This document shows, in pieces, positions 1 through 30,664 of a stretch of DNA of 30,664 bases (position 1 is its first letter; each line of letters starts with the position of its first letter). The notes under the pieces are model-generated. The model had not been told where the DNA came from. It did no database searches and was given only the letters and a program-made list of their open reading frames with translations. Position numbers and translations under genes: made by a program. This DNA is from a virus. Where the stretch lies: the IMG/VR virus record IMGVR_UViG_3300027747_000072, positions 1 to 30,664 of that record; one strand, written 5' to 3'.

Positions 1-237
1 CTGCATGGGAGATAAACCGGCAATTCGATCTGATCCATACAAGTGAGCGGCCTTCAAATCATTGCCGTATGTTGTATCGTAGCTTCTGGTAGTAAGTTTT
101 CTTGCTTGTTGCAAGATGCCGCTATCTCCAAGACCTTTGCCAGTCGCTTTGTCAATTGTTTCTGCTTGATTGAAATACGGCATCAACTCCGCAGGAATTG
201 ACTGTTGTCCGGATACCGTTGTGGTTGTAGTTGGCAT
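1..237 (-). CDS. Partial internal virion protein (3' end beyond window)
   Basis: The ATG at 237 has AAGGAG seven bases upstream, and the frame is open to base 1, giving 79 residues of a longer protein. It begins MPTTTTTVSGQQSIPAELMP and continues through ARKLTTRSYDT to GSDRIAGLSPMQ. The RIAGLSPMQ pattern is familiar from the first part of large internal or tail proteins in podovirus-like phages. The reading stays open at the window edge, so length and C-terminal domains are unknown. It follows the 542-aa internal protein by 9 bases and is probably part of the same ejection set. Confidence 0.7.
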   Translation of the reverse strand, partial: MPTTTTTVSGQQSIPAELMPYFNQAETIDKATGKGLGDSGILQQARKLTTRSYDTTYGNDLKAAHLYGSDRIAGLSPMQ

Positions 238-246
238 GATCGCTCC

Positions 247-1875
247 TTATGCTGGCATGAACTTCATGGGGTTGATCTGCTTGCCTTGCTTTGGATTTCC
301 TGTCCTAGCCTTGCGAATACGATCCATCATTGCATGAAGTTGATTAGCTCCGGCTTTGGATGAGCCATTGCCAAGATGAGACACAACATCCGCTGGAATA
401 ACAAACTCACCATCGGCGAGTCTGGCTTCTTGATGACCGTCAATTGTGGCTTTTATAGAGTCACTCATTCCATCGCCGCCGCCAGACAAAAATCTGGCTT
501 GACCGCCCTGTGCGTAATGATCCGCTCCGCCGTATCCGCCCAGACCAGATTTCTTTTGAGCATACAAAAGAGGCCCCATGTAATTATTTTGAGAAGATGG
601 CTCTGTAGACGGCACGGGCTCATATTTGTAATCTTTCATTGGCTTTGCGGCGGCTTGAGCTTGAGCTTGGGCTTGGGCTTTGGCTTGTTCATCACGATTT
701 AACCAGTCGGTGACTGCAGAGATTGCGGGATCAACAAATTCGTCTTTAATTATGCCGCCAAGGCCGTATGCAGGCATTTGACCGCCCTGACCAAAATTAA
801 GGCTATTGGTAATACCTCCAGCCATCATGGTATCTGGCGTGTTGTAGCCATCCACGGTTCCACCATCAGCGTAAAGAGTTGACTGTCTTCTATTTCCCTG
901 ATTTGCGCCCTGATTGTTATAAAGCGTTTCTTGAGGACTTGCAGTTTGCGAGTCATCTTCGTAGCGATATTGCCCAACAGCAGTTTGAGCGTCATTAATC
1001 GCTTTTTGAATTTCAGCTTTTTGTCTTTCGTACTCTTCGTTTGAAACATTTCCGGCCTGCTGTTCTTGATTTAGCTTGTCTAATTTGTCTTGCAATCCAA
1101 CCATTGCAAGGCCAGCATAAGCGGTGTAACCCATTCCCGCACCGACAGCTTGTGCCGCAGGAATAACTCCACCCAATCCTTGAGGGCCAAGGCCAACAAT
1201 ATTTTTTACGCCCTGACCAGCCTGAGACACTTTGTCCATATAACGACTTCCGCCAGAGCCATCAGCCGCTCTATTCATTTCGCTGTTTGGATTCGTATAG
1301 TCATTGGATGCTGGGGTCTGGGGCACTTCATTCCCGCTTGGAAAGTTTGTTTCCGCAGGAGGCACTCCACCCTCCACGTCGGCGGGATTTGGTGGCGCTG
1401 TTGTTGCGTTGGGATCAATTACAGGTTCGTTTTGAGCGGCTTGGTTTGCAAATTCGTCGGCGGACATACCCGAGCGACTTGCCAAATCAGCGTCTTTTGT
1501 ATATCCAGCTTTATCCCAGCCAGTCTCTCCTGACGGCATTTCTGGGCCGGGCGCTCCTGCGGAAGTAAAGCCACTTGCAAGACTGCCAACACCATAACCA
1601 CTAATCCCGCCCATGATTGCGCCAGTTAGATCAAAACCTTTCTTTTTGAAGCCATGCGTCGCTCCAGATAGAGCCCCGAGCCCAGCCGCCCCTGCCACAC
1701 CAAGTGGTGTAAACGAGATAGCCGCCTCCCCAAGAGTAGTCCATCCGCCGGGAATAATGTCATTGATAGTTTTATCAATCCAACTGCCCAAATCCTCAAC
1801 GCTGTTCTTTAGGCCCTTCCATGAATCCTCAGCGCCGTTCTTTAGGTCTTTCCATGCATCGTCTAAGAAACTCAT
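247..1875 (-). CDS. Internal virion / ejection protein, 542 aa
   Basis: The N-terminus carries two 11-residue repeats (AWKDLKNGAED, SWKGLKNSVED). It is followed by a glycine-zipper-like hydrophobic region (about 55-105: GVAGAAGLGALSGATHGF, then GAIMGGISGYGVGSLASG) of the kind that can cross membranes. The middle is polar and low complexity, with a helix at ~260-300 and an AQAQAQAQAAA tract near 400. The C-terminal 80 residues (GGGDGMSDSIKATIDGHQEA, then RLADGEFVIPADVVSHLGNG) are a conserved module found at the end of many phage internal proteins. It is probably packed in the head and ejected with DNA to line the channel. AAGGAG precedes the ATG. Confidence 0.75.
   Translation of the reverse strand: MSFLDDAWKDLKNGAEDSWKGLKNSVEDLGSWIDKTINDIIPGGWTTLGEAAISFTPLGVAGAAGLGALSGATHGFKKKGFDLTGAIMGGISGYGVGSLASGFTSAGAPGPEMPSGETGWDKAGYTKDADLASRSGMSADEFANQAAQNEPVIDPNATTAPPNPADVEGGVPPAETNFPSGNEVPQTPASNDYTNPNSEMNRAADGSGGSRYMDKVSQAGQGVKNIVGLGPQGLGGVIPAAQAVGAGMGYTAYAGLAMVGLQDKLDKLNQEQQAGNVSNEEYERQKAEIQKAINDAQTAVGQYRYEDDSQTASPQETLYNNQGANQGNRRQSTLYADGGTVDGYNTPDTMMAGGITNSLNFGQGGQMPAYGLGGIIKDEFVDPAISAVTDWLNRDEQAKAQAQAQAQAAAKPMKDYKYEPVPSTEPSSQNNYMGPLLYAQKKSGLGGYGGADHYAQGGQARFLSGGGDGMSDSIKATIDGHQEARLADGEFVIPADVVSHLGNGSSKAGANQLHAMMDRIRKARTGNPKQGKQINPMKFMPA
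1803..1868 (-). repeat. 33-base imperfect tandem repeat at the start of the 542-aa gene
   Basis: Two adjacent copies share GTTCTTTAGG and TTCCATG with a 33-base period and encode the paired W-K-x-L-K-N segments of the amphipathic N-terminus. Only a few bases differ, so the duplication is fairly recent or constrained. Confidence 0.6.
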
Positions 1876-1885
1876 TTTTTACTCC

Positions 1886-2248
1886 TTAAATCCTGATAGA
1901 CCAATCGTGTCCGTCTGAATTTTCTGGTTGAACAGGCGCTCCAATTTGCTGGAGGACTTGCAAAAGCATGGCATTTTTTTTGTCGCCATAAATTATTTGT
2001 GCGCCTGATGCTTTGATTTTTTTCAAGGCTTCTGTTACGACCTGCGGAAGATTCATTGCGCCATCCGCCGAAAACATAACAATCTCTACAGCGCCGCCAC
2101 CAATTCTGGTGACAAGAAAGATGGAGTCGCCCTGTCTGAGCAAGGTTGAGTTGCCAGCTTCTATGTATTTTTTAATCGTCCGCATGACAGCCGCTGGGTC
2201 ATACCCGCTTTTTTTGGCTTCATTCGCAATGATCTCTGAGGGGTTCAT
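1886..2248 (-). CDS. Conserved hypothetical protein, 120 aa
   Basis: Compact alpha/beta protein: an N-terminal helix pair (EIIANEAKKSGYDPAAVMRT), a strand set with LLRQGDSIFLVTR and GAVEIVMFSADG, a helix (LPQVVTEALKKIKASGAQII), and a C-terminal LLQVLQQIGAPVQ. The order of strands and helices loosely recalls an acyltransferase (GNAT) half-domain, but no acetyl-CoA loop is visible, so I do not call it one. It comes after the nozzle genes and before the internal proteins, following a 63-base gap that contains a GTTTAAAC palindrome (2287-2294). The ribosome site GGGAG is distant. The function is unknown. Confidence 0.75.
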   Translation of the reverse strand: MNPSEIIANEAKKSGYDPAAVMRTIKKYIEAGNSTLLRQGDSIFLVTRIGGGAVEIVMFSADGAMNLPQVVTEALKKIKASGAQIIYGDKKNAMLLQVLQQIGAPVQPENSDGHDWSIRI

Positions 2249-2311
2249 GAGCGGACACTCCCGTGGTAATCTTGAAATAGTATCATGTTTAAACTCTCTT
2301 GGTGTCAGTTT

Positions 2312-2611
2312 TTACGAAGTTGTAACACTTACGTTGTTGATTGATGTTGTGGCTTTTAAACTTGCGGCGTATGAATTTTGGGCAAGGACAATTTTCAGAA
2401 CACCGTCATCGCTGTATACCGAACCATTTATCAGCCCAGCCCCATTTGTTGGCAGGTTAGAAAAGATGATTGAGTCAATCTCATGGGGCGTTTTTGAATC
2501 CAGAAGATTGAAGTAATTACCAAGCGCACGAACAAGCTGACTCATGAAATTCTGGTCGTACTCTTTTGGCGGCACAGGAAGTGCTGGGGCCTTGAATTTT
2601 TGTAAAGCCAT
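2312..2611 (-). CDS. Small virion-region protein, 99 aa
   Basis: Begins MALQKFKAPALPVPPKEYDQ followed by NFMSQLVRALGNYFNLLDS (21-40), a helix that recurs in small proteins beside podovirus nozzle genes. The C-terminal half is beta-like (GSVYSDDGVLKIVLAQNSYA). It has no catalytic residues. The start overlaps the nozzle gene stop (TAATG), so it depends on coupled translation. It is probably a tail component or assembly factor; the function is not established. Confidence 0.75.
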   Translation of the reverse strand: MALQKFKAPALPVPPKEYDQNFMSQLVRALGNYFNLLDSKTPHEIDSIIFSNLPTNGAGLINGSVYSDDGVLKIVLAQNSYAASLKATTSINNVSVTTS

Positions 2612-4458
2612 TAACGTCTTCCGTCTTTCTGACCATCAAGGCGCATTGCGCCAAGTTGCCACTGAACGCCAAGATCGACGGATTGAATTTTGAATCCCAT
2701 CTGACGGGCACGAGCCCGAAGAAACACTTGATCTGTATATTGATTTACGGCGGTTTGAATTACCGGCTCAGACTGCTCGTCCTGATATGCGGAGCCCGGA
2801 AAATTCCTTGGCTTCATTGTGATAAGAACCTCCGGACTATCGGCGGTCGATCCTGAAAAATCAACGTCAGGAATCATTCTTCGAATCAAAGTGAAATTGT
2901 TTCCATCTTCAATATCCAAGTCATTGGAGATTAAATATGATGCCATTGGCAATGTGTCGTCATCTGACCCTTGCTCTTGATTAAACACATAACCATCATT
3001 GCGGACGGATTGAGGATACTTGCGAAGCGGACTGTCGTTCCAAGCAGAGCGATCAATTGTTCCGTAATACCAAACTTGTTCAACATGGTTCCAAATGACG
3101 TACTTATCGTTCTCGGTTGAGTCTGCGCTTGGATAAAACCACCAGACCTCATTCCAACCTTCATTGGTTCCACAGATGATTTGATCCGATTGGTCAAAAT
3201 TTAAATTACCAAAAACATGATTTCTTAATGTTGTGGGCAACGTGGTAACCGTGCCGTTGTACATATAAAACTTATCCAGACCCATCCAATAGGTTGTGTT
3301 GTTCGCCGTGGCTTTTGCTCGTGGACTAATGATTGAGATATTGTCAGCAACTTGCTGATAATTAAAAACATCGTTTGTGCCAACATACTGCCATGTGTAA
3401 AGAATAGATGTTGTCCATACCAAAATTTCTTGCCTTGTTCTTAAAACGCAAATAATTGAAGAGCCTGACGGCAATTGCAAAAACCCAGCAGAATTTTCAA
3501 GAGCAGGAGTCCAGTTAAGTGGATCGTCAATATTTGACCAGCGAACCAACAGAGGATTGAAATTTGTTGTTCCGTAGTCGTTTGTTCCAAAAGCAAGCAA
3601 AATCTTTTGGTTTTGAGATACAACCATTTGAGTTGCTTGTATTGGAGCATCACTTGCCCCGTCTATGTACTGAAGCTCAACCGGAACAGTAAACTGTGGA
3701 TTGCCGCCAATATTGCTGTATGTCCAATAGTAGATCGCCCCATTGCGGATATTCATGACAACGTCATTGTCAAAGTTATCAAACCACCAATCTCTTTGTG
3801 GCTTAATTAAAGGGGCTGACGCTCCTGCGCCCCAGCTTGTTCTACCCCAAGCGCCAACACCCCAGCCATATCCAACAACACCAACCGCATAACCAATATT
3901 TATTTGAAAGCCCGCATAAATAGTTGTGCCCCCACCAGTTACCCCTCCAGCCGTGGCAACATCTCCAACGGTGAAGCTGAACGTGTTGGCATTGATGTAA
4001 GTTATTGTTTGAACAATATTAATTTTGCTTGCTTCTATGCCGTCAAGATCGGTCGCTCCGGCAAAATAAACTCCGTCTCCAGTCACTCCTCCGTGATTTG
4101 GTATCACGCAAGTAATGACGTTTGAGCCAGCAGGGCCCGTTGTCAAACAGTTGTTGGTTACGGATGGAGCAAAAACCACTCTTAGCGGGGTGATGTCATG
4201 CAAAATACCGCCAGCCTCAACATAGACACGAGAGCTTGTACCCATAAACAAAAGATTGTCGCCATAGCTGGTAACGTAATTAAACATTTGCCTGCAAACG
4301 CCTTGCAATGCAGTGCTTAAATATTTCATCCAGCCGCCAATTTTTTGGGGACTGCCCGACAAAAACCTGATCTTGTCGCACTCATACCAACCACCCTCGC
4401 CCATGTAGTTGGTTTGATCCCTGTTTAAACCGGGCTTGAAGACAAGTTTTTGTAACAT
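2611..4458 (-). CDS. Tail nozzle / tubular-B-like protein, 615 aa
   Basis: Large protein that closes the tail tip in podoviruses (T7 gp12-like, P22 gp10-like group). The opening MLQKLVFKPGLNRDQTNYMG, then EGGWYECDKIRFLSGSPQKI and GGWMKYLS (1-48) is diagnostic of this group in uncultured phages. The remaining blades include LRTRQEILVWTTSILYTWQY, TTYWMGLDKFYMYNG, NEGWNEVWWFYPSADSTEND and VEQVWYYGTIDRSAW, typical of a beta-propeller. Residues ~110-170 hold a short extra beta module (NHGGVTGDGVYFAG). The gene is separated from the neck adaptors by the whole fibre and lysis block. Its stop overlaps the next start (TAATG). Confidence 0.85.
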   Translation of the reverse strand: MLQKLVFKPGLNRDQTNYMGEGGWYECDKIRFLSGSPQKIGGWMKYLSTALQGVCRQMFNYVTSYGDNLLFMGTSSRVYVEAGGILHDITPLRVVFAPSVTNNCLTTGPAGSNVITCVIPNHGGVTGDGVYFAGATDLDGIEASKINIVQTITYINANTFSFTVGDVATAGGVTGGGTTIYAGFQINIGYAVGVVGYGWGVGAWGRTSWGAGASAPLIKPQRDWWFDNFDNDVVMNIRNGAIYYWTYSNIGGNPQFTVPVELQYIDGASDAPIQATQMVVSQNQKILLAFGTNDYGTTNFNPLLVRWSNIDDPLNWTPALENSAGFLQLPSGSSIICVLRTRQEILVWTTSILYTWQYVGTNDVFNYQQVADNISIISPRAKATANNTTYWMGLDKFYMYNGTVTTLPTTLRNHVFGNLNFDQSDQIICGTNEGWNEVWWFYPSADSTENDKYVIWNHVEQVWYYGTIDRSAWNDSPLRKYPQSVRNDGYVFNQEQGSDDDTLPMASYLISNDLDIEDGNNFTLIRRMIPDVDFSGSTADSPEVLITMKPRNFPGSAYQDEQSEPVIQTAVNQYTDQVFLRARARQMGFKIQSVDLGVQWQLGAMRLDGQKDGRR

Positions 4459-4460
4459 GG

Positions 4461-4802
4461 TTAACCTACATTTCTTTCAAAATGAGGGCAATCCACAAGA
4501 TTAGAAAAATTTCCGCCCCAGCGATTCTTGGGGTGCAAAGTTTCCCAATACGCACCCAAGGGCGACAATACTGCCTTGTCCCAGATTATCTTCCCATCCT
4601 TAAAGAAGTTCAAGTCTATGGCGCAACGCTTGAGGTGTATAGAGTTCATGGTCTTGGATCGACCTGTCTTGAAATATATTGCTTGCTGTTCAGGTGTACG
4701 GGCAAGTTCCCCGCCGGTAACAACAAAACCCTGTTCTGTGGCGTATTGGATGAGTTTGCAGGCATCCAGCAGGAATGCGGCTTGTTCTGTGTTTAAACTC
4801 AT
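4461..4802 (-). CDS. Endolysin, M15 L-Ala-D-Glu peptidase type
   Basis: 113-aa zinc peptidase that cuts peptidoglycan stem peptides. Zinc ligands fit H56 and D63 (IHLKRCAIDLNFF; H-x6-D) and H107; D104 three residues earlier (DCPH) fits the catalytic acid. The spacing equals that of the phage T5 endolysin (H66, D73, D130, H133). Upstream TGGELARTPEQQAIYFKTGR is the usual M15_4 segment. It is somewhat shorter than T5 endolysin (137 aa), with a compact loop before the last motif. No signal peptide is present, so it needs the adjacent holin. The third and fourth codons contain a GTTTAAAC palindrome. Confidence 0.92.
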   Translation of the reverse strand: MSLNTEQAAFLLDACKLIQYATEQGFVVTGGELARTPEQQAIYFKTGRSKTMNSIHLKRCAIDLNFFKDGKIIWDKAVLSPLGAYWETLHPKNRWGGNFSNLVDCPHFERNVG

Positions 4803-5308
4803 TTCTTCCTCATTTCTGCTAGTTTTTCAACTGTGCGTCCGCCAAAGTATGCGCCCATGATAAGCATTCCCCAGTTGCCAAGCAAGGTGACATATGACTC
4901 ATTAGCGTTGTAATTAAATGCCGACATCATGGCAAACAAAAAATATCCCGCAAAGATGGCTATGAGGCTCAGAGGGCGTATGTTTTTAGATAGCCAAGAG
5001 TCAGATGCCATATCCGCCTGCCAGCGATCTGTGATGTTGTCGGCATCGTTTTGAGCGGCTTTTGCCAGTAATTCCATTTCAGCCAATTCCATCTTGGCTT
5101 TTTCAATACCCAACTCAAGGAGCTTTTCCTCATGGGCAAACTGCAACTCCCGTAACTTGGCAACATCTTCTGCGCTGGGGTTGTCAGGAATCTTCACGCC
5201 AAGTGTGTTCTCAACCACCTCTTTGCCTTTGGCTTGGATGGCGCTAGATAGTAACCCTAGCCCGTTTTGGGCAAGGCTACCGAGGAGGGTTGCGATTATT
5301 GGAATCAT
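4799..5308 (-). CDS. Holin, three-TM GTA type
   Basis: The ATG at 5308 (169 aa) is preferred because AAAGGAAAGAG lies just upstream; an ATG six codons earlier has no site. The N-terminal helix MIPIIATLLGSLAQNGLGLL is hydrophobic. A long charged helical segment follows (LRELQFAHEEKLLELGIEKA), then two membrane helices at ~111-131 (RPLSLIAIFAGYFLFAMM) and ~139-156. The SWLSKNIRPLSLI and YFGGRTVEKL patterns mark the holin of three TMs family first noted in gene-transfer agents. It makes inner-membrane holes that release the endolysin encoded immediately after; the stop and next start overlap as ATGA. Confidence 0.85.
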   Translation of the reverse strand: MIPIIATLLGSLAQNGLGLLSSAIQAKGKEVVENTLGVKIPDNPSAEDVAKLRELQFAHEEKLLELGIEKAKMELAEMELLAKAAQNDADNITDRWQADMASDSWLSKNIRPLSLIAIFAGYFLFAMMSAFNYNANESYVTLLGNWGMLIMGAYFGGRTVEKLAEMRKK

Positions 5309-5582
5309 CTCTTTCCTTTCTTTCAAGCTCTCGCCTGAGTTTCTCTACTTTCTCTACCTGCGCTTTGACTTCGTGCTTGGCTTCCAGAATATCCAGATAC
5401 AGCATCCCAAGCATTGGCAAAAAGAACCCAACCAAAAGCAAAGCAACTACCCAACCCATTACGTCTTCCCCCACCGATTCAGCAGGAGGAGCCACGCCCA
5501 CAGATACAGGAGGAATATAGAAGTCACGATCAGGTACGCTGACTTTGCCCGAAGGTTTCGTTTTGCCTCCTGCCGTTGCCAT
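5277..5582 (-). CDS. Membrane/coiled-coil lysis-block protein, 101 aa
   Basis: The N-terminal ~40 residues are polar and Pro-rich (YIPPVSVGVAPPAESVG). Residues ~42-64 form a membrane helix (GWVVALLLVGFFLPMLGMLY), and 65-92 a charged coiled coil (KAQVEKVEKLRRELERKE). A single membrane helix plus coiled coil next to holin and endolysin resembles inner-membrane spanin subunits, although spanins usually have the helix at the very N-terminus and no lipobox partner is visible. It overlaps the 226-aa gene by 124 bases and the holin gene by 32 bases. GAGGT precedes its ATG. Spanin-like is a tentative reading. Confidence 0.7.
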   Translation of the reverse strand: MATAGGKTKPSGKVSVPDRDFYIPPVSVGVAPPAESVGEDVMGWVVALLLVGFFLPMLGMLYLDILEAKHEVKAQVEKVEKLRRELERKERDDSNNRNPPR

Positions 5583-6139
5583 TGTTTGTACCTCTGCTGT
5601 GCCTCTTGTTTCAGCCTTGCTTGTTCCTGTTCTTGCCCAATGATTTCTCGCATCTCAAACACTTTGCTATACAACGCCCCCATCTCAGGAGGGGATTGGT
5701 ACACCATTGTTTCTCTGACCGTTACTATCAGTTCTGCCATCTTTTGCTGTGCCATCACTCGTTGCAATGCGGCTTCCATCAAATTGGCATCAGGATCATA
5801 GACGTTTCTGGACTTTTCTTCTGCCTTCCGAATGTGTGTTGCTAATTGTTCTTCAAGTCTAAACAGCTCTGTAAGCTGACTGACGATGTCTGCCATGACT
5901 TGGGTTTCGTCAACGGCAACGAACTTCTCCTTCTTTTTCTCCACAGGCTTGGACGGGGCTGGGTCTGTTCCAAACAGCTTTTGCCAAAAACTACGAACCT
6001 GTTTTGCATCTGAGACAATTTCATCGACAGTCTTCTTAACTTCCATGAAAGACGTTTTAGCGTCTTTGTATAGCTTGCATCCCTGCTTGATAGCGGCAAC
6101 GCAAGCATTTGCGGCAAAGAGGATACTGATCGGATCAAT
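5459..6139 (-). CDS. C-terminally anchored lysis-region protein, apparent ATT start, 226 aa
   Basis: The first ATG in frame (6046) gives 195 aa, but the open frame upstream encodes DPISILFAANACVAAIKQGC followed by KLYKDAKTSF, the usual beginning of this phage family, which normally starts MDPIS. The codon at the M position (6137-6139) is ATT. No ATG, GTG, TTG or CTG exists between the upstream in-frame stop (6179-6181) and 6046. The middle is a Lys/Glu coiled coil with NVYDPDANLMEAALQRV and MVYQSPPEMGALYSKVFEMR. Residues ~201-222 form a single C-terminal membrane helix (LIVTSIFLLYLWAWLLLL). The gene overlaps the next one by 124 bases. The role is unknown; the position points to the lysis block or to virion membrane interaction. 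Existence is sure, the start is not. Confidence 0.78.
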   Translation of the reverse strand: MDPISILFAANACVAAIKQGCKLYKDAKTSFMEVKKTVDEIVSDAKQVRSFWQKLFGTDPAPSKPVEKKKEKFVAVDETQVMADIVSQLTELFRLEEQLATHIRKAEEKSRNVYDPDANLMEAALQRVMAQQKMAELIVTVRETMVYQSPPEMGALYSKVFEMREIIGQEQEQARLKQEAQQRYKQWQRQEAKRNLRAKSAYLIVTSIFLLYLWAWLLLLNRWGKT

Positions 6140-6146
6140 TTCTATC

Positions 6147-6353
6147 TCACATGGTTTCGCCGAACAGCGGAATTGATGTCACGGTGATTGCAATGCTTTG
6201 CTTCAACTCCAAAGGCTGACCACAGTCAGAACAAGTGTCCGCCTCAAGTTCAGACTCATCTAAGTCGTATCCGCAATTTCTACACACAACTTCAATATCG
6301 TGAGTTGGCTCAATTACGCCATCTTTTTCATGGGTTAAAACTGATTTTTTCAT
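6147..6353 (-). CDS. Small zinc-ribbon protein, 68 aa
   Basis: Two knuckles, C24-x2-C27 (CRNCGYDL) and C41-x2-C44 (CSDCGQPL), form a rubredoxin-like zinc ribbon of the kind seen in small regulatory or RNA/DNA-associated proteins. A Glu-rich loop separates them. AAGGAG lies seven bases before the ATG. The last codon is ATG followed by TGA, inside the region that precedes the conserved-looking start of the next gene, so termination here may assist initiation there. The function is unknown. Confidence 0.75.
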   Translation of the reverse strand: MKKSVLTHEKDGVIEPTHDIEVVCRNCGYDLDESELEADTCSDCGQPLELKQSIAITVTSIPLFGETM

Positions 6354-6362
6354 TTTGACTCC

Positions 6363-9300
6363 TTATCCAATAATTGAACCTTGAGCATAGCCTTGATTTA
6401 CCGTGTAAAGAAAAACAACAAGCCCAGAACCTCCGGTTCCTCCGGCTCCGCCAGCAATGCCGGAAAGGTATCCGCCTCCAGCACCACCTCCAGCACCATA
6501 CCCTCCAGTGCCTCCAGCGCCTCCGCTGGCTGATGATGTCGTTGCTCCACCAGCACCGCCACCGCCACCACCGCCAATTACTCCGCTTGAGCTTGTTCCA
6601 TTGATTAACGTGTAAACAAAGTCGGCGCTATTGTTTCCGTTTCCGCCAGCGCCGCCGCCATTGCTACCGTTGCCGCCACCGCCGCCACCAGCGCCCAGTC
6701 CGGTTCCAGCGCCGCCAGTGCCGCCAATACTACCGCCAGTGCCTCCAGTGCCTCCGCCAGTGCTACCAACACCATTGCCGCCGGTTCCTCCATTGATATT
6801 TGTAACGGCAGGAGCATTATTAGACGCACTTCCGTAACCGCCGCCACCGCCGCCACCGTAACTAAGACTAACATTGCTCGCTGGACTGCCGCCATACGAA
6901 TAAACAGAAGTAGAGTCATACCCAGAATTTAAAACACCAGCACCACCGCCACCAGCGCCAGTGAAACTGCTAGCGCCATAACAAACGCCGGAATAGCTTG
7001 TAGTTTGAGTAAATGCTCCTGTAAAAATACTTTGTGTTGCCCCAGAACCGCCAGCAGAATAAACAGCGCCATACCCGCCTTGTGCGGCAACGCCATTTGA
7101 GATTGAAGCGGGTTGTGCATTTGAACTAATATTTATCCAAGAAGTTCCTCCATTAACTCCAGCCGATCCGCCTGAGCCAACAGAATAATAAATTGCTTGA
7201 CCGGCAGACACACTGGGATTTGCAAGCACAATCAAAGCGCCGCCGCCGCCGCCAGCACCTTGAGCAGAACTATTACCGTTACTACCGCCACCACCACCAC
7301 CCAGAGCAACAAGGGCGCATGAGCCAGCAAATTGGCTTGGCACAGTAAAAGAACCGGAGCCGGATGTAAATGCTATTCCGTAGACAGCAGATGTAAACGT
7401 GATACCGCTGTTGTTTCCAAGATTGGCTATTCCGGATGCGGAAAGGGTTCCAGCTCCAGTTACATTAATTCCCCTGTATGAAACAAAACTTGTTTTGCAT
7501 GAGTTTGTCAAATTAATGGTTGAGGTTTTAACAAAACCATAATTTTGATCATATGTAGCAATACTCACAGGAGCAGTTTTTGTGCCGCTCATTTCAAAGC
7601 TAACTATATTAAATGTTTGCGGAGAATAATAATCCTTTCCAAGGGCCAATTGAAGGGGTGATGTTCCAACAAACAGCCATCGATTAAAAGATGATCCAGA
7701 TGAATTTGAAACTGTCATAAAACTACTAACCGAATCAAATTGAATTGTTCCGTACGTTGTAGTTCCAATATCTGATTTAAACGAGCTACTTATATAAAAC
7801 GTAGCGTTTGCCACAGACAATGTGCCTGAAGTCTGTGGATTCCAGCTATACGTTTGAAGATAGCTGGTTCCTGCATATAAAGATGCGGAGCTAATGACGG
7901 TAAAAAATGGGCCACCAGACCCCAAAGCAATGCCGCCAATTACAGTGTAATTATTGGTGTAAAAAGAACCACGATTAAGGTCTAATTCTTGAAGCGTTAA
8001 ATTTCCAGCAAGATTGTATGTTCCTCCAAATCCTTCGGTATATATATAAATATAAGGCAAATTAAGAGATGGAATCGTAATCGATGACCTTGCGTACAAA
8101 TGAACATAATAGTTTCCACCCAATGGAGTAAGGGCAGAAAAGGTTCCGGCGCTTGCTTGACCATAAATATTATAAGTAGCACTGCCACCTAGGTAATTAA
8201 AATATAAATTACTTATGGTTGGCGAAATTGTTACAGCAGAACCTAAATTTATATTATCAACATCAACTGAAGCGCCGCCAGTATTTGAATCAAAAATTAC
8301 CGTATCTTGAGGCAATGGAGCGGTTGCCCCCGTTGATCCACCTGATGTTGCAGACCACATTCCAGTACTTGAATAACTTCTTCCGCAAGCAAATAACAAA
8401 CCGGTAGTTGTCCCTGCCGTAGTTGATATGGCTGTGCCTCCATAGCTGGCTGAAAGGGTAAAGGTGGATGTTCCGTTTGTCAATATAACGTAATAAGCCG
8501 TAGTTGCTGGATAGCTTGGTATCTTTCCAGTGCCAGTCAAGGTTCCGGAAATATAAACAACTGCGCCCAAGGGAATGCCTGTAGTTGCCGTGCATGAAAA
8601 TGTTCCTGCCGCTCCCGTGATTGCGACAGAAGAAAGATTTAAAACAGCATATCGAGTAACCGCCGTAGTAAATGTTATTCCGGTGCAACCAAGCAAGTTT
8701 CCAACAGAGGTGAATGTAGCCGCTGTGCCAGATTGATTTAAAGTTATATCACCGCAGTCAACATTGGTAAATGTTTTTGCGCCTCCGGATAATGTTAAAA
8801 CTGCGGGAATGGATGTGTCGGATGTGTTGGAGATATTTGCATAACTTCCAACTCCAATTCTGTATGGATTTACATTTCCGCCAATTACTGAAAATGTACC
8901 TGTAACAGTTGTATTTGAAATCGATGCGCCTGAATAATATGTGGACGATCCGTTTAAAGATAAATTTGTACAAGTAAATGCGCTTTTGGATGTAATGCCT
9001 TGTCCGTAGGCGTTAACAGTGTAAAGTGTTTTTCCTTGAAAATCTAAATAAACACTAGTTGCTGGAGAGCTTGAAGACCCAGCCGCCACGCCAATATTAA
9101 TAATTGAAGATGAATTTACAGTTATGGTAGACGTTGGGTTAAATGTAATAGAGCTTGACCCGCCGTCTCCGGCTCCAGTTCTTCCAATATTCAATGTAGA
9201 GCCAGAGATATTTAGTGTTGCGCTAGAGTAGGTGTTTATATAATTGCTAGTGGTTGGGCTACCGATAGTATGTGTAAAAGCACCTGTGATTAAAGTTCCA

Positions 9301-9794
9301 TAAATTTGCAAAGCTGGCTCTAATACATTTATAGCCCCCGTAAGGGTAACCGTTTGCCCTCCAAAAACTTGAAAACTATCAAGAGTCATTGCTCCCAAGC
9401 TAAAAGCGCCAGACCCAGCAAAAGAAATAGAGCCCATAAAAGTGGTAGAAGCGCAAGCCCCTGATGCTGGCGAAGTGCCTTGCCAAAGCATTTGAAATTT
9501 TGTGCCAGAAGCTCCCACTGATGCGCTAGCAGGAAAAGTCCATGAGCCATATACAAAAACACCTGCACTGCAATCAAAATTTAATGTAGCTGGTATACCT
9601 GTTGCCGTTAAAGCAAGGCAAGATGCGCCGAAGGATACGGTAATTAGCCCCGATCCAGAAGATGCATTAAAAATAACATTGTCGGTAGAGGTTGGAACTC
9701 CTGCGCCGCCCGCTCCGCCAGAAGACAAAGACCAGCGTGATGCTGTGACAGTATCCCAGTCTCCTGTTCCGCCAACCCAGTAATATGTTGCCAT
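6363..9794 (-). CDS. Large adhesin with polyglycine tip, 1143 aa
   Basis: Probable receptor-binding protein. The N-terminus YYWVGGTGDWDTVTASRWSL, with DNVIFNASSG at about 39-48, recurs in diverged form near residues 470-500 (GMWSATSGG, then DTVIFDSNTGG), indicating an internal duplication. Residues ~50-800 are Ser/Thr/Gly beta repeats. From about residue 812 to the end it is a glycine-rich domain: FTVPSQFAGSCALVALGGGG, then many GGGGGG, GGTGG and GGAGG runs, closing with GSGLVVFLYTV. Such tips form polyglycine-II helix bundles in some phage adhesins (Salmonella phage S16 gp38). The middle of the gene looks clearly richer in A/T than its neighbours, suggesting acquisition by exchange. AAGGG precedes the ATG. 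Confidence 0.82.
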   Translation of the reverse strand: MATYYWVGGTGDWDTVTASRWSLSSGGAGGAGVPTSTDNVIFNASSGSGLITVSFGASCLALTATGIPATLNFDCSAGVFVYGSWTFPASASVGASGTKFQMLWQGTSPASGACASTTFMGSISFAGSGAFSLGAMTLDSFQVFGGQTVTLTGAINVLEPALQIYGTLITGAFTHTIGSPTTSNYINTYSSATLNISGSTLNIGRTGAGDGGSSSITFNPTSTITVNSSSIINIGVAAGSSSSPATSVYLDFQGKTLYTVNAYGQGITSKSAFTCTNLSLNGSSTYYSGASISNTTVTGTFSVIGGNVNPYRIGVGSYANISNTSDTSIPAVLTLSGGAKTFTNVDCGDITLNQSGTAATFTSVGNLLGCTGITFTTAVTRYAVLNLSSVAITGAAGTFSCTATTGIPLGAVVYISGTLTGTGKIPSYPATTAYYVILTNGTSTFTLSASYGGTAISTTAGTTTGLLFACGRSYSSTGMWSATSGGSTGATAPLPQDTVIFDSNTGGASVDVDNINLGSAVTISPTISNLYFNYLGGSATYNIYGQASAGTFSALTPLGGNYYVHLYARSSITIPSLNLPYIYIYTEGFGGTYNLAGNLTLQELDLNRGSFYTNNYTVIGGIALGSGGPFFTVISSASLYAGTSYLQTYSWNPQTSGTLSVANATFYISSSFKSDIGTTTYGTIQFDSVSSFMTVSNSSGSSFNRWLFVGTSPLQLALGKDYYSPQTFNIVSFEMSGTKTAPVSIATYDQNYGFVKTSTINLTNSCKTSFVSYRGINVTGAGTLSASGIANLGNNSGITFTSAVYGIAFTSGSGSFTVPSQFAGSCALVALGGGGGGSNGNSSAQGAGGGGGALIVLANPSVSAGQAIYYSVGSGGSAGVNGGTSWINISSNAQPASISNGVAAQGGYGAVYSAGGSGATQSIFTGAFTQTTSYSGVCYGASSFTGAGGGGAGVLNSGYDSTSVYSYGGSPASNVSLSYGGGGGGGYGSASNNAPAVTNINGGTGGNGVGSTGGGTGGTGGSIGGTGGAGTGLGAGGGGGGNGSNGGGAGGNGNNSADFVYTLINGTSSSGVIGGGGGGGAGGATTSSASGGAGGTGGYGAGGGAGGGYLSGIAGGAGGTGGSGLVVFLYTVNQGYAQGSIIG

Positions 9795-9803
9795 TGCGTA
9801 CCC

Positions 9804-11225
9804 TTAAGTTCTGTAAACTTTTAAAGACAACGTGACACGAGTCAAAGTGGAAATTGAGGCAATGGTGAATTGCAAAACATCCCCTGCGGAGATGGCAGAT
9901 GTCCATCCGGTGAGGGTGGAGCTTTGGCCCTTGGTGTTGCCGGATGAAATTGTTGGCGGAGCAGAACCTGATATGGTTGTTATGGTTCCGGGATAGTTGG
10001 CGTATGTGCTTTTGCCAATTGTGATTGATATGGCTCCCGCTTGGTCACCCAGAAGAGTCCATTCGGAGATTGTGCAAGCAAAAGGTATTGTCAAAGTTCC
10101 TTTCACCCCCGCTGTTAAGGCTGTACCTCCGCCATCCATGATAAACGTGACGGTTGAATATTGCGTAACCCAAGCTGGAGCCGTTCCACTAGACACTAAT
10201 GCAGTGCCAGAAGCGCCAATATTGATTTTGCTTAATGCCGTTCCGGTTGAATAATATGTAATATCGCCTGCGCTGTAAGAACTGACTCCTGTGCCACCTT
10301 GAGCCGTCGTTAATGTGGAAGTCCATTGCGGCGCAGTGCCAGAAGATGTAAGTACGCTGTTAACAGTACCAATCCCCAGCTTGGTCATTGAAAAGCCGGA
10401 GGCATAATAATTTATATCCCCTGCGGAATAAGAACTTAATCCAGTTCCGCCCTGCGTTACATCAAGCGACGAAACCCACTGCGGAGCCGTTCCGGTGGAT
10501 GTCATGATAGATTTTGAAACGCCTGCCGTAAGCCTGCTTAAAGCTTGACCGCCTGAAAAATACAATGTGTCACCAGTCGCATAAGAGGAGAGTCCTGTGC
10601 CTCCCGCCGGTGTGCCTAGGGCGGTGATTCCAGTGATAGTTCCGCCTGTTATTGCCACGTTGCTTGCATTTTGGGTAGCCATTGTTCCAACGGTCGTTGT
10701 AGCTCCACTGGATAAGCCCAAATTTGATCTTGCCAATGCCGCTGTATTTCCGCCTGTTCCGCCGTCTGTAATTGCAAGCGGAACACCAAGAGACAGGCCG
10801 GATGGCATATATGTTTCTTGTTGAAGAACATCAACGCCGTTTAAATAAACAACAACACGTTTTCCATATGGAACCGCTATGCTGGAGCCAGCTCCGCCTG
10901 TTGTTTTTACATTTAAATTAAATGAGCCACTAATGCTGTTATCAATAATGTAATTTTTATAAATACCTGCGGGAAGATTTAACGTCCTGATAGCCGTATT
11001 TGTTCCAGTGCAGTAAAGATATAAATCACGGAATGTTTGATTTGAAGCCACATCCGTGCTGGTGGTTATGGTTACATCTGCATCAGCAAATGTTACGGTG
11101 GCCCTACCAACAATAGCTTGTTCAAAGCCATATTGAAAATTATTGTTGGTAACTTCGCCCCATGTATTGGTTTCTTCACCAGTGGCTATGAGGTTAATGA
11201 CAAGATTTTGCGTGTATGTAGTCAT
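9804..11225 (-). CDS. Tail fibre with three 51-residue repeats, 473 aa
   Basis: The N-terminal ~150 residues (TYTQNLVINLIATGEETNTW) match the attachment domain common in phage fibres. A first GGTGGNTAALARSNLGL element stands at 155-171. Three repeats of 51 residues follow, beginning GGTGLSSYATGD (208), GGTGLSSYSAGD (259) and GGTGVSSYSAGD (310), each with an STGTAPQW or SSGTAP segment near its end. The last ~110 residues (from about 360) are a separate beta domain, probably the receptor-binding tip. GGTG repeats are typical of trimeric fibre shafts. The repeats probably change in number by recombination, tuning fibre length. Confidence 0.83.
   Translation of the reverse strand: MTTYTQNLVINLIATGEETNTWGEVTNNNFQYGFEQAIVGRATVTFADADVTITTSTDVASNQTFRDLYLYCTGTNTAIRTLNLPAGIYKNYIIDNSISGSFNLNVKTTGGAGSSIAVPYGKRVVVYLNGVDVLQQETYMPSGLSLGVPLAITDGGTGGNTAALARSNLGLSSGATTTVGTMATQNASNVAITGGTITGITALGTPAGGTGLSSYATGDTLYFSGGQALSRLTAGVSKSIMTSTGTAPQWVSSLDVTQGGTGLSSYSAGDINYYASGFSMTKLGIGTVNSVLTSSGTAPQWTSTLTTAQGGTGVSSYSAGDITYYSTGTALSKINIGASGTALVSSGTAPAWVTQYSTVTFIMDGGGTALTAGVKGTLTIPFACTISEWTLLGDQAGAISITIGKSTYANYPGTITTISGSAPPTISSGNTKGQSSTLTGWTSAISAGDVLQFTIASISTLTRVTLSLKVYRT
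10164..10604 (-). repeat. Three tandem 153-base coding repeats in the fibre gene
   Basis: Period exactly 51 codons. At the protein level units 1 to 3 share the GGTG-S-S-Y-x-x-GD start, a YF/YY strand and the S-[TS]-G-T-A-P end. DNA identity is only partial, so the duplication is old or the copies are under diversifying pressure. The third unit is slightly shorter before the tip domain. Confidence 0.8.
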
Positions 11226-11234
11226 GGGCGCTCT

Positions 11235-11525
11235 TTAAGGGTGTTGTGATGTGTTTACCAATGCCCAGACCAGCGCATAGCCTCCCGCCGTTGTTGTGCC
11301 GTCTCCAAGATAGACAGTTGCCAAAACTCCGGTCAAATCCACTGTCGCAGGGATGGCGGCAATAACGCTGTTGACAAGTGCGGTTGCTTGCAATCCATTT
11401 GCGCCAAGAGAAAGAGGGCCAAGAATTGCGGTTGCTGAGTTTCCCGTCAAAAAGACGAACGATTTCTCCGTCGAACTCCCATAAGACGCAAACGGTACTT
11501 CCGCAAAACTGGCGTAACCAAACAT
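11235..11525 (-). CDS. Small fibre-region protein, 96 aa
   Basis: Starts MFGYASFAEVPFASYGSSTE, an F-G-Y-x-x-F-A-x-x-P-F-A-S opening that recurs in small proteins next to phage tail fibres. The rest is hydrophobic-beta and Ala/Leu/Val-rich (SVIAAIPATVDLTGVLATVY) with no clear membrane helix. AAAGGAAG precedes the ATG and directly follows the hairpin at 11537-11563. It may be a fibre cap, adaptor or chaperone; the function is not known. Confidence 0.7.
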   Translation of the reverse strand: MFGYASFAEVPFASYGSSTEKSFVFLTGNSATAILGPLSLGANGLQATALVNSVIAAIPATVDLTGVLATVYLGDGTTTAGGYALVWALVNTSQHP

Positions 11526-11536
11526 GATCTTCCTTT

Positions 11537-11563
11537 AAAAGACGGGGGACAAGCCCCCGTTTT
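11537..11563 (-). terminator. Hairpin terminator after the 227-aa gene
   Basis: A perfect seven-pair stem, ACGGGGG with CCCCCGT, and a five-base loop starts a few bases past the stop codon. Read on the minus strand it is followed by CTTTT, and A/T runs on both sides make it partly bidirectional. The next gene has its ribosome site only a few bases later, so the hairpin may attenuate rather than fully stop transcription. Confidence 0.65.
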
Positions 11564-11565
11564 AA

Positions 11566-12249
11566 TCAATAGGCGATCACGTTGCCGGATGTAGCAGACA
11601 ATTCCATCCACTCGACGTTAACGGTCAAATTGATCACGCCAGTCGCACCCATAGTTTGGACGTTGTTGATGATGAAACCCTCTTGGTAGGCCAAAATCAA
11701 AGGGTAGTCGCCAGACTGATGCTGGTAGATTGGTGCTGATGTCAAAGCAGTACCAATTGCAGTTGATGCGCCAGCCAGATAAGCAATTGGCTGAGTATCA
11801 AGAGTACGAGTACCAGCAGACATTGCGGCAGTGGTTGCAATTTGAATGTTTGAGCCAGTCAAAGACATCTGTGATGTTGGCATTGATGTACGCAACTTGC
11901 CCGTGTTGGCTTGTGTAAACGCACCAGATGTACCGCCAGAGTCAACAGCAGTAAAGGAACGAGCGATTTGCATGGAATATTGCAAAGACTGGGCAGTACC
12001 AAATGCGGTTGTTGTTGCAAATCCAATTTCAACACGACGAATCATGAGCAAGTTGGTTGTAGTGGAGGGGTTGAAACGGAATGAATAAACCAAACCACCA
12101 GCGGCAACAGTTGTTAATGCGCCAGAGGTAATTGCGTATTGATATGAACCCAAAATCTCAGGCGGACGCTCAGAGAAGCGGATTGCTTGGAATGTTGGAT
12201 CAACGATTGCGGAGCCAGAAGATGCCGCCGCTGTTTGAATGATAGACAT
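11566..12249 (-). CDS. Beta-rich virion protein, 227 aa
   Basis: Ala/Thr/Ser-rich protein beginning MSIIQTAAASSGSAIVDPTF, with IRFSERPPEILGSYQYAITS at 24-43 and LLMIRRVEIGFATTTAFGT in the first half. A long strand set ends VNLTVNVEWMEL-like near the C-terminus. There is no enzyme or membrane motif. It lies between two fibre genes and is followed by a hairpin terminator, which suggests strong expression as a structural protein. The fold looks like a single jelly-roll type domain, but I cannot assign a family. Confidence 0.72.
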   Translation of the reverse strand: MSIIQTAAASSGSAIVDPTFQAIRFSERPPEILGSYQYAITSGALTTVAAGGLVYSFRFNPSTTTNLLMIRRVEIGFATTTAFGTAQSLQYSMQIARSFTAVDSGGTSGAFTQANTGKLRTSMPTSQMSLTGSNIQIATTAAMSAGTRTLDTQPIAYLAGASTAIGTALTSAPIYQHQSGDYPLILAYQEGFIINNVQTMGATGVINLTVNVEWMELSATSGNVIAY

Positions 12250-12261
12250 GATTTTTTTCCT

Positions 12262-13593
12262 TTAAGAGAGGGTGTAATTGAAATTGCGGATGCCAGCGAT
12301 TGGCCCGTTTGCGGAAACATAGACGTTGATCGTCCCGTTAGTTGTGCAACTTCCGGCTACGTTGATGCCATCCATTTCCAACTCATCACCACCAAGCGCA
12401 CTGTTTGCGGTAGATGCACTTGGGACAATACTGATGACGCTTGAGGTTGTTGCCAAAGCGTCTGCAAATGTAAATGTTTGACCGTTTACAGGGAAATACG
12501 ACGTTGCAGTTGCGCCAGAAGCATAAACCCCGGGTGCGCTCGCATACGTCACGGCAAATTGCGTTGCGCTGATGTATTGAATTGCAAAACTTCCGTTATA
12601 TGCCGATGGGCTTGATCCTGAAATAGTAACAACTTGTTGCGCTTGCAAGTTATGCGGAGTTACCGTTGTATAAGTAACTTGTTGCTGACCGTTTGTCGTT
12701 GACAAAGAAACCGAGTTAATTGTTGGCAAAGTTTGCAAACCAATATTTAAACCGCCTGTAATGGCTTTTGGCACGGTTGCCGCACTTGTCTGAACTGAGC
12801 TATCTGGAAATTTAAAACCGCCAGTTAGCGATTGAATCGTGCCGTTTGCGGTAATCTTTGAGCCAACATCTGTCGTTGTACCAACCAAAAGATTATTTGA
12901 GGTTGGGGCAAAACGAGCAACTTCGTTGGCGGTAAGAGTACCGGCCTGATGGAATTTAATAATCTTTCCGACTGTTTGCGTACCTAGCACCAAATTTCCG
13001 CCATTGGTGTAATAGTAGGCATCTAGAGGAAGAATGATTGTGTACGACGAGTCTGAGTGACCGCTACTGGCAACACCCATATCTGAGTAGTTGGTGGTGT
13101 CGTTACCCGTATCTGCGGTTATCACAAAATCCGACGAGGCAAGAGTGCCGCTGTTTAAATTTTGTAAACTGAATTGCGTGTAGTTGTTTAGGTTAGTAAA
13201 AAACTGAGCAATTGACTGAGTTAACACCGTGCCAGAACCAGCCGCCGCACCCTGAGAGTAGGTTGTCAAAACTCCCGTAGCGTCCAAATTAATTGACTTG
13301 GATGCAGGATAAGTACAAAAAATTAATTTTGTGCCAGAAGTGAAATTCACAAATGCTCCCGTAGAGGAGTCAATCAGCGTTGTTCGTAGTAATGTTGTTG
13401 TGCCAGACAGCGTACCAAGACCAACTTCCCATTCGCCTTTGTTTGTATTAACGCAAGCATAGTAAGTTGTATTGCCAACACCAATGCCATTATTGAATGT
13501 TTGAAAATCTGTTAAAGCGCCACCAAGGGAAAAAGAACCCGTACCAGTGGTTGTGGTGGTTTCTGATACCCGATCATTAAGAATTAAAGCCAT
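12262..13593 (-). CDS. Tail fibre protein, 443 aa
   Basis: The N-terminus MALILNDRVSETTTTTGTGS, followed by GNTTYYACVNTNKGEWEVGLG (about 40-60), is the widely shared anchor domain of phage tail fibres. The central part includes LQNLNSGTLASSDFVITADT and NNLLVGTTTDVGSKITANGT, fibre-shaft patterns. Residues ~300-350 form a PHNL-type beta module (VTPHNLQAQQVVTISG, then YNGSF), also seen in the 880-aa protein. The end is a small beta domain with GGDELEMDGINVAG. It should attach to the tail and point outward; the receptor is unknown. AGGAG precedes the start. Confidence 0.82.
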   Translation of the reverse strand: MALILNDRVSETTTTTGTGSFSLGGALTDFQTFNNGIGVGNTTYYACVNTNKGEWEVGLGTLSGTTTLLRTTLIDSSTGAFVNFTSGTKLIFCTYPASKSINLDATGVLTTYSQGAAAGSGTVLTQSIAQFFTNLNNYTQFSLQNLNSGTLASSDFVITADTGNDTTNYSDMGVASSGHSDSSYTIILPLDAYYYTNGGNLVLGTQTVGKIIKFHQAGTLTANEVARFAPTSNNLLVGTTTDVGSKITANGTIQSLTGGFKFPDSSVQTSAATVPKAITGGLNIGLQTLPTINSVSLSTTNGQQQVTYTTVTPHNLQAQQVVTISGSSPSAYNGSFAIQYISATQFAVTYASAPGVYASGATATSYFPVNGQTFTFADALATTSSVISIVPSASTANSALGGDELEMDGINVAGSCTTNGTINVYVSANGPIAGIRNFNYTLS

Positions 13594-13605
13594 GTGGCAC
13601 TCCTA

Positions 13606-14046
13606 TCAGGCAATGCGAATAACAGCATTTGATGCGTCAGCGGTAGGGAAAACGATTGTGAATGCACTTGATGTTGAAGTCTTGTCACTACCAAAATCAA
13701 AAATTGCCACAGCGTTTTTGCCGGATGCGGTGTAGTTATAAATCATTGCGCCACGAGCTGTAATCGTTGATGCCGACCATGTGACGTTTGAAAATGAAAT
13801 ATATGCCGTCGTACCGCTTGATGTTGGCGCTGTAGAAATTGTCAATGACTGACCGCCTGCCGTGTATCCAGTGCCCACAACCTCATTGGTTGAGGTGTAA
13901 GCAGTGGTAGTTGCGCCAAGTGTTGCTGAGGACGTATACAGCGCCATGTAGTAGGTATTGGGGCCGCTACTCAGCGAGCTGAAGTTTTGCTGGGCGCTCA
14001 AAATATCTGATTTGAAGCTTGTTGGGATGCATTGAGTGATTGCCAT
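13606..14046 (-). CDS. Beta-rich virion protein, 146 aa
   Basis: Short Ser/Thr/Ala-rich protein starting MAITQCIPTSFKSDILSAQQ and containing TYYMALYTSSATLGATTTAY with TGYTAGGQSL, a recurrent phage pattern in proteins between neck and fibre genes. The C-terminal IVFPTADASNAVIRIA gives a final beta strand. It has no catalytic residues or membrane segments. A GGAGA ribosome site precedes the ATG. It is probably a tail or fibre-attachment protein; the exact role is unknown. Confidence 0.75.
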   Translation of the reverse strand: MAITQCIPTSFKSDILSAQQNFSSLSSGPNTYYMALYTSSATLGATTTAYTSTNEVVGTGYTAGGQSLTISTAPTSSGTTAYISFSNVTWSASTITARGAMIYNYTASGKNAVAIFDFGSDKTSTSSAFTIVFPTADASNAVIRIA

Positions 14047-14057
14047 AAAAATCTCCG

Positions 14058-14762
14058 TTAATTAACTGGGTTACTTGCTTGACCGTTTCGGTATGCATCT
14101 CTTCGATCCATACCATCACCCAGACGCTTAAGTTGACCCAAAGCTTCGTCGTATCGTTTCTGATACTGGGCAATTACATCCGTTTCACCCTTCATAAAAG
14201 TATACGCTTCTAAGAGTGATCCGTACAGCAAAACAGTCTCGAAATTCTCTCCGAGCCATGATGTTCCAGTGGACGAAACGGTGATGGATTCTGGGTAGTA
14301 GTAATAGTGCAATTCAACCTTGTAGTCCGCATCTGGGCTTGGGCCAACGATCAACGAAAGATTGAAAGGTTTTTCAATTGGGGCGCTAGAGTCAGTTCCA
14401 AATATGGCGTAATACTGCGGCGTACCGCCGTACGCTGGGTCTGGATACGTCTCACGAATAAAACTTACATCCTTGTCCAGCAAAAAACTTTGCGGACTCA
14501 TAACGCCAAGAGACGGAGTTGTGAACACCGCCAAAGAATAAACAGCCAAAAAGTCGGGAGGCAAGCTTAAATAGTGCTTGCCAGAAGTCAGTGAACCCTC
14601 CACATTCTTTTTGAACTGAGGCATTTGCACCGTATTGTAGATGCGAATCTCTGCGTCTCTGATAAATGTGTTGACCTGCATGGTCGTGGTCATGCCTTGA
14701 GTCAACGGAAAAGAATTCTCCGTGTAACCCTTGATGGTGGTGACCAAGTCGGTATAGTTCAC
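14058..14762 (-). CDS. Second neck adaptor / head-tail connector protein, 234 aa
   Basis: Begins at a GTG codon (14762) with AAGGA nine bases upstream; no ATG is available at this position. The N-terminal half has MQVNTFIRDAEIRIYNTVQMP (residues ~28-48) and SGKHYLSLPPDFLAVYSLAV (~56-75), features of the phage adaptor family that lines the neck or tubular-A ring. Then come QYYAIFG, VGPSPDADYKVELHYYYYPE and, near the end, a helical LLYGSLLEAYTFMKGE with QYQKRYDEALGQL. It closely resembles adaptors of podovirus-like uncultured phages. It follows the gp4-like gene after three small genes. Confidence 0.78.
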   Translation of the reverse strand: MNYTDLVTTIKGYTENSFPLTQGMTTTMQVNTFIRDAEIRIYNTVQMPQFKKNVEGSLTSGKHYLSLPPDFLAVYSLAVFTTPSLGVMSPQSFLLDKDVSFIRETYPDPAYGGTPQYYAIFGTDSSAPIEKPFNLSLIVGPSPDADYKVELHYYYYPESITVSSTGTSWLGENFETVLLYGSLLEAYTFMKGETDVIAQYQKRYDEALGQLKRLGDGMDRRDAYRNGQASNPVN

Positions 14763-14772
14763 TGCCTATTCC

Positions 14773-15060
14773 TTAGCACATTGGCCCACGAGCCATTGTC
14801 CCCTTGGTTGCCGCACCTGTGCCACGAATTTTGATGCCGCTGGTTTTGGTGTTATCGGCGTTTGGATTACCCAAGCTTACTCGTCTTGCCGGTGTGGCAA
14901 CATTATTGCTGTCGGCAGACAAGGTATTGGGGTCAACCATCTTGTTGCGTGATTTTTCAAGTTGATTGACAGTCAGACCCTTGCCTTTCATGTCATGCGG
15001 CGGGGCGTATGTAGCGGCTTGACCCACTTCTTTGCCCATCATTTTTTTGCTAAATCCCAT
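14773..15060 (-). CDS. Small basic protein with KIRGTG tail, 95 aa
   Basis: The ATG at 15060 is preceded by GGAGGT, which decides it over an ATG four codons upstream. The sequence starts MGFSKKMMGKEVGQAATYAP, has a NQLEKSRNKMVDP stretch, and ends TSGIKIRGTGAATKGTMARG followed by PMC. This tail is a known-looking phage C-terminus and a looser relative of the motif in neighbouring genes. It is basic, probably disordered, with a single terminal cysteine. The function is unknown; its position between two neck adaptors points to a virion or assembly role. Confidence 0.72.
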   Translation of the reverse strand: MGFSKKMMGKEVGQAATYAPPHDMKGKGLTVNQLEKSRNKMVDPNTLSADSNNVATPARRVSLGNPNADNTKTSGIKIRGTGAATKGTMARGPMC

Positions 15061-15061
15061 A

Positions 15062-15250
15062 TCAACCTCCACGACCAGAACGCTTCTGGTTCATTGCACG
15101 AGCCATGTTTCTACCAACGGCCTTCATGGCCTTGCCGGTAACGCCTGCGCTTGTTTTACCGCCCTTCATTACAGGGACTTTGGGGCCGTCAATACCCATT
15201 TGTTTACCGACTGTTTTGCCTTTTTTGGCGATGCCGTCAAATTCAGCCAT
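15062..15250 (-). CDS. Small basic motif protein, 62 aa
   Basis: A short protein with a strong AAGGAG site. It opens MAEFDGIAKKGKTVGKQMG, an N-terminal copy of the shared DG-I-A-x-K-G-K-T motif, continues with VPVMKGGKTSAGVTGKAMK, and ends Arg/Gly-rich (RSGRGG). It has no acidic cluster, membrane segment or cysteine. The function is unknown; the charge suggests contact with nucleic acid. Its stop TGA lies next to the ATG of the next gene, so the two are probably translated together. Confidence 0.75.
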   Translation of the reverse strand: MAEFDGIAKKGKTVGKQMGIDGPKVPVMKGGKTSAGVTGKAMKAVGRNMARAMNQKRSGRGG

Positions 15251-15261
15251 GATGTTTCTCC

Positions 15262-15684
15262 TTATACCTGTACTGTAACGCTGTTTAAACTTGCCGTGGC
15301 AACCAAATCATTGGGGGTTAGCCCATTGTCATTTGCCCTAGCGCCACCAATCGGATTCCAGCCCCATTGGAAAACCCTACTACCGCCGTCTGGCCCGCCG
15401 CCACCAAGCGCCCCTGCCGCACCATCAAGCACCTGTAGACCGTTTAAACCTGATGCGTAGTAGCTCAAGTCTGGCCTTGGGTTGCGAATGCCCTGCGGAT
15501 CATTCACCGGGTACATACCCAACTGCAATTGAGGCTGATCTGGCTCCCAGCATTCTGGGCAAACCAAGATGTTTGTCAGCTTGGTTTTGATCGTCAGCTT
15601 CTTCAACTGCTTCAACATATACCTTTGACCACAGCGATCGCATTCCGCTATGGCATATTTGCCAGAAGCAAAACGATTAGGCAT
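15262..15684 (-). CDS. Zinc-ribbon neck-region protein, 140 aa
   Basis: Two CxxC knuckles, C15-x2-C18 and C42-x2-C45, are separated by a Lys-rich beta hairpin and should bind one zinc ion. GMYPVNDPQGIRNPRPDLSY follows at 56-75. The second half is Gly/Pro-rich (AAGALGGGGPDGG) with FQWGWNPIGG. The gene overlaps the adaptor gene by 8 bases and has GAGGA before its ATG. This zinc ribbon plus NPRPD pattern seems to travel with gp4-like adaptors in related phages. A structural part of the neck or tail is likely, not an enzyme. Two GTTTAAAC sites each code a Leu-Asn pair within it. Confidence 0.78.
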   Translation of the reverse strand: MPNRFASGKYAIAECDRCGQRYMLKQLKKLTIKTKLTNILVCPECWEPDQPQLQLGMYPVNDPQGIRNPRPDLSYYASGLNGLQVLDGAAGALGGGGPDGGSRVFQWGWNPIGGARANDNGLTPNDLVATASLNSVTVQV

Positions 15685-16600
15685 ACATCAAGTTCCTCGG
15701 GACGTACCTGTCTGGCGCTTTGTCTCGGTCTTCGGTCGAAGCAAGCGTCCATTGCTCTTCATATTCATTTTTCAAAAAGTCACGAACATTCATGGCTTGC
15801 GGAATTTTTTGGGAAAGGTAAAAGGCCAAGCCAGCCACCATGCATGGAATAAATCGAAAAGGAATGTCTTGATACACCTGACCGGACGCACCGGAGTCTT
15901 GGATGCGTCTCAGGCGGTAGTAAACAAACAAGTAAGGGCCACCACCGTCGCCGGTTGGATAGACGTTGATACTTGGCAAATTTTGAACGGTCATGCTTGC
16001 GCCGTCAGCGTGGGATGCGGCAGTAGTGCCATTTTGTCCACGGGCGCAATTAATCAACTGATCGCCATCCACAGACTGGTAATAAATGGTTTCGCTATCA
16101 ATCAACACAAAGCCATTGGTCGTCAGCTCAGAGATATTGTTTACCGTGATGGTGGTATCGGTTGCCGAAATTGCGCCGTTTAAAGTGGCTGTGGTGGCGT
16201 TGGATTGGCCTGACTGACGGTTGATCCACAACTGGATTGGACGACCTTGCGCCAACTTATTGGGAATCGTCATGTAAGTGGATTCGCTGATCCGACTGAT
16301 ATTGATGTCGGATTGCTGTGGAGTCCCGTTCCCGGTGCGGGTCACGGTATCCAAAAGATCAATTGTGTCCACGGGGATGGGGTAGCAAGCCTGTCCGGTG
16401 AGAATGGGGATAACGCCCTGCTCAATTGTCCACAAGTTAATCCCACGGTTTGCCCACTCAATGGTCATGATGTTCAGCGAACGCCGAGCTGTTCTCATGT
16501 CGTAGCCAGTTTTCATTTCCTGACCGCAACGCTCATACGCCTCTTCAACTAAATTGACGAGATCAAGATTGAATGAGGTTGTTCCGCTGGTGGTGGACAT
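15677..16600 (-). CDS. gp4-like / tail-tubular-A-like neck adaptor, 307 aa
   Basis: Adaptor that forms the ring below the portal in short-tailed phages. Residues 10-60 carry the family opening: LVEEAYERCGQEMKTGYDM, then RSLNIMTIEWANRGINLWTI. Residues ~100-130 hold RISESTYMTIPNK and GRPIQLWINRQ, and 222-240 hold FVYYRLRRIQDSG. The C-terminal third is helical (AGLAFYLSQKIPQA). Between INRQ and the second half lies a Thr-rich stretch (148-203) with LIDSETIYYQ and CARGQNGTTAASHADG. This reads as a separate beta module inserted into the adaptor and is matched by one in the 880-aa protein. The start overlaps the preceding stop (TAATG). Confidence 0.82.
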   Translation of the reverse strand: MSTTSGTTSFNLDLVNLVEEAYERCGQEMKTGYDMRTARRSLNIMTIEWANRGINLWTIEQGVIPILTGQACYPIPVDTIDLLDTVTRTGNGTPQQSDINISRISESTYMTIPNKLAQGRPIQLWINRQSGQSNATTATLNGAISATDTTITVNNISELTTNGFVLIDSETIYYQSVDGDQLINCARGQNGTTAASHADGASMTVQNLPSINVYPTGDGGGPYLFVYYRLRRIQDSGASGQVYQDIPFRFIPCMVAGLAFYLSQKIPQAMNVRDFLKNEYEEQWTLASTEDRDKAPDRYVPRNLMYA

Positions 16601-16845
16601 TATTTAGCCGCTCTCATGTTGTCAATCAAATTTGGATAGGGTCTGCCAGCGGCCTTTGCGGCGGCTTTAGCCTTTGCCTTTTTGGCGGGTGACAGCGTTT
16701 TGTGCTTCTTGGCAGGATTGGGCGTATTCCAAACTTCACCGCCCTCCTTGAATTGTTTAAACGCAGTGTCATCCCGGCGAGCTTTGCGCTTGGCTACCGG
16801 CATCTTAGAGGGGGCAATGTCCCCCATTCCTCGGCTGGACATCAT
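16600..16845 (-). CDS. Histone-tail-like small basic protein, 81 aa
   Basis: About one third of residues are Lys or Arg. After MMSSRGMGDIAPSKM, a basic AKRKARRDD patch, and FKEGGEVWNTPNPAKKHK comes a run SPAKKAKAKAAAKAAGR that resembles histone H1 or bacterial histone-like tails, then PYPNLIDNMRAAK. The last block is a pattern I recall from other phage proteins. A methionine doublet leaves two possible starts (16845 or 16842); the first gives an ATGA overlap with the upstream gene. The stop TAA overlaps the neck gene ATG. DNA binding is inferred from composition only. Confidence 0.75.
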   Translation of the reverse strand: MMSSRGMGDIAPSKMPVAKRKARRDDTAFKQFKEGGEVWNTPNPAKKHKTLSPAKKAKAKAAAKAAGRPYPNLIDNMRAAK

Positions 16846-18044
16846 TTCCGCCCTTTCATCATGCCGCCACCGGACATCTTAGAGATAGTGCCTTTGGTTT
16901 TGCCACGAATTGCAATGCCATCGCCTCGGCTGGAAGCTGAACTCACAGAGCCGCCTTTGGCAAACTTCTTGACTGCCCCGCCCTTTTTGTAGCCATACAT
17001 AGGGGACAGAGCTACATCACTCTCATAAGCATAGTCGCCCGGCTTGGCTTTACCTGCTCCCGGCCTTGCATTCATTACGGGGTCTTTAGCATCTTTTCTG
17101 GCTTGAGCGGCTTGTTTCCTAGCGGCGGCTTGAGCGGCTTTTGCTTCGGCGGCGGCGGCTCTGCCTTCCACTTCAGCAATTTTTTCCATGCCCTTTGGGC
17201 CAGCGGCCCAAGCATTTGGATTGCTTACAGCCGCATTGCGACCCGGGAACATCGTATTGCGAAGTTGCGACAAATCCTTTAAACGCTGTCCTGCGGCGCT
17301 CAAAATACCTTCTCCAGTCTCTCCAGCAAGTTTTAAGGCATTGCGACCACCCATGTTGGCTAAAGCCTTTGCGCCAGTTGCGATAGTTTTAATCCCAAAT
17401 GATGCGGGGTTGAGAATCATTTCTGGATGAGAACCTTCAAGAGCCTCAGATTCGGGAGTTCCTAGCCTAGCAGGCCGAGGAATTTCGTTAAATGGGGTTG
17501 ATGAAGAAATTTCTCCACGGCTTTTGGTTGCTTCAAGATCACGAGGATTTGAAACAGGGGGCTTGCCTGTTTTAAGCGCCTTGGCGACGTTATCGTTAAT
17601 ATCGTCTTGAAATGTTCTTTTTCGTGGGGCCAGTTGCGTGAACTCTTGTGCGGGAGGGCGCTTGCCGCTCAGCGCATCACGAACATCTTGGCGGGTGTCT
17701 TGATTAAACTCATTTGCCACCCTTTTTGCCTCAAGCATTTTCATGTGTGCATCGTCTATAGATAGCGCACTGCCCGGATTTAAATTTGGTGTATTTTTTT
17801 CTTGGAGCCGAGCATTGCGAGCGGCAAGCGGGCTAACGCTTTCTTCATCATTTGCAACCGCACGGCGCATTGCCGCAGTGTTTCTGGCAATAGTATCTCG
17901 ATCAATCGCCCCATTTCGAACGTAAACATTCTGTGCGCCTTCATCGCTATACGGAGATGAGTCATCCCCGGTGACGACTTCTCCTGCGTAATAACGCTTG
18001 ATTTTGCCGCCGCCTTTAAATTTCATTGGTTTTTTTGTAGCCAT
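16842..18044 (-). CDS. Ala/Lys-rich structural or internal protein, 400 aa
   Basis: The ATG at 18044 is chosen for the GAGGT site upstream; the longer frame to 18137 runs into the preceding gene. The N-terminus is basic (MKFKGGGKIKRYYAGE), the centre is polar and probably disordered, residues ~225-265 hold a glycine/alanine-rich helix region (FGIKTIATGAKALANMGG), and residues ~295-345 an Ala/Lys helix (EGRAAAAEAKAAQAAARK). The C-terminus has GYKKGGAVKKFAKGG followed by RGDGIAIRGKTKG, the best copy of the shared motif. Homologous tails occur in many uncultured phage proteins. The function is unknown; an internal virion or ejection protein is plausible from the helix-rich, low-complexity layout. 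Its stop overlaps the next start (ATGA). Confidence 0.75.
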   Translation of the reverse strand: MATKKPMKFKGGGKIKRYYAGEVVTGDDSSPYSDEGAQNVYVRNGAIDRDTIARNTAAMRRAVANDEESVSPLAARNARLQEKNTPNLNPGSALSIDDAHMKMLEAKRVANEFNQDTRQDVRDALSGKRPPAQEFTQLAPRKRTFQDDINDNVAKALKTGKPPVSNPRDLEATKSRGEISSSTPFNEIPRPARLGTPESEALEGSHPEMILNPASFGIKTIATGAKALANMGGRNALKLAGETGEGILSAAGQRLKDLSQLRNTMFPGRNAAVSNPNAWAAGPKGMEKIAEVEGRAAAAEAKAAQAAARKQAAQARKDAKDPVMNARPGAGKAKPGDYAYESDVALSPMYGYKKGGAVKKFAKGGSVSSASSRGDGIAIRGKTKGTISKMSGGGMMKGRK

Positions 18045-18051
18045 GACAACC

Positions 18052-18600
18052 TCACATCTTGATGTTTTTAGCTTTGGTGTGGCCTTTAAGCTGGATAGTG
18101 TGTTCGCCATGACCACGCTTGCCGCCGGAAGGAACACTGCCCATTGGGGTGGTAATCATGCCGCCCTTGGCGTACTTCATCATGCCGCCCTTTTTCATGC
18201 CGGGAGCCATGCCCATCATTTGCTTTTTGTCCAGAGCCATGTCTGCCTTAGAGCCTTCTTTCATGCCCTTCTTCTCAACATCTTTGCCGGACTTTTCAAA
18301 AGCCGCCATAGTCATTCCGCCTTTTTTAAGCTTCAACTTGGTTCCGGAATCGCCTTTATGCTCTTGCATATCGTGTTGTTTAAACGCTTTCTTAATCATG
18401 GCTTTATCTTGGGCCATGTCAGACTTATCGCCTTCCATTGTTTTCTTCATAGCAACACCACCTTCTTTAAATTTTTTACCTTTGCTGGCCTGACTAAAGT
18501 CTTCACCAACAGATTGAGGAACACCAACTTTTTTTGCAAATGCAGGGTTGTGAGCCACGGCATCCATGAATTTTTTTTGCTTAGGACTTGTTGCTGGCAT
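18052..18600 (-). CDS. Lys/Met/Gly-rich phage protein, 182 aa
   Basis: Start taken at the ATG at 18600; a GTG one codon earlier is also possible. The N-terminus SPKQKKFMDAVAHNPAFAKK, followed by GVPQSVGEDFSQASKGKKF, is a conserved phage head-of-protein pattern. The remainder is low complexity: a G-[DS]-K-[SA]-D-M-A-x-D-K block occurs twice (GDKSDMAQDK and GSKADMALDK), KKGGM occurs three times, and the end reads LKGHTKAKNIKM. It is highly basic and rich in methionine, with no membrane segment. The function is unknown. Together with its neighbours it forms a run of Lys/Gly-rich proteins that may be packaged with DNA or act in assembly. Confidence 0.75.
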   Translation of the reverse strand: MPATSPKQKKFMDAVAHNPAFAKKVGVPQSVGEDFSQASKGKKFKEGGVAMKKTMEGDKSDMAQDKAMIKKAFKQHDMQEHKGDSGTKLKLKKGGMTMAAFEKSGKDVEKKGMKEGSKADMALDKKQMMGMAPGMKKGGMMKYAKGGMITTPMGSVPSGGKRGHGEHTIQLKGHTKAKNIKM

Positions 18601-18839
18601 CACTTTTCCCCTTTGATAAGCTGGTCAATCTTTGCTTCAAGGCGGTTAAACCGTTGGTCAATGTGGTCAGTAAGTCTTGCAACTTCTGCTTTAGTAGCTG
18701 TATCACGAGCAATCTCCTCACGGGTTATGTTTAAAAGGCGCTCAAGGCGCTTTACATCCTCAAGCTTTTCACGAATGAAAAACCACAAACCACCCAAAAG
18801 GGCAGAAAGTCCAGCCGACCAAATTGTGTTGATGTCCAT
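18600..18839 (-). CDS. Small membrane-anchored coiled-coil protein, 79 aa
   Basis: The ATG at 18839 overlaps the stop of the previous gene (TAATG). Residues ~6-21 form one short hydrophobic segment (IWSAGLSALLGGLWFFI). The rest is a charged heptad coiled coil (VKRLERLLNITREEI, then VARLTDHIDQRFNRLEAKID). This one-TM plus coiled-coil layout resembles small phage membrane proteins sometimes annotated as holin-like or virion membrane proteins. It lies far from the recognised lysis genes, so a holin role is doubtful. Its stop overlaps the next start in TGATG, implying coupled translation. Confidence 0.75.
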   Translation of the reverse strand: MDINTIWSAGLSALLGGLWFFIREKLEDVKRLERLLNITREEIARDTATKAEVARLTDHIDQRFNRLEAKIDQLIKGEK

Positions 18840-19153
18840 TACACAAACCTGCCTTTTGTTTTGCCTTTGGTGGCGCAACCATCAGCCTTTGTTACATACC
18901 CGCCTTCAGCGCAATTCCATGCACGAAGGCTTTTGTTAATCCTCGAATCTGGATCGCTTGCGGTCTTGGAGCTTGTGAGCTTCTTCTTCATTCCCTCCAT
19001 GCGGGCGCAGAAAGAATCTCTGCGACTGCCGCCTTCCGGCTGAGGGCGCTTTAAATTCATCCCCTGAGCCTTGGCGGAAGCTCTCCCTTTGGCGTTTAAA
19101 CCGCCATTCGGATTCTTCCCTTCTGTTCTTTGCCATGCTGGAGTTTTAGCCAT
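18839..19153 (-). CDS. DUF6321-like small basic protein, 104 aa
   Basis: Very basic protein beginning AKTPAWQRTEGKNPNGGLN, with RRDSFCARMEGMKKKLTSSK at 44-63 and DPDSRINKSLRAWNC at 67-81, the pattern I know as DUF6321 in phages. It ends with DGCATKGKTKGRFV, one of the shared motifs in this window. The ATG at 19153 has GAAGG upstream and overlaps the glycosyltransferase end by 8 bases; its stop TAA overlaps the next ATG. Three cysteines (C49, C81, C93) are present but no clear zinc finger. The function is unknown; nucleic-acid contact or packaging into the virion would suit the charge. A GTTTAAAC palindrome codes its Leu-Asn pair at residues 19-20. Confidence 0.8.
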   Translation of the reverse strand: MAKTPAWQRTEGKNPNGGLNAKGRASAKAQGMNLKRPQPEGGSRRDSFCARMEGMKKKLTSSKTASDPDSRINKSLRAWNCAEGGYVTKADGCATKGKTKGRFV

Positions 19154-19898
19154 TTGCAACCTTCTTGTCCTCTTCAAGAGGACGAAGCATTGGGTACAGA
19201 TAATCCTCGCCAAAGGAGCCTTCAAACTCATGGATACCCATGTGTCCAAGCTTGATGGTGGGGTCAATCCAAACCTCAAATCCTGCTTCTCTGGCACGAT
19301 CACAAAAGGTGTAATCTTCCCCGACATAGCCTTCTGGCGTGGATTTGAAATCAAAGAATGAATGTGTCTTGCCATCTTGCAAACGATCATCAATGTACGC
19401 CCACTCAGGGTGTGCCTCACGCAATGTAGTAAAGACATCACGGCGGATGATCATAAATGCAGTAGCAACACGCAAGGCACGAACAAGACCCATTGGATTC
19501 ATTTGAACATGGCGGTTTTCATCAACATCAAGAGTAGAGATGTAGACCTTACCTTTTTTGCGAGCCACTGGAATGCCAGCAACAATACCTTTTACAGGGT
19601 CGCTGTTCCAAGCCATTAAACGAAAAATATCTTCGGCGTTGAAAGTGATGTCTGCGTCAATGAACATCAGATCAGTGCAATCAGACTCCAAGAAGTCATA
19701 AGCAATCAAATTTCTGGCACGAGAAACAACAGAACATCCAGAGACGTTGCCTACTTGGATTTGAACTCCGTGCTTTTGAGCTTCAACGCAAAAATGGGCA
19801 AATGAGATTGCCCACTTTGTTGCTACCTTATAGTCATAAGATGGTATACCAATCATGATCTTTCGACCAGCTAAACTGAAAGCGCCTTCTTGTTGCAT
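19146..19898 (-). CDS. GT-A fold glycosyltransferase, family 2-like
   Basis: Starts at the ATG at 19898 (250 aa); an upstream TTG at 19937 would add 13 residues and overlap the previous gene. The fold opens with KIMIGIPSYDYK, then SRARNLIAYDFLESDCTDL leading into MFIDAD, whose D81-x-D83 is the metal/nucleotide-sugar DxD motif. A later GEDYTFCDRAREAGFEVW (193-210) supplies the likely catalytic acid pair, and GHMG at 218-221 the usual C-terminal His. There are no membrane segments, so it is cytosolic. It should move a sugar from a nucleotide donor; the acceptor is unknown. Its place inside the virion operon, overlapping the next gene by 8 bases, suggests a virion protein or host surface glycan rather than phage DNA, which is inference. 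Confidence 0.85.
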   Translation of the reverse strand: MQQEGAFSLAGRKIMIGIPSYDYKVATKWAISFAHFCVEAQKHGVQIQVGNVSGCSVVSRARNLIAYDFLESDCTDLMFIDADITFNAEDIFRLMAWNSDPVKGIVAGIPVARKKGKVYISTLDVDENRHVQMNPMGLVRALRVATAFMIIRRDVFTTLREAHPEWAYIDDRLQDGKTHSFFDFKSTPEGYVGEDYTFCDRAREAGFEVWIDPTIKLGHMGIHEFEGSFGEDYLYPMLRPLEEDKKVANG

Positions 19899-19915
19899 GA
19901 TTTCTTTCTTTGGTT

Positions 19916-22558
19916 TTACGCTTGCGCTTCTTTCCAACTTAAACGAGCCAGAATTGTTGAGCTTGTAGTTGTTAATGGAGTTGCCACCACATACAAGACA
20001 TCTGGCCCATCGGGGTAAACACCAGCATATGACGTTGTCACGGTGTTTGTTGTGCCGCCGCCAAGGATTGAGTTACCCAAGTCACGCACACTGCTTAAGT
20101 CCAAAACTGTTTGACCTGTGGCGTTCGTATAAGCCGCCGCAACAGACTCTCCACCATTTACGGTGACGGCGTTTGTGTTAATTGCAATTTGAGCAAATGA
20201 AGATGTGTATGCTGTAGTTCCAACCGCAGGAGTTACAAATCCACCTGACATAGCGCCTGAAGCGTAACCATTTAACACCAAGTTGATAAGGTATCCAGTC
20301 CCAGTGGTATACAAACCTAATTCGGTTAATTGCAATTGCGCTCGGTTAATAATTTCTTTTCTTCCAAGCAAGCCAACAGTGCCGTTATCCACGGACGGAG
20401 CCAAGCGTATTGCCATGATGACAATTGGACTTATGCTTGTAGTTCCAATTGAGGTAGTTGTTCCGTAGTTAAAAATCAAAGATTTGTCATCATCAAAACG
20501 ACCATCCATGATTACAGATGAACCCCAGTGCGAAAGAGACGCAGAAGTATCAGGAACAAAATACTCCACAGAGACGGGAGCCGTTGCGCTGTAAGTGAAT
20601 GTTGTTGCCGCAGACCCGCCAGTTTGACCACGAGCGCCAATTACCAATGTTGTAGCGGTTTTTGATGTGTAGGTAATATATTCAACAGCACCTGTTTGGG
20701 ATGCTGTGTTTACTTTTACCGTTCCAGACGGAGCAAACAATGATGTGTCTGCCACATTGATTACGCCGCCAGCAACAGTTGCAGAAGACAGTGTAGAAGT
20801 TATGTACGTTATTGGGTTGACACTGTTCGCCTCATAGTGAGCCGCCATGTTTCCAGAACGCATATAAGCTTCATAACGCTGATTGTTATTGGTGAACTGA
20901 TAAATATAAGTAATTTGACCCTTTGCTGTACGCAAGCCAAAACGAGAAAAACCAGCGCCATACCAAGAGTAGTCGATGTACCACATCTGCATACGGGTCA
21001 AATCAAGAATGTATCCAGATGGGCCAGTGCCATCCAGTGGGTCAGCCCATTGCGATCTTGGAATACGAGTATCAATTGTTTTGGAAACAAGAGCGCCACT
21101 GGCAAGTGTTGCTCCACGGTATTCTGTTGTCAGGTATATCGATGTGTCACTTACAATTGTGTCAACACGATACGTCTGACCACGAATTACAATAAAATCT
21201 CCGGGTTTTAAATCGGAACTAAATTGCGTACCAGTTCCCGTAACAGCGCTTTGACCTTGAGTTACAGCAACACTTCCACTGATTTGGGTTACGCTGTTGC
21301 GCCATACAGCATACAAAGTTTGACCATCATACTCAAAGAACAATCCATTTTGTTGGTCAAACATACCAATACGGTTGCTTGAACCATACCAATTAATTGG
21401 GCTAACCTTCAGACTTATACCTGTAGCGGTAGCGGCAGATGGAGTGGTTAAGGTTGTATAAGTGAAAGATGTTGGACTTGTAACTGACGCAACAGTAAAT
21501 GTTCCGTTATATGCGGCTTGATCTGCGCCCGTAACAATAATTGTTGTGTTAGTCGTTAAGTTGTGGGCAAATCTTGTTGTTACTGTTGACGTTGTAGTTG
21601 AAGAAGTTAAGCTGGTTACAAACAACGCTGGACACAAAGATGTTCCTGTTGAAAACTGAATAGCTTTACCAGACTGATAGCGAAAATAGCGGCGAGTCTG
21701 ACGAATCAATTGGCTGTTTGGAGCCGCAGTTGCCGCAGAAAAAGCAACACCACCATCAAAGGTGCGAGATTCAACATAACCAGCGGGGCGAGCATAGACG
21801 TTTGTCTGTCCAGCAACTGTTGTTACAGTGCCAGAAGCCGCCGCCGCAGTCACGGTAAATGTATTGGCTGTTGGCGTTGTCGCTACAACGTAAGCACCAT
21901 TGACGTTTGTGCCGCCTGTTGTTCCAACAATGTAAACAAAACTTCCTTTTGCCAGCCCGTGTGGATTGACAGTGGTGACTGTGATTACGGTTGCGCTGGT
22001 TACAACAACGGCGGATGTCCCTGCGGCAACTTGAATACCGCCGCCAGTGTAAAAATATCCTGTATATACATATGTCAACGTAGGGTTAAAGTAAGCCGCT
22101 CCATTTGTTGTGGTTGAAGAACCGGGAGCTAACAACACAGTAATTGTGGTGGCTGTTCCACCCGTCTCTACCCAGCCCCATCCATTGATAGTTGAGTTGG
22201 TTGAATTTTGAATGTAAATAGGCACACCACTGGCAATTGTTCCAGTAAATGTAACGTCAAGCTGATTAGCCGTTGCAGTGCCAGCAATCGCCGTAACAGC
22301 AACAGGTTGTTGAGAAATGTAATAGCAACTTGGACGATTGTTTTGAAGAGCAATTGATTCCCATTTGGTGGGTTGTTGACCATATTCAAAATCGGTATCA
22401 ATCAGCGATTGCGGAGTTGACATCCGCATTTTGCCTACTGGATCAGAAGCCCCCGGAGCGGCAGTAAAAAATGGTGACGAAGCACCGTTATCAGTTTTGC
22501 CTTGAATAGGCAAAGATTTGTTTGTTGTTTGTTCAACAACCATCCATCCACCAGACAT
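19916..22558 (-). CDS. Large virion structural protein, 880 aa
   Basis: The N-terminal ~85 residues hold a conserved-looking head with MSTPQSLIDTDFEYGQQPTK at 46-65, seen in large structural proteins of other phages. Several beta modules follow. Two carry a P/A-H-[GN]-L turn (NPHGL at 198-202, AHNL at 331-334). One has TGTGTQFSSDLKPGDFIVI at about 440-458. One has NVADTSLFAPSG and GARGQTGG at about 600-648. Between and after these are Trp/Tyr-rich conserved stretches (YIDYSWYGAGFSRFG near 528; SHWGSSVIMDGRFDDDKS near 676). There is no catalytic motif. AGGAG precedes the ATG. The gene sits between head and neck genes and is followed directly by a glycosyltransferase. Head fibre, vertex or tail component are all possible; I cannot decide. 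Confidence 0.8.
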   Translation of the reverse strand: MSGGWMVVEQTTNKSLPIQGKTDNGASSPFFTAAPGASDPVGKMRMSTPQSLIDTDFEYGQQPTKWESIALQNNRPSCYYISQQPVAVTAIAGTATANQLDVTFTGTIASGVPIYIQNSTNSTINGWGWVETGGTATTITVLLAPGSSTTTNGAAYFNPTLTYVYTGYFYTGGGIQVAAGTSAVVVTSATVITVTTVNPHGLAKGSFVYIVGTTGGTNVNGAYVVATTPTANTFTVTAAAASGTVTTVAGQTNVYARPAGYVESRTFDGGVAFSAATAAPNSQLIRQTRRYFRYQSGKAIQFSTGTSLCPALFVTSLTSSTTTSTVTTRFAHNLTTNTTIIVTGADQAAYNGTFTVASVTSPTSFTYTTLTTPSAATATGISLKVSPINWYGSSNRIGMFDQQNGLFFEYDGQTLYAVWRNSVTQISGSVAVTQGQSAVTGTGTQFSSDLKPGDFIVIRGQTYRVDTIVSDTSIYLTTEYRGATLASGALVSKTIDTRIPRSQWADPLDGTGPSGYILDLTRMQMWYIDYSWYGAGFSRFGLRTAKGQITYIYQFTNNNQRYEAYMRSGNMAAHYEANSVNPITYITSTLSSATVAGGVINVADTSLFAPSGTVKVNTASQTGAVEYITYTSKTATTLVIGARGQTGGSAATTFTYSATAPVSVEYFVPDTSASLSHWGSSVIMDGRFDDDKSLIFNYGTTTSIGTTSISPIVIMAIRLAPSVDNGTVGLLGRKEIINRAQLQLTELGLYTTGTGYLINLVLNGYASGAMSGGFVTPAVGTTAYTSSFAQIAINTNAVTVNGGESVAAAYTNATGQTVLDLSSVRDLGNSILGGGTTNTVTTSYAGVYPDGPDVLYVVATPLTTTSSTILARLSWKEAQA

Positions 22559-22573
22559 ATCAATCTCCTGTTA

Positions 22574-22598
22574 GTTTAAACAAGGAGCCCAGCTCCCC
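22574..22598 (-). terminator. Weak terminator-like hairpin
   Basis: On the minus strand GGGGAGC and GCTCCTT can form a seven-pair stem (two G-U pairs) with a three-base loop, followed by TTGTTTAAAC. The T tract is poor and is partly made of a GTTTAAAC palindrome (22574-22581). It lies in the 46-base gap between two structural genes and may only attenuate or protect mRNA ends. Confidence 0.4.
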
Positions 22599-22604
22599 GT
22601 CAGA

Positions 22605-23138
22605 TTAGTTTTGGCTGTAAGAAGGAGACTGAGCGCCCGTGGTATCTGCAACCGAATACACAATCGTGTACTGAACAGTGCCAACCGTCACGTTGGCGAC
22701 TGTTGGGCGCAAAGTGGCAACAACAGTCACATCAGTTGAGCCTATGCCAGCGCCGTTAGGAGAAGCCGTAGTAGCGGCTCCAGCCCAATTTGCCAGCTTG
22801 GTAGCGGCGTTGGTGTTTGCCAAGCGGCCTTGAGCGGTAACGTCTGTAGAAGCCCAGTACAAAGCCGCTGAGGATGCTGTACCAAGAGTCAAGTTGGCGG
22901 CTGTGGAGCCGGTAAAAGCCACCAAAGTGTCAATGTGAATACTGGTAATTTGAGCGCCAGCAGGAAGGGTAAATAAGTTGGTGACCGTGTCTGCCGTGTA
23001 AACAACACCGTCATAAACCACTTTTTTGGTCTGCGTGACGGCGGTAGTGCCAGTATTTTGAATGGTTCCGGCAACTGTGCCAGTTGTGTTTTTAACAGTG
23101 CCTAACAGCCAAGGGCCAAGGTGAGTTGCGAATCCCAT
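22605..23138 (-). CDS. Virion structural protein, 177 aa
   Basis: The ATG at 23138 is chosen because AAAGGA sits eight bases upstream; an ATG six codons earlier would place that site inside the coding region. The protein begins MGFATHLGPWLLGTVKNTTG and is otherwise Ala/Thr/Val/Gly-rich and all-beta, with no catalytic or membrane motif. Similar short beta proteins with the GPWLLGTV opening occur near capsid genes of uncultured phages, which suggests a head-surface or head-completion protein, but the exact role is unknown. It is the first gene after the capsid terminator, has its own probable promoter, and is followed by a hairpin, so it may be a highly expressed unit of its own. Confidence 0.75.
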   Translation of the reverse strand: MGFATHLGPWLLGTVKNTTGTVAGTIQNTGTTAVTQTKKVVYDGVVYTADTVTNLFTLPAGAQITSIHIDTLVAFTGSTAANLTLGTASSAALYWASTDVTAQGRLANTNAATKLANWAGAATTASPNGAGIGSTDVTVVATLRPTVANVTVGTVQYTIVYSVADTTGAQSPSYSQN

Positions 23139-23225
23139 GATAATTCCTTTATGCAAAAGTCCCTACGTCATCATTGCATTGTCCGCTGGGGCGGTTGGCG
23201 TAGGTGTGAAATCCCAGATACCTCG
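23139..23225 (-). promoter_or_regulatory. Structured untranslated leader
   Basis: This 87-base non-coding leader precedes the 177-aa gene. On the minus strand CCTACG (23204-23199) can pair with CGTAGG (23167-23162), enclosing a smaller CCGC/GCGG stem with a CCCA loop. The structure ends about ten bases before the AAAGGA ribosome site. It may shield or present that site or stabilise the message; no known riboswitch class is recognised. Confidence 0.35.
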
Positions 23226-23254
23226 TTTATACACCACATTTAAACGCTCTACAA
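23226..23254 (-). promoter_or_regulatory. Candidate sigma70-type promoter after the capsid terminator
   Basis: On the minus strand TTGTAG (23254-23249) and TATAAA (23231-23226) are 17 bases apart. The -10 box matches consensus at five of six positions; the -35 box matches only at TTG. The site lies just past the strong terminator and in the only long gap of the window, where a fresh promoter would be needed to express the genes that follow. GCGTTTAAA occurs twice here, once just upstream of the -35 box and once in the spacer, so the spacing could also be coincidental AT-richness. Confidence 0.4.
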
Positions 23255-23265
23255 GGTTTAAACGC

Positions 23266-23293
23266 AAAAAAAAGGCCCCCGAAGGAGCCTTTC
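23266..23293 (-). terminator. Intrinsic terminator after the capsid gene
   Basis: Read on the minus strand, a stem AAAGGCTCC pairs with GGGGCCTTT around a C(UUCG)G tetraloop, one of the most stable RNA loops, followed directly by eight T residues. It begins 12 bases past the capsid stop. Most transcripts should end here, giving separate head and tail transcription units unless antitermination acts. Confidence 0.9.
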
Positions 23294-23304
23294 TTTCAGA
23301 CGGT

Positions 23305-24222
23305 TTAGGAGCCGCCTTGTGAACCCCAAATTCCCAGAGGGTCAGACCAGCCGAAGCTGTAACGCTCACGGGACTTGTAGCGCACGTTACCGGTATCGAA
23401 GTCGCCGTCCATGCTGTTAGCCAGCGGAGTACGAACGAAATGCTTCAAGCCGTTAGGAACGTCAGTCAACAGATACCAAGAGTTGGAATCGGTGATGTAG
23501 TTGTTCACGGTGTAGCCTTCGGACACTGAGCCATTGTTCTTGATGGCGTTGACGTCATTATCGGTAGTGCCAACACGCAGTTCAGTATCCAACAGGCGGG
23601 TTGCAACGAATTGCAGGCCGGGAGGAACGATCAGCTTTTTGGGCTTGGCGGCAATCAACAAGTTACGCTCGTCTGTCCACTGTTGAATTTGAATGACAGC
23701 GGCTTCCAAAGAAGTCTCATTCAAGTCGGCGGCGGTAGATTGCGTATTGCTGTTTGTTGCACCAGAAACCAAAGGGTGCGCTGTTGAGAACAGAGGTACA
23801 CCATCGCCGCCATAGTAGGCGGAAGAGCTGGTGAAGCCGTTGTTCAAAATAGCGGCGGCTTTGACTTGCTTGGTGTAAGCCATTGCACGAGCCAGAGCTT
23901 TGGTATAGCGAGCAGACAAGCTGTCGTACAAGTTGTCTTCGATGGCCTCTTCGGTCAGCGAGAAACCCAAAGCAATGGTTTCGTGGTTGTAACGTGCTGT
24001 AAACGCCTCTTGAGCATTGTCATAAGCGATGGCTTGGCCTTCGTTCTTGACAGGAGCGGCAGAGAAGCCTGACAGCTTGGTTTCTTCTTCAAAAGAACGC
24101 TCAGAAGTTTCGATCTCGAACAGTTCTTTATGCTGTTCTCCGTAGAACGAATACTCCAAACCGAACAAAGCGTTCAATCCGGGGAGCAATTCTTTCAGTA
24201 GTTGGGCACGAGAAATAGCCAT
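23305..24222 (-). CDS. Major capsid protein
   Basis: 305-aa HK97-fold major head protein of the group resembling Mu-like gpT. The start MAISRAQLLKELLPGLNALF forms the N-terminal arm. HETIALGFSLTEEAIEDNLY near residue 80 matches the E-loop/spine-helix region, and GDGVPLFSTAHPLVSG, KKLIVPPGLQFVATRLL and YLLTDVPNGLKHF match the conserved P- and A-domain strands. The C-terminal RYSFGWSDPLGIWGS is typical of the group. There is no N-terminal delta domain or protease gene, which fits a separate scaffold. AAAGGAGC precedes the ATG. A strong intrinsic terminator follows 12 bases after the stop, consistent with a high-output gene. Confidence 0.92.
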   Translation of the reverse strand: MAISRAQLLKELLPGLNALFGLEYSFYGEQHKELFEIETSERSFEEETKLSGFSAAPVKNEGQAIAYDNAQEAFTARYNHETIALGFSLTEEAIEDNLYDSLSARYTKALARAMAYTKQVKAAAILNNGFTSSSAYYGGDGVPLFSTAHPLVSGATNSNTQSTAADLNETSLEAAVIQIQQWTDERNLLIAAKPKKLIVPPGLQFVATRLLDTELRVGTTDNDVNAIKNNGSVSEGYTVNNYITDSNSWYLLTDVPNGLKHFVRTPLANSMDGDFDTGNVRYKSRERYSFGWSDPLGIWGSQGGS

Positions 24223-24234
24223 TTAGTTGCTCCT

Positions 24235-24849
24235 TTAAGCGGCGGTAGCGACGTTCGTGGCAGACTGATAGGTGTGAACGCCGAAGTTAAACTTCACGAT
24301 CACTTCCGTATAAGAGCCAGAAGCGTTGACTGTTTCAGGAACCACATCAACAATGCGGAAAGGCAAAGTTGTGGTTGAACCAGTCGAGTTGTACACACCT
24401 TCTTTAGAGTCGCCGGAGACTGTGCTACCAGCGGTCAAATAAAAGGCCACGTTTTGACCAACAGCCGCACGGGTCAAGCCACTGACAGCCGTCGAACTAG
24501 ACAGCACAGCAACTTTGTACAGAGTGTTGGGATCGTCAGCAACAATACCAACAGCGTCGGAAGCTACAGTAGCGCCGGGCCAGTATTGAGTGAAGATTTT
24601 TTGGCTGGTTGATGGGTTTGTATAAGAACAGCCCAAGAAAACGCCAATCGCATCAGTAGCGGAGGTAGTGCCCGTAGCGGCTCGACTCAAAGTGCCACCA
24701 GTATTCAGACGAACGACATCACCATAAAAAATGGAAGTGCCAGAGCCTGAAGCAATGGGGATATAGCGAGTAGAACCAGCGAACACCTGACCGCCGATCA
24801 GATTGATCGGTTGAAACCCGTAAGGGCCTGCAACGGTAGGATATGCCAT
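24235..24849 (-). CDS. Probable capsid-accessory (decoration-like) protein, 204 aa
   Basis: Thr/Ser/Gly/Val-rich all-beta protein of 204 residues beginning PYGFQPINLIGGQVFAGSTR, a pattern I associate with virion proteins encoded just before capsid proteins. It has no Cys-rich, membrane or catalytic motif. A segment near residues 25-50 (YIPIASGSGTSIFYGDVVRL) resembles small capsid-binding beta folds. The ribosome site TTGGAG is clear, and the stop is 12 bases before the capsid ATG, so it is probably made in large amounts with the capsid protein. A decoration role is inferred from order and composition, not from a recognised domain. Confidence 0.7.
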   Translation of the reverse strand: MAYPTVAGPYGFQPINLIGGQVFAGSTRYIPIASGSGTSIFYGDVVRLNTGGTLSRAATGTTSATDAIGVFLGCSYTNPSTSQKIFTQYWPGATVASDAVGIVADDPNTLYKVAVLSSSTAVSGLTRAAVGQNVAFYLTAGSTVSGDSKEGVYNSTGSTTTLPFRIVDVVPETVNASGSYTEVIVKFNFGVHTYQSATNVATAA

Positions 24850-24867
24850 GAAAAAACTCCAAAAAGT

Positions 24868-25326
24868 TTAGAAACCTTTGCCAAAACTAGATGAAGAGCG
24901 AACCTCTCTAAAGAGGGGCATCCGCACATCGTTCTGGCGCATGAAAGTGTTATCTACACCATCCTTCTGGGCTTGCGTCTGTCGGTCGAAAAACTCCCGG
25001 CGTTGCTGAGCAAACTCAGTTGGATACTTGCAAAGTAACAACCCACCGATCTCAATGTTGTCTTTGAAACGACTGTTGGGATCGATTAACAGTGAAAATT
25101 TCGGTTGCTCTTCAACTCTGACGGGCTCCAGTCCTTCTCGCAAATGTTTTGAAATGTTGCGAGCGTCTGCGTTCCCCAGAGTGGAGACACGAATCCAGCG
25201 ATATGCATAGCCCGGCTCTTTATCAGGCTCAGGAAGGAGTTCTGCGGGCATCCACTGCTTAGGACGCTCGAAGGTTACTCTCGTATCCACATCACGGCTC
25301 AAACGGTTTATTTCAGTCTTTGTCAT
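24868..25326 (-). CDS. Conserved hypothetical head-region protein, 152 aa
   Basis: A soluble, charged protein with no membrane segment or cysteine motif. It lies between scaffold and capsid genes and starts one base after the scaffold stop codon, preceded by GGAG. Visible features are GYAYRWIRVSTLGNADARN near residue 40, a GGLLLCKYPTEFAQQRREFF segment near 95-115, and a Ser-rich C-terminus (SSSSFGKGF). I have the impression that this protein accompanies the same capsid type in many uncultured phages. The function is unknown; head assembly or completion is a guess from position. Confidence 0.8.
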   Translation of the reverse strand: MTKTEINRLSRDVDTRVTFERPKQWMPAELLPEPDKEPGYAYRWIRVSTLGNADARNISKHLREGLEPVRVEEQPKFSLLIDPNSRFKDNIEIGGLLLCKYPTEFAQQRREFFDRQTQAQKDGVDNTFMRQNDVRMPLFREVRSSSSFGKGF

Positions 25327-25327
25327 T

Positions 25328-26272
25328 TCAAATCTCCAGTTTTAAAACTTCTTTGCCATATTGCTCAGGCGAAATCCCCAGCTTCTTGGCGAGAGCTATT
25401 TGGGATGGCTTCAGCTTCATTTTTTTTGAAGCCGTGCTTCGTGTCGCAGGAGCTACGACTACGCTCGGTTTCGGTCGAGCGGGAGGTTTGGAATAGATTT
25501 CGACTTCCGTCTCTTCGTCATCCCCAAAATTTTCGGGGAATCTTTTACGCATCGTTGCGTCAATGCGTCTGTAGTATTCGTCGGTTGTCGCATAACCAGC
25601 ACCGTTTTCAGCTACGAGTTTTTCGTGCAAACCCATTGCCAATGCTCTCATTTCGGGGTCTGTATCTAGCCAAGAGTTGCGCTCTCGCCATTTTTCAAAC
25701 TTGAGATCACGGGGCGGTTGCTTAAACCGTTGGGGCGTTTGTACCACAATTTCTTCGTCTTGAACAGGCTGGCTCTTAAAATTCTCCTCAGCCCGCTCGG
25801 CGTTCGCAATCGACATCTTGGCATCAGTGATTGCCTCTTGGGCCTCAATGATCTTGTCGGTATCTCCTGATTCATATGCCTCACGGTAGTCTCGCTTGGC
25901 TTTTTCCAAGGCGGCGTGGGCATTTGTTTTGATGGAGCTGATTGCAAACGACTCGGTGTTGTTTACACGACTCTTGAGGGTTTTGTTTTCTTCAAGTAGC
26001 CGTTTTGCAACAGTAATGGCCTCCTCACGCTCACGGTCGGCGGCTTCTTTCGCCCTTCGTTCATCGTGGTAAACCTTCTTAAAGCCAGCAATTTTTTGCT
26101 TTGCGGCGGCTGAATATTCATCCAGCTCGTCTTTGTCAAGCTCTTCTACGAACTTGGGGTCTGATGGTGTTTTCCCACGATCTTGCTCGGGGGTATCGTC
26201 TACGATTTCAATCTCGACGCTATCCTTGTCAACCTCATCGGGGAATTTGTATTCGTCTTCTTTTCCGGGCAT
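25328..26272 (-). CDS. Capsid scaffolding protein
   Basis: 314 aa from the ATG at 26272, chosen because AAGGAGGA lies seven bases upstream; an in-frame ATG 18 codons earlier lacks this. The N-terminal ~55 residues are strongly acidic. Residues ~60-165 are a Lys/Glu/Ala-rich coiled coil with a run such as AKRLLEENKTLKSRV. A W-rich patch (FEKWRERNSWLDTDPEM) follows near residue 200. The end is a basic helix-turn-helix-like segment (LKPSQIALAKKLGISPEQY), typical of scaffolds that bind the capsid protein through a C-terminal basic helix. Its place two genes ahead of the capsid gene agrees. No serine-protease motif is seen, so it is probably not a fused prohead protease. Confidence 0.8.
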   Translation of the reverse strand: MPGKEDEYKFPDEVDKDSVEIEIVDDTPEQDRGKTPSDPKFVEELDKDELDEYSAAAKQKIAGFKKVYHDERRAKEAADREREEAITVAKRLLEENKTLKSRVNNTESFAISSIKTNAHAALEKAKRDYREAYESGDTDKIIEAQEAITDAKMSIANAERAEENFKSQPVQDEEIVVQTPQRFKQPPRDLKFEKWRERNSWLDTDPEMRALAMGLHEKLVAENGAGYATTDEYYRRIDATMRKRFPENFGDDEETEVEIYSKPPARPKPSVVVAPATRSTASKKMKLKPSQIALAKKLGISPEQYGKEVLKLEI

Positions 26273-26282
26273 GGTGTCCTCC

Positions 26283-26687
26283 TTATTTGCGTTTAATGCC
26301 ACGAGGGTCTTCCACAGTACCTTCAACTGAGTCGTCGTTGATGATGCGGAATTCTTTGCCGTGGATCACAAGCCGTGTACCAGCGTGTGGGCGAACAAGA
26401 ATGAAGTCACCTTCCTTGCACCAAGGGCCATTAGGGAAGCGTTTTTCATCTTTGTAGCAGTCGGGGCCTAGCCGAACCACAAACAGCACGGTGGTCAGCA
26501 ATTCCTCGTTATGCACTGTGAGTTCGGCCTTGATGATGCCGCTCTCATACTCTTTCTCCTGCTCTGGAATGGCGCAAAGAATGCGGTATCCGGAGGGAGT
26601 TGGGAGTTGTGTTGCCTTTCTTTCGTTGGTTTCGGGCTGTACCAGAGTCACTACTTCACCGGCGGTCGAACCGATTTCGTCAGTCAT
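26283..26687 (-). CDS. GroES-like co-chaperonin (Cpn10)
   Basis: 134-aa protein whose residues ~30-128 read as a Cpn10/GroES beta-barrel: GYRILCAIPEQ at the start of the fold, an ESGII stretch at the mobile-loop position that contacts GroEL, then VVRLGPDCY, EGDFILVRPHAGT and IHGKEFRIINDDSVEG. It carries an N-terminal extension of about 28 residues not present in bacterial GroES (about 97 aa). Phage co-chaperonins such as T4 gp31 replace host GroES so that GroEL can fold a large capsid protein; a similar role here is inference from the family and from its place just upstream of scaffold and capsid genes. No phage groEL is visible, so it would work with host GroEL. The start ATG lies inside the end of the 63-aa gene. 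Confidence 0.85.
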   Translation of the reverse strand: MTDEIGSTAGEVVTLVQPETNERKATQLPTPSGYRILCAIPEQEKEYESGIIKAELTVHNEELLTTVLFVVRLGPDCYKDEKRFPNGPWCKEGDFILVRPHAGTRLVIHGKEFRIINDDSVEGTVEDPRGIKRK

Positions 26688-26871
26688 TGAATTTCTCCAT
26701 TTTTTGCTTTTGGTCTAATACGAATTCACGGGCAGTCAGCAGACCTTGAATCTGACCACACGCTTTCTTGTACTCTGACAGGTCGTTTACGTTTCCTGTA
26801 GCTACAAAATCTCGCAACTGAAGAACTTTTTCGTCGATGTTCTTCATGATTACGTCAAAGTTATCCATCAT
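26680..26871 (-). CDS. Small conserved head-region protein, 63 aa
   Basis: A small, helical, charged protein that starts in a 4-base ATGA overlap with the portal gene and overlaps the downstream co-chaperonin gene by 8 bases. The sequence reads as one continuous amphipathic helix pair (LQLRDFVATGNV, then YKKACGQIQGLLTAREF). Proteins of this size and pattern sit between portal and scaffold in many uncultured short-tailed phages. The function is unknown; a head-assembly helper is plausible from position only. There are no signal peptide, membrane segment or metal-binding cysteines. Confidence 0.75.
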   Translation of the reverse strand: MMDNFDVIMKNIDEKVLQLRDFVATGNVNDLSEYKKACGQIQGLLTAREFVLDQKQKMEKFND

Positions 26872-29396
26872 TCACCTGTCGTCGGTTCTGTTGGCTGTTG
26901 CGCCTGAGCGGCGGCGGTTTTTGCATCATGCAGTTTAAACAACGTGTCTCTGTTTAAACGGTCTTTGGTTGAGGCCATATCGAAGCCCAATCGGTGACCG
27001 CTGAGATTTGCTTTGTCTTGTTCTGCCTGCTGTTTTTGGGCCAAACTTGCCTTGTCGTGGGCAATTTTGACTCCCAATTTGTGGCCTTCGAGGTTGCCTT
27101 GCATCTCCAATTTTGACTGTTCGACCTGCAATTGAGCCTGTTTGAGGGCTGTTTCTGCTTGATCTTTGGCTGATTTGCGCTGGATTTCTTGGCCTTTGAG
27201 TTGCAATTCCTGCATCTGCATTTGGATGATGGGGTCTTGCTGTTGCTGTTGAGCCTGCTGTTGAGCGGCATCTGCTTGGTTTTTCTGAAGCAACTGCTGG
27301 CTGGCTTGGGCGACCAAGCGAGAAATTTGCACTTCGTACTCTGGCGGCAGGGAGTTATCGTCGTCATCTGAGCCAAAGTATGGCAAGGGCGCACCAATCT
27401 GCTGTTCAATCTGCTGGCGATACTGGAACCCAAAATGCTCTGCAATGTGCGCTTGCAGGCCAGCCGTGATCTGCTGGGCATTTGGGCTTTGACCCACAAT
27501 AGCCGCCGTTTTGGGGTCTTGCAGGAAGTTCATGTGAGAGGCAATATGCGACTCATGATCCTGATAAATAAACGCCTTGAGCGGCTTGCTCATCATGGCA
27601 TTCATGTTTTCGGTCAGTGGGTCACGAGGCTTCTGGTCGTCTTCCAGCGGGATCAGTTTTTGGGCGTTACGAATACCCAAAACATCCAGCATCTGGCGAT
27701 GTAGCTGAGGCATATTGTAGATACCGGGCGCTCCCTGAGCCAACTGCAAAACAGCCTGATACTGAACAATCTTCTGCGCCATCGTGGCGGCATTAGGGTC
27801 GGAGACGGGGATTACCTCACAGCAGTCGTAGTCAGACTTCTTGGCTGAGCGGTCGCCTTCCTCTGGGTCATAGGAGTATTCTTCCGGCGTGTAGTCACGA
27901 ATGATGTCTCGCAACAATCCAAGCTCTTGTTTCATTGAGTAGTGGATGCGAGCCTGCACGGCGGACATGACCTTAAGGGTGCGTTCCAGCAAAGCAAGAG
28001 TTGAGCCCACCGGGGCGTTGGCAGACATATCAGCGACGTTTAAATCACCTGAGCCTGCGGCCCTACGCCCTTCTTCGACAATGTTTTCCAGCAACATCAT
28101 CAAAACTTGGCTTGGCTCTTTGTACGGCAAAGGCAACAAGTTGTCTTTTAATGTGCCGGATGCAATGTCTGCATCTCGCCACTCTCCGGGTGATATTGGG
28201 GTGTCATCGCCCTTGACTCTCATCCCCTTGGTTTTAAATCCGCCGGGTAGGTTGCTCAATGTGCCAGCGTCAACCAATTGGCGAATCAGTGATGTACCTG
28301 ACTTGGCAAATGCGCCGATCAGATGGATCAGGCCGAAGTAGTAGAAGCCAAATCCGGGGACGTAGCCATAGTGGACGAAGTGGTCACGTTTTTGTTCTGT
28401 TTCATCTTCTGGCCTCCAGTTGCGTCGCACAGCCAGCACAGTCTGGGTTTCTTTGTCCATTGTGACGACGTAGGGGAGTGCAATGCCAGTTGGCTCTCCG
28501 TTTTCGTCGCAGTCTTCAAATCCGGGGATGTCGAGGTCAATGTGACTTTCATAGATTTTGTACCTGTCATCTGTGGTCGCTTTGAAACCCATCTTCTCGG
28601 CAATCTTTTTCTCTACCTCATCAAGATTGTTTCGTGGCTCGCCAAGCTCCTCGTCGGCGTAGAAACCCTGATGGATCAGGCGAGCAAGCTCGTTTTTTGT
28701 CTTACGCATCACATGAGTGACACGGGGGGAGGTTTGGAGGGAGGATGCGCCGTAGGGGACGATGATGTCTTCGGCGGGAACAAAGATGGATGTCTGACGA
28801 TTTAAGGCTGGATCAAAATAAACCTTCTTGAATGCATTTCCGGAAAGGCCCAATCCCCAAATCATTCGCTCATGCTCCGGACGGTACTCTGTCATTACAT
28901 CCGTTAGCTGGTAATTCATGTCGTCTTGAACACGAGTTGAGGCTTCTTTTTTGTCTGGCGTTTCTTTGCCAATGATCTGGGTTTTGACTGGCCCAGCGGC
29001 AGGAAATGTTGCCATGATGGTTTCTGCTTGAAACTTGACCAGCGCCTCTGAAAGCAAAGGGTGGTAAACGCCGCAAGCGCCTTCCCAAGGCTCTGATCGC
29101 TCTTCAATCTTCATGCCTAAAAGTTCAAGACCGTCTACATAGGTTTGCATCCAATCTTTGCGTGAGGCTATGTCATCATCAATGTCGCTCGCCAAATCCG
29201 ACGCAATAGTTGAAAGCTCTTTGGGGCTGATGTAGTCAACAAGGTTGGCATCAAAAGGAATGTCTGGTTGCTCCGGCATATCCTCCACGGAAGCATCCTC
29301 GTCCTCACTGATAATTTCAATTTCAATGGTTGGGCCATCTTCCTCTTCGAGGGAGCCAAGTCCTGCTGGCGCTTGGGATAAACTTTTTTCAATCAT
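26868..29396 (-). CDS. Portal protein
   Basis: 842-aa portal, the dodecameric ring at one capsid vertex through which DNA enters and leaves. The N-terminal ~50 residues are acidic. The following body has portal-like segments such as EPWEGACGVYHPLL near residue 100 and LGLSGNAFKKVYFDP near 185. The last ~150 residues are very Gln/Ala/Lys-rich and helical, matching the long C-terminal barrel of P22-like portals. Within this tail a GHxLG heptad-like element occurs twice (GHKLGVKIA and GHRLGFDMA). The gene follows the terminase directly, and its stop overlaps the next ATG by 4 bases (ATGA). The long Q-rich tail makes it bigger than many portals but normal for the P22-like group. Identification rests on position, length and recognised sequence. 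Confidence 0.9.
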   Translation of the reverse strand: MIEKSLSQAPAGLGSLEEEDGPTIEIEIISEDEDASVEDMPEQPDIPFDANLVDYISPKELSTIASDLASDIDDDIASRKDWMQTYVDGLELLGMKIEERSEPWEGACGVYHPLLSEALVKFQAETIMATFPAAGPVKTQIIGKETPDKKEASTRVQDDMNYQLTDVMTEYRPEHERMIWGLGLSGNAFKKVYFDPALNRQTSIFVPAEDIIVPYGASSLQTSPRVTHVMRKTKNELARLIHQGFYADEELGEPRNNLDEVEKKIAEKMGFKATTDDRYKIYESHIDLDIPGFEDCDENGEPTGIALPYVVTMDKETQTVLAVRRNWRPEDETEQKRDHFVHYGYVPGFGFYYFGLIHLIGAFAKSGTSLIRQLVDAGTLSNLPGGFKTKGMRVKGDDTPISPGEWRDADIASGTLKDNLLPLPYKEPSQVLMMLLENIVEEGRRAAGSGDLNVADMSANAPVGSTLALLERTLKVMSAVQARIHYSMKQELGLLRDIIRDYTPEEYSYDPEEGDRSAKKSDYDCCEVIPVSDPNAATMAQKIVQYQAVLQLAQGAPGIYNMPQLHRQMLDVLGIRNAQKLIPLEDDQKPRDPLTENMNAMMSKPLKAFIYQDHESHIASHMNFLQDPKTAAIVGQSPNAQQITAGLQAHIAEHFGFQYRQQIEQQIGAPLPYFGSDDDDNSLPPEYEVQISRLVAQASQQLLQKNQADAAQQQAQQQQQDPIIQMQMQELQLKGQEIQRKSAKDQAETALKQAQLQVEQSKLEMQGNLEGHKLGVKIAHDKASLAQKQQAEQDKANLSGHRLGFDMASTKDRLNRDTLFKLHDAKTAAAQAQQPTEPTTGE

Positions 29397-29404
29397 GAGG
29401 TTCC

Positions 29405-30664
29405 TCAGTAGTAGGCCGCTTTCCTTCGGCGTGGGACAAAGTCTTCCTCGTCATCCGTGTTTAAACGAAGAAAGCCGCCCTGCCGGAACCTTAACAGCGC
29501 CTGACTGGTTGAGTCAACTAAGTCGTCGTGATCTCCGTTGGGGAACGAAGCACACTCCTCCATGACCTCTTCAGCCCAGCGTCTGTCTGGACACCAGACA
29601 AAGCCGGACGCAAATATGTCAGATATTGCGTTTACACGGGCTATCTTATCATTGCCTTTGCTTGGCGTGAACTCTTGTAAGGGTATACCAGTGCGTCGCA
29701 TTTCATAGATCAGCGGCGCTCCAGCCGCCTTCTTTTCGATCAATAAAGTGTCGGGCTCCCATTCGTTGTACATCTCAAACGCCTTGGCTTTGAGTTCGGG
29801 GAACTCCATGCGGTCTTTAAACGCATCCAGCAGAATGATGTTTGGCTGTTCAACGCCCTTTTCATTGGGATGTTTAAACACTCCCCATGTGGTACAGGCT
29901 GAATAGTCGGCCCGATTGTGCTTTTCAAAGGCTGTATCCCAGCTTTGGATGGTGTATTCACACTGCGGCGGGTGATCTTTGTCCCAAATCTTCCACATTT
30001 CCCGCTTAATCAGCGCACCGCCCTCGGATGTTGGGTTTTGTTGGTACTGAGCCTCCCATTTTGAGACTGGAATCTCTGCTTTGATGGCCTCAAGCTCTTC
30101 TTGTGACCAAAATTCAGGCCAAAGAGGGGCTCCGGACGGCATTAATGCGGGGAATTCAATAATTTCCCAGTCATCGCCGTCTCTTTTGATGGAATTTGCA
30201 ATGACTTGGCCCGTCAAATCCTTCTTTGACCAGCGTGTCATCACAATAATGATGGCTCCGCCGGGTTGAAGACGCTGTCGAGGGCCTGAGCCGTACCATT
30301 CATAGACCCTGTCGTACACCTTCGGGTCGTTTTGCATGGCTTCCTGCTCGGAATGCGGGTCATCAATGATCAAAACATCAGCGCCCTTGCCGGTTACAGC
30401 GCCACCGACACCAATAGCAAAGTAGTCACCGCCCTTGTTTGTATTCCAGCGCCCTGCCGCCTTGCTGTCTGTGGATAACTTTGTGGGAAAGATACGCTGG
30501 TAAGGAGCCGTGTTGACCAAGTTCCTGACCTTACGACCAAAACCCACGGACAATTCCGCCGTGTGGGCGGTCTGAATGATCTTCTTGTGCGGGAATTTTC
30601 CCAAGAACCAAGAGGGAAAGAGAAAAGATGCGAACTCTGACTTGGTATGGCGGGGCGGCATATT
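29405..30664 (-). CDS. terL: Terminase large subunit (5' end cut by window edge)
   Basis: ATPase-nuclease that cuts and pumps phage DNA into the procapsid through the portal. The visible part is about 419 codons. It opens with PPRHTKSE, a Walker A-like P-loop, so the methionine just before it is probably internal and the true start lies beyond base 30664. Walker B is LIIDD at visible residues 97-101, followed by a TRW coupling motif near 142. RNase-H-type nuclease acids fit D242 (SWDTAF), E309 (LLIEKK) and the DHDDLVD cluster at 377-383. The gene ends 8 bases before the portal start, the usual terminase-portal pairing. Two GTTTAAAC palindromes lie inside it. The family call is secure from motifs; the packaging type (cos, pac or terminal repeats) cannot be told. 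Confidence 0.95.
   Translation of the reverse strand, partial: NMPPRHTKSEFASFLFPSWFLGKFPHKKIIQTAHTAELSVGFGRKVRNLVNTAPYQRIFPTKLSTDSKAAGRWNTNKGGDYFAIGVGGAVTGKGADVLIIDDPHSEQEAMQNDPKVYDRVYEWYGSGPRQRLQPGGAIIIVMTRWSKKDLTGQVIANSIKRDGDDWEIIEFPALMPSGAPLWPEFWSQEELEAIKAEIPVSKWEAQYQQNPTSEGGALIKREMWKIWDKDHPPQCEYTIQSWDTAFEKHNRADYSACTTWGVFKHPNEKGVEQPNIILLDAFKDRMEFPELKAKAFEMYNEWEPDTLLIEKKAAGAPLIYEMRRTGIPLQEFTPSKGNDKIARVNAISDIFASGFVWCPDRRWAEEVMEECASFPNGDHDDLVDSTSQALLRFRQGGFLRLNTDDEEDFVPRRRKAAYY

What the first reader, a model, noticed from the sequence alone, without database searches (positions are those of the whole stretch)
14800..18883. Family of small basic proteins sharing a DG-[IC]-A-x-[RK]-G-K-T-x-G motif
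The same short motif ends the 400-aa protein (16890-16922) and the DUF6321-like protein (18851-18883), opens the 62-aa protein (15206-15238), and has looser relatives at the ends of the 95-aa protein (14800-14838) and the 182-aa protein (18055-18087). A second motif, KKGG-x-x-K-x-x-AKGG, links the 400-aa and 182-aa proteins. Different proteins sharing one short tag at either end suggests a docking signal: a packaging tag, a binding site for one partner, or a DNA-contact peptide. I know of no described function.
Basis: partly seen in the sequence, partly recalled or inferred. Interest (0 to 1): 0.62.

Follow-up and report, generated by a model that had tools for sequence, protein, structure and literature searches.

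The report
Shared C-terminal tag on phage proteins
A large group of uncultured aquatic phages puts the same short, near-invariant peptide tag on the tail end of many otherwise unrelated small proteins encoded beside the capsid and portal-adaptor genes, most likely so that one common partner in the virus particle can pick them all up; the tag is in no family library searched here and its function is untested.

Summary
DG[IC]A-x-[RK]-GKT-x-G occurs three times in the window at the stated coordinates against 0.00 expected. The copies lie on dozens of unrelated, mostly disordered proteins. One orthologous protein (DUF6321) occurs with the tag (about 28 loci) and without it (101), with a sharp junction and at least 5-9 gains or losses. 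Codons vary, so selection acts on the peptide. Tagged genes lie in one block between the major capsid and portal-adaptor genes: all 66 complete blocks hold 1-7. No Pfam, PHROG or PADLOC model covers the tag, and no paper in the library describes it. The 'docking signal' idea is the best-supported class of explanation. My best mechanism is a tag that brings a fast-changing set of late proteins to the capsid interior or portal vertex during assembly, working like T4 capsid-targeting sequences or encapsulin cargo peptides without being either. The partner and the presence of these proteins in virions are inferred. A deposited phage genome, Pag-Yong1, carries a variant and would allow a direct test.

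The parts
18839..19153 (-). DUF6321 protein (104 aa) with the tag appended directly after its terminal WNC; tag core DGCATKGKTKG at 18851-18883, end ...GRFV
   Evidence: Pfam PF19846; alignment A2 shows untagged orthologues ending at W-x-C
18600..18839 (-). p92-type small protein, untagged, conserved neighbour
18052..18600 (-). 182-aa protein: N-terminal SKKQ-type module found in jumbo phages; C-terminal degenerate tag GEHTIQLKGHTKAKNIKM (about 18055-18108)
   Evidence: PHROGs 16759, 22033 and 25121 on the N-terminus; jumbo-phage matches; orthologues with intact tag
16842..18044 (-). 400-aa basic protein without known domain; KKGG linker and tag core DGIAIRGKTKG at 16890-16922, then TISKMSGGGMMKGRK
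   Evidence: no Pfam or PHROG match
16600..16845 (-). p81, conserved untagged gene that closes the tagged block, directly upstream of the adaptor gene
   Evidence: phrog_34011; gene order
15677..16600 (-). portal-adaptor protein (307 aa), anchor of the block
   Evidence: homologue of adaptors of DSL-LC04, CRP-901 and Pag-Yong1; weak SU10_adaptor match
15262..15684 (-). p140, cysteine-rich (zinc-ribbon-like by sequence) conserved neighbour
15062..15250 (-). 62-aa protein: tag at the N-terminus (15206-15238) and a second motif GRNMARAMNQK at the C-terminus (15083-15115)
   Evidence: 51 ORFs have the same TAG-GRN build
14773..15060 (-). 95-aa protein ending GIKIRGTGAATKGTMARGPMC (14776-14838), a separate conserved C-terminal motif resembling the tag
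   Evidence: 75 of 126 orthologues carry RGxGAATKG
14058..14762 (-). SU10-type adaptor (234 aa), context
   Evidence: PF24175, E 5.4e-24
23305..24222 (-). major capsid protein, other anchor of the block, context
   Evidence: PF25209 Phage_capsid_4 and Mu gpT; 68% identical to Pag-Yong1 MCP
26868..29396 (-). portal protein, context
   Evidence: named from gene order as in DSL-LC04; no Pfam match

Best explanation
The motif is a modular, mostly C-terminal docking tag. SHOWN: it is an independent peptide module carried by many unrelated proteins, gained and lost on the same protein, selected as peptide, and restricted to the late structural block of one phage lineage. INFERRED: the flexible Gly/Lys/Ser linker holds the tag out so that one common virion-assembly partner (inner face of the major capsid protein, scaffold, portal or portal adaptor) captures it. 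This would recruit 1-7 tagged proteins per phage into the procapsid or portal vertex, as internal or ejected cargo or as assembly accessories. The body is then free to change quickly while the tag stays fixed. The 62-aa protein (tag at one end, a second motif at the other) would bridge two partners.
For: 142 of 224 closed copies lie exactly 3 aa from the stop. Tagged proteins fall into 87 body clusters by BLASTP, and nearly all of 145 scanned carriers match no Pfam, PHROG or PADLOC model beyond DUF6321 (4), SKKQ (1) and single weak hits. DUF6321 orthologues: 101 end at WxC, about 28 carry the tag; at least 5 changes on its own tree and 9 on the MCP tree. The tag is the only region under pLDDT 50 in the DUF6321 model (residues 83-104). 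All 66 complete MCP-to-adaptor blocks hold 1-7 tagged genes, with C-terminal-type tags outside only in the nearby 62-aa gene. In 20 larger records the hits (17 records) fall in one region each and the reversed pattern gives none. Same-residue codons match at 0.47 against 0.38 from codon usage and exact DNA runs have median 8 nt, so it is not a DNA repeat. It is fused to a module that jumbo phages carry on annotated virion structural proteins.
Against: No tagged protein has been shown to be in a virion. No partner is identified, and complexes could not be modelled here. Tag residues are only slightly more alike within a genome than between genomes (0.727 against 0.691) and phylogeny could explain that. 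The N-terminal copy (62-aa protein) and copies 10-45 aa from the end show that a free C-terminus is not required. No body resembles a known anti-defence or defence protein. Tagless relatives with 54-64% identical MCPs exist, so this type of shell does not require the tag.
Confidence: 0.5

Rival explanations
1. Nucleic-acid contact peptide: the basic, glycine-rich tag binds phosphates of the packaged DNA and the tagged proteins are condensing or histone-like virion or late proteins.
For: Tag net charge about +6 and bodies mildly basic, median +4 per 100 aa; Lys/Gly-rich linker; the GKT core looks like a phosphate-binding loop.
Against: Plain electrostatics would not keep D, G, [IC], A, G, T and G near-invariant while neighbouring bodies diverge, nor hold the tag 3 aa from the end. 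Many bodies are acidic-basic mixtures of low net charge.
Confidence: 0.2
2. Assembly-accessory code: tag and other short motifs (GRNMAR, RGxGAATKG, SKKQ) hold together a neck or portal-vertex complex; the proteins are structural glue and are not delivered cargo.
For: The block abuts the portal-adaptor gene in the long loci. Short motifs are combined in pairs, SKKQ-TAG 74, TAG-GRN 51 and DUF-TAG 27 ORFs.
Against: A structural ring would be expected to conserve protein bodies and copy number, but the number of tagged genes varies from 1 to 7 and bodies are unrelated.
Confidence: 0.15
3. Turnover or chaperone signal: the C-terminal tag is a degron or chaperone tag that controls disordered late proteins.
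For: C-terminal, short, on proteins that look disordered; several basic tails end in hydrophobic residues, as some ClpX signals do (general knowledge).
Against: N-terminal in the 62-aa family and 10-45 aa internal in the SKKQ family; confined to the structural block; the last residues vary (GRFV, GKMC, TRA).
Confidence: 0.08
4. DNA-level element (recombination or packaging sequence) that happens to be translated.
For: Repeated at gene ends in a region of rapid gene exchange.
Against: Codon identity at shared residues is little above codon-usage expectation, DNA identity 0.66 over 45 nt, median exact run 8 nt; always in the frame of the gene and near protein ends.
Confidence: 0.02

Closest known systems
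T4 capsid-targeting sequence (CTS) on internal proteins and Alt (PMC5694885 and references in it)
   Same: One short tag on several late proteins; in T4 it ensures that they are incorporated into the prohead.
   Different: CTS is N-terminal, 10-20 residues and removed by the prohead protease; this tag is mostly C-terminal, of different sequence, with no sign of cleavage. Prohead targeting here is inferred.
Encapsulin cargo-loading peptides (reviewed in PMC7355545)
   Same: Short peptide behind a flexible linker at the C-terminus of unrelated cargo; docks inside an HK97-fold shell (general knowledge of the family).
   Different: Different sequence, phage block rather than encapsulin operon, docking on the shell untested.
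DUF6321 (PF19846), common in cyanophages and pelagiphages
   Same: One carrier of the tag in the window is a true member (63.5 bits against cut-off 28.5).
   Different: DUF6321 ends before the tag; most members, including those of the cultured phages listed, have no tag.
Proposed 'Dishuiviridae' phage DSL-LC04, HTVC023P-type pelagiphages and Planktothrix phage Pag-Yong1
   Same: Same structural gene order and homologous MCP (61-68%) and adaptor.
   Different: Only Pag-Yong1 and its 65,014-bp twin MinM2 were seen to have the tag (DGCAKRGRTKGRFI); HTVC023P and 023Pt_psg01 have other Gly/Arg C-terminal motifs.

Membership tests
T4-type capsid-targeting sequence | N-terminal position | tested here: not met
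   328 of 581 tag ORFs at most 8 aa and 200 more within 45 aa of the C-terminus; 49 N-terminal
T4-type capsid-targeting sequence | Removed by a prohead protease | not testable with these tools
   No protease family appeared among the ten structural proteins scanned; cleavage needs protein data
T4-type capsid-targeting sequence | Shared by a variable set of small proteins at a fixed locus | tested here: met
   1-7 tagged genes with unrelated bodies in every complete block
T4-type capsid-targeting sequence | Directs proteins into the prohead | not testable with these tools
   needs virion proteomics or an incorporation assay
Encapsulin cargo-loading peptide | C-terminal, on unrelated cargo, behind a flexible linker | tested here: met
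Encapsulin cargo-loading peptide | Binds the inside of an HK97-fold shell | not testable with these tools
   MCP is a Phage_capsid_4/gpT type; binding not tested
P-loop (Walker A) NTPase | [AG]-x4-G-K-[ST] signature | tested here: met
   GxAx[RK]GKT fits the signature
P-loop (Walker A) NTPase | NTPase domain around it and essential Lys | tested here: not met
   The protein ends after the motif and no P-loop family matched in 145 carriers; Lys is replaced by Arg or His in several copies
DUF6321 | Pfam model above its cut-off | tested here: met
   63.5 bits against 28.5 for the window protein; 4 of 145 tagged carriers

The most novel reading that the evidence does not exclude
A C-terminal capsid-loading code in an uncultured phage lineage: every phage carries a private, fast-changing set of tagged proteins that are loaded into the head by one receptor site and delivered with the DNA, so that new cargo can be recruited simply by acquiring the roughly 20-residue tag.
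Probability: 0.25. Interest if true: 0.82.

Novelty: new variant of a known kind. Interest (0 to 1): 0.64.

Why it matters
A near-invariant tag on hundreds of otherwise unannotatable proteins gives a handle on phage 'dark matter': it predicts which unknown genes act together and where. If it loads virions, it gives a protein-targeting signal for phage heads and a way to find ejected host-takeover proteins by a simple sequence rule. The gain and loss of the tag on DUF6321 shows how such a signal spreads between genes.

Tried and rejected
P-loop NTPase: signature fits but the protein ends there and Lys is not kept. DNA repeat or packaging site: rejected by codon variation. Composition artefact: rejected by shuffles and by 15 other structural gene families without the motif. 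Cellular motif: 36 stretches in 257 Gb of bacterial and archaeal genomes, close to my rough chance estimate of about 22; only four (L122, L131, L145, L150) are real phage-type loci and a fifth (L152) looks like an assembly chimera. Paralogue family: 87 body clusters argue against a single family. Known-function bodies: PADLOC none, Pfam only DUF6321 plus two weak single hits. Fold of DUF6321: model too poor (pLDDT 61, pTM 0.37) to use; the significant matches of the viral search were other DUF6321 or unnamed proteins, one annotated 'virion protein'. Direct tblastn of the tag, the 62-aa protein and p81 in phage records found nothing. Solved structures: no sequence match for adaptor, portal or DUF6321. 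Papers: no biological hit for the peptide RGKTRG, none for DUF6321. An early co-variation test was mis-registered because a subtype ends GKTRA; redone.

Full report
WHAT THE WINDOW IS. The 30,664-base window is a viral record on its own, with the late genes on the - strand: large terminase, portal, a GroES-like protein, scaffold, major capsid protein, DUF6321, then the block in question, a portal adaptor, an SU10-type adaptor and tail genes (portal and scaffold named by gene order). It has no near match among 50,697 phage records. Its capsid protein is 68% identical to that of Planktothrix phage Pag-Yong1 and 61-64% to DSL-LC04 and HTVC023P.

OBSERVATION. The exact motif occurs three times in the window, at the coordinates given, with none in shuffles, and never in 20,000 residue shuffles of each protein. 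The 182-aa protein carries a worn copy, shown by orthologues with KGHTKGKMVKM or KGKTKGKMIKM at the same place. The 95-aa protein has its own conserved ending, RGxGAATKGxxARGPMA, similar but not shown to be the same. The second motif is off by one residue between the two proteins.

HOW COMMON AND WHERE IN THE PROTEIN. In those loci 225 copies were found; of 224 with a closed end, 142 lie exactly 3 residues from the C-terminus with consensus GG-x-x-S-SAS-[KR]-RADG[IC]A-x-[RK]-GKT-[RK]-G-[KR]-[MIF]-[VCI]-stop. With the later loci added, 581 ORFs carry a loose form: 328 within 8 residues of the end, 200 within 45, 49 at the N-terminus (mostly the 62-aa family), 4 internal. A frequent subtype ends GKTRA (49 proteins). 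In bacterial and archaeal genomes the pattern is near chance (36 stretches in 257 Gb; the expectation of about 22 is my own estimate from the information in the pattern), and only four of those loci are clearly of this phage type.

A TAG, NOT A FAMILY. With the tag removed the bodies fall into 87 clusters. In an alignment of 145 C-terminally tagged proteins the bodies share almost nothing (mean column identity 7%), while one G of the linker and D, G, G, K, T and G of the tag are invariant. Pfam, PHROGs and PADLOC recognise only DUF6321 (4 of 145), the SKKQ module (1) and a few weak single hits. The best case is DUF6321: 101 orthologues end at W-x-C and about 28 continue with a GG linker and the tag. 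The state changes at least 5 times on the domain tree and 9 times on the capsid-protein tree. In the AlphaFold2 model the tag is the only stretch under pLDDT 50 (residues 83-104), though the model as a whole is poor.

PEPTIDE, NOT DNA. At shared residues the codons agree in 47% of within-genome comparisons against 38% expected from codon usage, and the longest exact DNA run has a median of 8 nt.

GENE NEIGHBOURHOOD. The order portal - GroES-like - scaffold - MCP - DUF6321 - variable tagged genes and the SKKQ protein - p81 - adaptor - p140 - 62-aa protein - 95-aa protein - SU10-type adaptor is largely kept in the long loci, with losses of single genes. All 66 loci that span MCP to adaptor hold 1-7 tagged genes (commonly 3), and such tags outside lie only in the 62-aa gene nearby. 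In 20 larger records (32-65 kb) the pattern was found in 17, in one region each, with no hit for the reversed pattern. None of 15 other structural gene families carries the motif.

OTHER SHORT MODULES. The SKKQ protein's N-terminus (MPSTSKKQHNFMAAVA...GVPQSVGKDF) is found in 115 phage records, mostly jumbo phages including phiKZ, PhiPA3, EL, 121Q and GAP32, in several annotated as virion structural protein. The 62-aa protein is little more than the tag at one end and GRNMARxxNQK at the other; GRN ends other small proteins too. Short modules are combined as SKKQ-TAG (74 ORFs), TAG-GRN (51) and DUF6321-TAG (27).

MECHANISM. What is shown is a modular peptide that behaves as if recognised by something common to these phages and present when late genes are made. 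The inferred step is that the partner belongs to the capsid or portal vertex. That rests on gene position, on the virion annotation of proteins with the SKKQ module, and on the logic of one tag on many fast-changing bodies, which is how T4 loads its internal proteins (N-terminal CTS, PMC5694885) and how encapsulins load cargo (PMC7355545). It fails the CTS test of position, and its sequence is unlike both, so I do not file it as either. A DNA-contact peptide is the main rival.

LIMITS. Every carrier of the exact tag seen here is uncultured; the Pag-Yong1/MinM2 variant is the only one found in deposited phage genomes, and its host assignment is itself doubtful. The number of IMG/VR carriers is a lower bound because scans hit their limit. 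The loci are related, so counts are not independent. Within-genome tag similarity is only slightly above shuffles (0.727 against 0.691) and is weak evidence for a shared partner. The paper library holds open-licence papers only, so an earlier description elsewhere cannot be excluded.

Noticed in passing
L242 7782-8708 and L249 2274-3200: Three deposited phages from different cyanobacterial cultures (Pag-Yong1, Pra-JY27, MinM2) have the same length, 65,014 bp, and match the window's capsid protein equally; possibly one phage of a bacterium that lives with the cyanobacteria.
   Followed up: partly
L152:162-2003: A bacterial acyltransferase ORF at a contig edge (Patulibacter MAG) runs straight into a perfect phage tag; most likely an assembly chimera.
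   Followed up: yes
window 18465-18600 and PHIKZ165.1 (L237:8001-8177): The N-terminal SKKQ module (about 43 aa) is up to 86% identical between a relative of the window's lineage and phiKZ-type jumbo phages, and begins annotated virion structural proteins of 121Q, GAP32 and CBB type phages; its function is undescribed here.
   Followed up: partly
window 14776-14838: RGxGAATKGxxARGPMA is a second, separately conserved C-terminal motif, present in 75 of 126 orthologues of the 95-aa protein.
   Followed up: partly
window 15083-15115: GRNMARxxNQK is a third short motif, within 15 aa of the C-terminus in 84 of 88 ORFs that have it.
   Followed up: partly
L239:7960-8343 and L247:1847-2041: Related pelagiphage-type genomes end small proteins with other Gly/Arg tails (RGGGAAVRGMGFKGVF, RGCGKVMSNRRKKTKIA); there may be a wider class of such tags.
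   Followed up: no
window 26283-26687: A GroES-like (Cpn10) gene lies between portal and scaffold and is kept across the lineage.
   Followed up: no
window 6363-9794: A 1143-aa protein with a long glycine-rich C-terminal part, probably a tail or fibre protein.
   Followed up: no
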